From positions 1 to 64,000 of the forward strand of contig CAMVDB010000003.1 in NCBI GenBank assembly GCA_947166135.1: DNA of 64,000 bases. Direction: 5' to 3'. The stretch's first letter is position 1. The number at the start of each line of letters is the position of its first letter. Below are positions 1-64,000 of this stretch, piece by piece. The stretch is from an uncultured Clostridia bacterium (GTDB lineage: Bacteria > Bacillota > Clostridia > Oscillospirales > Acutalibacteraceae). The position numbers and the translations under genes are program-made. The notes under the pieces were generated by a model, which had not been told where the DNA came from, did no database searches, and saw only the letters and a list, made by a program, of their open reading frames with translations.

Positions 1-169
<169 letters not shown>

Positions 170-301
170 CTTCTACCGTATTCACGCAAATTCACGCAAG
201 GGGTGTCGAAATTTTTTTATGAAAGTTTACTAAAATTTCTCAACGTCTATAATGACAATTCACAAATCGGCGTTTTGGTGGCTATAAATGCTCAGTTTTG
301 C

Positions 302-337
302 TTGACTTTGATTGACTGAGTGGTATAATTCAATCAA
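302..337 (+). promoter_or_regulatory. fru operon promoter with overlapping inverted-repeat operator
   Basis: TTGACT-N16-TATAAT, plus perfect 8-bp inverted repeat TTGATTGA (308-315) / TCAATCAA (330-337) around the -10. Confidence 0.6.
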
Positions 338-350
338 AGAGGTGAGTTCC

Positions 351-1100
351 ATGCTGACCGAGGAACGGTATCAACTGATATTACAGCTCCTCAACGACCG
401 AAACGCCGTGACGGTAGCTGAGCTCTCAGGGCTTATGCACATCTCCGAATCCACCATCCGCCGCGATCTGAACGCCCTTGCCGAGAAGGGAAAGCTGCGT
501 AAGGTGTTCGGCGGAGCGACCGCTCTGGAACAGAGCTCCGGCGTCTATGAGACCGGCGTCGCGAACCGTGCGCTCACGATGAGCGAGGAAAAGACCGCCA
601 TCGCCGAGTATGCCGCGACCCTGATCCACGACGACGACTTCGTCTATATTGACGCGGGCACGACGACGGCGCGGCTGATCGACTTCATTGAGAACCGCAG
701 AGCGACCTACGTCACCAACGGCATCCTCCACGGTCAGAAGCTGATCGCCAAGGGGCTGAACACCTACATGATCGGCGGCAAGATCAAGCCGCTGACCGAA
801 GCGGTGGTCGGCGCCGAGGGCATCCGAAGTCTTGAGGGGCTCAACTTCACCAAGGCGTTCATGGGTACCAACGGCATCGACGTCAAGGCGGGCTTTACCA
901 CCCCCGATATCGATGAGGCGCGCGTCAAGCATGCCGCCGTCAAGAACAGCTACATGACCTTTGTCGTAGCGGATCACACCAAGTTTTACCAGGTATGCGC
1001 CGCGACCTTCGCACCGTTAAAGATCGGATGCATCATCACCGATGCTTGTCCTGACAGCAGATACAGTAATATCACCATCGTCAAGGAGGTAAAGAAATGA
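351..1100 (+). CDS. fruR: DeoR-family transcriptional regulator, fructose operon repressor
   Basis: MLTEERYQLILQLLNDRNAVTVAEL... HTH_DeoR plus DeoRC sensor domain; overlaps fruK by 4 bp. Confidence 0.88.
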   Translation: MLTEERYQLILQLLNDRNAVTVAELSGLMHISESTIRRDLNALAEKGKLRKVFGGATALEQSSGVYETGVANRALTMSEEKTAIAEYAATLIHDDDFVYIDAGTTTARLIDFIENRRATYVTNGILHGQKLIAKGLNTYMIGGKIKPLTEAVVGAEGIRSLEGLNFTKAFMGTNGIDVKAGFTTPDIDEARVKHAAVKNSYMTFVVADHTKFYQVCAATFAPLKIGCIITDACPDSRYSNITIVKEVKK

Positions 1101-1999
1101 TTTATACCGTGACCCTCAGTCCTTCGATCGACTACATCGTCCGCATGTCGAGCATGCGTACCAACGTGACCAACCGTACCGACAGCGAGGAATTCTACTA
1201 CGGCGGTAAGGGTATCAACGTCTCTCAGGTGCTCGCTGAGCTTGACCTCAACAGCACCGCCCTCGGCTTTGTCGCAGGCTTTACCGGCGACGCGATCGAG
1301 AAGGGTATCCGGAACAGCCGTATCCGCACGGAGTTCATCCGCCTGAAGGAAGGCTTCACCCGCATCAACATCAAGATCAAGTCCGGCGGCGAGACCGAGA
1401 TCAACGGACAGGGCCCCGATATCCCCGCTGAGGCGCTCGAAGAGCTGATGCAGAAGCTCGACCGTATCGTAGACGGCGATACGCTGGTGCTGGCGGGCAG
1501 CATCCCCAAGACCTGTCCCGACGATATCTATGAGCGTATGCTCGAGCGCGTCAAGGACAAGAAGATCATGATCGTGGTCGACGCGACCAAGCAGCTGCTG
1601 GTCAATTCGCTCTCCGCGCATCCCTTCCTCATCAAGCCCAACCGTCAGGAGCTCTCCGAGATCTTCCATGCGGAGGTTGAGAACGCTCAGGACGTTGAGA
1701 AATATGCCAGAAAGCTCCAGGAGATGGGCGCGAGAAACGTTATCGTCTCCCTCGGACGTCAGGGAGCCTTCCTCGTTGACGAGAACGGCGAGAGCCATAC
1801 CTGCGGTACGCTGAAGCAGCCGGTCATCAACACCGTCGGCGCGGGCGACAGCATGGTAGCGGGCTTCGTAGCAGGCTATCAGAAGACCGGCGACTACGGC
1901 TATGCCTTGAAGCTCGGTTCCGCCTGCGGCAACGCGACCTCCTTCCTCCCGGGCCTTGCGACAAGAGAGAAGATCGACGAGGTATTCGCTCAGCTGTAA
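1097..1999 (+). CDS. fruK: 1-phosphofructokinase (PfkB family)
   Basis: MIYTVTLSPSIDYIV, GGKGINVS, NTVGAGDSMVAGF signatures. Confidence 0.93.
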   Translation: MIYTVTLSPSIDYIVRMSSMRTNVTNRTDSEEFYYGGKGINVSQVLAELDLNSTALGFVAGFTGDAIEKGIRNSRIRTEFIRLKEGFTRINIKIKSGGETEINGQGPDIPAEALEELMQKLDRIVDGDTLVLAGSIPKTCPDDIYERMLERVKDKKIMIVVDATKQLLVNSLSAHPFLIKPNRQELSEIFHAEVENAQDVEKYARKLQEMGARNVIVSLGRQGAFLVDENGESHTCGTLKQPVINTVGAGDSMVAGFVAGYQKTGDYGYALKLGSACGNATSFLPGLATREKIDEVFAQL

Positions 2000-2002
2000 C
2001 CC

Positions 2003-2032
2003 GTGAACGGAGAACGGTGAATGGAGAATGGC
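2003..2032. repeat. Dispersed copies of the heptamer family (AACGGAG/AACGGTG/AATGGAG)
   Basis: gtgaacggagaacggtgaatggagaatggc directly after the fruK stop. Confidence 0.8.
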
Positions 2033-2221
2033 GGGCGTTTCCTCGCCGGAGACGGCTCCCCTCTGTCGCTTCGCGACACCTCCCCTTAGGGGAGATCCCC
2101 CGCACCCGAATTCCTGACTCCTCATTCCTAACTATTTTACTTTGGTCATAATTGTTATCGTGAGATAACGCTTTTGATATTGAAACGTAAATACTGAAAT
2201 CAAAATGAAAGGAGAGTATTT

Positions 2222-4171
2222 ATGCGTATTACTGATTTGTTGAAAGCGAACGCGATCAAGCTGAACGCGGCGCCTTCATCAAAGCAAGCGGCGATCGACC
2301 TGCTGGTTTCTCTGCACGATAAGGCGGGCAACCTCAAGGACGTTGCTGCTTACAAGGAGGGTATCCTCAAGCGCGAAGAGATGGGTACGACCGCGATCGG
2401 AATGGAGGTCGCTATCCCTCATGCGAAGAGCGAGGCCGTCAAGGCTCCGGCTCTCGCCGCTATCACCGTGCCGGACGGCGTTGACTATGAGTCTCCCGAC
2501 GGCGCACCCTGCAAGCTGATCTTCATGATCGCTGCTACTATGGACGGCGACGTCCATCTGGAGGTTCTCGCTCGCCTGATGCAGATGCTCATGCACGAGG
2601 ACTTCACCGCAAAGCTCAAGGCTGCAAAGACTCCTCAGGAGTTCCTTGCCATCATCGACAAGCAGGAGGCTGCGCAGTTCCCCGAGGAAGCTGCTGCTCC
2701 CGCTCCCGCTCCCAAGAAGGACGGCTATCAGGTACTCGCCGTCACCGCTTGCCCCACCGGTATCGCTCATACCTACATGGCTGCTGAAGCGCTGCAGAAG
2801 GCAGGCGACGAGATGGGTATCTCCATCAAGGTCGAGACCAACGGCTCCGGCGGCGCGAAGAACGTGCTGACCGCTGCTGAGATCGCAGCCTGCGACGGTA
2901 TCATCATCGCGGCTGACAAGAGCGTTGAGACCGCTCGCTTCGACGGTAAGCCCGTCTACTCCACCAAGGTTGCCGACGGCATCCATAAGCCCAAGGAGCT
3001 CATCAACAAGATCGTCAACAAGGAAGTCCCCGTATTCCACAGCGACAAGAAGGTCGAGGGCGGCTCCGGCTCGGTCGGTAATGAAAGCTTCGGCAGAAAG
3101 CTTTATAAGCACCTGATGAACGGTGTTTCCCACATGCTCCCGTTCGTTGTCGCGGGCGGTATCTTCATCGCAATCGCGTTCCTGATCGACGCCCTTTCCG
3201 GCGCTCCCCAGGACGGCAACTTCGGTTCGGTCACTCCCGTAGCGGCTTGGTTCAAGACGATCGGCGGCGTGGCGTTCGGCTTCATGCTCCCGATCCTCGC
3301 CGGCTTCATCGGTCGGTCTATCGCTGACCGTCCCGGTCTGCTCGTCGGTTTCGTCGGCGGTTCGCTGGCGGCTACCGGCTCTACCTTCGCTGCTCCCGGC
3401 GGCGACGGCGCTGCCGTATCCGGCTTCTTAGGCGCTCTGCTCGCCGGCTTCCTCGCCGGTTGGCTGATGAAGATGGTCGAGAAGATCTGCGATCATCTGC
3501 CGCATGCGCTTGAAGGCATCAAGCCCGTTCTGATCTACCCGCTCGTGGGTCTGGGCATGGTTGCCGTTATGATGTGCGCTGTCAACCCGATCGTCGGCTG
3601 GCTCAACGGCAAGCTGACCGAGGGCGTATCCGCTATGGCTCAGAATCCTGCTCTGATCGTTCCCGCCTGCGCACTGCTCGCCGGCATGATGGCGATCGAT
3701 ATGGGCGGTCCCTTCAACAAGGCTGCTTACGTTACCGCTACCGGCCTGCTGGCGTCCGGCGTCATGGGCTCCAACGAAGGCCCCTTCATGATCATGGCTG
3801 CTGTTATGATCGGCGGTATGGTTCCTCCGCTCGCGATCGCTCTGTCTACCACTATCTTCCGCAAGAAGTGGACTGCTGAAGAGAGAAAGAACGGCCCCGT
3901 CAACTTCATCATGGGTCTGTCGTTCATCACTGAGGGCGCGATTCCTTACGCTGCGGGTCATCCGTGGCCGGTCATCCCCGCTTGTATCGTAGGCTCCGCT
4001 GTTGCGGGTGCTCTGTCCGCTCTGTTCGGCTGCACCCTGATGGCTCCTCACGGCGGTATCTTCGTACTGCCCACCATCGGCAAGCCCCTCATGTACTTCC
4101 TCGCACTGGTCATCGGCGCTGTTGTCGGTTGTCTGGTTCTCTCCGTATTCAAGAAGAAGGTTGAGGAATAA
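2222..4171 (+). CDS. fruA: PTS fructose transporter subunit IIABC
   Basis: EIIA (GMEVAIPHAKSEAV), EIIB (VTACPTGIAHTYMAAEAL), EIIC (GGPFNKAAY) in one chain. Confidence 0.95.
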   Translation: MRITDLLKANAIKLNAAPSSKQAAIDLLVSLHDKAGNLKDVAAYKEGILKREEMGTTAIGMEVAIPHAKSEAVKAPALAAITVPDGVDYESPDGAPCKLIFMIAATMDGDVHLEVLARLMQMLMHEDFTAKLKAAKTPQEFLAIIDKQEAAQFPEEAAAPAPAPKKDGYQVLAVTACPTGIAHTYMAAEALQKAGDEMGISIKVETNGSGGAKNVLTAAEIAACDGIIIAADKSVETARFDGKPVYSTKVADGIHKPKELINKIVNKEVPVFHSDKKVEGGSGSVGNESFGRKLYKHLMNGVSHMLPFVVAGGIFIAIAFLIDALSGAPQDGNFGSVTPVAAWFKTIGGVAFGFMLPILAGFIGRSIADRPGLLVGFVGGSLAATGSTFAAPGGDGAAVSGFLGALLAGFLAGWLMKMVEKICDHLPHALEGIKPVLIYPLVGLGMVAVMMCAVNPIVGWLNGKLTEGVSAMAQNPALIVPACALLAGMMAIDMGGPFNKAAYVTATGLLASGVMGSNEGPFMIMAAVMIGGMVPPLAIALSTTIFRKKWTAEERKNGPVNFIMGLSFITEGAIPYAAGHPWPVIPACIVGSAVAGALSALFGCTLMAPHGGIFVLPTIGKPLMYFLALVIGAVVGCLVLSVFKKKVEE

Positions 4172-4245
4172 TCTGTAAATAAGTATCCAAGGCGTGGGGA
4201 GGGCGACCTCCCCATGCTAAGCAAACGTTAAAGGAGAAATGCAAT

Positions 4246-4509
4246 ATGGTATCGAAAAAAGTAACGATCGTTAACGCGCAGGGCTTCCACATGCGCCCCG
4301 CTTCCACCTTTGCCAACGCGCTGGCGAAGTACGCCTGCGACGTGACCCTGAAGGTCAACGGTAAGGACGTCAACGCGAAGTCCCTGATGAACATCATCGC
4401 TGCCTGCATCAAGTGCGGCAACGAGGTTGAGGTCGTCTGCAGCGGCGCCGACGAAGAGGCGGCTCTGGCTGAGGCTACCGCAATGATCGAGAGCGGCTTC
4501 GGCGAATAA
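4246..4509 (+). CDS. ptsH: HPr phosphocarrier protein
   Basis: 87 aa, NAQGFHMRPAS active-site His region. Confidence 0.92.
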   Translation: MVSKKVTIVNAQGFHMRPASTFANALAKYACDVTLKVNGKDVNAKSLMNIIAACIKCGNEVEVVCSGADEEAALAEATAMIESGFGE

Positions 4510-4519
4510 AAAAACTGAC

Positions 4520-4642
4520 TGTCATTGCGAGCTCAAAGCCTCCCTTTCCTAAGGGAGGTGCTCCGAAAGGGGCGGAGGGTTGTCGTGGTATTCCCGCTGT
4601 TGTGCCGGTTATGAACCACGTTCTTTTGAGTTTGCAATGACA
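4520..4642. mobile_element. MITE-like element with 18-bp terminal inverted repeats
   Basis: TGTCATTGCGAGCTCAAA (4520-4537) against reverse complement of TTTGAGTTTGCAATGACA (4625-4642), 16/18 matches. Confidence 0.65.
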
Positions 4643-4669
4643 TTGTTTCTATTTAAGAGGTGATTACTT

Positions 4670-6370
4670 ATGATGAAAGGATTAGGCGCTTCCGAAGGCT
4701 ACGGCATCGGCAGAGTGATGCTGATTGTCGACCGCGAGCTCACATATACCCCCCGTGAGGTCGCCGATATCGACGCGGAGCTCGAGCGTTTTCACGGCGC
4801 AGTCGAGACCTTTACCGCGAATACCTTTGAGCAGGCGGACGCGGTACGCAAGTCGACCGGCGATAAGGAAGCAGAGATTTTAGAGGGTCATATCGCGATC
4901 ATCAGCGACCCCTTCATGAAAGGCGAAATCGAGAATCTGATCAAGGCTCACCAGTGCGCCGAGGCGGCTGTGGAGCAGATCTGTCAGATGTTTATAGATA
5001 TGTTCACCGCGACCGGCGACGAGCTGACCATGCAGCGTGCCGCCGACGTCAAGGATATCCGCGACAGCCTGCTTGGTATTCTCTTAGGCGTACAGGAGGT
5101 CAAGATCAGCGACGCACCCGCCGGCACCGTTTTGGTCGTCCACGAGCTGACTCCCTCCATGACCGCGGGCATCAAGAAGGATAATATCGTCGGTATCATC
5201 ACCGAGACCGGCTCCCAGACCTCCCACTCCGCGATCTTAGCGCGCGCGATGGAGATCCCCGCGGTACTGAGCGTTCCGAACGCGCTGTCACAGCTGAGCT
5301 CCGGCGAACAGATCATCGTCGACGGCAACAACGGCGACGTCATCACCGCTCCGTCACAGGAGCAGGTCGACGAGTATACCGCGAAGCGCGACACCTACCT
5401 GCGTGAGAAGCGTGAGCTCGAGATGTTCAGAGGCAAGCCCACCGTCTCCGCCTCGGGCGAAGAGTATGAGCTGTGCTGCAATATCGGTACGCCTAAGGAC
5501 GCCGCGAAGGCGATGGAGAAGGACGGCGAGGGCGTAGGTCTCTTCCGTACCGAGTTCCTGTTCATGGATCGTACCTCCCTGCCCACCGAGGACGAGCAGT
5601 TCGAGGCGTACAAGACTGCCGCTGTCGTCTTAAAGGGCAAGCCCCTCATCATCCGTACGCTGGATATCGGCGGCGACAAGGAGATCCCGTATCTCGGCCT
5701 TGAGAAGGAGGAGAACCCCTTCATGGGCTTCCGCGCGATCCGCTACTGCCTGCAGAACCGCGATATGTTCAAGTCGCAGATCAAGGCGATCCTGCGCGCG
5801 TCCGCGTTTGGCGACGTTCGCATCATGTTCCCGCTGATCACCGCGGTCGAGGAGCTCCGCGCCGGTAAAGCGCTGGTAGAGGAAGCAAAGTCCGACCTGC
5901 GTGCTTCGGGTATCGCGTTCAATGAGAACATCCCCGTCGGCGTGATGACCGAGACCTCCGCCTCCGGCGTGATCGCCGACCTGCTGGCGAAGGAAGCGGA
6001 CTTCTTCTCGATCGGCACCAACGACTTGACCGGCTACACGATGGCTTGCGACCGCGGCAACTCCAACGTCGGCTATCTGTACTCTCCGTTCCAGCCGTCC
6101 GTCCTCAGACTGATCAAGAGCATCATCGAGAACGGCGTGCACGCCGGTATCCCCGTCGGTATGTGCGGCGAGGCTGCCGCCAACCCCATGATGATCCCGC
6201 TCCTGATGAGCTTCGGGCTGACCGAGTTCTCCGTCTCTGCGGTATCCGTCCTCAAGGTGCGTAAGAATATCGCCAAGTGGACGAAGGCTGAGGCTGATAA
6301 GGTCGCCGAAAAAGTCATGGCGATGACCACCGAGAAGGAGATCACCGACTATCTGAAATCCGTTATCTGA
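4670..6370 (+). CDS. ptsI: Phosphoenolpyruvate-protein phosphotransferase (enzyme I)
   Basis: TETGSQTSHSAILAR phospho-His motif, GVGLFRTEFLFMDR, FSIGTNDLTGY. Confidence 0.95.
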   Translation: MMKGLGASEGYGIGRVMLIVDRELTYTPREVADIDAELERFHGAVETFTANTFEQADAVRKSTGDKEAEILEGHIAIISDPFMKGEIENLIKAHQCAEAAVEQICQMFIDMFTATGDELTMQRAADVKDIRDSLLGILLGVQEVKISDAPAGTVLVVHELTPSMTAGIKKDNIVGIITETGSQTSHSAILARAMEIPAVLSVPNALSQLSSGEQIIVDGNNGDVITAPSQEQVDEYTAKRDTYLREKRELEMFRGKPTVSASGEEYELCCNIGTPKDAAKAMEKDGEGVGLFRTEFLFMDRTSLPTEDEQFEAYKTAAVVLKGKPLIIRTLDIGGDKEIPYLGLEKEENPFMGFRAIRYCLQNRDMFKSQIKAILRASAFGDVRIMFPLITAVEELRAGKALVEEAKSDLRASGIAFNENIPVGVMTETSASGVIADLLAKEADFFSIGTNDLTGYTMACDRGNSNVGYLYSPFQPSVLRLIKSIIENGVHAGIPVGMCGEAAANPMMIPLLMSFGLTEFSVSAVSVLKVRKNIAKWTKAEADKVAEKVMAMTTEKEITDYLKSVI

Positions 6371-6417
6371 TCATCCGTGAGCAACGTTGATAACGGTTCA
6401 TAAACGACATAACAATA

Positions 6418-6450
6418 AGGGTGCGGAGTTTTTCGCGCCCTTATTTTTGC
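6418..6450 (+). terminator. Rho-independent terminator after ptsI
   Basis: aagggtgcggagtttttcgcgcccttattttt hairpin. Confidence 0.75.
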
Positions 6451-6583
6451 ACAAAAAACTATGTCAGAATTTGTGTAAATCTCACAATGTAACGATAGAC
6501 ATTTTTCGATGAATGTTTTATACTTTAGGTGTCACATAATATGTGTGACTCATCAATAACATTCAGAAAAAGAGGTTTTATAT

Positions 6584-8545
6584 ATGGCAGAAAGCTATTA
6601 TAAGGACGCGCTGAAGCTGGGACAGAAGGAAGTCCAGTCCTGCAAGGCGAACGGCGTCAGCCCCTATCTGCCGGCGCTTGACGACATTATTCCCGAGGAT
6701 CAGAACACCTCTATGGTCAGTCTCGGCCTCGTGCATATCCCATTAAAGCAGATCGTCGGCACCAAGACCGCCGGCCGTGCCACCTCCTTCGCGGCGAATT
6801 TCATGCCGATACTCGAGGAGAATACCGAGTTCGCCGTCAAATGGCAGCACCTCAGCGAAGCGCATATCGAAGAGGGTATCCATGACCCGATCAAGGCGTT
6901 CGAGTACATGAACCGCTTCTATGTCCAGGAGGGCAACAAGCGCGTCAGCGTGCTCAAATTCTTCAACGCCGATTTCATCGAGGGCGAGGTCACCCGTATC
7001 CTGCCCGAGCGCGACGGCAGCGACCATATCGAGATGTACTACGAGTTCCTCACCTTCTATAAATATACCAAGATCAACTTTGTCGAGTTCTCTAAGCGCG
7101 GCTGCTACACCGAGCTGCTCACCGCGCTCGGCAAGGAGCTCAGCGAGGAATGGAGCGTTGACGATCAGCGCACCTTTGTCGCGGCTTACAGCAAGTTTGA
7201 GAAGGCATACAAGCTCAGCGGCGGCGATAAGCTGCAGTCCACCATCGGCGACGCCCTGCTCGGTTATCTGCAGGTCTACAGCTACGACGAGTTGATCGCC
7301 GAGGACGTCGAAGATATACGGAAGAAGCTCAAGAAGATGTGGGAGGACGTCCGGCTCAAGGATGCCGAAGAGCCCATCGAGCTCAAGACCGAGCCTCCCG
7401 TCGATAAGCCGCAGGGTCTGATCTCGCGTATCGTGTCGAACGTCGTTGAGAAGTCCCTGCAGGTCGGCTTTGTCTATGACGGCACGCCCGCGCGCTCCGG
7501 CTGGGTGCATGAGCACGAGGAGGGCAGGATCTATGTGCAGGAGAAGTTCGAGGACAAGATCGATACCGTGACCTACCCGAACGCCCTCTCGGACGACCCC
7601 TATCAGGTGATCCTGCAGGCGATCGAGGACGGCTGTAACGTGATCTTCACTACCTCTCCGCGCCTGATCCAGGCGAGCGTACGCGCCGCCGTGGAGCATC
7701 CCGAGGTCATCATCCTCAACTGCTCCCTGAACCTCAGCCACCGCTATATCATGACCTACTATACCCGTATGTATGAGGCGAAGTTCATCCTCGGCGCGGT
7801 TGCCGGCTCGCTGTCCGACAGCGGTAAGCTCGGCTACGTCTGCGACTACCCGATCTACGGTCAGATCGCGGGCATCAATGCCTTTGCCTTAGGCGCTCAG
7901 ATGACCAATCCCCGCGCCCGGGTCTACCTCGAATGGTCGTCCGTCAAGGGCGCCGAGGGCGCCGCGAAGGCGCTGGCGGAGCAGGGCGTACACTTCATCT
8001 CGTCGCAGGATACCTCCCGCTTCCTTGCTGACGACCGCGAGACCTACGGTCTGTCCTTTGTTATGGATAACAAGAGCGAGCCGTTGATGCACTCCGTCTG
8101 GTGCTGGGGCAGGTACTACGAGGAGATCATCACCCGTATCCTCGACAAGAGCCTGCAGACGGCGTACAGCAAGTCCGATAAGGCGCTCAACTACTACTGG
8201 GGCATCTCCGAGGGTGTTGTCGACGTATGGTATTCCGACAAGCTCGCGCTCTCGACCCGCCGACTGGTCGACTTCCTCAAGGAGAGCATCAAGCAGAATA
8301 TCTGTATCCCGTTCCTGACTCCGCTGATCACCCAGAGCGGCGAGGTCATCGGCGAGGGACAGAAGTCGCTGACCCTCGACCAGATCATCAACATGGATTA
8401 CCTCGCTTCGAACGTCATCGGCGAGATCCCGAAGTATAACGACCTCAACGATATGGGCAAGGCGACCGTCACCACCGCCGGTATCGAGAAGGCGCAGAAC
8501 GACCCTGAGCAGGAGGCGGAGAAGAAAGCCGAAGAGGAGATATGA
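6584..8545 (+). CDS. BMP-family (basic membrane protein) domain protein without signal peptide, with ParB-like N-terminal motif
   Basis: C-terminal BMP fold (VGFVYDGTPARSGWVHEHEEGR...), N-terminal FYVQEGNKRVSVLKFFNA; no lipobox. Confidence 0.72.
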   Translation: MAESYYKDALKLGQKEVQSCKANGVSPYLPALDDIIPEDQNTSMVSLGLVHIPLKQIVGTKTAGRATSFAANFMPILEENTEFAVKWQHLSEAHIEEGIHDPIKAFEYMNRFYVQEGNKRVSVLKFFNADFIEGEVTRILPERDGSDHIEMYYEFLTFYKYTKINFVEFSKRGCYTELLTALGKELSEEWSVDDQRTFVAAYSKFEKAYKLSGGDKLQSTIGDALLGYLQVYSYDELIAEDVEDIRKKLKKMWEDVRLKDAEEPIELKTEPPVDKPQGLISRIVSNVVEKSLQVGFVYDGTPARSGWVHEHEEGRIYVQEKFEDKIDTVTYPNALSDDPYQVILQAIEDGCNVIFTTSPRLIQASVRAAVEHPEVIILNCSLNLSHRYIMTYYTRMYEAKFILGAVAGSLSDSGKLGYVCDYPIYGQIAGINAFALGAQMTNPRARVYLEWSSVKGAEGAAKALAEQGVHFISSQDTSRFLADDRETYGLSFVMDNKSEPLMHSVWCWGRYYEEIITRILDKSLQTAYSKSDKALNYYWGISEGVVDVWYSDKLALSTRRLVDFLKESIKQNICIPFLTPLITQSGEVIGEGQKSLTLDQIINMDYLASNVIGEIPKYNDLNDMGKATVTTAGIEKAQNDPEQEAEKKAEEEI

Positions 8546-9129
8546 GGATCCTCGCAGTAGCGGATAAGGAATCCGCGGCGCTCTACGACCACTACCGTCC
8601 CGGTAAGCTCGACGGCTTCGACCTGATACTGGGCTGCGGCGACCTCAGCGAAGGGTATCTGGAGTTTCTGATGACCCTTGCCGACTGTCCGCTGGTGTAT
8701 GTCCACGGCAATCATGACGAGAACCATAAGAAGGTACCGCTGGGGTGTATCTGTGCGGACGATAAGGTGGTAGAGGTCGCGGGTCTGCGGATCCTGGGAC
8801 TCGGCGGCTCGATGAAGTACCGCGACGGAAAGTATATGTACTCGGAGCGTCGGATGCGCCTGCGTATCTTGCGCAGAAGGTTCAGCATCATGCGCCACGG
8901 CGGGATCGACGTGCTCCTGACTCATGCGCCTGCCAGAGGGCTGAACGACCTCGAGGATCTCCCTCACAGGGGCTTTCAGTGCTTTCATAAGCTGTTGAAG
9001 AAGTACAAGCCCGCGCTCTTTGTGCACGGTCACGTCCACCGCGAGTACGACCACAATATCCCGCAGCGTATCATCCACGACGGCACGCTGGTAGTGAACG
9101 CCTTCGGCTACGCGGTCATCGAAATATAA
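8542..9129 (+). CDS. Calcineurin-like metallophosphoesterase
   Basis: LGCGDLSEGYLEFL, YVHGNHDE, LLTHAPARG, FVHGHVH motifs; start overlaps previous stop. Confidence 0.82.
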   Translation: MRILAVADKESAALYDHYRPGKLDGFDLILGCGDLSEGYLEFLMTLADCPLVYVHGNHDENHKKVPLGCICADDKVVEVAGLRILGLGGSMKYRDGKYMYSERRMRLRILRRRFSIMRHGGIDVLLTHAPARGLNDLEDLPHRGFQCFHKLLKKYKPALFVHGHVHREYDHNIPQRIIHDGTLVVNAFGYAVIEI

Positions 9130-9143
9130 TTCTTACATAGAAA

Positions 9144-9173
9144 AAAGGCTATCCGAATGAGCGGATAGCCTTT
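9144..9173. terminator. Bidirectional terminator between convergent genes
   Basis: aaaggctatccgaatgagcggatagccttt. Confidence 0.85.
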
Positions 9174-9187
9174 ACTGCTGGTTATGA

Positions 9188-9658
9188 TTATTTCAGCGCT
9201 GCTTCGATCACGCCGGTGATCTCGCTGAACTTGTCGCTGACGACCAGATAAGCGTAGTTGCCGACTGTCTTAGCGGAGCAAGCCTCGATCATCGCGACCT
9301 GATCGGCGTCGTAGCTCTTCGCGTTATTGAGCTGAGAGCTCAGGTGAGCGTCGAGCTGGGTCTTGATGTTCTGAGCCGCGTTGCTGTCGTTCGCCTCAAC
9401 GATGACGACCTCGGTGTACTGAGAAGCCGCGGTGGAGAGCTCGCCTGCGAAGCTCTTGACGTCAGCCTCGTTGATCTGATAGTAGCGGTTGAGCGCCTTG
9501 GTGTCCTCGAGGGTCTTTAAGCCGCTGAAGCCGAACTGGCTGTTGATACCGGTCATCACGCTGTTCAGGTCGACGCTCTTTGCGCCGCCGCAGCCGGCGA
9601 GAACTGCCGTTATCATCAGGACTGCTAATATGATTGCTGTGATTCTTTTCATTTTCAT
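9188..9658 (-). CDS. DUF4358-like lipoprotein
   Basis: 156 aa, MKMKRITAIILAVLMITAVLAGCGG lipobox. Confidence 0.75.
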   Translation of the reverse strand: MKMKRITAIILAVLMITAVLAGCGGAKSVDLNSVMTGINSQFGFSGLKTLEDTKALNRYYQINEADVKSFAGELSTAASQYTEVVIVEANDSNAAQNIKTQLDAHLSSQLNNAKSYDADQVAMIEACSAKTVGNYAYLVVSDKFSEITGVIEAALK

Positions 9659-9811
9659 ACCTCTTTCTGTTTTTTCAGTGACCTTATTATAACGTATCGG
9701 ATACGGAAAATCAAATATTGTATCAAGATTGTAGTAATCCTTGTGCGAATTGAGGCGAGTTCTTGTATTTTGAGGTTCGATATGGTAGAATATGACCGGT
9801 GAAACGAAAGG

Positions 9812-10603
9812 ATGATGAAGATGGTACAGCATATCAGCGTGAACGGTATCGAGATGGATTATGACCGCTTCGGCACGGGGGAGAGGGCTTTCGTTATCCT
9901 CCCGGGTCTCGGCGTGAAGAGCGTGATGCTGACCGCGAAGGCGGTCGAGGCGGCGTACAGCATGTTCGGCGAAAAATACACGGTGTATCTCTTTGACAGG
10001 CGGTCGAATATGCCCGATCCGTATCCCATCCGTCAGATCGCGCATGATACCGCCGTCGTGATGGAGGCGCTCGGGATCGAGGGTGCGGATGTGTTCGGCG
10101 CGTCGCTGGGCGGCATGATCGCCATGTCCCTTGCGCTTGAGAAGCCCCGGCTGGTTCGCCGTATGGTGCTCGGCTCCACGATGGCGAGGATCAACCCTGA
10201 GATCAGCGGCATCGGCAGGTGGCTTGAGCTCGCGCGCTCAGGCGATATGGAGGGGCTGACCGCCAGCTTTCTCGACAACCTCTTCTCCGAGAATACGCTC
10301 GGTCAGTTCAAGGAACTGCTTGTCCATATAAATGATGACGCGACCGAAAACGATATCGCGCGCTTCATCATCCAAGGTAACGCGATACAGGAGTTCGATG
10401 TGCTCGATGAGCTGCCTGCGATCACCTGCCCGACGCTGGTGATCGGTGCAAAGGGGGATAAGCTGATCCCTGCCGAAAACTCCCGCGCGATCGCCGAGGC
10501 TCTCGGCGGCGAGCTGTATATGTACGGCACGGAGTACGCTCACTGCGTATTCGATGAAGCGCCCGATTATAAACAGCGGATGATGGACTTCTTCGGCGAA
10601 TAG
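9812..10603 (+). CDS. Alpha/beta hydrolase
   Basis: VILPGLGVKS, GASLGGMIAMSLAL nucleophile elbow, catalytic His YAHCVFDE. Confidence 0.85.
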   Translation: MMKMVQHISVNGIEMDYDRFGTGERAFVILPGLGVKSVMLTAKAVEAAYSMFGEKYTVYLFDRRSNMPDPYPIRQIAHDTAVVMEALGIEGADVFGASLGGMIAMSLALEKPRLVRRMVLGSTMARINPEISGIGRWLELARSGDMEGLTASFLDNLFSENTLGQFKELLVHINDDATENDIARFIIQGNAIQEFDVLDELPAITCPTLVIGAKGDKLIPAENSRAIAEALGGELYMYGTEYAHCVFDEAPDYKQRMMDFFGE

Positions 10604-10684
10604 TGAATGGTGAATGATGGTGAGAGGGCTGCGCCCTCACCCGTTTTTAATATATCAACGTTCAGTACTAATTTGAAGTAGAAT

Positions 10685-11584
10685 ATGGTGCACTATTATT
10701 CTTTAAACGAATATTACAATCAAAAATACGGGAAGAAGGTCTATAAGCTCGCGATCAGCGGCGGGATGACCTGTCCCAACCGTGACGGCTCGCTGGATAC
10801 CCGAGGCTGTATCTTCTGTGCGGGCGGTTCGGGTGACTTCGCCGAGTCCTGCGCGCTGTCTGTGTCCGAACAGCTCGAAAGAGCCAAGAGCCGCGTTGCG
10901 AAAAAGACCCCCGGCGGCGCCTATATCGCCTACTTCCAGCCCTATACCAACACCTATGCGGACGTTGCGTATCTGCGGCGCATCTTTCGTGAGGCGATCG
11001 CTCCCGATGACATCGTCGGGCTGAGTATCGCGACCCGCCCCGACTGCCTCGGCGGCGACGTGATCGCCCTGCTGTGTGAGCTGAACACACGCAAGCCCGT
11101 GACCGTAGAGCTGGGACTCCAGACCATCCACGAGACCACCGCCGCCTATATCCGCCGCGGTTATCCGCTGTCGGTCTACGATACGGCGGTCGCCGAGCTG
11201 CATGCAGCGGGGATCGAGGTCGTCACGCACCTTATCCTCGGCTTACCGGGGGAGAGTCCCGAGATGATGGAGGAGACCGTCCGCTATGTCGGACAGCTCA
11301 CCGACGGGATCAAGCTCCAGCTGCTCCACGTGCTCGAGGGAACCGACCTCGCCGACGCGTATCTGAAAGGCGCTTTCGAAACGCTCACGCTCGAACAGTA
11401 TACGGATATCCTCTGCCGCTGTATCGGGCTGTTGCCTGCGCATGTCGTCATCCATCGGCTGACGGGCGACGGCGCCAAGAGCCGACTGATCGCCCCGCTG
11501 TGGAGCGCGGACAAAAAGCGCGTACTGAACGCCGTCAACCGTGAATTTGAACGCCGACAGGTGATTCAGGGCTCGCTTTTATAA
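10685..11584 (+). CDS. TIGR01212-type radical SAM protein (YhcC-like)
   Basis: LAISGGMTCPNRDGSLDTRGCIFC, PYTNTYADVAYLRRIF, THLILGLPGES. Confidence 0.87.
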   Translation: MVHYYSLNEYYNQKYGKKVYKLAISGGMTCPNRDGSLDTRGCIFCAGGSGDFAESCALSVSEQLERAKSRVAKKTPGGAYIAYFQPYTNTYADVAYLRRIFREAIAPDDIVGLSIATRPDCLGGDVIALLCELNTRKPVTVELGLQTIHETTAAYIRRGYPLSVYDTAVAELHAAGIEVVTHLILGLPGESPEMMEETVRYVGQLTDGIKLQLLHVLEGTDLADAYLKGAFETLTLEQYTDILCRCIGLLPAHVVIHRLTGDGAKSRLIAPLWSADKKRVLNAVNREFERRQVIQGSLL

Positions 11585-11712
11585 TTCGGTATCAGAAAAA
11601 TAAATTTGTTAACAGATTGTGATAATTCTAAATTGGAAATATACGGATAATCTGTTGTGATATACTTTTCCACATCACAGAAACGAATGAAACCCGAGAG
11701 GATGTGTAATAG

Positions 11713-12486
11713 ATGAGAGGAATCCGCTGTACCCTAACAGCGATCATGCTGTGCCTTGTACTGACGCTCGCCGGATGCAAGGCAGTCGTCGATAAACAGA
11801 GAGCCACCGAGCTCCCGACCGAAGCGGCCGTCGTCGAGACGACGGCAGTCGATAACGGCTACGACAATACATCTCCCAAGACCGCCGAATGGTTTGACAA
11901 CGCGGTGCTGGTCGGTGACAGCGTCACCCTCAAGCTCAGTTACTACTGCGCCGATCATCCCGAGGCACTGGGTAAGGCGGAGTTTTTCTGCGCGGGCAGT
12001 CTGGGCTATACCAACGCCCTGTGGACGCTTGACGACCCCAACGCGGTGCATCCCTACTATCAGGGAGAAGTACACCTGACTGAGGAGTGCAGCTCGCTGA
12101 CCGGTAAACCGAACGTCTTTATCATGCTGGGCATGAACGATATCGGACTCTACGGTACCACGGGCGCGATGGACAGCTGTAAACAGCTCGTTCAGCGCAT
12201 CCTTCAAAAGACCCCCTCGGCGAAGATCTATATCCAGTCCGTGACGCCGATCATCGCCGATAAACAGCAGGATAACTTCAACAATAACCTCGTCAAGGAG
12301 TTCAACGGCATGCTCAAGACCTACTGTGAACAGAGCGGCTACAAGTACCTCGATGTGTTCTCCGCGCTTGCCGATCAGGATGGTAACCTGCCGCTTGATT
12401 ACTGCAGCGATCCCGATAACATGGGTCTGCACTTCAACGATACTTCTTGTCAGATCTGGGTGGAGTATCTGAAAAATAACGCATGA
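11713..12486 (+). CDS. SGNH/GDSL-type lipoprotein hydrolase
   Basis: Lipobox LTLAGC, VLVGDSVTLKLSYY, FIMLGMNDIGLYGT, GLHFND. Confidence 0.8.
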   Translation: MRGIRCTLTAIMLCLVLTLAGCKAVVDKQRATELPTEAAVVETTAVDNGYDNTSPKTAEWFDNAVLVGDSVTLKLSYYCADHPEALGKAEFFCAGSLGYTNALWTLDDPNAVHPYYQGEVHLTEECSSLTGKPNVFIMLGMNDIGLYGTTGAMDSCKQLVQRILQKTPSAKIYIQSVTPIIADKQQDNFNNNLVKEFNGMLKTYCEQSGYKYLDVFSALADQDGNLPLDYCSDPDNMGLHFNDTSCQIWVEYLKNNA

Positions 12487-12496
12487 TCATGATTTT

Positions 12497-12526
12497 ACGG
12501 CAGCGTAGTTTGCGCTGCCGTTTTTT
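12497..12526 (+). terminator. Rho-independent terminator
   Basis: acggcagcgtagtttgcgctgccgttttttc. Confidence 0.85.
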
Positions 12527-12628
12527 CAAAATGTCATTGTGAGAGTGAATACAAATTGTCATTGCGAGGAGGGACAACGTCCCGACGCGGCAATCTCAAC
12601 CGATTAAACATCATCGCGAGGGTTTTAG

Positions 12629-12909
12629 CCTAGGGTGACTGCAATAATCCGAACCGTGGTTTTGACGGGCATATTTTCGCCTGTCCATTGTTAAAATCCT
12701 CGCGAACCCGTCAGGGTTCGCTGTGGTTTTGCCGCGGTCAGACAAAAATCTGCTCCGTCAAAACTCCGAAGGACTGAAAATGAGCAAGATTTCGAGCAAG
12801 TTTCGGTGCAGAAAGTGCAGGCAGGCTGGCGCCTGCCAAGATTGATAAGCCGAAAATTGCCGAAATAATGCCATTTTCAGCAGGTTCGAATTATTACAGT
12901 CACCCTAGG
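12629..12909. mobile_element. MITE-like element, 281 bp, 27-bp terminal inverted repeats
   Basis: CCTAGGGTGACTGCAATAATCCGAACC (12629-12655) versus reverse complement of 12883-12909, 25/27 matches; no ORF inside. Confidence 0.8.
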
Positions 12910-12948
12910 CGATTCCAACCGATATACAGTTCAGAAAGGTGAGTGTCT

Positions 12949-15132
12949 ATGGCACGCAACTACAGTACAGGCGAGGTCAAGCGGCTCAGGCGGAAGTATG
13001 AGGAGCTGTACGCAAAGCTCAGACAGCTCGACAGCCTTGCCGACCGCTCTTATCAAGAGATCACCGCGGCTACCGCGAAGATCGCGGGCAGCGACTCGAT
13101 GGAGCTGCTCGAAGCTATCCCCGTCGACGAGCTCAACCGCGAGAAGAAGGGCATCCGCGTCAAGGCTCTGCACGACGCGGGCTTCCATACCGTCGCCGAT
13201 ATCGTCAAGGCGAATGTACACCGTATCTCCGCAATCAACGGCATCAGCCCCGAGGGCGCGCAGGCGATCAAGCAGGCGGCGGCAGAGCTCGCGCAGACCG
13301 CTCAGAGCGGCACGAAGATCAGACTGAGCGCCGACGATAAGAATCCCGATTCGACCGCGCTGGTGACGGCGCTGTGCAAGTATAAGCATATCCGCTCCGC
13401 TGTCGACGCCGCGTCGCAGTTCCGTCAGAACTACGATACCGTTCTGACCCAGGCGATGACAGCCTCAAAGCCCGCCTCGGGCGGCATCCGCTGGCTCTTT
13501 ACGTCAAGCGCGAAGAAGGATGAAGCTGACGCCGCCTGTGACGCGCTCGCGCAGATCCTGTCCGATACGAACCTCGCGCCGCTGAACCGTGAGCTCGAGG
13601 TGCTTCGTCAGTTCACCTTTACCACCTCCAAGGATGCGTGGGATGATTTTTCCCGCGACAGCATCAGCTATATCAACATCCTCGAGAACATCGAGCCCGA
13701 CCGCGTCGGCTCGGGCGACGGCGTTTACGGGCTTCCCGAAGAGCTTGCCGAGTCGGTCGCCGACGTTGAGCTCGATCTGACGGGCTTGCGTTGTACCCTG
13801 CGCCGTTATCAGGAGTGGGGCGTGAAGTACGCGGTCGCCCAGCGCCGTATCCTGCTCGGCGACGAGATGGGTCTCGGCAAGACCGTGCAGGCGATCGCCG
13901 TGATGGTACACCTGCGCAACAAGGGCGGTACGCATTTCGCGGTCGTCTGTCCCGCTTCTGTACTGACCAACTGGTGCCGTGAGATCGCAAAGCACAGCGA
14001 CCTCTCCGTCATCAAGGTTCACGGTAACGGCAAGGAAGCCGCCTTACAGCAGTGGCTGACCGACGGCGGCGTAGCGGTCACGACCTATGAAACGACCGCC
14101 GTATTCGACCTTGCCGACGCCTTTCGCCTGACCATGCTGACCGTGGATGAGGCGCATTATATCAAGAATCCCTCCGCTCAGCGCACCGGCAACGTCAAGC
14201 GCCTGTGCGAGCATGCCGAACGGCTGTTGTTCATGACCGGTACCGCGCTCGAGAATCGGGTAGGGGAGATGGCGACTTTGATCAACATCCTCAACCTCGA
14301 CGTATCCAAGGAGATCCAACCCATGCTGTCGCTTTCCTCCGCGCCTCAGTTCCGCGAGGCGGTCGCGCCGGTATATTACCGCCGCAAGCGCGAGGACGTC
14401 CTCACCGAGCTTCCCGAGCTGGTCGAGAGCATGGAGTGGTGCAACCTGCAGCCCGAGGAGAAGAAGGTCTATCAGGAGGCGCTTTCGGAGTCGAACTTCA
14501 TGGCGGCGAGGCGCGTCTCATGGAACGTGGACGATCTCTCCAAGTCCTCCAAGGCACAGCGCATGCTGGAGATCATCGAGGACGCGCGTGAGCAGGACCG
14601 CAAGGTGCTGATCTTCTCCTTCTTCCTCGATACGGTCGGTAAGATCTGCGCGCTCCTCGGCGAAAATGCCATGGAGCCCATCACCGGCTCCGTGACCCCG
14701 ATGCGCCGTCAGGAGATCATCGACGAGTTCGATAAGGCGCCCGCCGGTACCGCGCTGGTTGCTCAGATCCAGTCCGGCGGTACGGGGCTGAACATCCAGA
14801 GCGCCTCGGTCGTCATCCTGTGCGAGCCTCAGCTCAAGCCTTCGATCGAGAACCAGGCGATCTCCCGCGCTTACCGTATGGGTCAGGCGCGTTCGGTGCT
14901 GGTGTACCGACTGCTGTGTGACGATACCATCGACGAGCGGATCATGGATATCCTCGCCGAGAAGCAGGGCGAGTTTGACGCCTTCGCCGACGAGAGCAAG
15001 GCGGCTGACGATACCCTCGAGCTGGATAAGGCGGCGATCGCCGACATCATGCAGGCGGAACAAGCCGCGAACGGAGAACGAATAATGGTGAATGGAGAAT
15101 GGAGAATGGAGAACGGTGTTGGGAAAGCCTGA
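12949..15132 (+). CDS. SNF2/Swi2 family DEAD/DEAH helicase
   Basis: LGDEMGLGKTVQAIA, VDEAHYIKN, FMTGTALENR, QSGGTGLNIQ, AISRAYRMGQ; SD upstream of the ATG at 12949. Confidence 0.9.
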   Translation: MARNYSTGEVKRLRRKYEELYAKLRQLDSLADRSYQEITAATAKIAGSDSMELLEAIPVDELNREKKGIRVKALHDAGFHTVADIVKANVHRISAINGISPEGAQAIKQAAAELAQTAQSGTKIRLSADDKNPDSTALVTALCKYKHIRSAVDAASQFRQNYDTVLTQAMTASKPASGGIRWLFTSSAKKDEADAACDALAQILSDTNLAPLNRELEVLRQFTFTTSKDAWDDFSRDSISYINILENIEPDRVGSGDGVYGLPEELAESVADVELDLTGLRCTLRRYQEWGVKYAVAQRRILLGDEMGLGKTVQAIAVMVHLRNKGGTHFAVVCPASVLTNWCREIAKHSDLSVIKVHGNGKEAALQQWLTDGGVAVTTYETTAVFDLADAFRLTMLTVDEAHYIKNPSAQRTGNVKRLCEHAERLLFMTGTALENRVGEMATLINILNLDVSKEIQPMLSLSSAPQFREAVAPVYYRRKREDVLTELPELVESMEWCNLQPEEKKVYQEALSESNFMAARRVSWNVDDLSKSSKAQRMLEIIEDAREQDRKVLIFSFFLDTVGKICALLGENAMEPITGSVTPMRRQEIIDEFDKAPAGTALVAQIQSGGTGLNIQSASVVILCEPQLKPSIENQAISRAYRMGQARSVLVYRLLCDDTIDERIMDILAEKQGEFDAFADESKAADDTLELDKAAIADIMQAEQAANGERIMVNGEWRMENGVGKA
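15068..15118. repeat. Heptamer repeat cluster, forming the last codons of the helicase gene
   Basis: gaacggagaacgaataatggtgaatggagaatggagaatggagaacgg. Confidence 0.85.
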
Positions 15133-15167
15133 CGGCTTTTGGATTGATATAACAGCTTCTATATTCA

Positions 15168-15208
15168 AACGTCTGCGACTCTATGTAGGGTCGCAGACGT
15201 TGTTTCTT
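15168..15208. terminator. Terminator between convergent genes
   Basis: aacgtctgcgactctatgtagggtcgcagacgttgtttcttt, 12-bp stem. Confidence 0.85.
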
Positions 15209-15245
15209 TATCAAAGTATTATTAATCAGGTGCGGACAGCGTCCG

Positions 15246-15297
15246 CCATTCACCATTCGCCATTCACCATTCACCGTTCACCATTCTCCATTCACCT
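15246..15297. repeat. Heptamer repeat cluster in opposite orientation to 15068-15118
   Basis: cattcaccattcgccattcaccattcaccgttcaccattctccattcacc. Confidence 0.85.
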
Positions 15298-17868
15298 TTT
15301 ATCTATGATCTCCCTGATCTCTGATTCGGCTTTTTGGATCTCTTCGAAGAATTCGCGGCAGCTTACGCGGATGGCGCCGTTGCCGAGGATGATCAGCTGT
15401 TCCATCCCGTCGGAGGTCACGACGCGCACGCGGTTGTTCTTCGCGAGCTCATACGACGCGCGCTCGATGTACATATCGGCGGTCTCCGCCTCCTTGGTAT
15501 AGACGACGGTGATGTTGTTGATTTTCTCGACCTCACGGTCATGCCCCTTGATCTTGTAGGCGTCATACACGAGGATCAGCTCGCACTTCCTGTAGCCCTG
15601 ATAGTTGCAGAGTGTGTTTTCGAGCAGGGTGCGGGCGGTGTCCATATGCTCGCCGACAAGCTCTCTGAGGTTGTCCCACGAGTGGATGACGTTGTAGCCG
15701 TCTACTAAGACATACTCGACGCCGTTGTAGTCGGATGGGAGGTTCTTCTTCTTCTGCTTCTGATAATCGGGCGTTTTGTAGCGCTTCGGCTCGCTGTAGA
15801 CCTTGCGCCGTACCGGCCCGTAGGTCTGCTCGAAGATCTGCATCAGCTCCTTATCGAGCGCGAAGATGTCCTTCTGACTTTTGTAGCGGGAGAGATCGCG
15901 GGTGTTGAATGAAGATTCGGATGATTCTTTTTTAGAATTATCAAGAATACTCGGAAGGTGCATGTATCGCGGCACTTCATCCCACTTGACGGTATGACCC
16001 GCGCCGTGAGAGCAGAATACCGAGTCGGCGGTATTCTCGATGTCGCTGTCGGCGTCGTAGGCGAGCTGCGCGATCACCTCGTCGGCGTTGTGACAGGGCT
16101 CATAGCCCTTGAGCGTATAGCTCAGTCTGCCGTTGCCGCGGGTATACTGCACGACCTCCTTCGAGTACCCGCGCATCGCGGATACGGGAGCGGTGCCGAT
16201 CAGCAGGGCGTTCTCGCCGTCGGTCTCGGGCGGGGAGAAATCGCCGCCCATGCGGGTGATATCGGTCATCGCTCTGCCGATATTATCGGCGGGGACAGAG
16301 AGGACGAAGTCGTAGACCGGCTCTAACAGCACGCTTTCGGCTGAGCGGAGACCCTGACGTACGGCGCGGTAGGTCGCCTGGCGGAAGTCGCCGCCCTCGG
16401 TGTGCTTTGCGTGGGCTCTGCCCGCCTTGAGGATGATTTCCATATCGGTGATCGGCGATCCCGTCAGTACGCCGAGATGGGTCTTTTCATACAGATGCGT
16501 GAGGATCAGCCGCTGCCAGTTCTTGTCGAGCTCATCCTCCTTACATTCGCTTTTGAACAGCAGTCCGCTGTCGCGTTCGGCGGGCTTTAATAACAAATGT
16601 ACCTCGGCATAGTGCCTGAGCGGTTCGAAGTGCCCCACGCCCTCGACTGTGTCGCGGATGGTTTCTTTGTAGATGATGCTGCCCTGTCCGAAGCCGACCC
16701 GGAAGCCGAACCGCTCGGGGATCAGGCTCTGCAAAATCTCGAGCTGGATGTCACCCATCAGCTGCAGCTGGATGTCGCCGCTGCGTTCGTTGAGGCTGAC
16801 GTGCAGGGTCGGATCCTCCGCTTCGAGGATTCTCAGCTTCGCGAGCGCTGTATGTACGTCGATGGTATCGGGCAGGATCACCGAGTAGGTCAACACCGGC
16901 TCGAGCACCGGCAGCCCCGAGTCGCTCTCGGTACCTAAGCCGTCGCCGGGGCTCGTGAAGCTCAGTCCCGTGACCGCGCAGACCGTACCGCTTTCGGCGA
17001 TATCTGCGGCGGTGAATTTCTCACCCGAGTACAGGCGGATCTGGTTGACCTTCTCGCTGTCGGTGTTGTTGCGGGAGGCGGGGATATCCTTGACCCTGAG
17101 GCTGCCGCCGGTGATCTTCATGAAGGTCAGGCGGTTGCCGCGGTTATCCTCGCTGATCTTATAGACCTTCGCCGCGAAATCGTCGCCGTAGCGCGGCATC
17201 ACGGTATAGGCGTCGAGCGCTTGCAGGAGCTCTTCAACGCCACTGAGCCTGAGTGCGGAGCCGAACAGCACGGGGTAGAGCCTGCGCTCGCGAATCACGC
17301 GGACGATGTCTTCACGAGCGACCGTCTCGGTCTCGTAGTAGCTTTCGAGCAGCTTCTCATCGCATAAGGCGATATTCTCGTACAGCTCGTCCTTCTCGGC
17401 GGTGAAGTCGACGGCGCTGTCGCTGAGCTTCGACCTGATCTCGCTGAGCACGCGGTCTTTATCGGTGCCGTCCATATCCATTTTGTTGACAAAGAGGAAG
17501 CACGGCACGCGGTATTTTTTCAGGAGCTTCCAGAGGGTGACGGTGTGGCTCTGTACGCCGTCGGTGCCGCTGATGACGAGGATCGCGTAGTCAAGCACCT
17601 GAAGCGCGCGCTCCGTCTCGGCGGAAAAGTCCACATGTCCGGGGGTATCGAGGATGGTATAGCGGGCGCCGGGGGTGGTGAACACCGCCATCTTCGAGAA
17701 GATGGTGATGCCCCTGTCGCGCTCTAGCTGAAAGTTATCGAGAAAGGCGTTCTTGTGGTCGACGCGTCCGAGCTTGCTGAGCGCTCCCGAGAGGTACAGC
17801 ATCGCTTCGGTGAGGGTGGTTTTTCCCGAGTCAACATGCGCCAGCATCCCGACGGTGATCTGCTTCAT
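15292..17868 (-). CDS. TetM/EF-G-like ribosomal-protection-type GTPase fused to C-terminal YacP/NYN (Rae1-like) domain
   Basis: GMLAHVDSGKTTLTEAMLY, DTPGHVDF, NKMDMDGTD; C-terminus YVLVDGYNVIHSWDNLRELV...LILVYDAYKIKG...VVTSDGMEQLIILGNGAIRVS. Confidence 0.85.
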   Translation of the reverse strand: MKQITVGMLAHVDSGKTTLTEAMLYLSGALSKLGRVDHKNAFLDNFQLERDRGITIFSKMAVFTTPGARYTILDTPGHVDFSAETERALQVLDYAILVISGTDGVQSHTVTLWKLLKKYRVPCFLFVNKMDMDGTDKDRVLSEIRSKLSDSAVDFTAEKDELYENIALCDEKLLESYYETETVAREDIVRVIRERRLYPVLFGSALRLSGVEELLQALDAYTVMPRYGDDFAAKVYKISEDNRGNRLTFMKITGGSLRVKDIPASRNNTDSEKVNQIRLYSGEKFTAADIAESGTVCAVTGLSFTSPGDGLGTESDSGLPVLEPVLTYSVILPDTIDVHTALAKLRILEAEDPTLHVSLNERSGDIQLQLMGDIQLEILQSLIPERFGFRVGFGQGSIIYKETIRDTVEGVGHFEPLRHYAEVHLLLKPAERDSGLLFKSECKEDELDKNWQRLILTHLYEKTHLGVLTGSPITDMEIILKAGRAHAKHTEGGDFRQATYRAVRQGLRSAESVLLEPVYDFVLSVPADNIGRAMTDITRMGGDFSPPETDGENALLIGTAPVSAMRGYSKEVVQYTRGNGRLSYTLKGYEPCHNADEVIAQLAYDADSDIENTADSVFCSHGAGHTVKWDEVPRYMHLPSILDNSKKESSESSFNTRDLSRYKSQKDIFALDKELMQIFEQTYGPVRRKVYSEPKRYKTPDYQKQKKKNLPSDYNGVEYVLVDGYNVIHSWDNLRELVGEHMDTARTLLENTLCNYQGYRKCELILVYDAYKIKGHDREVEKINNITVVYTKEAETADMYIERASYELAKNNRVRVVTSDGMEQLIILGNGAIRVSCREFFEEIQKAESEIREIIDKR

Positions 17869-18109
17869 CCGTGTACCTCCTTTCTCATAACCGTGAAGTA
17901 ATCGTTTTCTGTCGGATCATTCTGCTGTTATTCTACCATGAATCCATGCTCCTTGCAAGAAGAATGATACCATATTTAGAGCTAAAAACGATCGGTTTCT
18001 GCAAAATATGACAAGATATTGTTTATAATTCTAATAAGTAAATATAGCCTATATAATATCATCTATAATAAACCAGTTAGCACAATCTCACTGTATGTTG
18101 GGGTAGAAT

Positions 18110-19774
18110 ATGGAGAAAGAACATCAGGCACGGCATTTTCGTGAAGAGCCTGTTCCCGCTCCTAAACGCAGCGGACCCGCTCATGCGGCGGGTAGGGTAC
18201 GAGCGGATAACGTCTCCCGCGCTTCGGATAAGGCTGATGTGGGGAAGAGGGCTGTGCGCGTTTCGACAGAGAACACAGCGCCGCGCAGAGCAACGCACGT
18301 CAACGTCGCCGATACGGTTACGTATCCCGGCAGAAGTAAGCCGAACGCCGTATCAAAGGTGACCGAAAAAGCGGGAAGTGCCGTCAATAAAATAAAAGAT
18401 AAGCTGAACGATCCCGATAACCCGCCGATCGAGCGTGCAAAGGGATTTTTCAGAGATTTTTCGTGGAAAAGAAGGTGGCCGGTCGTCGCCGTTGCCGCGA
18501 TGGCTCTCGTGGTTCTGGTCTTCACGATCGCGTCAGCCGCTTCATCTCATGTCGGCAACGTAAAGGGGCTCGAGGTGACCGGTACGACGAACGACTCCGT
18601 TACCCTACAGTGGGAGCGGGTCGAGCACGCCGACGGCTATAACGTCTATTCTCGAAAGACCGGCGACGAAAACTATGCCCAGGCGGGCGTGGTCATGGAG
18701 CCGAACCCGCCGACCTATACGGTGTCTAAGCTCGATCAGGCGAGCGAGTACAGCTTCTATGTCACGGCGTTCAACGATAAGTCGAAGAGCGGCGGTCATA
18801 CGGCGGTCGATTCCGTCTGGACTCTTCCGCAGAAAACCGATATCACCACGCTTTCATCCGATACCGAGGGCGTGATCCACGTTGAATGGCTCTCGAATCT
18901 GTCGGCGGCGGGCTTCGTCATCGAATACGCGAAGGCGGATACCGAGAACGCGGCGTATCAGCAGAAATGGATCGACGACGGCAGTATCAGCGCCGCCGAT
19001 ATCGAGGGCGTCGAGCCCTATATCACCTATAACGTCCGCGTCGCGCCCTATATCAACACCCCCGATAAGCTCATCGGCGATATGAGCGATATCAAGTCGG
19101 TGCAGGTACATATGGATATCCGTGAGGTAGCGTATAAGCCGCTCGATGAGTCAATCGACCCGAGCCGTCCGATGGTGGCGTTCACCTTTGACGACGGTCC
19201 GCTCAGCGGGGATTCGGGCGAACGAATCCTTGACACCCTTGAGCAGTACGGCGCGAAAGCGACCTTCTTCATGATCGGCTGTAACGTCGCCGATCACGCG
19301 GATAACCTCAGGCGAAAGGTTGAGCTCGGGATGGAGCTCGGCAACCATACATGGAATCATAAGAATTACGGCGAGGATGTGACCGCCGAGGATATCAGCA
19401 AGGCGAGCGATGCGATCTACAGCGTTACCGGGCAGTATCCCACCGCCTTCCGCTCCCCGGGAGGACTCACCACCGAGGCGATACAGCGCGAGTGCGCCGC
19501 GGAGGGCATGCCGCTCTACTACTGGACGGTCGATACCCGCGACTGGGATTCGCTCGACGCGAACGAGATCTATAACGAGACGATGAACCACGTCGAGGAC
19601 GGCGCGATCATCTTGATGCACGAGATCTACGATACGACCGCCGACGCATTGACGCGGATCGTCCCCGCGCTGGTTCAGCAGGGCTACCAGATCGTCACCT
19701 GTCATGACCTGATGGTCGCGAAAGGCGGGATCACCCCTGAACCGGGCACACAGTATTACAGCGCATACCGTTAA
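18110..19774 (+). CDS. Membrane-anchored polysaccharide deacetylase with FN3-like repeats
   Basis: TM segment VVAVAAMALVVLVFTIASA; two FN3-like modules; NodB motifs TFDDGPLSG, GNHTWNH, RSPGG. Confidence 0.88.
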   Translation: MEKEHQARHFREEPVPAPKRSGPAHAAGRVRADNVSRASDKADVGKRAVRVSTENTAPRRATHVNVADTVTYPGRSKPNAVSKVTEKAGSAVNKIKDKLNDPDNPPIERAKGFFRDFSWKRRWPVVAVAAMALVVLVFTIASAASSHVGNVKGLEVTGTTNDSVTLQWERVEHADGYNVYSRKTGDENYAQAGVVMEPNPPTYTVSKLDQASEYSFYVTAFNDKSKSGGHTAVDSVWTLPQKTDITTLSSDTEGVIHVEWLSNLSAAGFVIEYAKADTENAAYQQKWIDDGSISAADIEGVEPYITYNVRVAPYINTPDKLIGDMSDIKSVQVHMDIREVAYKPLDESIDPSRPMVAFTFDDGPLSGDSGERILDTLEQYGAKATFFMIGCNVADHADNLRRKVELGMELGNHTWNHKNYGEDVTAEDISKASDAIYSVTGQYPTAFRSPGGLTTEAIQRECAAEGMPLYYWTVDTRDWDSLDANEIYNETMNHVEDGAIILMHEIYDTTADALTRIVPALVQQGYQIVTCHDLMVAKGGITPEPGTQYYSAYR

Positions 19775-19782
19775 CTTGAAAC

Positions 19783-19814
19783 AAAGCTGCCGTATCGCTT
19801 TGCGGCAGCTTTTA
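19783..19814 (+). terminator. Rho-independent terminator
   Basis: aaagctgccgtatcgctttgcggcagctttta. Confidence 0.8.
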
Positions 19815-19852
19815 CTATGATAATGAAACGTTGATAACCCAAGGAGGAAACT

Positions 19853-21481
19853 ATGGTACAATGTCCGTCCTGCGGCGGCGGGCTGCGATTCGATATCGCG
19901 ACCCAGCGCATGCAGTGTGATTACTGCGGCAGTCAGTATGACCCCGCGCAAATCGGCGACAGCGTCAGGGATGACGCGAAGTCGGCAAAGACCTACGAGG
20001 GCTATATCTATATATGCCCTTCCTGCGGCGGCGAGCTGATGACGACCGATAAGAACGACGCGGTGGGCTTCTGTCCCTACTGCGGCGGCGCTTCGATGAT
20101 CTTTGACAAGACGCATAAGGAGTGGATCCCCGAGAGTGTCATCCCCTTCAAGATCACGAAGGAGCAGTGTAAGGAAGCCTATGTCAAAGAGGTCAGAAAG
20201 CACATTTTCGTGTCGAAGAAATACCGCGACCCGCAGCTGATCGACAGCTTCCGCGGCATCTATATGCCGTACTGGACGTACGTTGCGGAGCAGAAGGGCG
20301 GCTACGTACTCGAGGCGAAATCGCATGAGAAGCGCGTCAGCTTCAACACCTACGAGACGGATATCTTCGAGGTCACGGGTCAGATGGATCTGACCGTCGA
20401 GGGCTATACCCACGACGCCTCCGCCGCCTTTGACGACAGCCTCAGCGAGAGCATCGCGCCCTTTGACGAGCAGGCGAGAACGCCCTTCGCGCCCGGGTAT
20501 CTGAGCGGCTTCTACGCCGAGATCGCGGATGTTAAGCAGAATGAGTTCCGTCACCTCGCGCGCGAGGAGCTCAAGCAGTACAGCATCAACGCGCTGAATA
20601 ACGACCCGAATATCACGCAGGAGCTCAGGCGCCGTAAGCTCAGGCTCGATCCCTCCGAGACGAACGTCCCGATCAATATCAAATCCCACAAGCGCGTTCT
20701 GCGCCCCGTGTGGTTCATGAGCTATCGAAATAATGACAAGATCACCTACGCCGTCGTCAACGGTCAGACGGGCAAGGTCAGCGCCGATCTGCCCCTGAGC
20801 CCCGCGCGTATCCTGATCGCGGCGCTTCTCTTCGCGGGTATCATCTTCGGTATCCTCATGGTGGGGATGAGCAATCTCCCGTCCATCAAAGGCGCTCCCA
20901 CCCTCGGTATCGGCATCGGTCTGATGCTGATGGGACTGTTCTATACCCGCAAGTCGCTGTGCTGTTCGATGGAGAGCTACCTGCTCTATCCCGATCTTAA
21001 GCCTGCCCGATTCCTCCAACCGTCCGAGATCATCCCCTTCCTCTGTATGGTGGCGGGTATGACGATGATCGCGATCGACGGCTCCTACAGCGGCGCCCAT
21101 CGTGCGTTCGGTATGATGCTCGCGCTGATCTCGTTCTTCATCCTGACGGTGAAATATATGAAACTGCATAATCTTTTCAAAAAGACGAAGGACAGGATCA
21201 AAAAATCGCCCGATATGTTCCGTATGGGGACGGCTGCCGAGGCGATGAAGCTGATCCATGACGAGCGCTGGCTGCGTATCGTCTGCTATGTATCGGTTTT
21301 GATCGCCGTTATGCTGGCGGTCTCCGACCGTGCGCCGAACTGGGCGATGTACGCGTTCGGCTTTGTTTTGATGTTCGAGCTCTTCGGCATCGTGCTGTAT
21401 ACCATCCGCTTCCAGCGCGACGTCGCAAAGCGCATGCCGCCTCAGTTCAATAAGAAGGGAGCGCTGTATGATGAACAATAA
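19853..21481 (+). CDS. Zinc-ribbon multi-pass membrane protein
   Basis: CPSCGG...CDYCGS, CPSCGG...CPYCGG pairs; several C-terminal TM segments. Confidence 0.75.
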   Translation: MVQCPSCGGGLRFDIATQRMQCDYCGSQYDPAQIGDSVRDDAKSAKTYEGYIYICPSCGGELMTTDKNDAVGFCPYCGGASMIFDKTHKEWIPESVIPFKITKEQCKEAYVKEVRKHIFVSKKYRDPQLIDSFRGIYMPYWTYVAEQKGGYVLEAKSHEKRVSFNTYETDIFEVTGQMDLTVEGYTHDASAAFDDSLSESIAPFDEQARTPFAPGYLSGFYAEIADVKQNEFRHLAREELKQYSINALNNDPNITQELRRRKLRLDPSETNVPINIKSHKRVLRPVWFMSYRNNDKITYAVVNGQTGKVSADLPLSPARILIAALLFAGIIFGILMVGMSNLPSIKGAPTLGIGIGLMLMGLFYTRKSLCCSMESYLLYPDLKPARFLQPSEIIPFLCMVAGMTMIAIDGSYSGAHRAFGMMLALISFFILTVKYMKLHNLFKKTKDRIKKSPDMFRMGTAAEAMKLIHDERWLRIVCYVSVLIAVMLAVSDRAPNWAMYAFGFVLMFELFGIVLYTIRFQRDVAKRMPPQFNKKGALYDEQ

Positions 21482-22292
21482 AGTCAGACGAATCCTCGCG
21501 CTCCTGACGGCTGCGGTGCTGATTGCGGCGATCTCCGCCGTTTCCGCATCCGCCGCCGATAATACCCCTTATACTGACCCCGAGACCGATTTCCGCGTCG
21601 TTATCATCGACGAGCTCGATCTGCTGACCGACGAGGAGGAGACCAAGCTCGTACAGGATATGCGCCCGATCACGCGTTTCGGCAACGTCGCCTTCTGGAC
21701 GACCGAGGAAACGACCTATAACGAGATCGACCAGGCGCGCTTGAAGCGCAAAGAGCTCTTTGAGTATGAGAGCGCGACGATCTTCGCGATCAATATGGAT
21801 ATCCGCAAGCTGACCGTTCAGTCCTACGGTACGATCTACGATTCCGTCAGCGATTCTCTGGCACGTTCCATCACCTCGAATGCCAGCAGTCATGCTTCCA
21901 AGGGCGATTATTACGCCTGTGCGTCCGAGATCTACAGTCAGATCAACCGTGTGCTGGAGGGCGATCATATCCCCGAGCCGATGAAGATCAGCAGCTACGT
22001 CATCATCTCCGTGATGGCGGGTCTGGTGTTCGCAATCCTTATTGCACTCGGTACACGCAGTCAGGGCAGCAAAAAGCAGGGCGTTCCTTCGATTGCGCCG
22101 ATGGGCGTCGGTACGCTGACGGGCAATCAGCTGAATATCACCTTCGTGCGTAAGAAGACCCGCGTCGTTCAGCACTCCTCGTGCAGCAGCGGCGGCTGCA
22201 GCTCGGGCAGCTCCTGCGGTGGCGGCGGCTGCAGCTCAGGCAGCTCCTGCGGAGGCGGCGGCTGCGGCGGTGGCGGCAGCTCGTCGTTCTGA
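21468..22292 (+). CDS. TPM-domain (YgcG-like) membrane protein with six-Cys Gly/Ser-rich C-terminal tail
   Basis: Signal peptide, TPM-like VVIIDELDLLTDEEETKL, TM YVIISVMAGLVFAILIAL; tail HSSCSSGGCSSGSSCGGGGCSSGSSCGGGGCGGGGSSSF. Confidence 0.8.
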   Translation: MMNNKVRRILALLTAAVLIAAISAVSASAADNTPYTDPETDFRVVIIDELDLLTDEEETKLVQDMRPITRFGNVAFWTTEETTYNEIDQARLKRKELFEYESATIFAINMDIRKLTVQSYGTIYDSVSDSLARSITSNASSHASKGDYYACASEIYSQINRVLEGDHIPEPMKISSYVIISVMAGLVFAILIALGTRSQGSKKQGVPSIAPMGVGTLTGNQLNITFVRKKTRVVQHSSCSSGGCSSGSSCGGGGCSSGSSCGGGGCGGGGSSSF

Positions 22293-23278
22293 TGGCTGAT
22301 ACATCATACGAGGGCTTCTTCACCCTCCAGTGGCATATCACGCATCGCTGTAACCTGCGGTGTACCCACTGTTATCAGGACGATTATTCCGCTTTTGAGA
22401 ATCGTACTTCACTCGTCAAGATCCTCGATCAGTATGAGAAGCTGTTGAAGGCGTATCGTTTCAAGGGTCATATCAATATCACCGGCGGCGAGCCGTTTCT
22501 CCATCCCGATCTGTTTTGGCTGCTCGAAGAAGCGGGAAAGCGCGGGATCACTACCGCGGTACTTACGAACGGCACCGTGATCGGCTTGCGTGAGGCGAAG
22601 CGCCTGCGCGCCTGCGGGGTCGACTATGTTCAGGTCAGTCTCGACGGTACCGAGCAGGTGCATGACGCGATCCGAGGGAGAGGGAGCTTTCAGCGGGCAG
22701 TCAAGGGTATCTTTGCCCTTCGCTCTCAGGGTATCTTCACCAGTGTTTCCTTTACCGCTCAGCGGGAGAATCTGAAGGAACTGCCGAAGCTTGCCCGCTA
22801 CTGCGACGAGATCGGCGCGAACAAGCTCTGGTATGACAGGGTGATCATACCCGCCGACGAGGATGTACGTCACCTGTCCCTGACGACGGATGATTTCATC
22901 AAGCTCAGCCGAAAGGCGGCGCGGCTTAACCGCCGCTACCGCGTAACGTGTCAGCGTGCTTTACAGTTCATTCCGTGTAAGAATAAGCAGATCTACCGCT
23001 GCACGGCGGGAGAGAGCCTTTTGACGATTCTCGCCGACGGTTCCGTGATGGCGTGTCGCCGACTGCCGATCACCGTCGGCAGCGTGCATGACTCCGATCT
23101 GTTGACGATCTACAACACGAGTCCCGAACTGATCGCGATCCGAAGCGCGGGACTCCCGGAGGGCTGTAAGGGCTGTGATTACGCCGAGTTGTGCGGCGGC
23201 GGCGCCCGCTGTGTGACGTATGCCCGTACGGGGCGCTATGATCTGCCCGATCCCGATTGTATACTTGCACAAAAATAA
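22292..23278 (+). CDS. Radical SAM/SPASM domain protein
   Basis: THRCNLRCTHCYQ (CxxxCxxC), NITGGEPFLHPDLF; SPASM-type Cys set CTAGES...CRRLPITVG...CKGCDYAELCGGGARC...DC; TGATG overlap with upstream stop. Confidence 0.88.
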   Translation: MADTSYEGFFTLQWHITHRCNLRCTHCYQDDYSAFENRTSLVKILDQYEKLLKAYRFKGHINITGGEPFLHPDLFWLLEEAGKRGITTAVLTNGTVIGLREAKRLRACGVDYVQVSLDGTEQVHDAIRGRGSFQRAVKGIFALRSQGIFTSVSFTAQRENLKELPKLARYCDEIGANKLWYDRVIIPADEDVRHLSLTTDDFIKLSRKAARLNRRYRVTCQRALQFIPCKNKQIYRCTAGESLLTILADGSVMACRRLPITVGSVHDSDLLTIYNTSPELIAIRSAGLPEGCKGCDYAELCGGGARCVTYARTGRYDLPDPDCILAQK

Positions 23279-23411
23279 GTCTTTGATGCGTGGATATTCT
23301 TTTATAGAATTATCTTTTGAAGTTATTGACAAAGTCGCTTTTTGTCATATAATTGTATTTGATGACAAATCAGAATAAATACGGATTGATTCGGTAAAGG
23401 TGGTTCATGGG

Positions 23412-24512
23412 ATGAGACGTATTATTTCGAGTATTTTAGCGTTGGCAATGGTACTGATCACGGCGCTGTCGCTTACGGCATGCGCTAAGGATATGACGGT
23501 CACGATCACGGACAGCACTGCGGTCTATACCGTGATCGGCAAGGATAACATGAACGTTCAGCAGTTCATCGATATGGCTCAGATTAAGCTGAACCCTCAG
23601 GATGTCGTGACGCCCTCGCTTGAAACCGTTTTCAAGGAGAATGAAGATCACGCGATCACGATCCAGCGCATGGTGCGCGTCAAGGTCACCGACGGCACGA
23701 GCCCCAAGGATGTTGACGTCGCTCTCGGCGGCACGGTCGCCGACGCGATCGCCAAGGCGGGCTTTGACGCCGCGCACTATGTCCCCGATGTGGACGCTTC
23801 TACGCCGCTGACCGACGGCATGACCATCACCCTGACCGAGGCGCAGGCTGACGGCTTTGTGACCGACGCGACCGGCAGACATTATTACAAGGGCGGCGTG
23901 ATGCAGACGAGCACTGTCGTCGGCGATGAGACCGAGGGTTATTTCTATGTCAATGAACAGGGCGTTGTCGACGAAGGCTACGTCGACGGCGTGAACGTTG
24001 ACGGCGTTGACTGGATTGTTATCAACGGTAAAGCGACACAGGTATTGACCGATTCCGACGGAGCGCTCCTTGCGGCTGCGAAGGACATCGCGAAGTGTAC
24101 CAACTCCTCGATGACGAAGGATGAGAAGCTCAAAGCGGCTTTTGACTATATTCGCCAGAATTACCTCGAGGGCGTTCTGCATGATCCGCCCTACCGTGAG
24201 GCTGACTGGCCCGTCGTCTGCGCGAACGACCTGTTCGTCTACGGCAAGGGCGACTGCTTCAGCTACGGCGCGGCGTTCGCCTACATGTGCAGGGCGATCG
24301 GGTGCACCGACGTATACGCCTGCAACAGCGGCGGTCACGGCTGGGCTGAGGCTGAGGGTAAGGTGTATGATCCCGAGTGGAGCATGCACAGCGACAAGTA
24401 CAGCTACTTCGCTGTCGGTCCCGATGATGAGGTCGACGTCGCTTACTTCACGACCGTCAACGACGCTGAGTGGAAGCACAAGGCGATCGAGCTGAACCAG
24501 CAGTTTCAATAA
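23412..24512 (+). CDS. Transglutaminase-like domain lipoprotein
   Basis: Lipobox ALSLTACAK; C-terminal GDCFSYGAAFAYMCRAIG...GGHGWAE...VYDPEW (Cys/His/Asp order). Confidence 0.72.
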   Translation: MRRIISSILALAMVLITALSLTACAKDMTVTITDSTAVYTVIGKDNMNVQQFIDMAQIKLNPQDVVTPSLETVFKENEDHAITIQRMVRVKVTDGTSPKDVDVALGGTVADAIAKAGFDAAHYVPDVDASTPLTDGMTITLTEAQADGFVTDATGRHYYKGGVMQTSTVVGDETEGYFYVNEQGVVDEGYVDGVNVDGVDWIVINGKATQVLTDSDGALLAAAKDIAKCTNSSMTKDEKLKAAFDYIRQNYLEGVLHDPPYREADWPVVCANDLFVYGKGDCFSYGAAFAYMCRAIGCTDVYACNSGGHGWAEAEGKVYDPEWSMHSDKYSYFAVGPDDEVDVAYFTTVNDAEWKHKAIELNQQFQ

Positions 24513-24532
24513 GTAGAATCAAATAAAAGATA

Positions 24533-24568
24533 ACCGGAGCATTCGCGCTGAATGCTCCGGTTTTTTTC
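24533..24568 (+). terminator. Rho-independent terminator
   Basis: accggagcattcgcgctgaatgctccggttttttt. Confidence 0.85.
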
Positions 24569-24578
24569 AGGTATTTGT

Positions 24579-25724
24579 TTATTTCTTCGGAAGATAATCT
24601 CTGAGCTTTTCGATCAGCTCACAGTCCTCTGAAAGCTCGATCGTCTCGCCCTTCTCGATGAGGCTTTTGCTGTAGTCGGCATACGCCTGATAGTAACGCT
24701 GACATTCGTTCCATTCGTTTTTAACATTGTCGGATTTCTCGTGCGAAGAGAGCCCGTAGCGCGTTTTGAGCACGTCCGTCAGGTAGGCGGTGAACTTCTG
24801 CTGTCCGTTGACGTTCAGATGGTCGAGGTTGTAGAAGTCCGTCGTTTCATCCAGCCCCGTCTCGGCGATATCCCGCTCGAGATTCAGGTAATCAAAGCCG
24901 TATTCCTTCACGATATCGCCCACGGTGTTGCCGCGCTCGAAACGCGAGTAGGTACGTTTAACGACGATATGGGGGAAGCGGGCGAATACGACGTTTTTCA
25001 GGCCTTGTGAGCGGCAGTATTCGAGCAGATCGCGCAGACCCTTCTCCTCGAGCTCTGTCAGCGGCGCCTTGCTGTCGGCAAGCTGCGGGAGCGAGCTGTT
25101 CATCGAGCGCTGCGTGCTGCGGAAGACGCCGGTTTCGTTGAGGATGCCTTTGAGGTAGTTGTAGCCGCGGCGCTTGTTCTGCCAGATCGTCTTGCGGTAC
25201 TTTTGATCAGCCGCGAGATCGCTCCACACGCCGTGATACTTCATGATGGGGAAGAGGTACTCGGCGTGATTCTCGTGGATGTTGCGGGCGATCCACTCCA
25301 GCTTGATGTGGTCAGACGGAACATTATCGGCGTAGTTGCGGAGGTTCGCCTCCTTGGTGACCTCCTCCTCGTCGCCGTAGACAGCGCCGTTGAGCTCAAT
25401 GACGATCAGCGGATCCTTCTGACGGCTGAGGACATTTTTCAGCTGGCTCTGATAGTTGAGGATGGAGTTCGCCTGCGTCGCGAAGAGGTAACTGCTGATC
25501 CCGTCGCGCGCGTAAGCGTAGCCCGGCGCAAAGTCCGAGTAGACCTCGCTCGCACCGATGATCACCAGATCCAGCGAGTCCTTATCCTCTTCATAAAAAC
25601 CCTTGAGTCGCTCGCGGTTGTGATCGGCGCGACAGAGGACATATTCCTGCAGTACGCCGACGCATAGCGCCAGCGCCAGCAGGAAGCACGATATTTTGAT
25701 AACACGCGGTAAATACCGTTTCAT
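24579..25724 (-). CDS. Membrane-anchored SGNH-like protein
   Basis: N-terminal TM, LVIIGASEVYSDFAPGYAY block I-like, YNLDHLNVNGQQKF. Confidence 0.55.
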   Translation of the reverse strand: MKRYLPRVIKISCFLLALALCVGVLQEYVLCRADHNRERLKGFYEEDKDSLDLVIIGASEVYSDFAPGYAYARDGISSYLFATQANSILNYQSQLKNVLSRQKDPLIVIELNGAVYGDEEEVTKEANLRNYADNVPSDHIKLEWIARNIHENHAEYLFPIMKYHGVWSDLAADQKYRKTIWQNKRRGYNYLKGILNETGVFRSTQRSMNSSLPQLADSKAPLTELEEKGLRDLLEYCRSQGLKNVVFARFPHIVVKRTYSRFERGNTVGDIVKEYGFDYLNLERDIAETGLDETTDFYNLDHLNVNGQQKFTAYLTDVLKTRYGLSSHEKSDNVKNEWNECQRYYQAYADYSKSLIEKGETIELSEDCELIEKLRDYLPKK

Positions 25725-25738
25725 AGATCTTTCCTCAA

Positions 25739-25787
25739 AAAAGCGGCAGGGCGTGAAGCGGGATTCGTTTCACGCCGCTGCCGATAC
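25739..25787 (-). terminator. Terminator on minus strand, downstream of the 25795-26388 gene
   Basis: Long inverted repeat agcggcagggcgtgaa ... ttcacgccgctgccg; T-run on minus strand. Confidence 0.65.
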
Positions 25788-25794
25788 ACAGTGA

Positions 25795-26388
25795 TTATAC
25801 GTCGTAGTAATAGTCGATTTCCTTAACGGTGTCGTTCTCGATGAAGAACTGCAGCGACTTGCCTTCTCCCGCCTCGTAAGCGTAGTACATACCGACGGTG
25901 CGGTAGCCGTCGCCGTATGCTTCTGTGACCTTAGAGAGCGGATCGCCGACCTGGATACCCTTCGCGGTGGGGATGCCTTCGCCGGAGATGACGACCTCGA
26001 GAATACGGTCAACGCCGTCCTTGGGATAGGTGCCTACGCTGAAGCCGTTATACTCGTATGTCTTGTCGTCGCCTTCGCCGCCGTGGCAGCTCAGCTGAGA
26101 GCTGGTGTTGACGGGATCGCCCAGAGCGCCGATGACCGGCTCAGCCTCGTCGTTGAGGACTACGGAAACGCCGTTGTACATGAAGATGGTGTCCGCGGGA
26201 ACGATGGAAGAGGTCCCTGCGGCAGCGGCCTCGGTAGCGGCCTCGGTTGCGGCAGGAGCCGCCTCGGTAGCAGCGGTCGTAGCGGTCTGAGCCTCGGTAG
26301 CGGTTTTGTTTCCGCCGCAGGCAGCGAGCGTGAATACAAGCGCCAGGGTCAACATTACAGCAAGCATGATGGTTAATGTCTTTTTCAT
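25795..26388 (-). CDS. Lipoprotein with Ala/Thr/Glu-rich linker
   Basis: MKKTLTIMLAVMLTLALVFTLAACGGNK lipobox; low-complexity ATEAATEAA segment. Confidence 0.7.
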   Translation of the reverse strand: MKKTLTIMLAVMLTLALVFTLAACGGNKTATEAQTATTAATEAAPAATEAATEAAAAGTSSIVPADTIFMYNGVSVVLNDEAEPVIGALGDPVNTSSQLSCHGGEGDDKTYEYNGFSVGTYPKDGVDRILEVVISGEGIPTAKGIQVGDPLSKVTEAYGDGYRTVGMYYAYEAGEGKSLQFFIENDTVKEIDYYYDV

Positions 26389-26534
26389 TTTGGTTTCCTC
26401 CTTGAGAATTATCCTAGACCATTATATTTTACTCTATTTCTGACAAAATAGCAAGTGCTTCGACACAAAGTTTCACACATTGACGCAGTAGGGTATCTTT
26501 TGTCCGCCGAGACTTGTTATTACTGCTGAAAAGT

Positions 26535-26566
26535 AAAAGCAGGAATCTGCACAGACTCCTGCTTTT
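26535..26566. terminator. Terminator
   Basis: aaaagcaggaatctgcacagactcctgctttt. Confidence 0.75.
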
Positions 26567-26596
26567 GAATCGGTATATTGACAGAACGGCGATCTG

Positions 26597-29137
26597 TCAC
26601 GACCGGGCGAGGCTGCTCAGGATGACGATGTAGTTCATCACATCGGTATCGTCGGGCATGTAGTTGCCGCTGATATTCAGCGGGATCATATCGCCGTGCT
26701 TGTTCTTGATGTTCATCTGTGAGTTAAATGGCTCGGAGGCAGTGATCTTCCTGAGGATATCACGGTATACGGAGGGACCTTCGCGAGAGCTGATGCGCTC
26801 GATAAAGCCCTCGCGGTTCAGTATCTGCTCCAGCTCACGTGCGCCGATGCCGATCGTCTTTTCAAGTCCGTTGAACAGAACCGTGAAGCGGATCTCTCTG
26901 TCGGGCAAGCGCGAGAGGAAGAGCACCGTATCCGTCGAGATATGCGACAGCAGGGACATCTGCTTCTCGAGCGTGCTGAGCTTGGTGATATTTCGCACCG
27001 AACCGTAGAAGATCTTGTTCTCGCCCTCGGCGTGCAGATAGTAGAAGCGCATGTGGAAGGTCGTGAGCGTTCCGTCGGTCTTGTAGAAATGCAAAAGACC
27101 CTTCGAACCGTTCAGCCGATCATGCTCCGCGATATGGAGCAGCTGCAGCATCCGAGGGATATCGCCCTGCGGCATGAAGCGGTGGATACCGTCCAGTCGT
27201 TCTATGAAATCCGGTACGTCGACCGCCTCATAGAATTGCTCGTTATAGCGGATGATATCAACGGTATCGCCGTGCCATGAATACATCGCGCACGGCCCGA
27301 GGATATTGTTGAGCATCGTGTCGCTGTAGATGTTATTGTCAAGCAGCTCACGCAGGCGGAACTGCTGGTTCGCCTTGAAGGAGATACCGGAGGTATCGAT
27401 CATCCCGGGGTCATCGATCAGCTTCTCATACTCCCTGACGGGAAGAGGACGATAGAAATAGTAGCCCTGGATGAAGCCGCAGCCGAGATCGCGCAGGAAC
27501 TCCATCTGTTCCTGCGTTTCAACACCTTCGACGATGATCGGTACACCGATCGTCTTGGTCATATTGGTGACGGATTCGAGGATGCGTATACTTCTCTCCT
27601 CGTCGCCCTCGTCGATATTGAGGAACTGTGCGTCGAGCTTGACGATATCAATGTTTAGACTCTTGAGCATATTCAGTGTCGAATAGCCGCTGCCGAAGTC
27701 GTCCATCAGCACCGTGAAGCCCTTCTCTCTCAGAGAGCGGACAGTGCTCCTGACGAGCGCGGTGTTGGTGATATAGGAGGTCTCGGTGATCTCGATCTTG
27801 ATCATGCGACGGTCGAGATCGTATTTCTCCGCGAGCCGTTCGAAAACGGCGGGGAGATCGGTATGCTGGATATCCGCGACGGAAACGTTGACGGATACGG
27901 GCAGCGGGGTATGACCGCTGTCGATCCAATCGTGCTGCCAGCGGCAGACCTCCTCCCAGATATACAGGTCGAGATCGCTGATCAGACCGCGCTTCTCGAG
28001 GATGGGGATAAAGACGTCAGGAGGTACGAGCGTACCGTCGGACTTGATCCATCGCGCTAGCGCTTCGGCTCCGACGATCCTGCCGTCTGACGCGCGGCAC
28101 TGGGGCTGCAGGTAAAAGACGACCTCATGACGCCTGAGCGCCTGTAAAAAGTCGCTGAGTATGCGGTACTCTTCATTGGTGCGCGAGTACATGCTCTTCT
28201 CGAACACACGGATACGGCTGTGGTAGCTTTCCTTCGCGACCTGAGAGGCGAGGAACGCACGGTCGAGCAGATCCATCAGCTTACAATCTCCTTCGACCTT
28301 ACAGATACCGAACGCGGGCATGAAGCCGATGCTGCTGCCGCGCGAGCCGATCAGCGAGGCGATATCCTCGAACAGGTGCCCGATGAGCTCCATGTCGTAG
28401 GGGATCATCAGGCAGAAGTCATCCTGACCGAAATAGCCTGCCGTGCCGCCGGTCTGTTCACTGACCTGAAGCATCGCGGCGCCCATCTGTACCATCAGCA
28501 GATCGCCTTCGTTGTGTCCGTACCACTCGTTGAACAGCTTGAAGTTTTCGATATCGACGGAGACCAGACACCAGTTCTCTCCGCCTTCCTTGAGGCGGCG
28601 GTCAACATCCTTGATGAAGGCGCGCTTCCTCAGCAGACCGGTCATCTCGTTGCGGTTGTGGTCGATATAGATATCGTTCTCCGTCAGTCCCAGCTCGCGG
28701 GATTTGCGATTCTGGCAGTCGAAGACGTACATGCGGAGCGTATGACGACTCAGACCGTATTCTTCGCCCGAGACCAGCACCGCCTCTACCCAGCGCCAAT
28801 CGCCTCTGGAGAGACGGAAGCGGTATTCGTCACAGTATAGTCCGGGTACCTCGGAGCTGTTCAGACGATGTATTATCGTATCGGGGTTCATCAGCTCGAT
28901 GAACCGTTCCCGTTCATCGGGATGGATCAGCTCCTCCGACATAGCGATGAAAATATCCTTATAGGTGCCCTGCAGCATGGGCATGGTGTACTTTTTGGCT
29001 ATATGATAAATGCTTTTGAAAGTGAGAGAATCCAGATCGATCTCGAGCAGTTCATCAAAGGATGAATTATCAAGAAACCGAATGATTGATCCGGGCTGAC
29101 TGACCGATCTCAGCAGCTCGAACAAAGCTGTATTCAT
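26597..29137 (-). CDS. PAS / degenerate GGDEF / EAL domain protein
   Basis: GQDDF replaces GGDEF; EAL motifs AEALARW, DDFGSGYS, IVEGVET intact. Confidence 0.85.
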   Translation of the reverse strand: MNTALFELLRSVSQPGSIIRFLDNSSFDELLEIDLDSLTFKSIYHIAKKYTMPMLQGTYKDIFIAMSEELIHPDERERFIELMNPDTIIHRLNSSEVPGLYCDEYRFRLSRGDWRWVEAVLVSGEEYGLSRHTLRMYVFDCQNRKSRELGLTENDIYIDHNRNEMTGLLRKRAFIKDVDRRLKEGGENWCLVSVDIENFKLFNEWYGHNEGDLLMVQMGAAMLQVSEQTGGTAGYFGQDDFCLMIPYDMELIGHLFEDIASLIGSRGSSIGFMPAFGICKVEGDCKLMDLLDRAFLASQVAKESYHSRIRVFEKSMYSRTNEEYRILSDFLQALRRHEVVFYLQPQCRASDGRIVGAEALARWIKSDGTLVPPDVFIPILEKRGLISDLDLYIWEEVCRWQHDWIDSGHTPLPVSVNVSVADIQHTDLPAVFERLAEKYDLDRRMIKIEITETSYITNTALVRSTVRSLREKGFTVLMDDFGSGYSTLNMLKSLNIDIVKLDAQFLNIDEGDEERSIRILESVTNMTKTIGVPIIVEGVETQEQMEFLRDLGCGFIQGYYFYRPLPVREYEKLIDDPGMIDTSGISFKANQQFRLRELLDNNIYSDTMLNNILGPCAMYSWHGDTVDIIRYNEQFYEAVDVPDFIERLDGIHRFMPQGDIPRMLQLLHIAEHDRLNGSKGLLHFYKTDGTLTTFHMRFYYLHAEGENKIFYGSVRNITKLSTLEKQMSLLSHISTDTVLFLSRLPDREIRFTVLFNGLEKTIGIGARELEQILNREGFIERISSREGPSVYRDILRKITASEPFNSQMNIKNKHGDMIPLNISGNYMPDDTDVMNYIVILSSLARS

Positions 29138-29478
29138 GTCCTTTACCATTCCTTCGTAAGTAATACGCAAGAGGCCAAGCTAATCATAGTATTTTGTGAT
29201 CTTTTTTTCAATATCTCGACGATAAAATCGGAATTGTTTCTATAATTATATGCAGGATTTTATGAAAGCTACACAACGGACGATGTGTGTATGATGTCCG
29301 GCGAGAATATTCCTCCGTATCCTGCTTTCGTTTATCGAGTATCATTCGGAAGAATTACAAAAAATGCACAATAATTCCGTAAAAATAATTGTAATTTCGG
29401 TCATTTAGTATTATAATAAATTAGATAGTATTTGTATGATACAAACTGTGCAAGTTTTTCGGATTAACGGAGTATGAT

Positions 29479-31167
29479 ATGAAGAAGTTTATGACCGCAG
29501 GCGGAATGAAACGCCGCGTACTGATAGTTGATGACGAGATGATCAATCGCGAGCTGCTCGGAGCGATGCTTTCGCAAAGCTACGAGATCTCCTTCGCCGC
29601 CGACGGACAAGAGGCGATGGACGCGCTTATGCAGCCCGACACCGACTATTCGCTGATCCTGCTCGACCTTATGATGCCCGTGATGAACGGCTTCGAGGTG
29701 ATCGAGCGCTGCAGGGCGGATGAAGCGCTGCGACAGATCCCGATCATCGTAATGACGTCCGAGAAATCCGCCGAGGTGCGTAGTATTCGCATGGGCGCGG
29801 CGGACTTCATCACCAAGCCCTACGATATGCCCGAGGTCATCCTCGCGCGCTGCGAGAGGATCATCGAGCTGAGCGAGGGCGAGAGCATCATCCGCTCGAC
29901 CGAACGTGATAAGGTCTCGGGATTATATACGCGCGGATATTTCTTCGCTTATTTAAAGCAGATGCTCCCGCGGCTCGATACGCAGGCGGACGCCATCGTG
30001 ATGAATATCGATCGCTTCCACCTGATCAATGAGCTGTTCGGCAGGGAAGAGGGCGACCGCGTCCTCTCGTACTGCGGAGAGCTGATCTCGGAGATGCTTT
30101 CTTCAACGCGCGGGATCGCCTGCCGCAGTGAGAGCGATACCTTCTTCATCTTTTGTGAGAGGCAGGAGGATTATGAGCATACGGCGGAGCAGATGCAGGA
30201 GAAGCTCGCCGAGTTCGCCCGTTCGCGCAGCCTGCGCCTGAGAGCGGGCGTATACTCCTGTGAGATGGGCTCGGATGAGCCCGAGGCGTGGTTCAGCCGA
30301 GCGAAATCCGCCTGCGACCGTATTCGCGGACAATACGGTTCTCTCACGACCCGCTACAATAACGAGCTGTATGAACGCACGGTCTTTCATGAGCGGCTGA
30401 TCGGCGATATACAGGACGCGATCGACGGGCGTCAGTTCGTTGTCTATTATCAGCCGAAATACCGTATACAGGGCGACCGCCCCGTGCTCTCGAGCGCCGA
30501 GGCGCTGATCCGCTGGATCCACCCCGAGCTGGGCTTCATCAGCCCGGGCGAGTTCATTCCGCTGTTCGAGCAGAACGGTCTGATCCGCCGCGTGGATCAC
30601 TATGTCTGGCGTGAGGCCGCGGCACAGATCGGGAGGTGGCGCGACCGCTTCGGCAGGATCATCCCTGTCTCGGTGAACGTCTCGCGCGTCGATATCTTTG
30701 ACCCCGAGCTCGAGAACAAGCTGTGCGCGATATTGGACGAGTTTAAGCTTTCTCCCGACGATATGATGCTGGAGATCACGGAGTCGGCGTATGCCGATAA
30801 CGGCGACCGCCTGATCGAGGTGGTCAACAGCCTGCGTAACCGGGGCTTCAAGATCGAGATGGACGACTTCGGCTCGGGCTATTCTTCGCTGAACATGCTG
30901 ACCGAGATCCCGATCGACGTGCTCAAGCTCGATATGAAGTTCATCCGCCGCATGCTGATCGACGACAAGAGTCTGCGCCTGGTGGAGCTGGTGATGGATA
31001 TCGCGGGATATCTGGAGGTTCCCGTCGTAGCCGAGGGCGTCGAGGAGGAAAAACAGCTCAATACGCTCAGAAATATGGGCTGCGATCTCGTGCAGGGTTA
31101 TTATTTCTCGCCCCCGCTGCCTGCACAGCGATTTGAAGAATTGATCAAAAAGGAATGTGAGTGCTGA
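29479..31167 (+). CDS. Response regulator: REC / degenerate GGDEF / EAL
   Basis: VLIVDDEMINRELL, ILLDLMMPVMNG; SESDTF at the GGDEF position; AEALIRW, DDFGSGYSSLN, VAEGVEEE. Confidence 0.88.
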   Translation: MKKFMTAGGMKRRVLIVDDEMINRELLGAMLSQSYEISFAADGQEAMDALMQPDTDYSLILLDLMMPVMNGFEVIERCRADEALRQIPIIVMTSEKSAEVRSIRMGAADFITKPYDMPEVILARCERIIELSEGESIIRSTERDKVSGLYTRGYFFAYLKQMLPRLDTQADAIVMNIDRFHLINELFGREEGDRVLSYCGELISEMLSSTRGIACRSESDTFFIFCERQEDYEHTAEQMQEKLAEFARSRSLRLRAGVYSCEMGSDEPEAWFSRAKSACDRIRGQYGSLTTRYNNELYERTVFHERLIGDIQDAIDGRQFVVYYQPKYRIQGDRPVLSSAEALIRWIHPELGFISPGEFIPLFEQNGLIRRVDHYVWREAAAQIGRWRDRFGRIIPVSVNVSRVDIFDPELENKLCAILDEFKLSPDDMMLEITESAYADNGDRLIEVVNSLRNRGFKIEMDDFGSGYSSLNMLTEIPIDVLKLDMKFIRRMLIDDKSLRLVELVMDIAGYLEVPVVAEGVEEEKQLNTLRNMGCDLVQGYYFSPPLPAQRFEELIKKECEC

Positions 31168-31184
31168 TCGATCGGAGGTAGATC

Positions 31185-33308
31185 ATGTCATCTGACCTGA
31201 AAGCAAAATCATCATGGAAGACCGGCTTATCGCTTATCGGTATCATCGTTGTCGGTATCATCCTGAATATCCTCGGTACCCGTGTGAACGCCCTGCTGGG
31301 GCTGCCGCTGTATATCGATGATATCGGTACGATCCTGTCGGCGCTGCTGGGCGGATACATCCCGTGTATCACGGTCGGCTTCTTTACGAATATCATCATC
31401 GGTCTGACCGATTCCTATACGATGTATTACTGCATCATCAGCGTACTGATCGCCGGTGTAGCGGTTTTATTTGCCGAGAAGATGCGCCGTCTCAAGATCC
31501 ATTCGATCCTGCTGGCGATCCTGAGCTTTGCGTTCTTAGGCGGCATCGTGGGCGGACTTCTGACTTGGCTGATCAACGGACTGAGCTTCGGCGAGGGATA
31601 CGCCGTCGATCTGGCGGCGAAAATCAATCGGGCGGTACCGCTGGGGTATTTTGTCTCGAACCTTCTCTCGAACTTCCTGATCGACCTCGTCGACAAGGGA
31701 CTTGTTACGGTGATCGCGGTGATCATCTATAAGCTGCTCCCGCTGAAGCTGCTCAACTTCGTACACACCCGAAGCTGGTATTTTATTACCGCGTTCGAAA
31801 ATCCAACCGTACATAACCGCAAGAAGATCTCGCTGCGTATCAAGGCGACGCTCTTGGTAGGACTGTCGATCACGCTGGTCGCCTCGGCTGCGATCGGCGT
31901 CAGCGTTTTGCAGTACCATAATTCCACCGTCAAGGAATATGAGGAAAGCGGCCGCTATGCCGCGAACGTGATCGCCGAGAAGCTCGACGCCGACCGTATC
32001 GGCGAATATTTGGAGAAAGGCGCCGCGGCGGAGGGCTATACCGATACCGAGGAGCTTATCTCTACGGTGATCAAGCTTTCACCCGATATCAAATATGCGT
32101 ATGTCTATCGCGTTGAACAGGACGGCACGCATGTTGTCTTTGATATCGATACCGCCGACGTCGAGGCGGACAATCCCGGCGAAGTTATCAAATATGATTC
32201 TTCTATAGAAAAATATAAAGATCTTTTCATCGCGGGCAAGGAGATCCCCACCGATATTACGGATGACGAGTACGGCTGGCTTCTGTCGGTTTATGAGCCT
32301 GTCACCGACAGCACGGGCAAGGTGCAGTGCTATATCGGCATCGATATGGAGATGAAACGCCTGCGTTCCGAGGAATTCGAGTTTTTGGCGAAGATCATCT
32401 CGCTGTTCCTCGGCTTTTTGATCCTGATCCGTACCTACGCGGTATGGATGACGGAGCGCCATATCATCAAGCCGATCAACTCGATCGCCCATGTATCGCG
32501 CCATTCGGGCTACGATACGCCCGAGGCGAGAGAGAAGTGGATCCGTATGCTCGATCTGCTGGATATCCGTACCGGCGACGAGATCGAGATCCTTTACGAG
32601 GATTATAAGCGAGCGGCGCAAAATACGGTACGCTACATCGAGGAGATCCAGCGCAAGAGCGAACAGCTCACGAAGCTGCAGAACGGACTGATCATGGTGC
32701 TTGCCGATATGGTCGAGAGCCGCGATCAGTGTACGGGCGATCATGTATTCAAGACTGCCGCCTATACCGAGATCATCCTCCGTCAGATGCAGAAGGAAGG
32801 CGTCTATGCCGATCAGCTCAGTGAAGAGTATATCACCGAGGTCGTCAACTCCGCGCCGCTTCACGACGTCGGCAAGATCACCGTCTCCGACGTGATCCTC
32901 AACAAGCCCGGCAGACTCACCGACGAGGAGTTTTGCGTCATGCAGAGCCATACCACCGAGGGCGGCAAGATCATCGACAAGGCGATCACGCTCGTCGACG
33001 AGGATTCGGGTTACCTGAACGAGGCGAAGAACCTCGCGCTGTATCATCACGAGAAGTGGAACGGTAAGGGCTATCCCACCGGACTCAGCGGCGAGGATAT
33101 CCCGCTGTCGGCGCGTGTGATGGCGGTCGCGGATGTGTTTGACGCACTGGTGTCCCGCCGCAGCTACAAGGAGCCGTTCCCGATCGAGAAGGCGTTCGAC
33201 ATCATTCGCAAGGACGCGGGTACGCATTTTGACCCGTATGTCGCTCGGGCGTTCCTTGACGCTGAGGAAGAAGTCAGACGGGTCGCAAAGCTCAATATGG
33301 AGCCGTGA
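31185..33308 (+). CDS. HD-GYP phosphodiesterase with N-terminal multi-TM (ECF S-component-like) region
   Basis: Multiple TM segments; HDVGKITVSDVILNKPG, HHEKWNGKGYPTGLSGEDIP. Confidence 0.85.
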   Translation: MSSDLKAKSSWKTGLSLIGIIVVGIILNILGTRVNALLGLPLYIDDIGTILSALLGGYIPCITVGFFTNIIIGLTDSYTMYYCIISVLIAGVAVLFAEKMRRLKIHSILLAILSFAFLGGIVGGLLTWLINGLSFGEGYAVDLAAKINRAVPLGYFVSNLLSNFLIDLVDKGLVTVIAVIIYKLLPLKLLNFVHTRSWYFITAFENPTVHNRKKISLRIKATLLVGLSITLVASAAIGVSVLQYHNSTVKEYEESGRYAANVIAEKLDADRIGEYLEKGAAAEGYTDTEELISTVIKLSPDIKYAYVYRVEQDGTHVVFDIDTADVEADNPGEVIKYDSSIEKYKDLFIAGKEIPTDITDDEYGWLLSVYEPVTDSTGKVQCYIGIDMEMKRLRSEEFEFLAKIISLFLGFLILIRTYAVWMTERHIIKPINSIAHVSRHSGYDTPEAREKWIRMLDLLDIRTGDEIEILYEDYKRAAQNTVRYIEEIQRKSEQLTKLQNGLIMVLADMVESRDQCTGDHVFKTAAYTEIILRQMQKEGVYADQLSEEYITEVVNSAPLHDVGKITVSDVILNKPGRLTDEEFCVMQSHTTEGGKIIDKAITLVDEDSGYLNEAKNLALYHHEKWNGKGYPTGLSGEDIPLSARVMAVADVFDALVSRRSYKEPFPIEKAFDIIRKDAGTHFDPYVARAFLDAEEEVRRVAKLNMEP

Positions 33309-33476
33309 TCCCTTCTTGTCGGAGCGACCTAAGTCATATTTGGTGAATATGACCATTGATTTTTCCCTAAAATATCGTTAAAATGCCTTATGGTAAGTTT
33401 AATGACGGTTTTTACGGATGATAATGCCACTGAGTTTTGAAAAAGACTTCCATCTTACCTTACAGAAGGTGATAAT

Positions 33477-34586
33477 ATGAATAAGTTCTCAGCATGGATC
33501 AAACCATTGCTTTTTCCGAATGTTGACAAGAAAACCGCATTAGAGATAGATACCATGAACACGCGGAATATCCACTATGTTTCGCTGGTCGTCGGGATCG
33601 TCCAGCTGATCTCGCTGATCGTCTTTGGCTTCATCAATTTCGGCAGCGCTGTGGACGATTCGGTGATCTGCGCTGTCCTCAGAGTCGGCTCGAGCGTCAT
33701 CCTGTGCGTGTTGGGCTTCGTGATTTCCGGCGTTCTGTTGAAGAAACCGGATACCGTGAAGAACCATCCGCTGGGCGTCAGGCTGTTCATCGGCGGGTTC
33801 ATCATCCTGATGATGATCTGGAGCATTTTTGTTGCTGTATACAACTACGCGAATTATCAGCAGATGCTCACCTTTTATACCGTTGAGCTGATGGCGGTGC
33901 TGTTCGTCAAGCTCAAGCCCGCCTTTACCACGACGATCATCACGAGCTCCTATATTGCGACTTTCCTGATCCTCCACTTCGGCGTCCGACAGGGCGGGAT
34001 CAATCTGTATAACTTCATGATGCTCGCGATCCTCTCGGTCGCGGGCGCGGTGCTGAACTACCGCCTGACCGCGAATTATATCGCCGAGAAGAACAAGGCG
34101 AGCATCCTGAACGAATCGCTCGAGATCATCGCGAACCATGACAGCATCACCCGACTCCAGAACCGCTACGCGCTGAACCAGCATTTTGTCGATTTCGTTG
34201 ATCGTGATATCTGCATCGCGATGGGGGACATCAACAGCTTCAAGGCGGTCAACGATACCTACGGTCATCGTGTGGGCGACGACGTGCTCAAGCTGTTCTC
34301 CGACATCCTGCTCGAGTTCTTCCCCGCCAAGAACGTCTTCCGTTACGGCGGCGATGAATTCCTGATCATCGCGGAATCCGACTCGCTCGACGACTTCAGG
34401 AAACGATTCGATCAGGTCAATGAGCGTTTCTCTTCGATACGTATCGCGGGGGTTGAGACCCGGCTGGGCTGCAGCTTCGGCTGTATCAAGTTCCATCCCA
34501 TGAGTCCCGCGGAGTTCTTTGACGGACTCACCTCGGCGGATAAGATCCTTTATGAAGAGAAGAAACGACTCAGCATCAAACGATAG
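33477..34586 (+). CDS. Membrane diguanylate cyclase
   Basis: Multi-TM N-terminus; RYGGDEFLII. Confidence 0.87.
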   Translation: MNKFSAWIKPLLFPNVDKKTALEIDTMNTRNIHYVSLVVGIVQLISLIVFGFINFGSAVDDSVICAVLRVGSSVILCVLGFVISGVLLKKPDTVKNHPLGVRLFIGGFIILMMIWSIFVAVYNYANYQQMLTFYTVELMAVLFVKLKPAFTTTIITSSYIATFLILHFGVRQGGINLYNFMMLAILSVAGAVLNYRLTANYIAEKNKASILNESLEIIANHDSITRLQNRYALNQHFVDFVDRDICIAMGDINSFKAVNDTYGHRVGDDVLKLFSDILLEFFPAKNVFRYGGDEFLIIAESDSLDDFRKRFDQVNERFSSIRIAGVETRLGCSFGCIKFHPMSPAEFFDGLTSADKILYEEKKRLSIKR

Positions 34587-34648
34587 GCAAAGAAAAGCAC
34601 ATTCGGCAGTGCGGCCGGATGTGCTTTGTTGTTATACGGATATTTGTA

Positions 34649-35731
34649 TCATGCGTTCAGCGCCGTACTGACGGTGCAATTCTTTCCCTCGTCCTTAGCG
34701 AGGTACAGGTTCTTGTCCACCTGACGGATGAGCGCGTTGATCTCGCTCGCGCCGCCGTTTTCAGCCGTGACAAGACCTACGGAGACGGTGGTGGTCAGCT
34801 GTTCGCCGTCAAAGTCGAACTGCAGCGCTCGTACCGCGTCAACGATCCGCTTGCATACCTTCTCGGCGTCGATATCGGTATGGAACAGGATCAGGAATTC
34901 GTCGCCGCCCCAGCGGCACAGATCGCCGCTGTTGTTCAGCGTGGTAAGGATCGCTTGTCCGATGTCCCGGATTACGATATCGCCGTTCGGATGACCGAAG
35001 TTATCGTTGATGTATTTGAAGTTATCGATATCGAGGATCGCGATCGCGGCGGGCTTGATCGGATACTTCTCGGGATGATCGAGGATCGACTGCAGCCAGA
35101 AACGGTTGTACAGTCCCGTCAGCACGTCATGGTAGCAGAGGTACTCGTATTTTTCACGCGATTCCTTCAGCGCCTGATTCGCTGCGTCGCGCATCCTCTC
35201 CAGCAGCAGCGCTACGACGAAGAACGCGAAATACAATATCGGGAAGCGCATCATGAACGTCGGGGAGTACCGGTACTGCAGCAGGCTCTGACCGAACGGG
35301 ATCCAGAAGAAGAAGGCGAGGATCAGGAACATGAACAGTGAGAACAGCGTACCGTTCCGCAAGCCGAACATCAGCAGTCCGAAGCACGGCAGCATCGCCG
35401 TCCACAGCACGCTGAAGCCGTCGGGGATACCCGAGATGATAAAGTAGATGAACAGCACCGAGACCTCTGTAGAGAAGAGGATGATCGCGACGGTCGCCGC
35501 CTTGCCTCTTTTACGGAGCAGGAGCAGGTCGATGCCGCACAGCACTGCGAAGCCCAGCGTCACCCAGGTGAAAGCTCCTTTATGGGTGAAGAAATTGACG
35601 ACGGACATCAGCAGCGAGGTGAGCCCGAGCATGACGAAGATGCATGCGTCCCGGTACAGCTTCCAGCCGGGCTCATCTGCGACCAGTTCGTTTTTCTTCT
35701 TCAAATATTTTTCTATTGATAACAGCTTCAT
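34649..35731 (-). CDS. Membrane diguanylate cyclase
   Basis: Multi-TM N-terminus; RWGGDEFLILF. Confidence 0.87.
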   Translation of the reverse strand: MKLLSIEKYLKKKNELVADEPGWKLYRDACIFVMLGLTSLLMSVVNFFTHKGAFTWVTLGFAVLCGIDLLLLRKRGKAATVAIILFSTEVSVLFIYFIISGIPDGFSVLWTAMLPCFGLLMFGLRNGTLFSLFMFLILAFFFWIPFGQSLLQYRYSPTFMMRFPILYFAFFVVALLLERMRDAANQALKESREKYEYLCYHDVLTGLYNRFWLQSILDHPEKYPIKPAAIAILDIDNFKYINDNFGHPNGDIVIRDIGQAILTTLNNSGDLCRWGGDEFLILFHTDIDAEKVCKRIVDAVRALQFDFDGEQLTTTVSVGLVTAENGGASEINALIRQVDKNLYLAKDEGKNCTVSTALNA

Positions 35732-36114
35732 ATCATCACCCTCTCCGGATTATGCATAGGGTTTGGGACGTCCCGCAGAGAAGATGAGTTGGATTGCAGG
35801 CCGAAAGCCAGCGTTTGGATGTGTTCCTATTTTATCACATATTTTGAAATATCAACATTGATAGAATAACTAAAAATTATTCGGCTTTTTGTGCGTTTTG
35901 CTGTTTTGATGACCGAATGTTTCAAAATCACGCAGAATTCTTGAATTTATGCACCGTTTATGGTATTGTTAACAGGATAAAAGCGCGGACTGTTCACAGA
36001 AACAGGATACATGGATGCGATGTCTGAACGATCAAGTATGACCGACCGGCTGCACATGTGCAGTCGGCTTTGCTGTTGTATAGGGTCGTTCTTAAACATA
36101 AGGTAGGGGAGAAT

Positions 36115-38010
36115 ATGGGTTCATTTACACAAACGGACAGTTTCCTGTTCCATCAGGGAACGAGTTACGAAGTATATAAGAAGATGGGCGCTCATACCGC
36201 CGCCGAGAACGGCGTCAGCGGTACGCGCTTCACTGTATGGGCGCCTCATGCACAGGCAGTGAGCGTTGTCATCGAGACGGGTGACAGGGCAGGGGAGTAT
36301 CCCATGGAGTTTACTGCCGACGGTATCCTGGAGGCGTTTGTCCCCGGGGTCGGGAGCGGCGATATCTACCGCTACGCCGTCACCGGTCCCGACGGAGAGA
36401 AGCGCCTAAAGAGCGATCCCTACTCCTTCCGCTATCAGCTCCGTCCCGATAACGGCTCGGTCGTTTGTCCGCTCCGCGGTTATAAGTGGAACGACGACGA
36501 GTATATGGCACAGGTCGATAACAAGGCGGTCATCGAACGCCCCATGGCGATCTATGAGGTACACCTCGGTTCATGGAAGAAAGCGTATAAGGGTGAGGAT
36601 GATCCCGACGGCTTTTTGAACTACCGCGAGCTGGGCGATCAGCTGGCGGATTACCTCAGCTACATGGGTTATACCCACGTCGAGCTGATGGGTATCTGTG
36701 AATATCCCTTCGATCCCTCTTGGGGCTATCAGGTGACCGGTTACTTTGCTCCTACCTCGCGCTACGGTACGCCCAACGACCTGCGTTATCTGGTCGACCG
36801 CCTGCACCGCAGCGGGATCGCGGTCATCCTCGACTGGGTTCCCGCGCATTTTCCGAAGGACGATTTTGCGCTGGGGCGCTTTGACGGCACGCCGCTGTAT
36901 GAGTCAGCTGATCCGCTGAGAGCGGAGTTCCCGATCTGGGGCACCTACGCCTTTGATCACGGCAAGCCCGAGGTGCGTTCCTTCCTGATCTCCAGCGCTT
37001 TCTACTGGATCAACGAGTTCCATATCGACGCGTTGCGCGTTGACGCGGTCGCCGCGATGCAGTACGCCGATTTCAGCCGTACCGAGTGGCGCCCGAACAT
37101 CCACGGCGGTCATATCAACCTCGAGAGCACCGACTTCTTAAAGCAGCTCAACAGCGAGCTGACCCAGCGGACGAGGGGCTACCTGATGGCTGAGGATTCC
37201 TCCATCGAGCAGGGCATCACCAACGATATCCACATCGGCGGTCTGGGCTTCACCCTCAAGTGGAACATGGGCTGGATGTATGATACGCTGAAATATCTCT
37301 CATACGACTTTTACGAGCGCCGTTACCATCACGGCGAGCTGACCCATATCCCCGACTATGCCTATACGGAGAATTTTATCTTAGTCCTGTCGCATGACGA
37401 GGTCAACGTCGGCAAGGGCTCGATCCTCGACAGGCTCTGCGGCAGCTATGAGGACCGTATCAATTCCGTCAAGGCGCTGTACGCCTTCCAGTTCACCTTC
37501 CCGGGTAAGAAGCTGCTGTTTATGGGGCTTGATTTCGCGCAGGACAGCGAGTGGGATTTCAGTAGATCGCTTGACTGGCACCTTACCGAGGATCCCGCCC
37601 ACCGCAACGTGATGCTGACGGTCAAAAATCTGCTGTCGGTCTACAGGGAGATCCCCGTTCTGCACCACGACTCCAAGGACAGCGCGACCTTCGAATGGGT
37701 GACGAAGAACTTCGCCGACGCCAACGTGATCGCCTACATTCGCAAGAATCCGTGGAACTACAGCGGCGCCGTGCTGGTGATCTGCAACTTCTCTCCGTGG
37801 CATCACAACGGCTACGCCTGCGGCGTTCCGATCGACGGCGATTATACGCGCGTATTCAGCACCTATGATACCGTTCCCGGACAGGGCGGTCCCGAGGAGC
37901 TCGGCGGTTATCCCGTGATGCACAGTGAGAACAATTGGTGCGACGGTAAGCCCTTCCGTCTGAGCTACGGTCTGAGACCGTTCGAGGTCGTTATCATCAA
38001 GCTGCCCTGA
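36115..38010 (+). CDS. glgB: 1,4-alpha-glucan branching enzyme (GH13)
   Basis: GTRFTVWAPHAQAVSVV, DWVPAHFPKDDFAL, DALRVDAVAAM, LVLSHDEV; SD aggtaggggag before the ATG at 36115. Confidence 0.9.
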   Translation: MGSFTQTDSFLFHQGTSYEVYKKMGAHTAAENGVSGTRFTVWAPHAQAVSVVIETGDRAGEYPMEFTADGILEAFVPGVGSGDIYRYAVTGPDGEKRLKSDPYSFRYQLRPDNGSVVCPLRGYKWNDDEYMAQVDNKAVIERPMAIYEVHLGSWKKAYKGEDDPDGFLNYRELGDQLADYLSYMGYTHVELMGICEYPFDPSWGYQVTGYFAPTSRYGTPNDLRYLVDRLHRSGIAVILDWVPAHFPKDDFALGRFDGTPLYESADPLRAEFPIWGTYAFDHGKPEVRSFLISSAFYWINEFHIDALRVDAVAAMQYADFSRTEWRPNIHGGHINLESTDFLKQLNSELTQRTRGYLMAEDSSIEQGITNDIHIGGLGFTLKWNMGWMYDTLKYLSYDFYERRYHHGELTHIPDYAYTENFILVLSHDEVNVGKGSILDRLCGSYEDRINSVKALYAFQFTFPGKKLLFMGLDFAQDSEWDFSRSLDWHLTEDPAHRNVMLTVKNLLSVYREIPVLHHDSKDSATFEWVTKNFADANVIAYIRKNPWNYSGAVLVICNFSPWHHNGYACGVPIDGDYTRVFSTYDTVPGQGGPEELGGYPVMHSENNWCDGKPFRLSYGLRPFEVVIIKLP

Positions 38011-38081
38011 CAGCTTTGTACTATATGAAATGAAAACACCGACTGCTGTATGAAGCGGTCGGTGTTTGTGTATGTCGATAT

Positions 38082-38513
38082 TCAGTGCTTCGGCGGTGTA
38101 TACTCTGCCTTGCCGAAGGCGATGATCGGCGTAAAGATCTCGGGGAAGAAGCACATGCCGATCTTGAAGGCTGTCTTTTTACCGAAGCAGTTGCACAGGC
38201 GGTTGACGTGGATCACCTCCGAGATGATCGTGAAAAGTCCGGTCACGAGATCCAGCGTCAGATTGACCGTTTCGGGTAAGGCGGGTACCAGCTCCACTAC
38301 GAGCTCCGCGATCCAGAAGATGACCTCCAGGATGAACCAGATATGCGCCATGCCGACGATATGGTGCGACAAAAAGAGATTGTAGAAGGGGATCAGTGCC
38401 TTCCAGCCCTTTTCTCCCGCTTTCTCGAGGATCTTCCACTCCGATATAATCAGAATGACATAAATGACAGCAACGGCGATCAACAGGATCGTCATGCCTA
38501 TGGTATTATCCAT
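38082..38513 (-). CDS. Small multi-TM membrane protein (DUF5684-like)
   Basis: EWKILEKAGEKGWKALIPFYNLFL. Confidence 0.65.
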   Translation of the reverse strand: MDNTIGMTILLIAVAVIYVILIISEWKILEKAGEKGWKALIPFYNLFLSHHIVGMAHIWFILEVIFWIAELVVELVPALPETVNLTLDLVTGLFTIISEVIHVNRLCNCFGKKTAFKIGMCFFPEIFTPIIAFGKAEYTPPKH

Positions 38514-38627
38514 ATTATCCGCCTCCGTTCTGCTGTCAGTCTATCATAATTCGCGCGTTTTTTCAACACTTTACGGTGAAAGTGCTCTGAAAATCTCATT
38601 ACGAAGACAGAGCCGCGAATCGTTCGT

Positions 38628-39110
38628 TCAGTCTGAGACCGTTTCCGCGTGAGTATCGGAGAGCGTGATCCGGATGATCCGCTCGATCATGATATCGACG
38701 GTCGGGATCCGCCTGTCGTCGATATCGTCCGAGCCGTAGAAGATCAGCTTCTTTCCGACAGGATCGATCTTTTTTATGATACCGTTAAAGGGCTCGTAGC
38801 TGCCGCCCTGCTTGTATTGATCGGGAATGAAGTAGGTGAGCGATACGGCGGGATGGGCGCCGCTCTCCGTCAGGCGATGGATCTCGGCGATCACGCCGTT
38901 GATGAGCTCGATCTCGCTGTCCGAAAGCTCGATCTCGCTGTCCGTCAACCGCGCCGTCTCGACCATCATATCGTCATAGCCCGACAGCGCCGCGAAGGGC
39001 GCGAACTGCGCCGCGCGGTCGTAGAGCGACATGTGCGGTCGGGTCTCGCTTTGGTGATGCGGCAGGTCGATGATGTCGGCGTATACCGCTCTTGCGTCTT
39101 GCTTTTCCAT
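38628..39110 (-). CDS. YolD-like protein
   Basis: DLPHHQSETRPHMSLYDRAAQFAPFAALSGYDDM; paired with downstream Y-family polymerase. Confidence 0.8.
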   Translation of the reverse strand: MEKQDARAVYADIIDLPHHQSETRPHMSLYDRAAQFAPFAALSGYDDMMVETARLTDSEIELSDSEIELINGVIAEIHRLTESGAHPAVSLTYFIPDQYKQGGSYEPFNGIIKKIDPVGKKLIFYGSDDIDDRRIPTVDIMIERIIRITLSDTHAETVSD

Positions 39111-40681
39111 CAGTCCGCCTTGTGACCTCCTATCTGTCCGTTTCGTTCGATCGTCGTCGCGCCTTCCTTGAGGTTCATCCCCTTGAGGACGGCGTTCTTG
39201 CCGTAGCGGTGCTGTAATCTGAGCATGGTGTTCTGGATGCTGCGCTCCTTCTGTGCCGTGATACGCTCCCGCTCCTCCTTCTCATAGTCGGTGAACAGGC
39301 TGAGCTGTTCGGCTTCGGGCGCTTTAAGTTCCGTTTCCGCTTTCAGGTAACAGGCGGAGATGTTCAGCCTGCGGATCAGCAGATCGGGGTCGACGACCCT
39401 GGTGTACAGCGCCATCACGGTATCCATGATCTTGCGCGTGCTGTTCGTATAGCTGTCGAGATTTCCTGTGCCGTGCGCGTGCTTGGGGACGATTCTGCCG
39501 TAATGATCGGCGGAGACCTTCCCCGTATACGGCTCGCCCGTCTTGCGGACGACGTAGACCGTGTCGCTGACGGTCCTGCCTGCCGAGAGCACCTTCAGGC
39601 TCTCTCTGTCGTAGCCGATGGTCAGCACGATCTGCCGCGTGACCAGCCCCTTTTGAACGAGGTCGAGGACGAGCAGCTCCGTCATCTCGCGGATGATCAG
39701 CCGTCCCTTGTCATAGCCGTAGGGCTCCTTCAATACCTGTCCCGACGACAGGGAATTGGCGGTCGGGCGGTAGCTTTTGATATGCTTGATCGTCGTCGGT
39801 TCCCAGCCCCACGCGTGATCGATCAGGAGCTCCGCGTTGATGCCGAAGGTCTTGTACAGGATATCCTCGCACGAAGGGGAGAGGGAGAACCGCGCGATAT
39901 CGCCCATCGTATACAGCCCCAGCGCTTCAAGCTTCGTACTGTAGCCGCGGCCTACGCGCCAGAAGTCCGTCAGCGGACGGTGACGCCAGAGGAGCTCCCG
40001 GTATCTGCGCTCGTCCAGCTCGGCGACGCGCACGCCGTCCTTGTCGGGCTTGACGTGTTTCGCGACGATATCCATCGCGACCTTCGACAGGTAGAGGTTG
40101 GTGCCGATGCCCGCCGTCGCGGTGATTCCCGTCGTATACAGCACCTCGCGGATCATCGTCATCGCCAGCTCGTGCGCCGTCATGCGGTACAGCGGCAGGT
40201 AGTGGGTCGCGTCGATGAACACCTCGTCGATCGAGTAGACGTGGATATCCTCGGGCGCGATATATTTCAGATAGATCGAATAGATGCGCGAGCTGTATTG
40301 CTCGTACAGCCGCATGCGCGGCGGGGCGACGTAGTAGGACAGCTCCAGCGACGGGTCGCGCTCGAGCGTCGGCGCGTCAAAGGAAGCGGAGCTGAAGTGA
40401 TATTCGCCGTTCTCATCCTTTCGGATATGACCGTTCTTGACCGCGTTGTGCAGCCGTTCGCTGTTGACCTCCCGTACCCGCTGCACGACCTCGAACAGCC
40501 TCGCTCTGCCCGAGATGCCGTGCGCCTTCAGGGAAGGGGAGACGGCGAGACAGATCGTCTTTTCCGTTCTCGAAGAATCGGCGACGACTAAATTGGTGGA
40601 GAGCGGGTCGAAATGCCTTTCAACGCACTCGACGCTGGCGTAAAAGCTCTTTAAGTCGATCGCGATATAGGTGCGTTCCAT
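39110..40681 (-). CDS. Y-family DNA polymerase (UmuC/DinP-like)
   Basis: MERTYIAIDLKSFYASVECVERHFDPL, HVYSIDEVFIDATHYL, GIGTNLYLSKVAMD. Confidence 0.9.
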   Translation of the reverse strand: MERTYIAIDLKSFYASVECVERHFDPLSTNLVVADSSRTEKTICLAVSPSLKAHGISGRARLFEVVQRVREVNSERLHNAVKNGHIRKDENGEYHFSSASFDAPTLERDPSLELSYYVAPPRMRLYEQYSSRIYSIYLKYIAPEDIHVYSIDEVFIDATHYLPLYRMTAHELAMTMIREVLYTTGITATAGIGTNLYLSKVAMDIVAKHVKPDKDGVRVAELDERRYRELLWRHRPLTDFWRVGRGYSTKLEALGLYTMGDIARFSLSPSCEDILYKTFGINAELLIDHAWGWEPTTIKHIKSYRPTANSLSSGQVLKEPYGYDKGRLIIREMTELLVLDLVQKGLVTRQIVLTIGYDRESLKVLSAGRTVSDTVYVVRKTGEPYTGKVSADHYGRIVPKHAHGTGNLDSYTNSTRKIMDTVMALYTRVVDPDLLIRRLNISACYLKAETELKAPEAEQLSLFTDYEKEERERITAQKERSIQNTMLRLQHRYGKNAVLKGMNLKEGATTIERNGQIGGHKAD

Positions 40682-40713
40682 TCCGACATCCCCTTTCCTT
40701 AAGCAACCGAGAA

Positions 40714-40770
40714 CAAATCCGAACCCGGTTTTGACGGGCATATTTCCGCCCGCTCTTTGTTAAAATCTTA
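40714..40770. repeat. Partial copy of the left end of the 12629-12909 MITE-like element
   Basis: aatccgaacc..ggttttgacgggcatatt.ccgcc...ttgttaaaatc shared with 12646-12703. Confidence 0.75.
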
Positions 40771-40772
40771 AA

Positions 40773-41051
40773 TTATCCGGCAAGCGGCTTTTCGACATAC
40801 CATCTGCCGATTCTGGACGCAAACAGGCTGTCGGTTCTTTCGAAGAACAGGTGCCGTTCCTCTCCCTGTATCACGACCGTGTAACAGGCTCCGCTGTGAC
40901 CGCTGCTGAGCGTGGACGCGGGGCGAAAATCCCTGACTGCCTCGATCTTGAACGTCCTCCCGTCCGACCATGTGATGGTACGCGGCAGCATGTATCCCGT
41001 GGAGTCAAAGTCGGAGTTTACCTTGACGTAAATCTTTATATAGCGTTGCAT
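40773..41051 (-). CDS. Small protein linked to the Y-family polymerase cassette
   Basis: 92 aa, MQRYIKIYVKVNSDFDSTGYMLPRTITWSDGRTFKIEAVRDFRPA; same strand, immediately upstream. Confidence 0.65.
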   Translation of the reverse strand: MQRYIKIYVKVNSDFDSTGYMLPRTITWSDGRTFKIEAVRDFRPASTLSSGHSGACYTVVIQGEERHLFFERTDSLFASRIGRWYVEKPLAG

Positions 41052-41085
41052 GATGAACCCTCACGAAATCATATTGCATCTTATA

Positions 41086-41097
41086 GAACAAATGTAC
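41086..41097 (-). promoter_or_regulatory. Candidate LexA (SOS/DinR) box
   Basis: GAACAAATGTAC, one mismatch to GAACNNNNGTTC, about 35 bp upstream of the 41051 start. Confidence 0.55.
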
Positions 41098-41214
41098 TAC
41101 AAATTGACCGAAAAGTCAATAGTAAAATTATCCGTGATCCGAGATTATTCTCGGTTGCTTAGCGTATGAAAGTATGTTATACTCTCTATATGCGATTATT
41201 TTCAAGGAGGATTC

Positions 41215-42360
41215 ATGTTGGAGAATAAGACGAAAAGTACCGCGACTCCGTGGAAGGTGCTGTCCGCGATTTTGGCGTTCGCGCTGATCGCGGTATCATG
41301 CGCATGGGCTTTCACGGCGAACGGAAGTAAGGGTCAGCCGACCGATAAAGCCGGGACGGAGGCTCCTGCGACGGCGGATCAGGGTAAAGCGCTGTCTGCC
41401 GATAAAATACAGCAGAAGAGAAAGGTCATCATCGATACCGATACCGCCGGCGATGACGCCGCGGCGCTGATCATCGCGGCAAAGGATCCGAACGTCGAGA
41501 TCCTCGGCGTAACGGTCTCCGAAGGCAACGTCAAGCTGGATCAGGCGGTCAAAAACGCTTTGATGACGCTTGAGGCTGCGGGCAGTGACGCGCCGGTTTA
41601 TGCGGGCGCGGACGTTACCTATACCGGTAATCCGCGCGATGTGTTCAGCGTGTTCGGCAAGGACGGCATGGGCGATCAGGACCTGATCCATCCGACGCGT
41701 AAGGCGGCGGACGGCAGTGCGATCGACTTCATCCTCGATACGATCAAGGCGAACCCCGACGAGGTGGAGATCATCGCGCTCGGTCCCGTGACGAATCTGG
41801 CGCTCGCCTTCGATAAGGACGCGAAAACGATGAAGCGCGTCAAGCGCTATTGGTCGATGGGCACCACGGGCTTCGGTCACGGTAACGCGACCCCCGTAGC
41901 GGAGTTCAACGTCTATCACGACGCCGAAGCATACAAGGTTTTTGCCGAATCGGGCGTTCCGGTCACGGTGCTCGGACTCGATATGATGAACGACGATGTC
42001 ATCCATACGAAGGAATGGCTCGATGAAATCGCCTCCAAGGGCGGTTTATCGGAATTTTTTGCCAAGTCGTTCAGCGGTCTTGTCAAGTTCAATGAGCAAG
42101 CGAACGGTAAGGCGTACGCCGATAATCCCGACGGCACCTGCATGGCGTGTGTGCTTTGGGACGGCTTTATACAGGACACCGAGGCATGCCATCCGGTCGT
42201 GATGACCGAGGATAACGAGACCTACGGTCAGGTCGTACTGTATAAGAAGAGCCGCGGTTACGATTCCGGCATCACCTTTGAGGATTACAACTTCAACGTG
42301 ATTACTAAGATAAACAGCAAGGGCTTCAGGGAGAAGCTGGCTTCACTGTTGGAGCAGTAA
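41215..42360 (+). CDS. Membrane-anchored/secreted nucleoside hydrolase (IunH family)
   Basis: KVIIDTDTAGDDAAALIIAA; EIIALGPVTNLALAF; N-terminal TM. Confidence 0.87.
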   Translation: MLENKTKSTATPWKVLSAILAFALIAVSCAWAFTANGSKGQPTDKAGTEAPATADQGKALSADKIQQKRKVIIDTDTAGDDAAALIIAAKDPNVEILGVTVSEGNVKLDQAVKNALMTLEAAGSDAPVYAGADVTYTGNPRDVFSVFGKDGMGDQDLIHPTRKAADGSAIDFILDTIKANPDEVEIIALGPVTNLALAFDKDAKTMKRVKRYWSMGTTGFGHGNATPVAEFNVYHDAEAYKVFAESGVPVTVLGLDMMNDDVIHTKEWLDEIASKGGLSEFFAKSFSGLVKFNEQANGKAYADNPDGTCMACVLWDGFIQDTEACHPVVMTEDNETYGQVVLYKKSRGYDSGITFEDYNFNVITKINSKGFREKLASLLEQ

Positions 42361-42459
42361 AGCGGATGATATTTCATCCTTTACTTTCCTCAATTGTATG
42401 GCGTTTTAATTCTTAATAGGAAAAATAATAGCTCATAGATCAAGTTTAAAAGATCGGTA

Positions 42460-42490
42460 AATGCCGGACAGTCAAGCGCTGTCCGGCATT
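42460..42490. terminator. Bidirectional terminator between convergent genes
   Basis: aatgccggacagtcaagcgctgtccggcatt. Confidence 0.85.
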
Positions 42491-42523
42491 CTTGTGCCCT
42501 GTTACGGCACCGGCTGTAACAGG

Positions 42524-43069
42524 CTATCTGTCTTTTCTTTTCTTAAAGCAATTTTTGTCGTAGCTCGGATTGAAGGCGTAGAAGTTCTTGCTGTCGAGCT
42601 GATCGGTCAGCAGTCGCAGGTTCTCGCCGAAGCGCTGGTAGTGTACGACCTCGCGCGCCCTGAGGAAGCGGATCGGGTCGATGACGTCGGGATCGTCACA
42701 GAAGCGCAGGATATTGTCATAAGTGGTGCGCGCCTTCTGCTCCGCCGCCATGGACTCATGCAGGTCGGTGATCGCGTCGCCCTTGCTGGCGATCGCCATG
42801 GCGTTGAACGGCACGCCTGCCGCCGAGGCGGGATAGATACCGGCGGTGTGATCGACAAAGTATGCGTCGAGTCCCGCCTTCTTGATCTCCTCGGGGCTGA
42901 CGCCCTTGGTCAGCTGATAGATGATCGCGCCGACCATCTCGAGATGGTTCAGCTCTTCGGTACCGACATCGGTCAACGTCGCCTTCAATTCCGGCATCGG
43001 CATCGCAAATCGCTGAGATAAATAGCGGGTCGAAGCCCCCAGCTCACCGTCGGGACCCCCATACACCAA
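42524..43069 (-). pseudogene. cotJC: CotJC-like spore-coat manganese catalase, 5' end removed by element insertion
   Basis: Fragment begins VYGGPDGELGASTRYLSQRFAMPMPELKATLTDVGTEELNHLEMVG; the usual N-terminal ~40 residues are absent and the frame runs into sequence beside the recombinase gene. Confidence 0.8.
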
Positions 43070-43082
43070 AAAACGGTAATGA

Positions 43083-44528
43083 TCAGATATAAAAAAACAG
43101 CTGTATCGAAGTGCTCTTTCGATCGAACACGATTTTGTCGATGAAGCTGCGGATCAGCTCGTTTTTATCCTCCTCGCTCACTGTGGGGTCTCTGAGCGTC
43201 GCCACGGCGTTTTTATGTTCGTCGATCAGTTTCTTCCTGAGCTGCGCTTCCGTGTGCTGTGGCTTGATCTCCTGCGCCCTGAGCGCGGTTATACGCTCGT
43301 CGATTATCCGGCGGCTCTCCTTCAGCTCCTCGATGGTATAGACGCCTGCCTCGAACGCTTCCTTGATCCGCTTATATTTCAGCTTTTCCTTTTGGATCAG
43401 CGCGTCGATATCGATCTCGGTTTTTTCCTCAGTGGGGCGGGTGTTCTTGATCTTGATATTGAATATACCGGTCTCGAAGGCGGTCTCGATGCCGGTCAGC
43501 ACCATCTCATTGAGCTTTGCGATCGTGATATGATGTGAGGTTTTACACTGACCGTGGTTGTATTTAATACACTGCAAAGAGGTTCCCTTGATAGCAGCGG
43601 CGAGGCTTGACCCGCAGTCGGAGCATTTGACCAGTCCGTGCAGCATATACATGTATTTCTTCCCGCTGGTGTGGGCGTAGCGGTTATACTTCTTCTGTTG
43701 GCGTTCGTAGATCGTCTGAACCTTATTGAAGCTCTCCTCGTCGATGATCGGCTCATGCTGACCGTCGGTGATCATGATGTTCGGGTCGTCATAGTTGCGG
43801 CGGGTCCTACCGGTAGGGTTCCAGCGAATCTTCCCGATGTACACCGGGTTGTGAAGAATATAGTCGACAGTGCGATTCTCCCACAGGTTGCCGCGGGTGG
43901 TGCGGATCCCCATATCGTTGAGCTTGCGCGCGATCTGTATTGCCGACATCCCGTTCAGATAGTCGGCGTAGATCTGCCTGACCATCGGAGCGGTCTCCGG
44001 ATTGACGACGTACTGCTTATCGACGATATCATATCCGAACGACGGGATCGATACGGCGCCGCCGCGCTCGACCTTCTCGGTCATGCCGCGCTTGACCTCT
44101 CCTGAAAGGTTGATGCTGTAAAATTCGTCGAACCATTCGATGATGCGCTCGATCAGACTGCCGAAGGGACCGTCAATGATCGGCTCCGAAATCGACTTGA
44201 CCTCGATATCATTCCTTGACAGCATACCCTTGTAGAAGATACTCTCCTCCTGGTTACGGGCAAAACGGCTGAACTTCCACAGCAGAACGGCAGAGAACGG
44301 CGCGGGCTTCTGCTTCGCGGTCGCGATCATCCGGATGAACTCCGGGCGCTTCTCGGCTTTTCTGCCGCTGATACCGTCGTCGCGGAAGATATACTCGTTC
44401 GGCACGATATAGCCGTGCTGCTTCGCGTACTTGCGGATCTCCTTAATCTGGCTGTCGGGGGAGAGCTCCGTCTGATTGTCGGTGCTGACACGGATGTACG
44501 CCGCGGCAGTTTTCAACTCAATATTCAT
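43083..44528 (-). CDS. Large serine recombinase (integrase)
   Basis: AAAYIRVSTDNQTELSPDSQ, KFSRFARNQEESI, Recombinase domain, zinc ribbon CSDCGSSL, C-terminal coiled coil. Confidence 0.92.
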   Translation of the reverse strand: MNIELKTAAAYIRVSTDNQTELSPDSQIKEIRKYAKQHGYIVPNEYIFRDDGISGRKAEKRPEFIRMIATAKQKPAPFSAVLLWKFSRFARNQEESIFYKGMLSRNDIEVKSISEPIIDGPFGSLIERIIEWFDEFYSINLSGEVKRGMTEKVERGGAVSIPSFGYDIVDKQYVVNPETAPMVRQIYADYLNGMSAIQIARKLNDMGIRTTRGNLWENRTVDYILHNPVYIGKIRWNPTGRTRRNYDDPNIMITDGQHEPIIDEESFNKVQTIYERQQKKYNRYAHTSGKKYMYMLHGLVKCSDCGSSLAAAIKGTSLQCIKYNHGQCKTSHHITIAKLNEMVLTGIETAFETGIFNIKIKNTRPTEEKTEIDIDALIQKEKLKYKRIKEAFEAGVYTIEELKESRRIIDERITALRAQEIKPQHTEAQLRKKLIDEHKNAVATLRDPTVSEEDKNELIRSFIDKIVFDRKSTSIQLFFYI

Positions 44529-44555
44529 GTTACACCTCAAAAAGGGTATAAAAAT

Positions 44556-44695
44556 CCCCTTGTAATTTGTATTGCAAAATTCACAAGGGTATGATAGAAT
44601 ATTGACATGGTTGTCAGACCATATTCGTATAGCACCCTTGTGTTATGCGAGCCGCTCTATCCTGCTGGAACAGGGTAGGGCGGTTTTTTTTTATT
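44556..44695 (+). other. Structured intergenic region ending in a strong terminator; possible small RNA
   Basis: CCCTTGT/ACAAGGG hairpin, second CACAAGGGT...ACCCTTGTG pair, terminator ccgctctatcctgctggaacagggtagggcggtttttttt. Confidence 0.5.
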
Positions 44696-44786
44696 GAAAG
44701 TATAGTTATAGATATTAGTTGGAATAATGCAAAGTAATGAGAAAAGTAATTACTTTTGAAGAGCTATCGATAAAAACGGGGTTGAT

Positions 44787-44990
44787 TTATCGATTGGTAT
44801 TCAACTTTGAATGATTGGTGTTCATGTTTTCCCGATCGGCGGCGAGCTGCTTCATGAGTTCCAGCGTCTGCCGTTTCTCCTCGTCCGTCATCAGCCGATA
44901 CCGGAGCAGCAGCTCGATCTCCTTGCCGGTTAGATCGCGGAGGTTCAAACTGTCGTCAATTGTTATATGTAAATTTTCGTCAGTGATCAT
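44787..44990 (-). CDS. Small hypothetical protein
   Basis: 67 aa, MITDENLHITIDDSLNLRDLTGKEIELLLRYRLMTDEEKRQTLELM; gaggtcgctc upstream. Confidence 0.5.
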   Translation of the reverse strand: MITDENLHITIDDSLNLRDLTGKEIELLLRYRLMTDEEKRQTLELMKQLAADRENMNTNHSKLNTNR

Positions 44991-45063
44991 GAGCGACCTC
45001 TTTGTTGAAAAATAATAAGAGCTATGCTATTATATAAACAGTAAGTATGAAAGAAGGGGTTTC

Positions 45064-46197
45064 ATGAAAATTTTTAGTATAATCTTATCGTTATTCTTTG
45101 TAGTATTTTTTATTGCAGGTTGCGGCAGACAAACCGCAAATGAGACGGCTACAGAAGCACAAACAGACGTCGAAAACGAAACTAAAACAGATGAACCGCC
45201 TTTTTTCGATGAGTCAACCCCAATAGGAGAAGGAGCCCTTGACATTACTGCGGCTAAAAATCAAAACGGAATAATCGTTTCGGTCGATTTTAGTGTGGAC
45301 GGCGGTTCCGGGGACAGAAGCGGCTGGCTATATATGTTGACGCTTGTCGAAAGCGCTGATATCGCCGAGCATGTTAATACAGTTATTTACACGGTGACAG
45401 ATACATCAAGCAAAGACGTGGGATATGCCACCTTTGCTGCCGGTAATCTCCAAAATAATCAATATCCTGCATTCTATGATGAAAACCACGATTATTTGAA
45501 CGATAATACTATAGATAAGCTGCAATTCTTTTACGATAGTAAAGCGGTGACAGCGGCTTTCAATAGTTTACGTTCGGCTTGCGGTTTGGAACTAAAGGAC
45601 GAGGAAATATCGTCTGCTCCGGAGGGGAACGAGTCGCCGACTGAAAAACCCGTTAAAAAAGAAATAATCAACAATACATCAGCTAACGGCTTTTATGCTA
45701 ACGGAAACGGCGATTATGTTGCCACGGGGTTAAAGGTCACGGATTATGCGGTTCTGCATATCGAGTATCAAGGAGAACAGCATTTTTCTGTAGTATCATA
45801 CGAAGGCGATTCGTATGACGATTTGCTTGTAAATACAACAGGCTCTTATTCGGGCGACGTATTGATTGACCATTCCGGTGATTATTCGCTGGAGATCAAG
45901 GCTACGGGAGATTGGAGCATTACTTCATCCGGGCTGTCAATAGATGATACGACGTCCTTTTCCGGCTCAGGTGACGCTGTGACAGGAATCACGAGTACGT
46001 CCGGGGGTATATGGGAAATCACGCACCGCGGTCAAAGTCATTTTTCTGTTATAGAATATGGCTTAAAAATAGGTTACATGGATTTGCTGGCTAATACGAC
46101 CGGAGATTACTCGGGTACGGTTAAAGTTGAGTCGGGAGATTACATATTCTTTAAAATAAACGCTGATGGAGATTGGACTATCAAAAAGACAGATTAA
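45064..46197 (+). CDS. Prophage lipoprotein with two tandem beta-sandwich-like repeats
   Basis: Lipobox FFIAGCGR; repeats HIEYQGEQHFSVVSY...DLLVNTTGSYSGDV...GDWSI and EITHRGQSHFSVIEY...DLLANTTGDYSGTV...GDWTI. Confidence 0.8.
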   Translation: MKIFSIILSLFFVVFFIAGCGRQTANETATEAQTDVENETKTDEPPFFDESTPIGEGALDITAAKNQNGIIVSVDFSVDGGSGDRSGWLYMLTLVESADIAEHVNTVIYTVTDTSSKDVGYATFAAGNLQNNQYPAFYDENHDYLNDNTIDKLQFFYDSKAVTAAFNSLRSACGLELKDEEISSAPEGNESPTEKPVKKEIINNTSANGFYANGNGDYVATGLKVTDYAVLHIEYQGEQHFSVVSYEGDSYDDLLVNTTGSYSGDVLIDHSGDYSLEIKATGDWSITSSGLSIDDTTSFSGSGDAVTGITSTSGGIWEITHRGQSHFSVIEYGLKIGYMDLLANTTGDYSGTVKVESGDYIFFKINADGDWTIKKTD

Positions 46198-46209
46198 TAA
46201 TCGCTGTAT

Positions 46210-46250
46210 AGAGCGGTGCGTTACGTGGCGGTGTAACGTGCCGCTTTATT
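46210..46250 (+). terminator. Terminator after lipoprotein gene
   Basis: agcggtgcgttacgtggcggtgtaacgtgccgctttattt. Confidence 0.8.
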
Positions 46251-46326
46251 TAAAAAAATAATCTCTTGACGTTATCGAAAATATGTTCTATAATTAGTAA
46301 TAGAATAGAACGAAAGGGGTGCTGAT

Positions 46327-46440
46327 ATGCACGACTACATGAAGATGATTCACGTAATGCTGAGACGAATAAAGACAAGAGAACAGTTAAAGAGGATATA
46401 CGATTATATCTGCTTTATCTATCTGAAGGGCGGCGATTGA
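46327..46440 (+). CDS. 37-aa small protein
   Basis: MHDYMKMIHVMLRRIKTREQLKRIYDYICFIYLKGGD; RBS aaagggg; promoter TTGACG-N17-TATAAT upstream; terminator overlapping the stop. Confidence 0.65.
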   Translation: MHDYMKMIHVMLRRIKTREQLKRIYDYICFIYLKGGD

Positions 46441-46453
46441 GCCGCTCTTTTTT

Positions 46454-46807
46454 TTATTGTGTCAATTTCTTAAGTAAATCTGCAACCTTGCGTCGATCTT
46501 CAGGTGACATTCTCAAGTAGTTTGTTACTATATTTTTTTCTGTAGGTGAAAGGTCATACTCCTCGGCAAGATCGTCAAGCAGGGCGTCCGGAACCGCAAG
46601 AAACATCTCACCTTCGCCTTCCTCCAGCCAGAGAGGATTAACCTTAAACGTTTTACAGATCAAATTAATCATTAATTCTTTAATAGGAGCCCTGCCGAGT
46701 TCAATATTGGCAATTACATCTCGTTTTACACCGAGTTTTTCACCAAAAGCTTCTTGTGACAGCTTGAGTTCTTTTCTAATACTTTTGACTCTATCACATG
46801 TTGTCAT
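46454..46807 (-). CDS. XRE-family repressor (HTH_3)
   Basis: RVKSIRKELKLSQEAFGEKLGVKRDVIANIELGRAPIKE. Confidence 0.88.
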   Translation of the reverse strand: MTTCDRVKSIRKELKLSQEAFGEKLGVKRDVIANIELGRAPIKELMINLICKTFKVNPLWLEEGEGEMFLAVPDALLDDLAEEYDLSPTEKNIVTNYLRMSPEDRRKVADLLKKLTQ

Positions 46808-46810
46808 AGC

Positions 46811-46937
46811 GACACCTCCTCACATTTTTTTGTGTATTATATCATATTATTTTCGTGGTGTCAACACAAATTATTTAAGAAATATTCAAGAAATGTGTTG
46901 ACAAGCGCAAATCTGAATAGTATAATTGTGTTGAAAT
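46811..46937. promoter_or_regulatory. Divergent switch region: two consensus sigma-A promoters with mirrored operator half-sites
   Basis: Plus: TTGACA-N17-TATAAT (46898-46926). Minus: TTGACA-N17-TATAAT on the reverse strand. TGTCAACACA (46859-46868) and TGTGTTGACA (46894-46903) overlap the -35s. Confidence 0.85.
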
Positions 46938-46959
46938 CACATTAAAGGAGGTGCTCACC

Positions 46960-47115
46960 GTGTCGACAACCACAGAGATTAGAGAAACCGTAAGCGATAT
47001 CGTTGAAGCTCTGAAGCAGCTTCCCAAAGAGAAACAGGACTATCTCAACGGTTATGTGCAAGGTATCGCTGACGCTTCTCGTATCGAGGATCGCGACGAA
47101 CCCAAATCAGCATAA
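46960..47115 (+). CDS. Small early phage protein
   Basis: GTG start, 51 aa MSTTTEIRETVSDIVEALKQLPKEKQDYLNGYVQGIADASRIEDRDEPKSA; RBS aaaggagg; first gene after the divergent promoter. Confidence 0.75.
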   Translation: MSTTTEIRETVSDIVEALKQLPKEKQDYLNGYVQGIADASRIEDRDEPKSA

Positions 47116-47130
47116 GAAGGAGGGTTGTAT

Positions 47131-47289
47131 GTGGATTCTATATTTCGCAGGTTTCATGTGAAAGAACCTGAAAAGGCAGAGGATCTTCAACGCTTGATCG
47201 CAGAGAAGAACCTCAGTAAAGATGACCTGATTCTGATACTGTCGACGATAGAGTTGGGTGATGTAGAGGAGAGGGAGGTGAACACGTGA
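47131..47289 (+). CDS. Small early phage protein
   Basis: GTG start, 52 aa MDSIFRRFHVKEPEKAEDLQRLIAEKNLSKDDLILILSTIELGDVEEREVNT; RBS aaggaggg. Confidence 0.6.
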   Translation: MDSIFRRFHVKEPEKAEDLQRLIAEKNLSKDDLILILSTIELGDVEEREVNT

Positions 47290-47762
47290 TACGTCAGATC
47301 ATGATAATAATAGAAACCGCCCTTGCAACATTTCTGTTCACAAAGGCGGGAGAATTCTTATTTTATTATCTGAAGATAAATCGTGACAGCGCCTACAATC
47401 AGAGCAACGACAACGCCTGCGATCGTCCAGAACAAAGAGCTTTTGTACCAGACGGACGATTTACTCTTCCTGTTATCATCAGCCTTTTTGCTAACGGAAT
47501 AACCATACTCTTTGCGCTGATCGTATTGCTTACCTGACATAGCACAATCCAGATATCTTCTCCGGCGTCAGGCGAGCGCGTCGCTCGTCCTCGGCCGCCT
47601 GCCATGCGGCTGACCCCCAATATCCTTGAACATTCGAAAATACTCCTGTTATTTTATTGCGCTGATTCTAAGCGGGCGGCGCGTTCACCTGACGTCGGAG
47701 GCTAAAGGTTGCATGGTTCTATGCAACGAAACAAGCTATTCAATCATAGTATGGAAGAGGTG

Positions 47763-47981
47763 ATGAAAATGGGACGAGGCAATAAGTATTCGGTCGATAT
47801 CTGTATGGAGGACGGCGATCAGGTGATCCCGTATCTGCATATTGATATCGACGGTGAGAAGAAGGTCGTGACATGGCTCGTCTCGGAGGACGACCGAAAG
47901 AAGTACGAGCATAAGATGCTCAAAAACATAGGGGAGAGCATGAGCCGCTACTACGCCGCTCACCCCGAGAGATTACATTAA
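47763..47981 (+). CDS. Hypothetical phage protein
   Basis: MKMGRGNKYSVDICMEDGDQVIPYLHIDIDGEKKVVTWLVSEDDRKKYE. Confidence 0.6.
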   Translation: MKMGRGNKYSVDICMEDGDQVIPYLHIDIDGEKKVVTWLVSEDDRKKYEHKMLKNIGESMSRYYAAHPERLH

Positions 47982-47993
47982 GGAGATGACCAA

Positions 47994-48383
47994 ATGAAAC
48001 ATAATACTATTTACTTCCTCGCGGCGCTGATTTGCTTCGAGGCGGGCGTGACCGCCCAGCTGAGCAAGATCTGGGTGCTCGCGATCCTGATGTATCTGGC
48101 GACGGTGATCTTCGCCGTCAAGCTGATGCTTGAGAATAACAGGCACGATGATCAGATCAAGGAAGAATACGAGCGAAACCGCAAGGCGATCGATAACCTG
48201 TATAAGTACATCGAGGACAACCGCCTCATGACCGCCGACGAGATCAAGGCCGTCACCGAGCAGGAGGACAAGCCCCGCAGCAACATCCGCCCCGGCAGCC
48301 GTCCGAGTATTAAATACATGAATCTGAGAGTCGAGAAGGAGGCAGACCATGACACTGGGCGAGAAAATCGGGAAACTGCGTAA
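47994..48383 (+). CDS. Small membrane protein with coiled-coil tail
   Basis: Two TM segments then KEEYERNRKAIDNLYKYIEDNRL. Confidence 0.6.
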   Translation: MKHNTIYFLAALICFEAGVTAQLSKIWVLAILMYLATVIFAVKLMLENNRHDDQIKEEYERNRKAIDNLYKYIEDNRLMTADEIKAVTEQEDKPRSNIRPGSRPSIKYMNLRVEKEADHDTGRENRETA

Positions 48384-48552
48384 GGATCGATACTGGTCGC
48401 AGACTTGGCTCGCCGATCTTGTAGGAGCTCGTCAGCCTGTGATTTCAAATTGGGAGCAAGATTACGTGCAACCGAATATCTACAATTTACAAAGAATTGC
48501 TCGAGCCTTCAATATCACAATTGATGAACTTTTGAAAGGAGTTGAATTATGA
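48349..48552 (+). CDS. XRE-family regulator (Cro-like)
   Basis: MTLGEKIGKLRKDRYWSQTWLADLVGARQPVISNWEQDYVQPNIYNLQRIARAF. Confidence 0.85.
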   Translation: MTLGEKIGKLRKDRYWSQTWLADLVGARQPVISNWEQDYVQPNIYNLQRIARAFNITIDELLKGVEL

Positions 48553-48794
48553 TGCCGACATGGGTCAGGGTGCTGCTTACCGTAGCTGCAGGAGCGTGGA
48601 TGATAGGATGGATCATCGTCATCGGCCGCCTCGCCGTGAAGTTCACCGCCGAGCTGATGGGCGAGGATGAAGGCAAAGAAAAAGCCGACCGAGGTACCTG
48701 CAATACCTCAATCGGCAGACGAAAAACATCTTACATTAAGTATATACAAGCCCGCACGGTTTGTCAAGGAGGAAGATATCATGATATCAATTGA
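48549..48794 (+). CDS. Small TM protein
   Basis: ATGATG overlap with upstream stop; MMPTWVRVLLTVAAGAWMIGWIIVIGRLAVKFTAEL. Confidence 0.5.
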   Translation: MMPTWVRVLLTVAAGAWMIGWIIVIGRLAVKFTAELMGEDEGKEKADRGTCNTSIGRRKTSYIKYIQARTVCQGGRYHDIN

Positions 48795-48933
48795 TCTGAA
48801 AATTCTGATTATCGGCGCGATCTCCATCTTCATCATCGGGGCCTGCATCGGACTCGTCACCATGGCGCTGATGAACATGGCGAAGGAATCGGATAAGCAT
48901 TACGGGATAGAAGATAAGGAGGACAGTAAGTGA
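48781..48933 (+). CDS. Small TM protein
   Basis: RBS aggagg; MISIDLKILIIGAISIFIIGACIGLVTMALMNMAKESDKHYGIEDKEDSK. Confidence 0.6.
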   Translation: MISIDLKILIIGAISIFIIGACIGLVTMALMNMAKESDKHYGIEDKEDSK

Positions 48934-49091
48934 CACAATATGACAGAATCAGAAATATGACGGTTGAGGAGATGGCACGGGCCTTAAAAAAACGTGGGTG
49001 CCCTCCGGATATTCCCAGCAGCACATGCAACAGCTGTATGTCTTGTGAGTCATGCTGGCTCGACTATTTGAATCAGGAGGTAGAGGAATGA
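48930..49091 (+). CDS. Small Cys-rich protein
   Basis: GTG start, 53 aa; CPPDIPSSTCNSCMSCESCWLDYLNQEVEE. Confidence 0.6.
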   Translation: MTQYDRIRNMTVEEMARALKKRGCPPDIPSSTCNSCMSCESCWLDYLNQEVEE

Positions 49092-49453
49092 GAGAAATAC
49101 TATTCCGCGGAAAGCGGATTGATAATGGGGAGTGGTTAGAAGGATATTACGGTTTTGATGATAACAAACCGTTAATTGCTATAAACAAGGCGAATGGGAT
49201 AAACGGATATTTTGTTGCCGCCGAAACTGTTGGGCAGTTCACAGGCTTGACCGACAAGAACGGCAAGAAGATATTCGAGGGGGATATTATTTTTGATCCT
49301 GAGATAAAAGACAACTACATAGTTGAATTTGATGAAGGTGGCTTCTGTGCAGGAGATATGTTTTTACAAGCATATATTTCGTTTGATGAGTTTAGTTGCG
49401 AAGTCATCGGCAACATCCACGATAACCCTGAACTGTTGGAGGGCAAACAATGA
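49088..49453 (+). CDS. YopX-family protein
   Basis: MREILFRGKRIDNGEWLEGYYG...QFTGLTDKNGKKIFEGDII...IGNIHDNPELL. Confidence 0.88.
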   Translation: MREILFRGKRIDNGEWLEGYYGFDDNKPLIAINKANGINGYFVAAETVGQFTGLTDKNGKKIFEGDIIFDPEIKDNYIVEFDEGGFCAGDMFLQAYISFDEFSCEVIGNIHDNPELLEGKQ

Positions 49454-49728
49454 GCCTGATGACACTTGATGAGGCAATTCAACATTGTCGTGATAAAGAA
49501 AACTGTTCACAATGCGGTCAGGAACATAAGCGGCTCAGAGAGTGGCTTGAGGAATTGAAAGATCTGAGAACGCGATACAATATCCCGACCCCTCACGGCA
49601 GACTGATTGACGCGGACAAACTACACAGTATATTGCTTGATATGTGGCAGTCGGACTGTAATCAATCATTTATTGATGCTATAAGAGAGGTTGGCGGCAT
49701 GCCTACCATCATAGAAGCGGAGGAGTGA
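49450..49728 (+). CDS. Hypothetical phage protein
   Basis: CRDKENCSQCGQEHKRLREWLEELKDLRTR...GRLIDADKL; overlapping start. Confidence 0.6.
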   Translation: MSLMTLDEAIQHCRDKENCSQCGQEHKRLREWLEELKDLRTRYNIPTPHGRLIDADKLHSILLDMWQSDCNQSFIDAIREVGGMPTIIEAEE

Positions 49729-49919
49729 ATATGTGCGAAACAAACAGACGCCGCGAAATTATCGCAAAGATCAGAAGCGGCGAGATTTTCTGCCCTGATA
49801 CCTGCCCGATCGCCGATAAGTGTGAGCGCCCAAAACACAACTATTGGGGGAGTGTGACAAGGCAGATAAGGTGCGCAAACAACATTATGAAAGCGGAGGG
49901 GTGTAAGTATGGATTATAG
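49725..49919 (+). CDS. Hypothetical Cys-containing protein
   Basis: 64 aa ORF with overlapping start, FCPDTCPIADKCERPKHNYWG. Confidence 0.5.
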   Translation: MNMCETNRRREIIAKIRSGEIFCPDTCPIADKCERPKHNYWGSVTRQIRCANNIMKAEGCKYGL

Positions 49920-50016
49920 CTACGGAGAAGATATAGGCTTCGATCAAGCTTATTATGACCAGTTTGAGGATGAATACGACGATTATGATGAGGACTATGA
50001 TGACTGGGAGGAATAA
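49909..50016 (+). CDS. 35-aa highly acidic mini-protein
   Basis: MDYSYGEDIGFDQAYYDQFEDEYDDYDEDYDDWEE; upstream aagcggaggggtg; overlaps previous stop. Confidence 0.55.
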   Translation: MDYSYGEDIGFDQAYYDQFEDEYDDYDEDYDDWEE

Positions 50017-50018
50017 TT

Positions 50019-50213
50019 ATGTGTGAAGTATGCGGATATGTACGGTGCCCCGCGGGGTGTCCGAACGCTCAGCCGGTCGTAGCGGGGCTGTGCTGGCGCT
50101 GCGGGTGCGAGATCTACGCGGGGGACAGGGTATACAACATCAACGACGAGATTTGGTGTGAAAACTGTATCGACGAATGTGAGACGGAGGCGGATTATCC
50201 CGATGACGAATAA
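50019..50213 (+). CDS. Small zinc-binding (LIM/zinc-ribbon-like) protein
   Basis: CEVCGYVRCPAGC...CWRCGCEIYAGDRVYNINDEIWCENC. Confidence 0.6.
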   Translation: MCEVCGYVRCPAGCPNAQPVVAGLCWRCGCEIYAGDRVYNINDEIWCENCIDECETEADYPDDE

Positions 50214-50610
50214 GAAGCTCGGCAACGACTTCGAGGCTGAGTTCTGCGAGATACTGAGAGCCCGCGGCTTCTGGGCTCATAATTTTGCTCAAAAGCGGGA
50301 GGGTCAGCCCGCCGATGTGATAGCGTGCGTCAACGGAAACCCCGCCCTGATCGACTGTAAGGTGTGCTCCACCAAGCGGGGCTTCCGACTCACGCGCATG
50401 GAGGAGAATCAACTCCTCTCGATGGCGCTGTGGCGTAAGACCGGCAACGGCTTCGGGTTCTTTGCGCTGAAATTCGACAGCGAGATCCTCCTGGTGCCTG
50501 AGCCTACGCTGTCCCGACTATCCCGCGAGCATAGCTCCGTGACCCTGGAGCAGATCAAACAGAACTATTATATGAGATTGGAGGACTGGATCGATTTATG
50601 GAAATCATAG
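50203..50610 (+). CDS. RecU-like Holliday junction resolvase family nuclease
   Basis: GNDFEAEFCEILRARGFWAHNF...GQPADVIACVNGNPALIDCKV. Confidence 0.75.
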   Translation: MTNKKLGNDFEAEFCEILRARGFWAHNFAQKREGQPADVIACVNGNPALIDCKVCSTKRGFRLTRMEENQLLSMALWRKTGNGFGFFALKFDSEILLVPEPTLSRLSREHSSVTLEQIKQNYYMRLEDWIDLWKS

Positions 50611-52019
50611 TGGGGAACACCGTCAGGGTGACCGATCCCACCCCCGAGGTCGAGATGTGGTGCAGAAATAACCTCACCATCGCGAACCCGGAATATGCAA
50701 AGAAACGGCGTATGAACTTCTGGACAGGCAATACGCCGAAGTCCCTCACGCTGTATGAGCGCGACGGCGACGACCTAATTCTGCCGTTCGGTACGCTGAG
50801 AGATATCGCTCGTCTGATGGGTGATGACGATACGATCAACGGCAGCTTTGCTCCGCGGCATGAGGTCGACTATCAAGGCGACGTTCCCTTATACGACTAT
50901 CAGGAGGAGGCTGTGCGTTGTCTCATCAACGAGCACTACGGCATTTTGCAGAGTCCCGCCGGCAGCGGCAAGACACAGATCGGAATCGCGCTGATCGCCC
51001 GCCTCGGGCTCAAGGCGCTGTGGATCACCCACACCCGCGATCTGCTGCACCAGAGTCACGATCGGGCACGGCGCTATCTGAACGACGACCTCTTCGGCAA
51101 TATCACCGACGGTAAGGTGCATATCGGCAAGGGTATCACCTTCGCAACAGTTCAGACGCTCGCACGGCTGAACCTGAGCGAGTACAGAGACTGCTGGGAT
51201 GTCGTTGTGGTCGATGAATGTCACCGCGCGGCGGGTACGCCGACGGCGCTGACGCAGTTTTATACAGTGCTCAATTCGCTTTCCGCTCGTCATAAGTACG
51301 GGCTGTCGGCGACGGTTCACCGCGGCGACGGAATGATCAAAGCGACCGAGGCACTGCTCGGAGGCATCGTGTACAACGTCCCCGAGTCGGCTGTAGCGGA
51401 CAAGATCATGAAGGTCGGCGTCTGCCCCTGCTCGACGGGAATCGGCGTTACGGACGAGGTACAGAACACCGACGGCACGATCAATTACGGTAAGCTGCTC
51501 TCATATCTCTGTGACAATCCGACACGTAACGCTCAGCTCGTCGCACGAATCATACAGAACAAGGAAAGACCGTCCCTGATCCTCTCGAACAGGCTCGGTC
51601 ATCTGGAAACGCTGATGAGTCTGCTGCCGCCCGATATGCGAAAGCAGGCGGTGATGATCTCAGGGAAGATGACGTCAAAGACCGGCAGGGCGGAGCGGGA
51701 TAAAGCGATCGAGGATATGCGAAAGGGCAAGAAGCGTTATCTCTTCGCAACGTATACGCTCGCGAAGGAGGGGCTCGACATCCCGTGCCTCGAACGACTG
51801 TATCTGACTACCCCGCAGAAGGATTACGCCGTCATCGCCCAGAGTGTGGGGCGGATCGCCCGTACATTTGACGGTAAGCAACCGCCGATATGCTATGACT
51901 TCGTGGACGACATCGGCTACCTGATACGGAGTTACAAGAAGCGCTGCACGACCTATCGGAAGGTCGGGTGTTATTTTGTACGCGAGGAGGTTAACCATGA
52001 AACAGCCTACGTTATTTGA
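50598..52019 (+). CDS. DEAD/DEAH superfamily 2 helicase
   Basis: LQSPAGSGKTQIGIAL, VVVDECHRAAG, GLSATVHRGD, AQSVGRIARTFDGK. Confidence 0.88.
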   Translation: MEIIVGNTVRVTDPTPEVEMWCRNNLTIANPEYAKKRRMNFWTGNTPKSLTLYERDGDDLILPFGTLRDIARLMGDDDTINGSFAPRHEVDYQGDVPLYDYQEEAVRCLINEHYGILQSPAGSGKTQIGIALIARLGLKALWITHTRDLLHQSHDRARRYLNDDLFGNITDGKVHIGKGITFATVQTLARLNLSEYRDCWDVVVVDECHRAAGTPTALTQFYTVLNSLSARHKYGLSATVHRGDGMIKATEALLGGIVYNVPESAVADKIMKVGVCPCSTGIGVTDEVQNTDGTINYGKLLSYLCDNPTRNAQLVARIIQNKERPSLILSNRLGHLETLMSLLPPDMRKQAVMISGKMTSKTGRAERDKAIEDMRKGKKRYLFATYTLAKEGLDIPCLERLYLTTPQKDYAVIAQSVGRIARTFDGKQPPICYDFVDDIGYLIRSYKKRCTTYRKVGCYFVREEVNHETAYVI

Positions 52020-53805
52020 CGAAATATATATCGATGAATTTGCCGGCGGCGGAGGTGCCAGTACCGGAATCGAAATGGCCACCGGACGCCCGATTGATAT
52101 TGCAATCAACCATGATGAAAGCGCGATCATGATGCACCGACGAAATCATCCGTTCACACGTCATTATCGCGAGGATGTGTGGGCAGTCGACCCGATGACC
52201 GCGACACAAGGCAGACCCGTTCGTTTGATATGGTTCTCTCCGGATTGCAAGCATTTTTCAAAAGCGAAGGGAGCCGCTCTGGTAGATAAGAAAATCCGTG
52301 GTTTGGCTTGGGTCGTTCTCCGATGGGCGGCTGCCGTCAAGCCCGATGTGATAATGCTGGAGAACGTCGAAGAGTTCACAACATGGGGACCCGTCCGCAA
52401 AGGCAGGCCGATCAAGAAGAAAGCGGGCGAGACCTACCGCAAGTGGTATCGTCAATTATCCGACCTTGGGTATAAGATCGACACGCGAGTGCTGTGTGCA
52501 GCTGACTACGGAGCACCGACAATTCGCAAAAGGTTCTGCCTGATCGCCCGGTGTGACGGCCAGCCTATCAAATGGCCTGAACGTACTCACGCGCCGAGAA
52601 ACAGCGAAGAGGTCAAACGCGGTAAATGTAAGCCTTGGAGATCGGCGGCGGAGATCATCGACTTCTCCCTTCCGACTTACTCGATTTTTGAGAGCAAAGA
52701 AGCCATCATGGAGAAATACGGCGTTCGGGTTCAGCGACCGCTAAAGCCGAACACGTTGAGAAGGATCGCTAAGGGTATCGATAGCTTTGTAATCAAGTCG
52801 GCAGAGCCGTTTATTATCGAATGTAATCACTCCGATGATAGAGTACATACGCTTGAATCTCCGTTAAACACCATAACCTCAAAGTATACAGGAGGTGTTG
52901 CTGTTCCTAAAATGGTTCCATATATCGTAAGCAATAACGGGAACAATGCACCGCATGCAATTCTTGACCCTGTTCCGACCATCACTACCGGAAACAGAAA
53001 TCTGTTGTTATCGCCCACCTTGATCCAATATCACACAGAACAATCCGACAAAGAAGTACGAGGTCAGGGTTTGCGCGATCCGCTGAGAACGGTCGACGGC
53101 TCTAACCGTTACGGTCTGGCGGCGGTTCACCTGACACAGTATTTCTCCGGAGAACGTCATTATCACTCGGTTGAAGATCCTCTCGCTACCATTACAACGA
53201 TGGAGCGCGAAGGAGTTGTAGCAGCTCATTTGACCGAGTGGTACGGCAATGCTCGCGAGGGATTGGATATCAATGAACCGTTGCAGACGGTCACTTCCAA
53301 AGACAGAGAAGCGCTGACAGCGGTACACCTCGCCCGTTTCAAAGGAAAAGATAAAGGGCAGAGTGTTCGGGACCCACTGTTGACAATTACCGCGTGCGAC
53401 GGACAGTTCGCGGAGATCAGAACGACCGTTGTCAAATGGGACGGACAAGCTGACTTGGGTTACTGGAACGAAGTCCGAAAACTGCTGAATGAGTATTGCG
53501 GATATAATCTCGCTGATGATGAAGTACTGCTACTGAATATTCGCGGGGCGTGGTACTTTATATCTGACATCGGGCTCCGTATGCTGACTCCGAGAGAACT
53601 GTACAATGCTCAAGGATTCCCTGCGGATTACATCATCGACCGTGACTGCTACGGAAATAATATCAGCAGATCGGCTCAGGTTGCACGCTGCGGAAATTCC
53701 GTTTGTCCGCCGATGGCAGAGGCGATGGTACGAGCAAACCTGCAAGAGTGTCAAAATCAAATCTATGCGAGCATGGATGAATTACACAGGGCTATGGTGA
53801 GCTGA
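51997..53805 (+). CDS. Phage C5-cytosine DNA methyltransferase with repetitive central region
   Basis: DEFAGGGGASTGIEMATG, WFSPDCKHFSKAKG, MLENVEEF, RMLTPRELYNAQGFP. Confidence 0.88.
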   Translation: MKQPTLFDEIYIDEFAGGGGASTGIEMATGRPIDIAINHDESAIMMHRRNHPFTRHYREDVWAVDPMTATQGRPVRLIWFSPDCKHFSKAKGAALVDKKIRGLAWVVLRWAAAVKPDVIMLENVEEFTTWGPVRKGRPIKKKAGETYRKWYRQLSDLGYKIDTRVLCAADYGAPTIRKRFCLIARCDGQPIKWPERTHAPRNSEEVKRGKCKPWRSAAEIIDFSLPTYSIFESKEAIMEKYGVRVQRPLKPNTLRRIAKGIDSFVIKSAEPFIIECNHSDDRVHTLESPLNTITSKYTGGVAVPKMVPYIVSNNGNNAPHAILDPVPTITTGNRNLLLSPTLIQYHTEQSDKEVRGQGLRDPLRTVDGSNRYGLAAVHLTQYFSGERHYHSVEDPLATITTMEREGVVAAHLTEWYGNAREGLDINEPLQTVTSKDREALTAVHLARFKGKDKGQSVRDPLLTITACDGQFAEIRTTVVKWDGQADLGYWNEVRKLLNEYCGYNLADDEVLLLNIRGAWYFISDIGLRMLTPRELYNAQGFPADYIIDRDCYGNNISRSAQVARCGNSVCPPMAEAMVRANLQECQNQIYASMDELHRAMVS

Positions 53806-53806
53806 T

Positions 53807-55642
53807 ATGACCTACCTATTCGATTTTGAAGTATTCGCTCACGACTGGGTTTTGGTGGTGAAGGAGCTCGACTGTGAGAACTTCATCGTATACCATAACG
53901 ATCCCGAGGGCGTGGGGGAGTTCCTCAGCGAGATCACGCCGCTGCTCTGCGGCTTCAACAACAAACACTATGATCAGTTCATCATGAAGGCGATCCTCGC
54001 GGGCGCGTCGCCCGAGGAGGTCAAGGACGTCAACGACTTCATCATCCGCGACGGTCACAACGGCTGGGATCACCCGCTCGTGCAGGAGTGCCGCACATGG
54101 TTCGATCAGTTCGATCTGCGCGACGACTGCGAGCAGGGAATGTCGCTGAAAGCCTTCGAGGCGCATACGGGTATGCCGATCGTCGAGTCCTCGGTGGACT
54201 TTAATATCGGCCGTCCCTTGACGAATGACGAGCTCAGCGAGGTCATCGCATACTGCAAGTATGACGTCAGAGCGACCGAAAAGCTCTATCACTGCCGTGA
54301 GGCGTACCTGCAGAACAAGTTATTTCTCGGCGGGATCAAGGGAATCTCCGAGAGTAAATCCCTCTATATGACCAACGCGAAGCTCACCGCCGCCTATCTC
54401 GACGCACGCCACCGCACCTACCATGACGAGCGGGATTACGGTATCCCCGTTAATCTGGATCGGGAGTACATCCCCGATTATGTTTTTCGCTTCTTCCGGA
54501 GGATAACGGATCCGGCTGTACCGGATGATGAGGCGTTCAGCGGGAAGCTGGAGTTCCGCATCGGCGACTGTAGCTGTGTCTTGGGCTTCGGCGGCATCCA
54601 TGGGGCGATCCCGACCTACCGCGAAAAGGCAGAAAAAGGGCGCTCGATCCGCAATCAGGACGTCGCGAGCTACTACCCGCATCTGATGACGCTCGACGGC
54701 TACTGCTCCCGCAGCATCCCCGACCCTAAGGTATACGCCGACATGCTGGAGCGCCGTATGCAGGCGAAGCGCTCGGGCGATAAGGCGACCGCGAACGCCC
54801 TCAAGCTCGTTGCCAATACCACCTACGGCGCGATGCTGAACAAATACAATGACCTGTACGATCCGCTGATGGGTCGGAGTGTGTGTATCACGGGGCAACT
54901 CCGGCTGCTGGAGCTCGCGATCCACCTCGTCGCGAAGTGCCCCTCGATCAAGATCATTCAGCTGAATACCGACGGTATCATGGTGTCGATCGACGATTAC
55001 GATCTGAATGTCTATCAAGCGATCTGTCGGGAGTGGCAGCAGCGCACGGGCTTTGAGCTCGAGGAGGACTGTATCAGCGAGATCATCCAGAAGGACGTCA
55101 ACAACTATATCGAGATCGCCGAGGACGGCTCGACCAAGATCAAGGGCGGGCTGCTTGTGCGGGGTATCTCGCAGGCGGGCGCGTTCAAGGTCAACAACAA
55201 TGCGACGGTCGTCGCGACGGCGATCGTGGATTATTTCGTAAAAGGTACTCCCGTGGAGCAGACGATCCGTGCGTGTGACGACATCTTCGCCTTTCAGCTG
55301 ATCGCGAAGGCGTCGCATAAGTATCGAGGAGCGTTTCATCAGATACACGGTCAGCGGCACGAGGTACAGCGATGCAACCGCGTTTATGCCGTGAACGATG
55401 CCCGGTACGGCACCCTGTATAAGATACGACAGGACGGCGGGTGCGATAAGATCGCGGGCTTGCCCGAGCACTGTGTCGTCGACAACGAGAACGAGCTGTC
55501 GGTCAACGATATCGACAAGGCTTGGTACATCAAACTTGCGAAGAAATACATCAAGGATTTCCTCGGTATCAAGCCGCCTAAGAAGAACACCCGTAATCTC
55601 AATAAACTGAAAAGAGAGGCAATTCAACTACTGGAGGTATAA
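53807..55642 (+). CDS. Family B DNA polymerase with 3'-5' exonuclease
   Basis: ExoI FDFEVF, ExoIII YCKYDVRAT; motif A DVASYYPHLM, motif B KLVANTTYGAM, motif C LNTDGIMV. Confidence 0.85.
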   Translation: MTYLFDFEVFAHDWVLVVKELDCENFIVYHNDPEGVGEFLSEITPLLCGFNNKHYDQFIMKAILAGASPEEVKDVNDFIIRDGHNGWDHPLVQECRTWFDQFDLRDDCEQGMSLKAFEAHTGMPIVESSVDFNIGRPLTNDELSEVIAYCKYDVRATEKLYHCREAYLQNKLFLGGIKGISESKSLYMTNAKLTAAYLDARHRTYHDERDYGIPVNLDREYIPDYVFRFFRRITDPAVPDDEAFSGKLEFRIGDCSCVLGFGGIHGAIPTYREKAEKGRSIRNQDVASYYPHLMTLDGYCSRSIPDPKVYADMLERRMQAKRSGDKATANALKLVANTTYGAMLNKYNDLYDPLMGRSVCITGQLRLLELAIHLVAKCPSIKIIQLNTDGIMVSIDDYDLNVYQAICREWQQRTGFELEEDCISEIIQKDVNNYIEIAEDGSTKIKGGLLVRGISQAGAFKVNNNATVVATAIVDYFVKGTPVEQTIRACDDIFAFQLIAKASHKYRGAFHQIHGQRHEVQRCNRVYAVNDARYGTLYKIRQDGGCDKIAGLPEHCVVDNENELSVNDIDKAWYIKLAKKYIKDFLGIKPPKKNTRNLNKLKREAIQLLEV

Positions 55643-55643
55643 T

Positions 55644-56426
55644 ATGGCTACAAAAACGAAAGCAAAAACAGAAACGACCGAGAAGAAGGAGCTGACCGAC
55701 GAGCAGATCGGGGAGATGAGCCTGTTCGAGCGACTCGTGCATATCCGCCGGGAGTTCGCGGGCTCACAGGTCGGCAAATCGGGAGTGAACGATCACGGCG
55801 AGTTCCTGTACTTCGAGCTCAAGGATATCAAGCCGGTCATCGACCCGATCCTCAGGAAGTATCACACACTGTTCCTCGTCACCTTTCCGTCGGGCGTGGC
55901 GAAGGGCACCCTGTACAACCTCGATGCGCTGAGTGATCAGATCACCTTCGAGTTCGACATGGCTCACATCAAGGAACCCGCGAAGTTCCGCATGAACGAG
56001 GCGCAGGCGTGCGGTGCGGAGCAGACCTACTACCGCCGTTACCTATACTATCTGCTGCTGGATATCGCGCCGAACGACGAGTTTGACGGAGCGCCCAAGG
56101 CTCCCGCAGCGCCCGTGCCTGCGCCGCCCGTGACGCTCCCTAAGCAGAAGAAGCCCGCCACCTCCGCCGAGAGGTCTCAGGTGAAGAAGACTCTGACCGA
56201 CGCCGACGGTAACGCCGACGAGCTGCAGATCAAGGCGCTTAAGGAGGCGCTCAAGGCGCTGCGCGAGGTCGACCCGTCACAGGACGAGTTCATCCAGGAG
56301 ATCGCGCTCAAGACGGACAGCTTCACGAAGATCAAGCGCTCTGCCTGCGAGCAGCTGATCGTCACCGTTCAGCAGATGCGCGAGCAGTATCTCAGCGAAA
56401 ACGAGGGTCAGCTATGGGAGGAGTAA
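55644..56426 (+). CDS. ERF-family single-strand annealing protein
   Basis: MSLFERLVHIRREFAGSQVGKSGVNDHGEFLYFELKDIKPVIDPILRKYHTLFLVTF; next to YqaJ nuclease. Confidence 0.75.
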   Translation: MATKTKAKTETTEKKELTDEQIGEMSLFERLVHIRREFAGSQVGKSGVNDHGEFLYFELKDIKPVIDPILRKYHTLFLVTFPSGVAKGTLYNLDALSDQITFEFDMAHIKEPAKFRMNEAQACGAEQTYYRRYLYYLLLDIAPNDEFDGAPKAPAAPVPAPPVTLPKQKKPATSAERSQVKKTLTDADGNADELQIKALKEALKALREVDPSQDEFIQEIALKTDSFTKIKRSACEQLIVTVQQMREQYLSENEGQLWEE

Positions 56427-57457
56427 CGTGGATCCCCGAGGGAAGGATGCTCCGCATCGACCCTCCGAAGAAGCCGAAGAAGATCACCGGTACCCGCTTC
56501 GCCGCGATCATGGGGCTGAACACCTGGAACACGCCCTTCAAGACCTGGTGCGAGATCACCCGCACCTACACCGAGCCGTTCGAGGAGACGATCTATACCC
56601 GCGCGGGAAAAATCATCGAGCCGAAGCAGGCGGATTACATGAAGCGGGCGTACTTCATGCAGAATCTGATCACGCCGACCGAGAAATACGGCGAGGACTA
56701 CTTCAGGACGACCCGCGGCGACTTCTTCCCCGAGGATAAGATCTTCGGCGGGATGTGGGACTACCTGCTGGTCGATGAGAACGGTAAGCCGACCGCCGTG
56801 CTGGAGATGAAGACCACCAAGCGGTCGGAGGACTGGGCGGACGATATCCCGCCGTACTACGCTCTGCAGGCGGCGCTGTATGCGTACCTGCTCGGGGTAG
56901 AGGACGTGTACATGGTCGCGTCGTTCCTTGAGGACGGAGACTATCAGCGTCCCGAGAGCTTCATCCCCTCGGCAGAGAACACCATCGTAGTACCGTTCAA
57001 GCTGCATGAGCGATACCCGAATTTTGCGGAGTACATCGAATATGCCCGCTCATGGTGGGAGAACAACGTCGAGTACGGGATCTCGCCGCAGTATGACGAG
57101 GTCGCCGACCGCGAGGTGCTCAGGGAGCTTCGGACGCTCTACTATTCGCCCGAGACCGACGTGCAGGCGATGGTCAAGGAACTCGGAGAGCTGATCGACA
57201 CGATCAGTAAGTACCGCAAGATCCTCGACCCGCTGGAGAAGCGCATCAACGCACTGAAAGCCACACTGAAGCAGTCGATGATCGACAGCATGGGTCCTTA
57301 TGACGACCGCGCTGTTCTGCGCGCAGGCTCCCATACACTCACCCTGTTCAAGAGCACCGGCACCAAGGTCGACCGCGAGGCGCTCGACCGCGACGGCATA
57401 CTCGACAAGTACACCGTAACCGATACACAATATAAAATGACATTCAAGGAGGAATGA
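56414..57457 (+). CDS. YqaJ-family viral recombinase exonuclease
   Basis: ITGTRFAAIMGLNTWNTPFKTWCE, GGMWDYLLVDENGKPTAVLEMKTTK. Confidence 0.88.
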   Translation: MGGVTWIPEGRMLRIDPPKKPKKITGTRFAAIMGLNTWNTPFKTWCEITRTYTEPFEETIYTRAGKIIEPKQADYMKRAYFMQNLITPTEKYGEDYFRTTRGDFFPEDKIFGGMWDYLLVDENGKPTAVLEMKTTKRSEDWADDIPPYYALQAALYAYLLGVEDVYMVASFLEDGDYQRPESFIPSAENTIVVPFKLHERYPNFAEYIEYARSWWENNVEYGISPQYDEVADREVLRELRTLYYSPETDVQAMVKELGELIDTISKYRKILDPLEKRINALKATLKQSMIDSMGPYDDRAVLRAGSHTLTLFKSTGTKVDREALDRDGILDKYTVTDTQYKMTFKEE

Positions 57458-57460
57458 TTG

Positions 57461-57937
57461 ATGGCAACGATTAAACTGACCAGCGGTTTCTCGCTGATTC
57501 CCGAGGGTTCGCATGTATTCAAGATCACCGACGTCGACTACAAGGAGGCGTTCGGTAAGATCGAGGTCAAGATGGAGACCGCGGACGGTCAGAAGCACAC
57601 CGAACGCTTTAAGATCATGAACAAGGGGGAGGTGAACGACGGCGCGATGAAGGCGTTCTCGTACTTCGCTAAGACCGCTCTCAACGACTATACCCGCGAG
57701 GAGATCGACCATACCGAGCTGATCGGTCACTTCATCCGCTGTGAGGTGGAGCACACCGACCCGCAGCCGAACAAGAACGACCCGACCAAGACCGTCGTGT
57801 TCATCCGCTTGGGGGACAAGGAGCCCGCCGACGGCTTTGACGCCGCCCCTGCAAAGAAAGCTGAAATCGCAACACCCGCCGCATCCGTAAAGCCCGCCCG
57901 CAAGGCGTCCGTCGATCTGGATGTGCTGCTGGGTTGA
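57461..57937 (+). CDS. DUF669-like phage protein
   Basis: Compact beta-rich protein between YqaJ nuclease and primase. Confidence 0.6.
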   Translation: MATIKLTSGFSLIPEGSHVFKITDVDYKEAFGKIEVKMETADGQKHTERFKIMNKGEVNDGAMKAFSYFAKTALNDYTREEIDHTELIGHFIRCEVEHTDPQPNKNDPTKTVVFIRLGDKEPADGFDAAPAKKAEIATPAASVKPARKASVDLDVLLG

Positions 57938-58728
57938 GACACTATGAGAACATACCGATAGAACTGAAGGACATCCCCCGATGGGTCTGCGTGAAGGGGA
58001 GCTCCAAGCTCCCCATGCAGGCGCGGGTGAATGAGCCCGCCTCCTCGTCCGATCCCGCTACATGGAGCAGCTTTGACGAGGCAAGGGCGGCAGTCGACAA
58101 GGGATACTACGACGACGTCGGTTTTGTGTTCGCTGATGATGGCATCGTCGGCGTGGATATCGACGACGGCTTTGACGAAGACGGCTTCCTCTCGGCGTTG
58201 AGTATCGACTGCATGAAGGCTTGCTGTTCCTACACCGAGCGTTCCCGATCCGGCCGCGGAATCCATATCCTCGTGCGCGGCACGCTCCCCTTCGGCGGCA
58301 GAAATAACCGTAAGGGCTGTGAGATATACCGCACCGGGCGCTACTTCATCACGACGGGCGATCGTCTGATCTACCCCGAGATCATCGAGAATCAGAGCGG
58401 TATCGACCGGATCGTCGCGACGTACTTCCCCGAGGTCGTCCGGGACGGCGAGGGCGCCTTGACGCCGCGTATCTATACGCCGATCTGGACGCCGCCGGAG
58501 AACGGAAGGATCAGGCTCGATCCCGTTTACCCGCCCGTCTATCCCGGCTCGCGCAATATCTGCATGACCTCGCTCGCGGGGCAGCTGCACCGTCAGGGCT
58601 ACAGCAGGGAGATGATATACCGTGAGGTGTGCCGGGCGAATCGGGAAGCCTGCATGCCGCCGCTCCCCGACAGGGAGATACAGACGCTCGTAAGCAGCGT
58701 CACAAGATACAGGAGGTGCAGCGCATGA
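57934..58728 (+). CDS. Primase-polymerase-like protein
   Basis: IPRWVCVKGSSK...VGFVFADDGIVGVDIDDGFDEDG...RSGRGIHILVRG. Confidence 0.75.
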   Translation: MRHYENIPIELKDIPRWVCVKGSSKLPMQARVNEPASSSDPATWSSFDEARAAVDKGYYDDVGFVFADDGIVGVDIDDGFDEDGFLSALSIDCMKACCSYTERSRSGRGIHILVRGTLPFGGRNNRKGCEIYRTGRYFITTGDRLIYPEIIENQSGIDRIVATYFPEVVRDGEGALTPRIYTPIWTPPENGRIRLDPVYPPVYPGSRNICMTSLAGQLHRQGYSREMIYREVCRANREACMPPLPDREIQTLVSSVTRYRRCSA

Positions 58729-60122
58729 CCACCGCAGAAGCGCTTGATATCACAATCGAAGAAGCTGAGAACACGCCCGAGGAGGAGATCTACGCCGCCT
58801 ATCCGCATGATTCTCTCTGGGTACCTGACGGAAAGAACGGCGAGCGGGTAAACGAGACCAACTTCGCCCGACTCTTCCGCGACATCAATCTCGTGAAATT
58901 CCATAACGGCACCTTCTACACCAAGGAGGGCGTAAAGAGCCGCGAGCAGATCGCGAGCGATATCTGGGGCTCTTTAGCTGAAGCGGGCTTGAACCGCAGC
59001 ACCAAGTCGACGGTCGAGAACATGCTCGCCGCCTGCGCTTATGCCGCTACCGTCCCGAAGTTCACGGTTGACGAGAACGTGATCCCCTTTGCAAACGGCA
59101 ATTACTACGTCAGGGAACGCCTGTTCCGGTACGGCGAGATCACGACGGTACCGTACCGCCTGAGGGTCGCGTTCTCTCCGGTTGTGCCCGATACGCCGTA
59201 CTTCGACAAGTGGCTGAACGACCTGCTCGAGCCCGACGATCAGCGTACCTTACAGGAGTACCTCGGTTACTGCATGGTACCTGTCACGAGCTGTCAGAAG
59301 GCGCTGTTCCTCGTGGGTGAGGGCGGCGCGGGCAAGTCCGGGCTGGGTGTGATTTTGGAAGCCCTGCTCGGCAGTGCCGAGATCAACGTCTCGAACACCC
59401 AGGAGTTCATCGGCAACAAGTTCATGCTTGCCGAGCTGGAGCACAAGCTTGTGCTGTATGACGACGACCTCGACAGCGCCGCCCTCTCCGAAACGGGACT
59501 TTACAAGAAGCTGATCACCAACACCATCCCGATCACCGCGGACAAGAAGTACGGACCCACCTACAAGTTTACCCCGAAAATCAAGCTGATCTCGTGCTGT
59601 AACCGCATGCTGACCTCGATCTACGACAAGAGTGGGGGCTTCTACCGTCGGCTGCTGCCGCTGATCGTCAAGCCGATCCGCCGCGACTTTGTCCCCGATC
59701 TCAGATTCTATGAGAAGCTGAAACAGGAGGCGGAGGGCATCGCGCTCTGGGCGCTGGCGGGTCTGATACGGCTGATGGATCACGACTGGGTGCTGTCGGA
59801 GAGTCAGCGCACCCGCGACTATATGGAGTCGAAGCAGAACATCGAGAACCCGCTGCCGCTGTTCATGGAGGCGGCGTTCGACTTCGACCCCGAGGCGCCG
59901 GGTGTGAGCACGCGGCAGATCATCAGCCTGTACAACGAGTGGTGCATCAAGAACGCCTACAAGCCCCAGAGCAACCGAAGCGTCCAGACATGGCTGTCAG
60001 AGAACGCAGAACGGTACGGGATAAAGCAAGATACCAACATCAAAGAAGGCGATAAACGAGTTCGAGGGTACAGAGGCTTGATCGTAAAAGAGAAATCTGA
60101 CGGTAAAATACAACTGGTTTAG
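58725..60122 (+). CDS. P4-family phage/plasmid primase-helicase
   Basis: LFLVGEGGAGKSGLGVILEALLG Walker A; KLVLYDDDLDSAALSETGLYKKLI; SD aggaggtg. Confidence 0.88.
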   Translation: MTTAEALDITIEEAENTPEEEIYAAYPHDSLWVPDGKNGERVNETNFARLFRDINLVKFHNGTFYTKEGVKSREQIASDIWGSLAEAGLNRSTKSTVENMLAACAYAATVPKFTVDENVIPFANGNYYVRERLFRYGEITTVPYRLRVAFSPVVPDTPYFDKWLNDLLEPDDQRTLQEYLGYCMVPVTSCQKALFLVGEGGAGKSGLGVILEALLGSAEINVSNTQEFIGNKFMLAELEHKLVLYDDDLDSAALSETGLYKKLITNTIPITADKKYGPTYKFTPKIKLISCCNRMLTSIYDKSGGFYRRLLPLIVKPIRRDFVPDLRFYEKLKQEAEGIALWALAGLIRLMDHDWVLSESQRTRDYMESKQNIENPLPLFMEAAFDFDPEAPGVSTRQIISLYNEWCIKNAYKPQSNRSVQTWLSENAERYGIKQDTNIKEGDKRVRGYRGLIVKEKSDGKIQLV

Positions 60123-60423
60123 CTTACACGGATATATCGAAAGAAGCGTGTAAGAAGCGTGTGAAATGTGTAAGTGGGATATAACATTTCATGAGATTTA
60201 CACGTTTTACACGGATGATACACGGATGAAACGATAGAACCGTGTAAACGATAACATCAGAAAACAACTGACATAATAATAACTTTTACACGCTTACACG
60301 GATATTTTATTAACCTTTATATGGAGAATGTCATTATTCTATAATAGAAATATAATACATAACTATAAGGAATATTAGGAATTATCCGTGTATCCGTGTA
60401 AACCGTGCAGAAAGGATGAAATA
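60123..60423. promoter_or_regulatory. Candidate replication origin: repeated ACACGGAT/ATCCGTGT motifs around an AT-rich segment
   Basis: Copies at 60123-60133, 60205-60216, 60219-60227, 60293-60303, 60384-60400, shorter variants at 60196-60204 and 60238-60250; AT-rich 60300-60380. Confidence 0.65.
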
Positions 60424-60984
60424 ATGGAGCAGAAAGAGATACAGGAGCTCGGCGAGAAAACCGTCAAGAAACGACCCGGCAAATCGAAGGATATGGCGGT
60501 CTCCGCGACTCCCGAGGAGAATAAGAAGTATGTCTCCCATGTGCTGGAGAGCTTCAAGCTGCCGGAGATTGACAGAAACGATCCCGAACAGGTTGCAGAA
60601 AGAATCGAATGGTACTTCAATCATTGTGCGACGGATGGCATGAAGCCGACGGTTGCCGGGGTGTGTAACGCGCTCGGTATTGACAGGGTAACCTTTTATC
60701 AGTGGGGTACAGGTGACCGACGAGGTAAAAACCCCGCCTATGCGAACATGGTAAAAAAGGCGAAAGCGATGATTTGGGAGCTCTGGGAGCAGTACGCCGC
60801 CGACGGCAAGGTGAACCCGGTCACCTTCATCTTCCTGATGAAAAACCACTTCGGCTATGCCGACAAGCAAGAGGTCGTCGTCACGCCTGCCGACCCGCTC
60901 GGTGATCGCGGGAACGTGGACGAGCTGCAAAAGAAGTACAGCGCGAGCGTGGTTGACGTCGAGGGCGAAGAGGTCGACGATTGA
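60424..60984 (+). CDS. Putative small terminase subunit / DNA-packaging protein
   Basis: GMKPTVAGVCNALGIDRVTFYQWGTG HTH; FIFLMKNHFGYADKQEVVVTPADPLGD. Confidence 0.7.
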   Translation: MEQKEIQELGEKTVKKRPGKSKDMAVSATPEENKKYVSHVLESFKLPEIDRNDPEQVAERIEWYFNHCATDGMKPTVAGVCNALGIDRVTFYQWGTGDRRGKNPAYANMVKKAKAMIWELWEQYAADGKVNPVTFIFLMKNHFGYADKQEVVVTPADPLGDRGNVDELQKKYSASVVDVEGEEVDD

Positions 60985-61005
60985 CCGCTGCGACATAAAG
61001 AATAC

Positions 61006-61034
61006 CCGCCGAGGCTTTCGGCGGGCTTTGCTTA
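61006..61034. terminator. Terminator between convergent genes
   Basis: acccgccgaggctttcggcgggctttgct. Confidence 0.75.
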
Positions 61035-61736
61035 TCTTCGGTATTGTATCAGCTTGTTGATCTCGTTCTCGGGGATCCTTGGTACCGCGACTTTGACCGG
61101 CTGCATGGTGTCCGGCGTCAGGTAGTAACAGAATCCGTGCCGCGGGAGCTGCTCGGCTCCGGTCGTGTTGATGATGTTCCGGCTGTCCTGAGCGGTAGGA
61201 CAGCGCAGCGCGACGCGGGCGTCGATATTGACCTTGATCTGACCGGTGACGATGTCCTTTGTGGGGCGTTGTGTGGCGAGTATCAAGTGGATGTTCGCGG
61301 CTCTGCCGAGCTGGGCGAGGCGACACAGCGCCGGCACCGTCTGCCGTTTCAGAGTGGTCATGAGGTCGGCGAACTCGTCGACGATGATGTAAATGTGTGC
61401 TTCGCTGCTCTGCTTCTCTCCCCGGCGCGTCATGCGCTTGTAACGCCTCTCCATGATGTCGACCGCCTTGTTGATCGCGCGCACCATGTCGGCGGGCTCC
61501 GAGGCGTATATCAGCGTGTGGGGCAGCTTTCTATAGCTCCTCAGCTCAACCCGCTTAGGGTCGATCAGGATAAACTGCTTTTCACAGGGCGGGGAGAACA
61601 GCGCGGTATAGATCAGATCATTGATCAGTACACTTTTACCGCTCCCGGTCGCGCCTGCTATAAGTGTATGGGGTTGATCCAGGATGTCAAGGCACAGCCT
61701 CGGTACTGCGCCTGTCGGTGCTGTTCGCAGCTTCAT
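61032..61736 (-). CDS. Minimal FtsK/SpoIIIE-like DNA translocase motor
   Basis: TLIAGATGSGKSVLINDL, FILIDPKRVELRSY, IIVDEFADLM, LILATQRPT. Confidence 0.88.
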   Translation of the reverse strand: MKLRTAPTGAVPRLCLDILDQPHTLIAGATGSGKSVLINDLIYTALFSPPCEKQFILIDPKRVELRSYRKLPHTLIYASEPADMVRAINKAVDIMERRYKRMTRRGEKQSSEAHIYIIVDEFADLMTTLKRQTVPALCRLAQLGRAANIHLILATQRPTKDIVTGQIKVNIDARVALRCPTAQDSRNIINTTGAEQLPRHGFCYYLTPDTMQPVKVAVPRIPENEINKLIQYRR

Positions 61737-61963
61737 ATAATCACCCCTAACCGTCTACAAGTGATCTTAGCGTCACAGAAAGCGATCCAGTTATCGCGGC
61801 TCGGGTCTGCATGCCATGCCGCCTTGGTGTCTTTGTACACCTGCAGTGCCTGCCTCTTGTCGGTCTGAATCGTTTTATAGACGCAACCTGTGAAAGTGTT
61901 GTCAGTCTCGCCGCTGCAGGAGGTGCGATACTTTGAACAGTTTAAGCACATATTATTGATCAT
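61733..61963 (-). CDS. Small Cys-containing protein
   Basis: MINNMCLNCSKYRTSCSGETDNTFTGC; perfect SD aaggagg upstream of the 61963 start. Confidence 0.65.
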   Translation of the reverse strand: MINNMCLNCSKYRTSCSGETDNTFTGCVYKTIQTDKRQALQVYKDTKAAWHADPSRDNWIAFCDAKITCRRLGVII

Positions 61964-62073
61964 GATAATCCTCCTTGACTTTGTGCCGGAGGATGTTATA
62001 ATAGTACTGCTCCTCCGGGAGTGTTTGTGTGGCTGTCGCGGGTCTTTTGCAGGGATCGCGGCGGCCATTTATC

Positions 62074-62136
62074 TTACGGTATTATTATACATCTATTTAC
62101 CGTAATTGTCAATAGATAAATCAAGATTTACCGTAA
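62074..62136 (-). promoter_or_regulatory. Minus-strand promoter with TTACCGTAA operator in the spacer
   Basis: TTGACA (62107-62112 rc)-N17-TATAAT (62084-62089 rc); operators 62097-62105 and 62128-62136, variant TTACGGTAT 62074-62082. Confidence 0.75.
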
Positions 62137-62187
62137 TTTCTTTCAATTCGATGTGCCTATCACGAGGATGTCAAGCGTGGGGTTGTC

Positions 62188-62219
62188 GATCAAATACCCC
62201 CGGAGGGGGATTATTGATC
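62188..62219. other. Strong imperfect hairpin without T-tract
   Basis: GATCAAATACCCCC-GGA-GGGGGATTATTGATC between divergent promoters. Confidence 0.65.
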
Positions 62220-62287
62220 TTCATACGGGGCGGGGTAAGCCCTCAGACCACACGAACAAAATAAAAAGACGAATTACGAAAAACCTA

Positions 62288-62316
62288 TTGACAAGTTACC
62301 GTAATTATGATAAACT
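62288..62316 (+). promoter_or_regulatory. Recombinase promoter with TTACCGTAA in the spacer
   Basis: TTGACA (62288-62293), operator 62296-62304, extended -10-like TGATAAACT ending 62316. Confidence 0.65.
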
Positions 62317-62336
62317 GAAATCGTAAACCGAAAGAG

Positions 62337-63101
62337 GTGTGTATTATGAAGAACGTGGCTGCTTATATTCGCGTCAGTACTGACGGTCAGCTCGGCGACG
62401 ACAAATTCGGGCTGGATGTACAGAGAGAGCAGATCATTGAATACTGCGGGAAGAATGACATGAACATCATCCGCTGGTTTTCGGATGAAGGGGAGAGCGG
62501 CGCGAAGTATCGCCCGGGGTTTGACGAGATCGTTTACGGTGATGTGAGTAATCCTCCGTATGAGGCGGTGGTGGTTGCGAAGTCCGACAGAGTCGCTCGA
62601 GACATCAACATTTATTTCTACTATCAGGGTTCACTTCTCCGTAAAGGCATTGAGTTGATCAGCATAACGGAAGATTTCGGACAGTTCGGCGTGTTCGCGA
62701 ATATGCTCAAGGCATTTACCCTGACCTGTGCCGAGATGGAGCGCGATAATATCAACAAGCGTACCAGCGCCGGTCGAACGGTCAAGGCTTCTCGCGGCGG
62801 GTACAGCGGCGGTCGTACCCCGTTCGGATATAAGGCGATCGACCATCAGATGGTAATTGTTCCGTCGGAGGCGGAGATCGTGAGAACGATTTTCCGTATG
62901 AAGGACGACGAGGGACAGACGTATAAGGCGATCGTCGCTTATCTGAATGAACAGGGTTACACGAACAGGAGCGGCTCTAAGTTCTCGATCAGCACCGTCC
63001 AGACGATCTATGAGAATAAGAAGGTGTACGAGGGGCTCTATCGCTACGGCGGGAAGACTGCCGACTGGGTCCAAGGACAGCACGAGCCGATCTTGGGATA
63101 A
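62337..63101 (+). CDS. Short or truncated serine recombinase
   Basis: VAAYIRVSTDGQLGDDKFGLDVQREQI, SDRVARDINIYFYY; ends at GQHEPILG, where the 43083 recombinase continues into zinc ribbon and coiled coil. Confidence 0.85.
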   Translation: MCIMKNVAAYIRVSTDGQLGDDKFGLDVQREQIIEYCGKNDMNIIRWFSDEGESGAKYRPGFDEIVYGDVSNPPYEAVVVAKSDRVARDINIYFYYQGSLLRKGIELISITEDFGQFGVFANMLKAFTLTCAEMERDNINKRTSAGRTVKASRGGYSGGRTPFGYKAIDHQMVIVPSEAEIVRTIFRMKDDEGQTYKAIVAYLNEQGYTNRSGSKFSISTVQTIYENKKVYEGLYRYGGKTADWVQGQHEPILG

Positions 63102-63104
63102 CAA

Positions 63105-63656
63105 ATGAGAGTACCTGAGGATTATATTATGGGGAAAGGCAAGAAAAGCAGCGGCTGCGGTGGCTCGTTCTGGTTTTTTGTGATTTCCGTAGGAGTTGCG
63201 AGCGTAGGCATAATCACCGGAACATGGCAGATCATGCTGATTGTAGCGGTTGTAATCGCAATAATCGGTGTTATTCTATTTGTTCTCTATCTCGTGGTAG
63301 ACAGTAAGCGTCAAAAGACGCTGCTTAATACTCCTGTATCTAACCTGACGCCGATTCAGTACGAGCAGTATATCGCTTCGTATGTTCAAAAGCACGGATT
63401 TAAAAACGTTCGAGCCACACGAGCGAGCGGTGACTTTGGCGCGGATGTGTTGTGCGAGGACGCGGATGGTCATCGAATTTGCATCCAGTGTAAACACTAC
63501 AACAAGCCTGTCGGCGTTAAAGCCGTACAGGAGGTTATCGCCGCGAAGGAATATTACAAATGTGATCGTGCGTGGGTTTGTGCATCAAATACCTACACTC
63601 CCGCAGCCTGTGAAATGGCGGCTAAAACAGGAGTTGAACTATATACGGTTAAATAA
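63105..63656 (+). CDS. Membrane-anchored Mrr-type restriction endonuclease-like protein
   Basis: Two TM segments, then GFKNVRATRASGDFGADVLCEDADGHRICIQCKHYNKPVGVKAVQEV (D...QxK core). Confidence 0.85.
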   Translation: MRVPEDYIMGKGKKSSGCGGSFWFFVISVGVASVGIITGTWQIMLIVAVVIAIIGVILFVLYLVVDSKRQKTLLNTPVSNLTPIQYEQYIASYVQKHGFKNVRATRASGDFGADVLCEDADGHRICIQCKHYNKPVGVKAVQEVIAAKEYYKCDRAWVCASNTYTPAACEMAAKTGVELYTVK

Positions 63657-63688
63657 TCTCCCGTGATCGGGCGGGTGTAAGGTCAACA

Positions 63689-63720
63689 GGGACTATCCTT
63701 TCGGGTAGTCCTTTTTCTTT
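63689..63720 (+). terminator. Terminator
   Basis: ggactatcctttcgggtagtcctttttcttttt. Confidence 0.75.
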
Positions 63721-63731
63721 TTGGAGGAGTT

Positions 63732-64000
63732 ATGAAAAACCTGATTGACGCAATTTTTTCGCAGATAAAAAAGGCGCCCGCGGAGTACGGCGCTTATGAG
63801 GATCTCTTTCTGCTGTGTCGGGAGCTGGAGGGGGCTGATTTTTCGCTCGCGCATGATACCAACAGCCGGCTCAAGCGGCATATCGCCCGGGCGGTGAGCC
63901 GCGGGGAGAACGCCTCGGCGTTCTTTGAGCTGTACAAGCGCAGTCTGCTCTTTGACGCGCGGTATGATTTCGACAGCTATCTCCTCTATCTGGAGATCGA
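63732..64000 (+). CDS. 5' part of a gene cut by the window edge; possibly large terminase subunit
   Basis: SD ggagg then MKNLIDAIFSQIKKAPAEYGAYEDLFLLCREL...LFDARYDFDSYLLYLEI; terminase call is recall only. Confidence 0.4.
   Translation, partial: MKNLIDAIFSQIKKAPAEYGAYEDLFLLCRELEGADFSLAHDTNSRLKRHIARAVSRGENASAFFELYKRSLLFDARYDFDSYLLYLEI

Follow-up and report, generated by a model that had tools for sequence, protein, structure and literature searches.

The window, the whole 64,000-nucleotide stretch of DNA analysed here, contains a three-gene operon that probably encodes both a dedicated radical SAM/SPASM enzyme and its substrate, a membrane protein with a TPM domain. On comparison with related genomes, the enzyme would oxidatively modify Cys in the C-terminal tail of the TPM protein, and its minimal target would be the Cys that is ninth from the C-terminus. 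The original prediction had proposed the tail as a substrate for the enzyme encoded next to it, and this is the most likely reading of the comparisons, because tail Cys and enzyme co-occur at genome level even where their genes are unlinked, because at least four changes in one are matched by changes in the other, and because distant relatives of the enzyme lie beside other membrane proteins with Cys/Gly tails.

The three genes are located on the forward strand, as are all features given below, and overlap at their starts as had been described. The first (19853..21481) is an ORF of 542 aa encoding a zinc-ribbon membrane protein, the second (21468..22292, 274 aa) encodes a YdjH-like protein with a TPM domain (PF04536) and the third (22292..23278, 328 aa) encodes the radical SAM/SPASM enzyme (PF04055 and PF13186). 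The ATG of the TPM gene at 21468 lies within the zinc-ribbon gene and a TGATG at 22290–22294 joins the TPM and enzyme genes; the three genes form a translationally coupled operon. A hairpin followed by T was seen by eye at about 19786–19814, between the polysaccharide deacetylase gene upstream and the operon. It was not listed by the hairpin scan, its loop probably being longer than the scan allows.

Only one other genome, from another genus (G024), had a close homologue of the TPM protein (1/200 in the family of the host). Its operon matches that of the window in gene content and gene order, with identities of 46, 47 and 57% for the first, second and third genes respectively, and encodes a tail with four Cys. 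The final 17 tail residues are identical between the two proteins, while the linker before the tail has diverged. Synonymous codon differences were found in the identical stretch, indicating that the tail is conserved at the protein level rather than as a DNA repeat. A pattern search found the CGGGGC DNA pattern nowhere else in the host genome, and this, together with the homologous operon of G024, indicates that the tail and the operon are not chance occurrences.

The TPM protein is a member of the TPM family by its match to PF04536 (E 1.3e-7, 32.1 bits against a cut-off of 22.1), and a Foldseek search with its AlphaFold model returned the TPM structures 7tbr, 2kw7, 3pvh and 8c7i. Its architecture is a signal peptide, a TPM domain, one transmembrane segment and a Gly/Ser/Cys tail. 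The N-terminal signal peptide MMNNKVRRILALLTAAVLIAAISAVSASA (residues 1–29, 21468..21554) was assigned from the sequence and from a hydropathy peak at residues 9–27 in the 95% identical L034 copy. The single transmembrane segment (about residues 174–194, 21987..22049), with R/K after it, was placed from hydropathy and positive-inside counts in 28 homologues. The proposed substrate region is the C-terminal tail HSSCSSGGCSSGSSCGGGGCSSGSSCGGGGCGGGGSSSF (22173..22289), identified from the translation and from co-occurrence with the enzyme, in which the translation confirmed six Cys with the reported spacing of X4, X5, X4, X5 and X4.

This regular period is not conserved in the relatives, which carry 1–6 tail Cys at varied spacing, and strict six-Cys periodicity was therefore discarded as a conserved trait. 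The conserved element is instead the C-terminal signature C-G-[GS]-G-G-[GS]-[SA]-S-F, found in 18/18 enzyme-bearing homologues. Its Cys, Cys266 in the window (codon 22263..22265), is ninth from the C-terminus and was kept in every one of the 18 homologues with the enzyme and a readable tail, with none to five Cys in addition to it. All 58 tail Cys counted have Gly or Ser on both sides. The Cys at −9 is the sole tail Cys in L037/L161, L041 and L042, the last with the tail GGGGCGGGGSSSF, and the enzyme is kept in each, which indicates that neither a Cys period nor multiple Cys, and hence no multi-Cys metal site, is required.

Membership of the enzyme in the radical SAM/SPASM class is supported by matches over the cut-off to both PF04055 (3e-26) and PF13186 (7e-8). 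The CxxxCxxC motif of the SAM-binding 4Fe-4S cluster (C20, C24 and C27; 22349..22372) and the SPASM Cys set assigned to auxiliary clusters (C237, C255, C292, C295, C301, C307 and C323; 23000..23260) were invariant in 18 relatives. The closest structures to its AlphaFold model (pLDDT 80) were SkfB, PqqE, anSME and CteB, matches that point to the SPASM class in general. Among NCBIfam models, the best was SbtM (TIGR04082) with 161 bits, which is below the curated cut-off of 350 and indicates that the enzyme is not SbtM, followed by ACGX (TIGR04340) with 149 bits against 400. One or other of these models likewise ranked first or second among the relatives that were scored, with TIGR04053 leading in three. 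The enzyme carries no fused RiPP recognition domain, and no RRE or PqqD partner was found in the operon. A PqqD-like gene adjoins the enzyme only in L162, and two PqqD matches are located elsewhere in the host genome.

The dependence of tail Cys on the enzyme was assessed by comparison among genomes. A scan of the genome collection with the zinc-ribbon protein found 466 relatives, from which 80 loci were obtained, and the Gly-rich tails of the neighbouring TPM genes were scored as Cys-containing or Cys-less. The enzyme was sought by profile across whole genomes, a test of adjacency being insufficient since seven genomes carry it unlinked to the TPM gene. For the 76 genomes with a readable TPM tail, 18 had both tail Cys and enzyme, 57 had neither, one (L064) had Cys without the enzyme and none had the enzyme without Cys (INDEPENDENCE: Fisher p 1.5e-16, an overstated value as related genomes are treated as independent). 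The contrast between Cys-tailed and tailless homologues that had been put forward as a test thus came out as expected, with the enzyme in 18/19 Cys-tailed and 0/57 Cys-less cases. Enzyme family scores were 336–615 bits, well clear of the background, which did not exceed 103 bits in five genomes counted as enzyme-negative. Many of the genomes are draft metagenome bins, in which enzyme absence may reflect incomplete assembly. L072 has the enzyme and is outside the table, its TPM gene being cut off by the end of a contig.

Adjacency of the TPM and enzyme genes, as originally described, is also seen in G024 and is absent from the seven genomes with an unlinked enzyme (L036, L038, L040, L041, L042, L043 and L044), where its neighbours are unrelated. 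Linkage alone therefore cannot account for the pairing of tail and enzyme. Another local substrate for these unlinked enzymes was considered and rejected, as no other Cys-tailed protein and no other local substrate or partner was seen beside them. The enzyme of L037 also seemed unlinked, but there the contig ends, and on another contig (L161) it adjoins a TPM gene.

In a quick tree of the zinc-ribbon partner, the well-supported branches require four or more switches between presence and absence of the enzyme, and tail Cys changed at each. These concern L039 inside the main clade, L057/L061 versus L059, L058 versus L052, and the six-member L050–L056 clade; neither the enzyme nor a tail Cys is present in L039, L057/L061, L058 or the L050–L056 clade. 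The one exception, L064, lies on a long branch of the tree, and its tail has six Cys arranged in another pattern, with no enzyme found. An internal control is provided by the second SPFH/zinc-ribbon/TPM locus of the host genome, which has the Cys-less tail SSSSHTSSGGGSYSGGGSNF and no enzyme alongside.

Two explanations that dispense with modification of the tail were weighed against these data. Neutral drift of Cys within a Gly/Ser repeat, with the enzyme acting on something else and the lineage common by descent, would agree with the clustering of the enzyme on the tree and with the Cys codons of the window tail, which are all TGC and one base from their GGC and AGC neighbours. It is very hard to reconcile with the absence of tail Cys from all 57 enzyme-free genomes with Gly-rich tails (L064 apart), the four or more independent matched changes, the invariant Cys at −9 and the recurrence of the pairing in membrane proteins of unrelated families, and we regard it as highly improbable. 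An unmodified tail that binds metal or Fe-S, or is redox-active, and cooperates with or supplies the enzyme is somewhat less improbable, though still unlikely. Gly-rich multi-Cys tails could bind metals and a zinc-ribbon protein is also present in the operon, but the three genomes with the enzyme and one tail Cys offer too few ligands for a multi-Cys site in one chain, and no other partner was seen for the unlinked enzyme copies. For the preferred reading, a dedicated enzyme modifying the tail, the points that may count against it are the L064 exception, the distant relative in L229 described below, the draft state of the bins, the lack of a fused RiPP recognition domain and a strand predicted at TPM residues 268–273.

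To place the enzyme in a wider family, more distant relatives were considered. Among 394 genomes of the order, a close enzyme was present only in the window genome and G024, and two others had a relative of about 280 bits. A class-wide sample gave seven further relatives at 340–420 bits and a phylum-wide sample gave two at 250–272 bits. It was found that 9/11 relatives in the 250–420 bit range lie directly downstream of, and often overlap, the gene of a membrane protein with a Cys/Gly/Ser C-terminal tail, for example SGCSGCSSCSSCSSCSSCGGCGGCGD, CSSCGGGCSSCGGGCSSCGGGGSW and GGGCGGGGCGGGCGG. In L208 a small Cys-tailed protein is two genes from the enzyme relative, and in L229 (250 bits) no Cys-tailed neighbour was present at the enzyme locus. 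The Cys-tailed partners of the distant relatives are not TPM proteins: those of L209, L210 and L228 pass the TIGR04222 cut-off, that of L211 is a DUF2207 protein and the others are unnamed. Gly/Ser/Cys tails containing Cys were found in 28/1315 ORFs in 118 loci, all of them in TPM proteins or in these enzyme loci. A Cys-tailed membrane partner was not seen for enzyme relatives below 225 bits, some of which are part of the ACGX peptide system.

Among published systems, the nearest is the modification by MNIO enzymes that has been proposed for TIGR04222 tails. A 2025 survey proposes the Cys/Ser/Gly tails of TIGR04222 proteins as MNIO substrates, and some members of that family lack both Cys and enzyme, with the Cys number not fixed (PMC12452194). 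Like the window operon, the TIGR04222/MNIO (DUF692) pair combines an integral membrane protein, a Ser/Gly-rich C-terminal tail with Cys and an adjacent oxidative RiPP-type enzyme. It differs in that the window enzyme is a radical SAM/SPASM protein rather than an MNIO and the membrane protein is TPM rather than TIGR04222, and in that the tail is predicted to be cytoplasmic in the window protein and periplasmic in the TIGR04222/MNIO pair. No protein of the operon matched TIGR04222, which places the operon outside this pair.

SbtM, the best NCBIfam match, is likewise a SPASM enzyme and acts on Cys. About 195 positions at the N-terminal end of its model form an additional region that is absent from the window enzyme, and its substrate is a Cys/selenocysteine peptide whereas the candidate substrate here is a membrane protein tail. 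In the ACGX system, the second-best match, the partner adjoining the enzyme is a Cys-repeat peptide (SACGAADP...), a short peptide rather than a membrane protein, and the gene set includes a nitroreductase; the score of the window enzyme and the lack of ACGX repeats in the tail of its TPM protein place it outside that system. SkfB, AlbA, CteB and PapB share the radical SAM/SPASM fold and have Cys-containing peptide substrates, but are about 20% identical to the window enzyme, which is without their fused N-terminal recognition domain. In contrast to sactipeptide and ranthipeptide systems, no short precursor peptide gene was found in the window operon; the partner is a 274-aa membrane protein rather than the short precursor with a cleavable leader of a RiPP. 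In the literature, no paper was found that pairs TPM or DUF2207 with radical SAM/SPASM, or ACGX with radical SAM.

Within the modification reading, the chemistry may be thiooxazole formation, with a loss of four hydrogens per Cys as for SbtM, which we consider somewhat more plausible than the other chemistries, though short of an even chance. In what a review relates of SbtM, Cys peptides lose four hydrogens and a thiooxazole is formed. No family with tested chemistry is nearer than SbtM, and by this analogy the −2 Da of a thioether is no more likely than a shift of −4 Da per Cys. MNIO enzymes make the same heterocycle, and a chemistry in common with them is plausible since distant relatives of the radical SAM enzyme pair with TIGR04222 proteins. 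Some chemistry other than thiooxazole or thioether is possible at a lower likelihood.

The original prediction had put forward a thioether of the sactipeptide or ranthipeptide kind. Such cross-links from Cys to Gly/Ser, of the sactionine or ranthionine type at −2 Da each, stay among the possible readings with a likelihood clearly under one half, and are no longer the favoured one given that SbtM is the best-scoring family with tested chemistry. Thioether-forming SkfB and CteB are among the closest solved structures and most relatives have multi-Cys tails. However, the structure matches cover the whole SPASM class, NCBIfam scores to StsB, AlbA and PapB were lower than to SbtM and ACGX, and Gly/Ser are the only acceptor residues available, with none singled out. 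An anSME-type conversion of tail Cys or Ser to formylglycine is scarcely credible: anSME is among the structural neighbours, but the tail is without C/S-x-P-x-R, the sulfatase motif for anSME, and the operon is without a sulfatase gene.

We tentatively suggest, as a possibility well short of even, that Clostridia and other Bacillota have an unnamed radical SAM/SPASM subfamily which, independently of oxygen, does the work of MNIO enzymes, making thiooxazoles or related Cys heterocycles in the C-terminal Cys/Gly/Ser tails of unrelated integral membrane protein families (TPM, TIGR04222, DUF2207 and unnamed ones), as a transferable module rather than for a released peptide. If this is true, radical SAM maturases would act on intact membrane proteins as well as on small secreted peptides. 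Enzymes of two unrelated classes would then have been recruited to one kind of substrate, the Cys/Gly/Ser tail of a membrane protein. Many low-complexity Cys tails that annotation passes over would also gain a function, and the TIGR04222, TPM and DUF2207 protein families would become open to a first functional interpretation.

The side of the membrane on which the tail lies was predicted from 28 homologues, which in general have a signal peptide, a TPM domain and one strong transmembrane segment followed by basic residues; in some, a further hydrophobic stretch is weakly indicated. The basic residues after the transmembrane segment suggest, by the positive-inside rule, a cytoplasmic tail, on the same side as the enzyme. 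The external membrane display first envisaged is not supported by this topology, and surface display of the tail was set aside. In the AlphaFold model, residues 268–273 of the TPM protein form a confident strand that may pack on the TPM domain, which would be at odds with a cytoplasmic tail.

In the proposed mechanism, the second gene would provide a TPM protein that is anchored in the membrane and bears Cys on a flexible C-terminal tail of Gly/Ser, and the third gene the enzyme for oxidative modification of these Cys in the cytoplasm, with the Cys at −9 sufficing as a target. The modified tail might then serve as a ligand, possibly metal-binding, or as an interaction tag for a YdjG/YdjH-like membrane complex. 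By analogy, and as speculation, a modified cytoplasmic tail on such an anchor could bind metal or partners.

In Bacillus subtilis, YdjG and YdjH interact with each other and tether an SPFH protein as well as PspA to the membrane (PMC8581546). No PspA was found in the host genome, so a PspA-linked role as in B. subtilis was dropped and only the YdjG/YdjH analogy was kept. The pspA-ydjGHI operon of B. subtilis resembles the window operon in having a protein with a CPxC zinc-ribbon start followed by a second membrane protein; it contains no enzyme, and its YdjH ends in SRGSF, Cys-free there, according to a published primer (PMC8581546). Two CxxC pairs of the zinc-ribbon type are present in the first protein of the window operon, whose matches to Pfam zinc-ribbon models fall below the cut-off; it appears to be a long form of a YdjG-like family of zinc-ribbon membrane proteins. 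The likeness to YdjG/YdjH is based on architecture and neighbours, and the second zinc-ribbon/TPM pair of the host adjoins an SPFH gene.

The TPM protein encoded at 1476-3464 of locus L064 carries the tail SSCGSSCSSCGSSCSSCGSSCGGSSF, and the radical SAM/SPASM enzyme family of the operon was not found in the genome of this locus. Such a tail without the enzyme may reflect a different modifier, or the bin may be incomplete. In the AlphaFold model of the TPM protein of the window, residues 268-273 (within window 22263-22289) form a confident strand, though the tail is disordered. A similar GGxSSF/GGHSF ending is found in Cys-less TPM homologues too.

C-terminal tails like CGGCGGCGGCGD were also found on membrane or zinc-ribbon proteins adjoining radical SAM/SPASM genes at five loci, namely L179 (2223-6422), L180 (4809-6251), L206 (5639-6760), L207 (5464-7005) and L212 (5408-6358). 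None of these tailed proteins had a family match over the cut-off, and at L179 the tailed protein is present as three consecutive paralogues.

A PqqD-like recognition protein gene (5418-5714, minus strand) lies divergent from the unlinked enzyme copy of L162, and was seen next to none of the remaining enzyme copies. The ACGX system was observed at L181, L182, L183 and L217, with a conserved gene order of short peptide, radical SAM/SPASM gene, and nitroreductase-like and further genes; SACGAADP repeats were seen in the L181 peptide. The radical SAM/SPASM matches at L213 and L214 (genomes G937 and G713) scored about 220 bits, and the search reported an in-frame TAG for both.

Outside the operon, a perfect consensus promoter (TTGACA-16-TATAAT, window 23326-23353) separates it from the transglutaminase-like gene at 23400. 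An EF-G/TetM-like GTPase (window 15292-17868, minus strand) has a C-terminal fusion to a putative nuclease domain; by eye, this domain (VLVDGYNVIHSWD) reads like the NYN/YacP type.

Follow-up and report, generated by a model that had tools for sequence, protein, structure and literature searches.

The non-coding region at 60123-60402 of the window (the whole stretch of 64,000 nucleotides that was analysed, from a contig of an uncultured Clostridia bacterium) is, judged by its sequence and as part of the best explanation of the whole, very probably the vegetative replication origin of a prophage. Here, repeats with a defined geometry surround an AT-rich block within a phage gene context, and this plan is conserved behind homologous helicases. 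A prophage origin had already been proposed in the first-pass annotation, and it stands as the best reading, which we infer from the position, the iterons, the AT-rich block, the complete prophage, the plan at homologous helicases and the match with the origin of phage Sfi21.

Twelve iterons surround an AT-rich block

Counting exact strings, we found 6 copies of ACACGGAT within 60126-60399, 4 on the plus and 2 on the minus strand. Only 3 more copies occur in the remaining window, and the total of 9 (2.1 expected) was reached in 0 of 100 shuffles of the window. A relaxed search with TTACACGGAT, allowing up to 3 mismatches, raised the number of sites of this type (TTACACGn-type) at 60124-60401 to 12, namely the 6 exact copies and 6 further ones, relative to a background density of 1.6 per 300 bp (Table 1). 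The earlier claim of at least six copies in both orientations around an AT-rich block was thus borne out. A degenerate thirteenth site is located at 60401 on the minus strand, and a weak match at 60317, within the AT-rich block, was left out of the count. The best 8-mer family had 12 copies in the region, whereas none of 30 shuffles of this DNA gave more than 5, and its z value was the highest among all loci tested.

The sites are not only dense but also ordered. Two inner pairs of opposite orientation, starting at 60286/60294 (+) and 60384/60392 (-), flank a block of 81% AT, a value that is equalled but not exceeded by other 80-bp stretches of the 64-kb window. The convergence score of the region was 7, while 500 shuffles gave at most 4 (p 0.002). 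The block, which is the probable melting site, also contains a ACCTTTATAT-like element that is retained in viral relatives. The array begins 2 bp past the helicase stop (60122) and stops short of the ATG of the terminase small subunit gene (TerS; 60424). Cumulative GC skew showed no minimum at the array, only a steeper slope after ~60 kb.

Other dense repeat clusters in the window are tandem repeats of a different character; 7-bp microsatellites were seen at 1-171 (TCTCCGT x24), 15069-15113 and 15246-15296 (the others GAATGGA and CCATTCA). In its own genome, the TTACACG pattern was clustered at 60124-60401 only. A second copy of the region was not found in this genome, nor was a further TTACACG cluster found there or in the window, a search that a diverged second site could escape. 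An RNA family search of the region returned a chance match only, far under the gathering score. Since the region's DNA also had no meaningful match among phages, the comparison with other elements was made via the helicase.

Table 1. Iterons, AT-rich block and neighbouring genes in the window
Feature	Position	Strand	Basis
Phage DNA polymerase	53807..55642	+	phrog_1252 E 6.5e-147
Erf-type single-strand annealing protein	55644..56426	+	PF04404, phrog_155
YqaJ/RecE-type exonuclease	56414..57457	+	PF09588, phrog_434
Primase (PriCT_1), own gene overlapping helicase	57934..58728	+	PF08708 E 2.5e-11; phrog_13901 E 6e-41
Predicted initiator helicase, D5_N + DUF5906	58725..60122	+	PF19263, PF08706
Iteron TTACACGGAT	60124..60133	+	relaxed search
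Iteron TTACACGCTT	60144..60153	-	relaxed search
Variant iteron TCACACGCTT	60155..60164	-	relaxed search
Variant iteron TTACACATTT	60164..60173	-	relaxed search
Iteron TTACACGTTT	60198..60207	+	relaxed search
Iteron TTACACGGAT	60207..60216	+	relaxed search
Iteron ATACACGGAT	60218..60227	+	relaxed search
Iteron TTACACGGTT	60238..60247	-	relaxed search
Inner left iteron 1, TTACACGCTT	60286..60295	+	relaxed search
Inner left iteron 2, TTACACGGAT, 8 bp past iteron 1	60294..60303	+	relaxed search
AT-rich block, 81% AT, 80 bp (probable melting site)	60304..60383	none	composition
Inner right iteron 1, ATACACGGAT	60384..60393	-	relaxed search
Inner right iteron 2, TTACACGGAT, 8 bp past iteron 1	60392..60401	-	relaxed search
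Terminase small subunit (TerS)	60424..60984	+	PF16677, phrog_606

The array belongs to a complete prophage

The array and the replication genes before it are part of a complete prophage of ~41 kb, which extends from ~43.08 to ~84.4 kb of the contig. An HTH repressor-type gene and the gene of a full-length serine integrase are located at its left end. Past the limit of the window, the element continues with the terminase large subunit, with ORFs resembling those for portal, capsid and tail, and with a lysin.

A manganese-catalase/cotJC-like spore-coat gene is interrupted by the prophage, and one part of it lies at 42524-43069 (-), the other at ~4430-4535 (-) of L040. The profile match of the left fragment begins at profile position 28, and the start that it lacks (MFVYEKQLQYPVKIKNPNPALAKIIASQYGG) is found at the right end by cotJB. 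This is a skin-like insertion in a sporulation gene, and it may be excised in the mother cell. The two prophage ends (~43065-43085; L040 ~4415-4440) share an inverted CCAAAAAACGGT / ACCGTTTTTTGG match, and these are probable attP half-sites of the serine integrase. A second serine recombinase of 254 aa (62337-63101), with resolvase and recombinase domains and without the C-terminal part, is encoded between TerS and the large subunit gene, beside an FtsK-like gene on the minus strand and an Mrr-like gene.

The helicase resembles the SaPI5 initiator and ends in a predicted winged helix

The helicase matched the SaPI5 primase-helicase 7ola by sequence (E 8.5e-11) as well as by profile. An AF2 model (pLDDT 84) had the same protein as its top Foldseek match, over nearly the whole length (E 8e-18). 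The first-pass annotation had spoken of a P4-type helicase. Its iteron origin plan holds, but the helicase groups with SaPI5/D5_N and not with P4 alpha specifically; the term is loose, since primase and helicase are encoded separately and the closest solved structure is that of SaPI5. Likewise, the array was correctly placed, with the helicase stop 2 bp before it, while the supposed primase-helicase gene is in fact two overlapping genes.

At the C-terminus, within the last ~110 residues, a winged helix was modelled at about aa 375-455. The nearest solved folds of this domain were those of Cdc6/Orc1 bound to origin DNA and of RFX bound to its site, with weak E values of 0.01-0.14; the P4 alpha origin-binding domain was absent from its top 50 structural matches. 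On the basis of this model, the DNA-binding part of the helicase is expected to be the C-terminal winged helix, not the N-terminus. This fits the literature on SaPI Rep and SCCmec Cch2, each of which uses its C-terminal domain to bind iterons located just downstream of the gene that encodes it (PMC7581432).

We propose as initiator the upstream-encoded helicase, which would bind the TTACACGGAT iterons via its C-terminal winged-helix domain. Two helicase oligomers, probably hexamers, would assemble head to head at the convergent inner pairs flanking the AT-rich block, melt these 80 bp and then unwind outward. From this presumed replication start, synthesis of both strands would then fall to the phage DNA polymerase and the separately encoded primase.

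Convergent repeats recur behind homologous helicases

Homologous helicases were present in 37 of 398 family genomes, and at 80 loci in named genome contigs. We searched the 400 bp past each helicase stop for convergent repeat sets and scored a locus as positive when it beat all 40 shuffles. This was the case for 39 of 108 loci, which are not independent events since many of the 108 are near copies; among the controls, 4 of 109 in-gene segments and 1 of 98 distal segments were positive. The arrays came in two styles, one with a long spacer (82-179 bp) and one compact, mostly without an AT-rich spacer. Long spacers were 71-82% AT in 6 of 7 loci (the window, L015, L027, L031, L033 and L038; the exception was L050). 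With the window left aside, 5 of 6 such spacers had 71-81% AT. L015 has a TACACGG iteron in common with the window, at 30% helicase identity. Among the ~30% identical relatives, there was no clear correlation between C-terminal identity and iteron likeness.

Among these elements, L122 is a prophage that encodes a terminase and a portal of its own, and L123 and L126 represent replication modules of phage type with a family A polymerase. The plan was not found in the one Alteromonas phage and the one Arthrobacter phage examined. In a relaxase-bearing element (L029 and L125, G375), a D5_N-type helicase gene with one in-frame TAG is followed by an array of GGCGTGTA iterons. L121 and L124 combine a rep-type helicase with a convergent AT-block origin, L121 near host CTP synthase and DAP epimerase genes; these two may be phage satellites of Clostridia. 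The plan recurs behind D5_N helicases of phages and other mobile elements, and therefore the origins of many unannotated prophages should be predictable from the helicase gene alone.

Close viral relatives largely keep the site map and change the iteron

A viral scan with the single helicase protein found no relatives, and a profile scan of IMG/VR yielded five loci (L148-L152) with helicases 48-51% identical to that of the window. Directly behind these helicases the iterons are TGAGAC (L148, L149), TGATAC (L150, L151) and GTTGCT (L152), and the AT-rich blocks have the ACCTTTATAT-like element in common. In L151 and L152, the gene after the array is again TerS, and the TerS of the window is 44% and 34% identical to these genes, respectively.

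Site maps were drawn from the stop codon (sign, orientation; slash, AT-rich block). That of the window reads +1 -24 -35 -44 +75 +84 +95 -118 +163 +171 / -264 -272, and that of L150 reads -2 -13 -22 +73 +82 -116 +147 +156 / -252 -269. All 10 L150 sites have a partner in the window by place and orientation (p 0.003 by orientation shuffle, <0.001 with random positions). L149, which is related to L150 and not independent of it, matched at 9 of 11 sites (p 0.007). The match of L152 was weaker (p 0.02), the opposite orientation fitting equally, and that of L151 was not significant. All these p-values are somewhat optimistic, because for each locus the iteron seeds were selected visually, with their orientation taken from the pair beside the AT-rich block. 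The mixed orientations of the sites beyond the inner pairs thus resemble a conserved blueprint more than noise.

Relative to the window helicase, the AAA domains of L148-L152 are 60-63% identical and the winged helices 35-45%. We tentatively suggest, while rating it somewhat below even chances, that the origin of this phage group is a fixed spatial scaffold of ten to twelve sites on which the recognition sequence changes readily, along with the winged helix of the initiator. If so, related phages would have mutually orthogonal origins; satellites or rival phages that interfere by way of the ori, as with the PER element of Sfi21, could be what selects for this. Pairs with 48-51% identical helicases, a kept map and changed iterons make initiator-origin co-evolution directly testable, and the pattern deserves a proper test.

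Readings other than an origin

The region precedes TerS, and its AT-rich block holds two TATAAT-type promoter matches (60316-60345 and 60328-60356), as might be expected if the repeats bound a phage regulator of TerS and the late genes and the block were promoter DNA. We consider this improbable. Promoter matches are near the shuffle expectation (3 versus 1.8), and twelve sites over 280 bp with a conserved map are unlike an operator. Moreover, the arrays track the helicase, not TerS: the next gene is of endonuclease type in the Streptococcus phages and L033, and an HTH gene follows the array of the relaxase-bearing relative. Because of the sigma-70-like match in the AT-rich block, itself near shuffle level, the region may also drive TerS.

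The changing downstream neighbour bears equally on a pac site read by the adjacent terminase small subunit. The TerS gene does start 22 bp downstream, and L151 and L152 likewise have TerS after the array, but such arrays also precede other genes (L123, Streptococcus phages) and the constant neighbour is the helicase gene; on this context we rejected the packaging site as very unlikely. A use of the array for attachment or recombination by the serine recombinase that is encoded 2 kb downstream (62337-63101) was likewise rejected on context and has a negligible probability, since the prophage has its own ends elsewhere (~43.07 and ~84.4 kb), in the split cotJC-like gene by the full-length serine integrase, and twelve iterons have no att structure.

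Comparison with known origins

Phage P4 alpha is a primase-helicase initiator with a C-terminal winged helix and iterons; it is a single fused protein, and the P4 origin consists of two separated sites, ori and crr. In contrast, the window encodes primase and helicase in two ORFs (57934-58728 and 58725-60122), and since these genes are unfused the element is not a strict P4 replicon. SCCmec Cch2 is likewise a D5_N-family helicase, and its C-terminal domain binds repeats directly downstream (PMC7581432), but it has three AAGTG iterons only, resides in a chromosomal cassette and has an unusual primase partner.

The rep-ori regions of PICIs and SaPIs (Fillol-Salom 2018, Ubeda 2007) have the plan of the array. 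In PICI origins, an AT-rich region lies between two iteron sets, and the whole is placed just 3' of rep (PMC6092414); in the window, too, iteron sets flank an AT-rich presumed melting region 3' of the helicase, the nearest solved structure of which is the SaPI5 primase-helicase. Primase and helicase are unfused in some PICIs, though not all, and terS is sometimes within the element, as the TerS gene follows the array here. PICIs are satellites without portal and large terminase genes of their own. The window element, in contrast, is an entire prophage that encodes terminase, portal and tail functions itself; given these structural genes (a large terminase and ORFs like those for portal, capsid and tail), the element is not one of the PICIs.

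The Streptococcus thermophilus phage Sfi21 has an annotated origin (NC_000872 34487-34784), a 302-bp non-coding element, PER, for which origin character and PER activity were reported (Foley 1998, as cited in PMC6356513). Its helicase is homologous to that of the window (E 2e-13; hhalign probability 98%; ~25% identical). Its GTTAC sites lie at +24 -32 -55 +99 +107, followed by the AT block, -183 -191 and more outer sites. As in the window, an inner plus pair 8 bp apart, an AT block (~70 bp and 92% AT in Sfi21) and a minus pair 8 bp apart succeed each other, the outer repeats are mixed, the origin is directly behind the helicase and the primase is a separate gene. The two differ in the iteron core (GTTAC versus TTACACGGAT), and TerS is not annotated behind the Sfi21 origin. 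Owing to the short iteron core of the Sfi21 origin, the 8-mer convergence test gave only p 0.07 there; the plan is also seen in Streptococcus phages 315.6 and P9 (p 0.01).

The PICI plan was held to be common to no other known replicon (PMC6092414), but the present data and Sfi21 indicate that it is wider than that. The array would work like the Sfi21/PICI-type origins and, by its sequence features, belongs with them, with a repeat sequence of its own.
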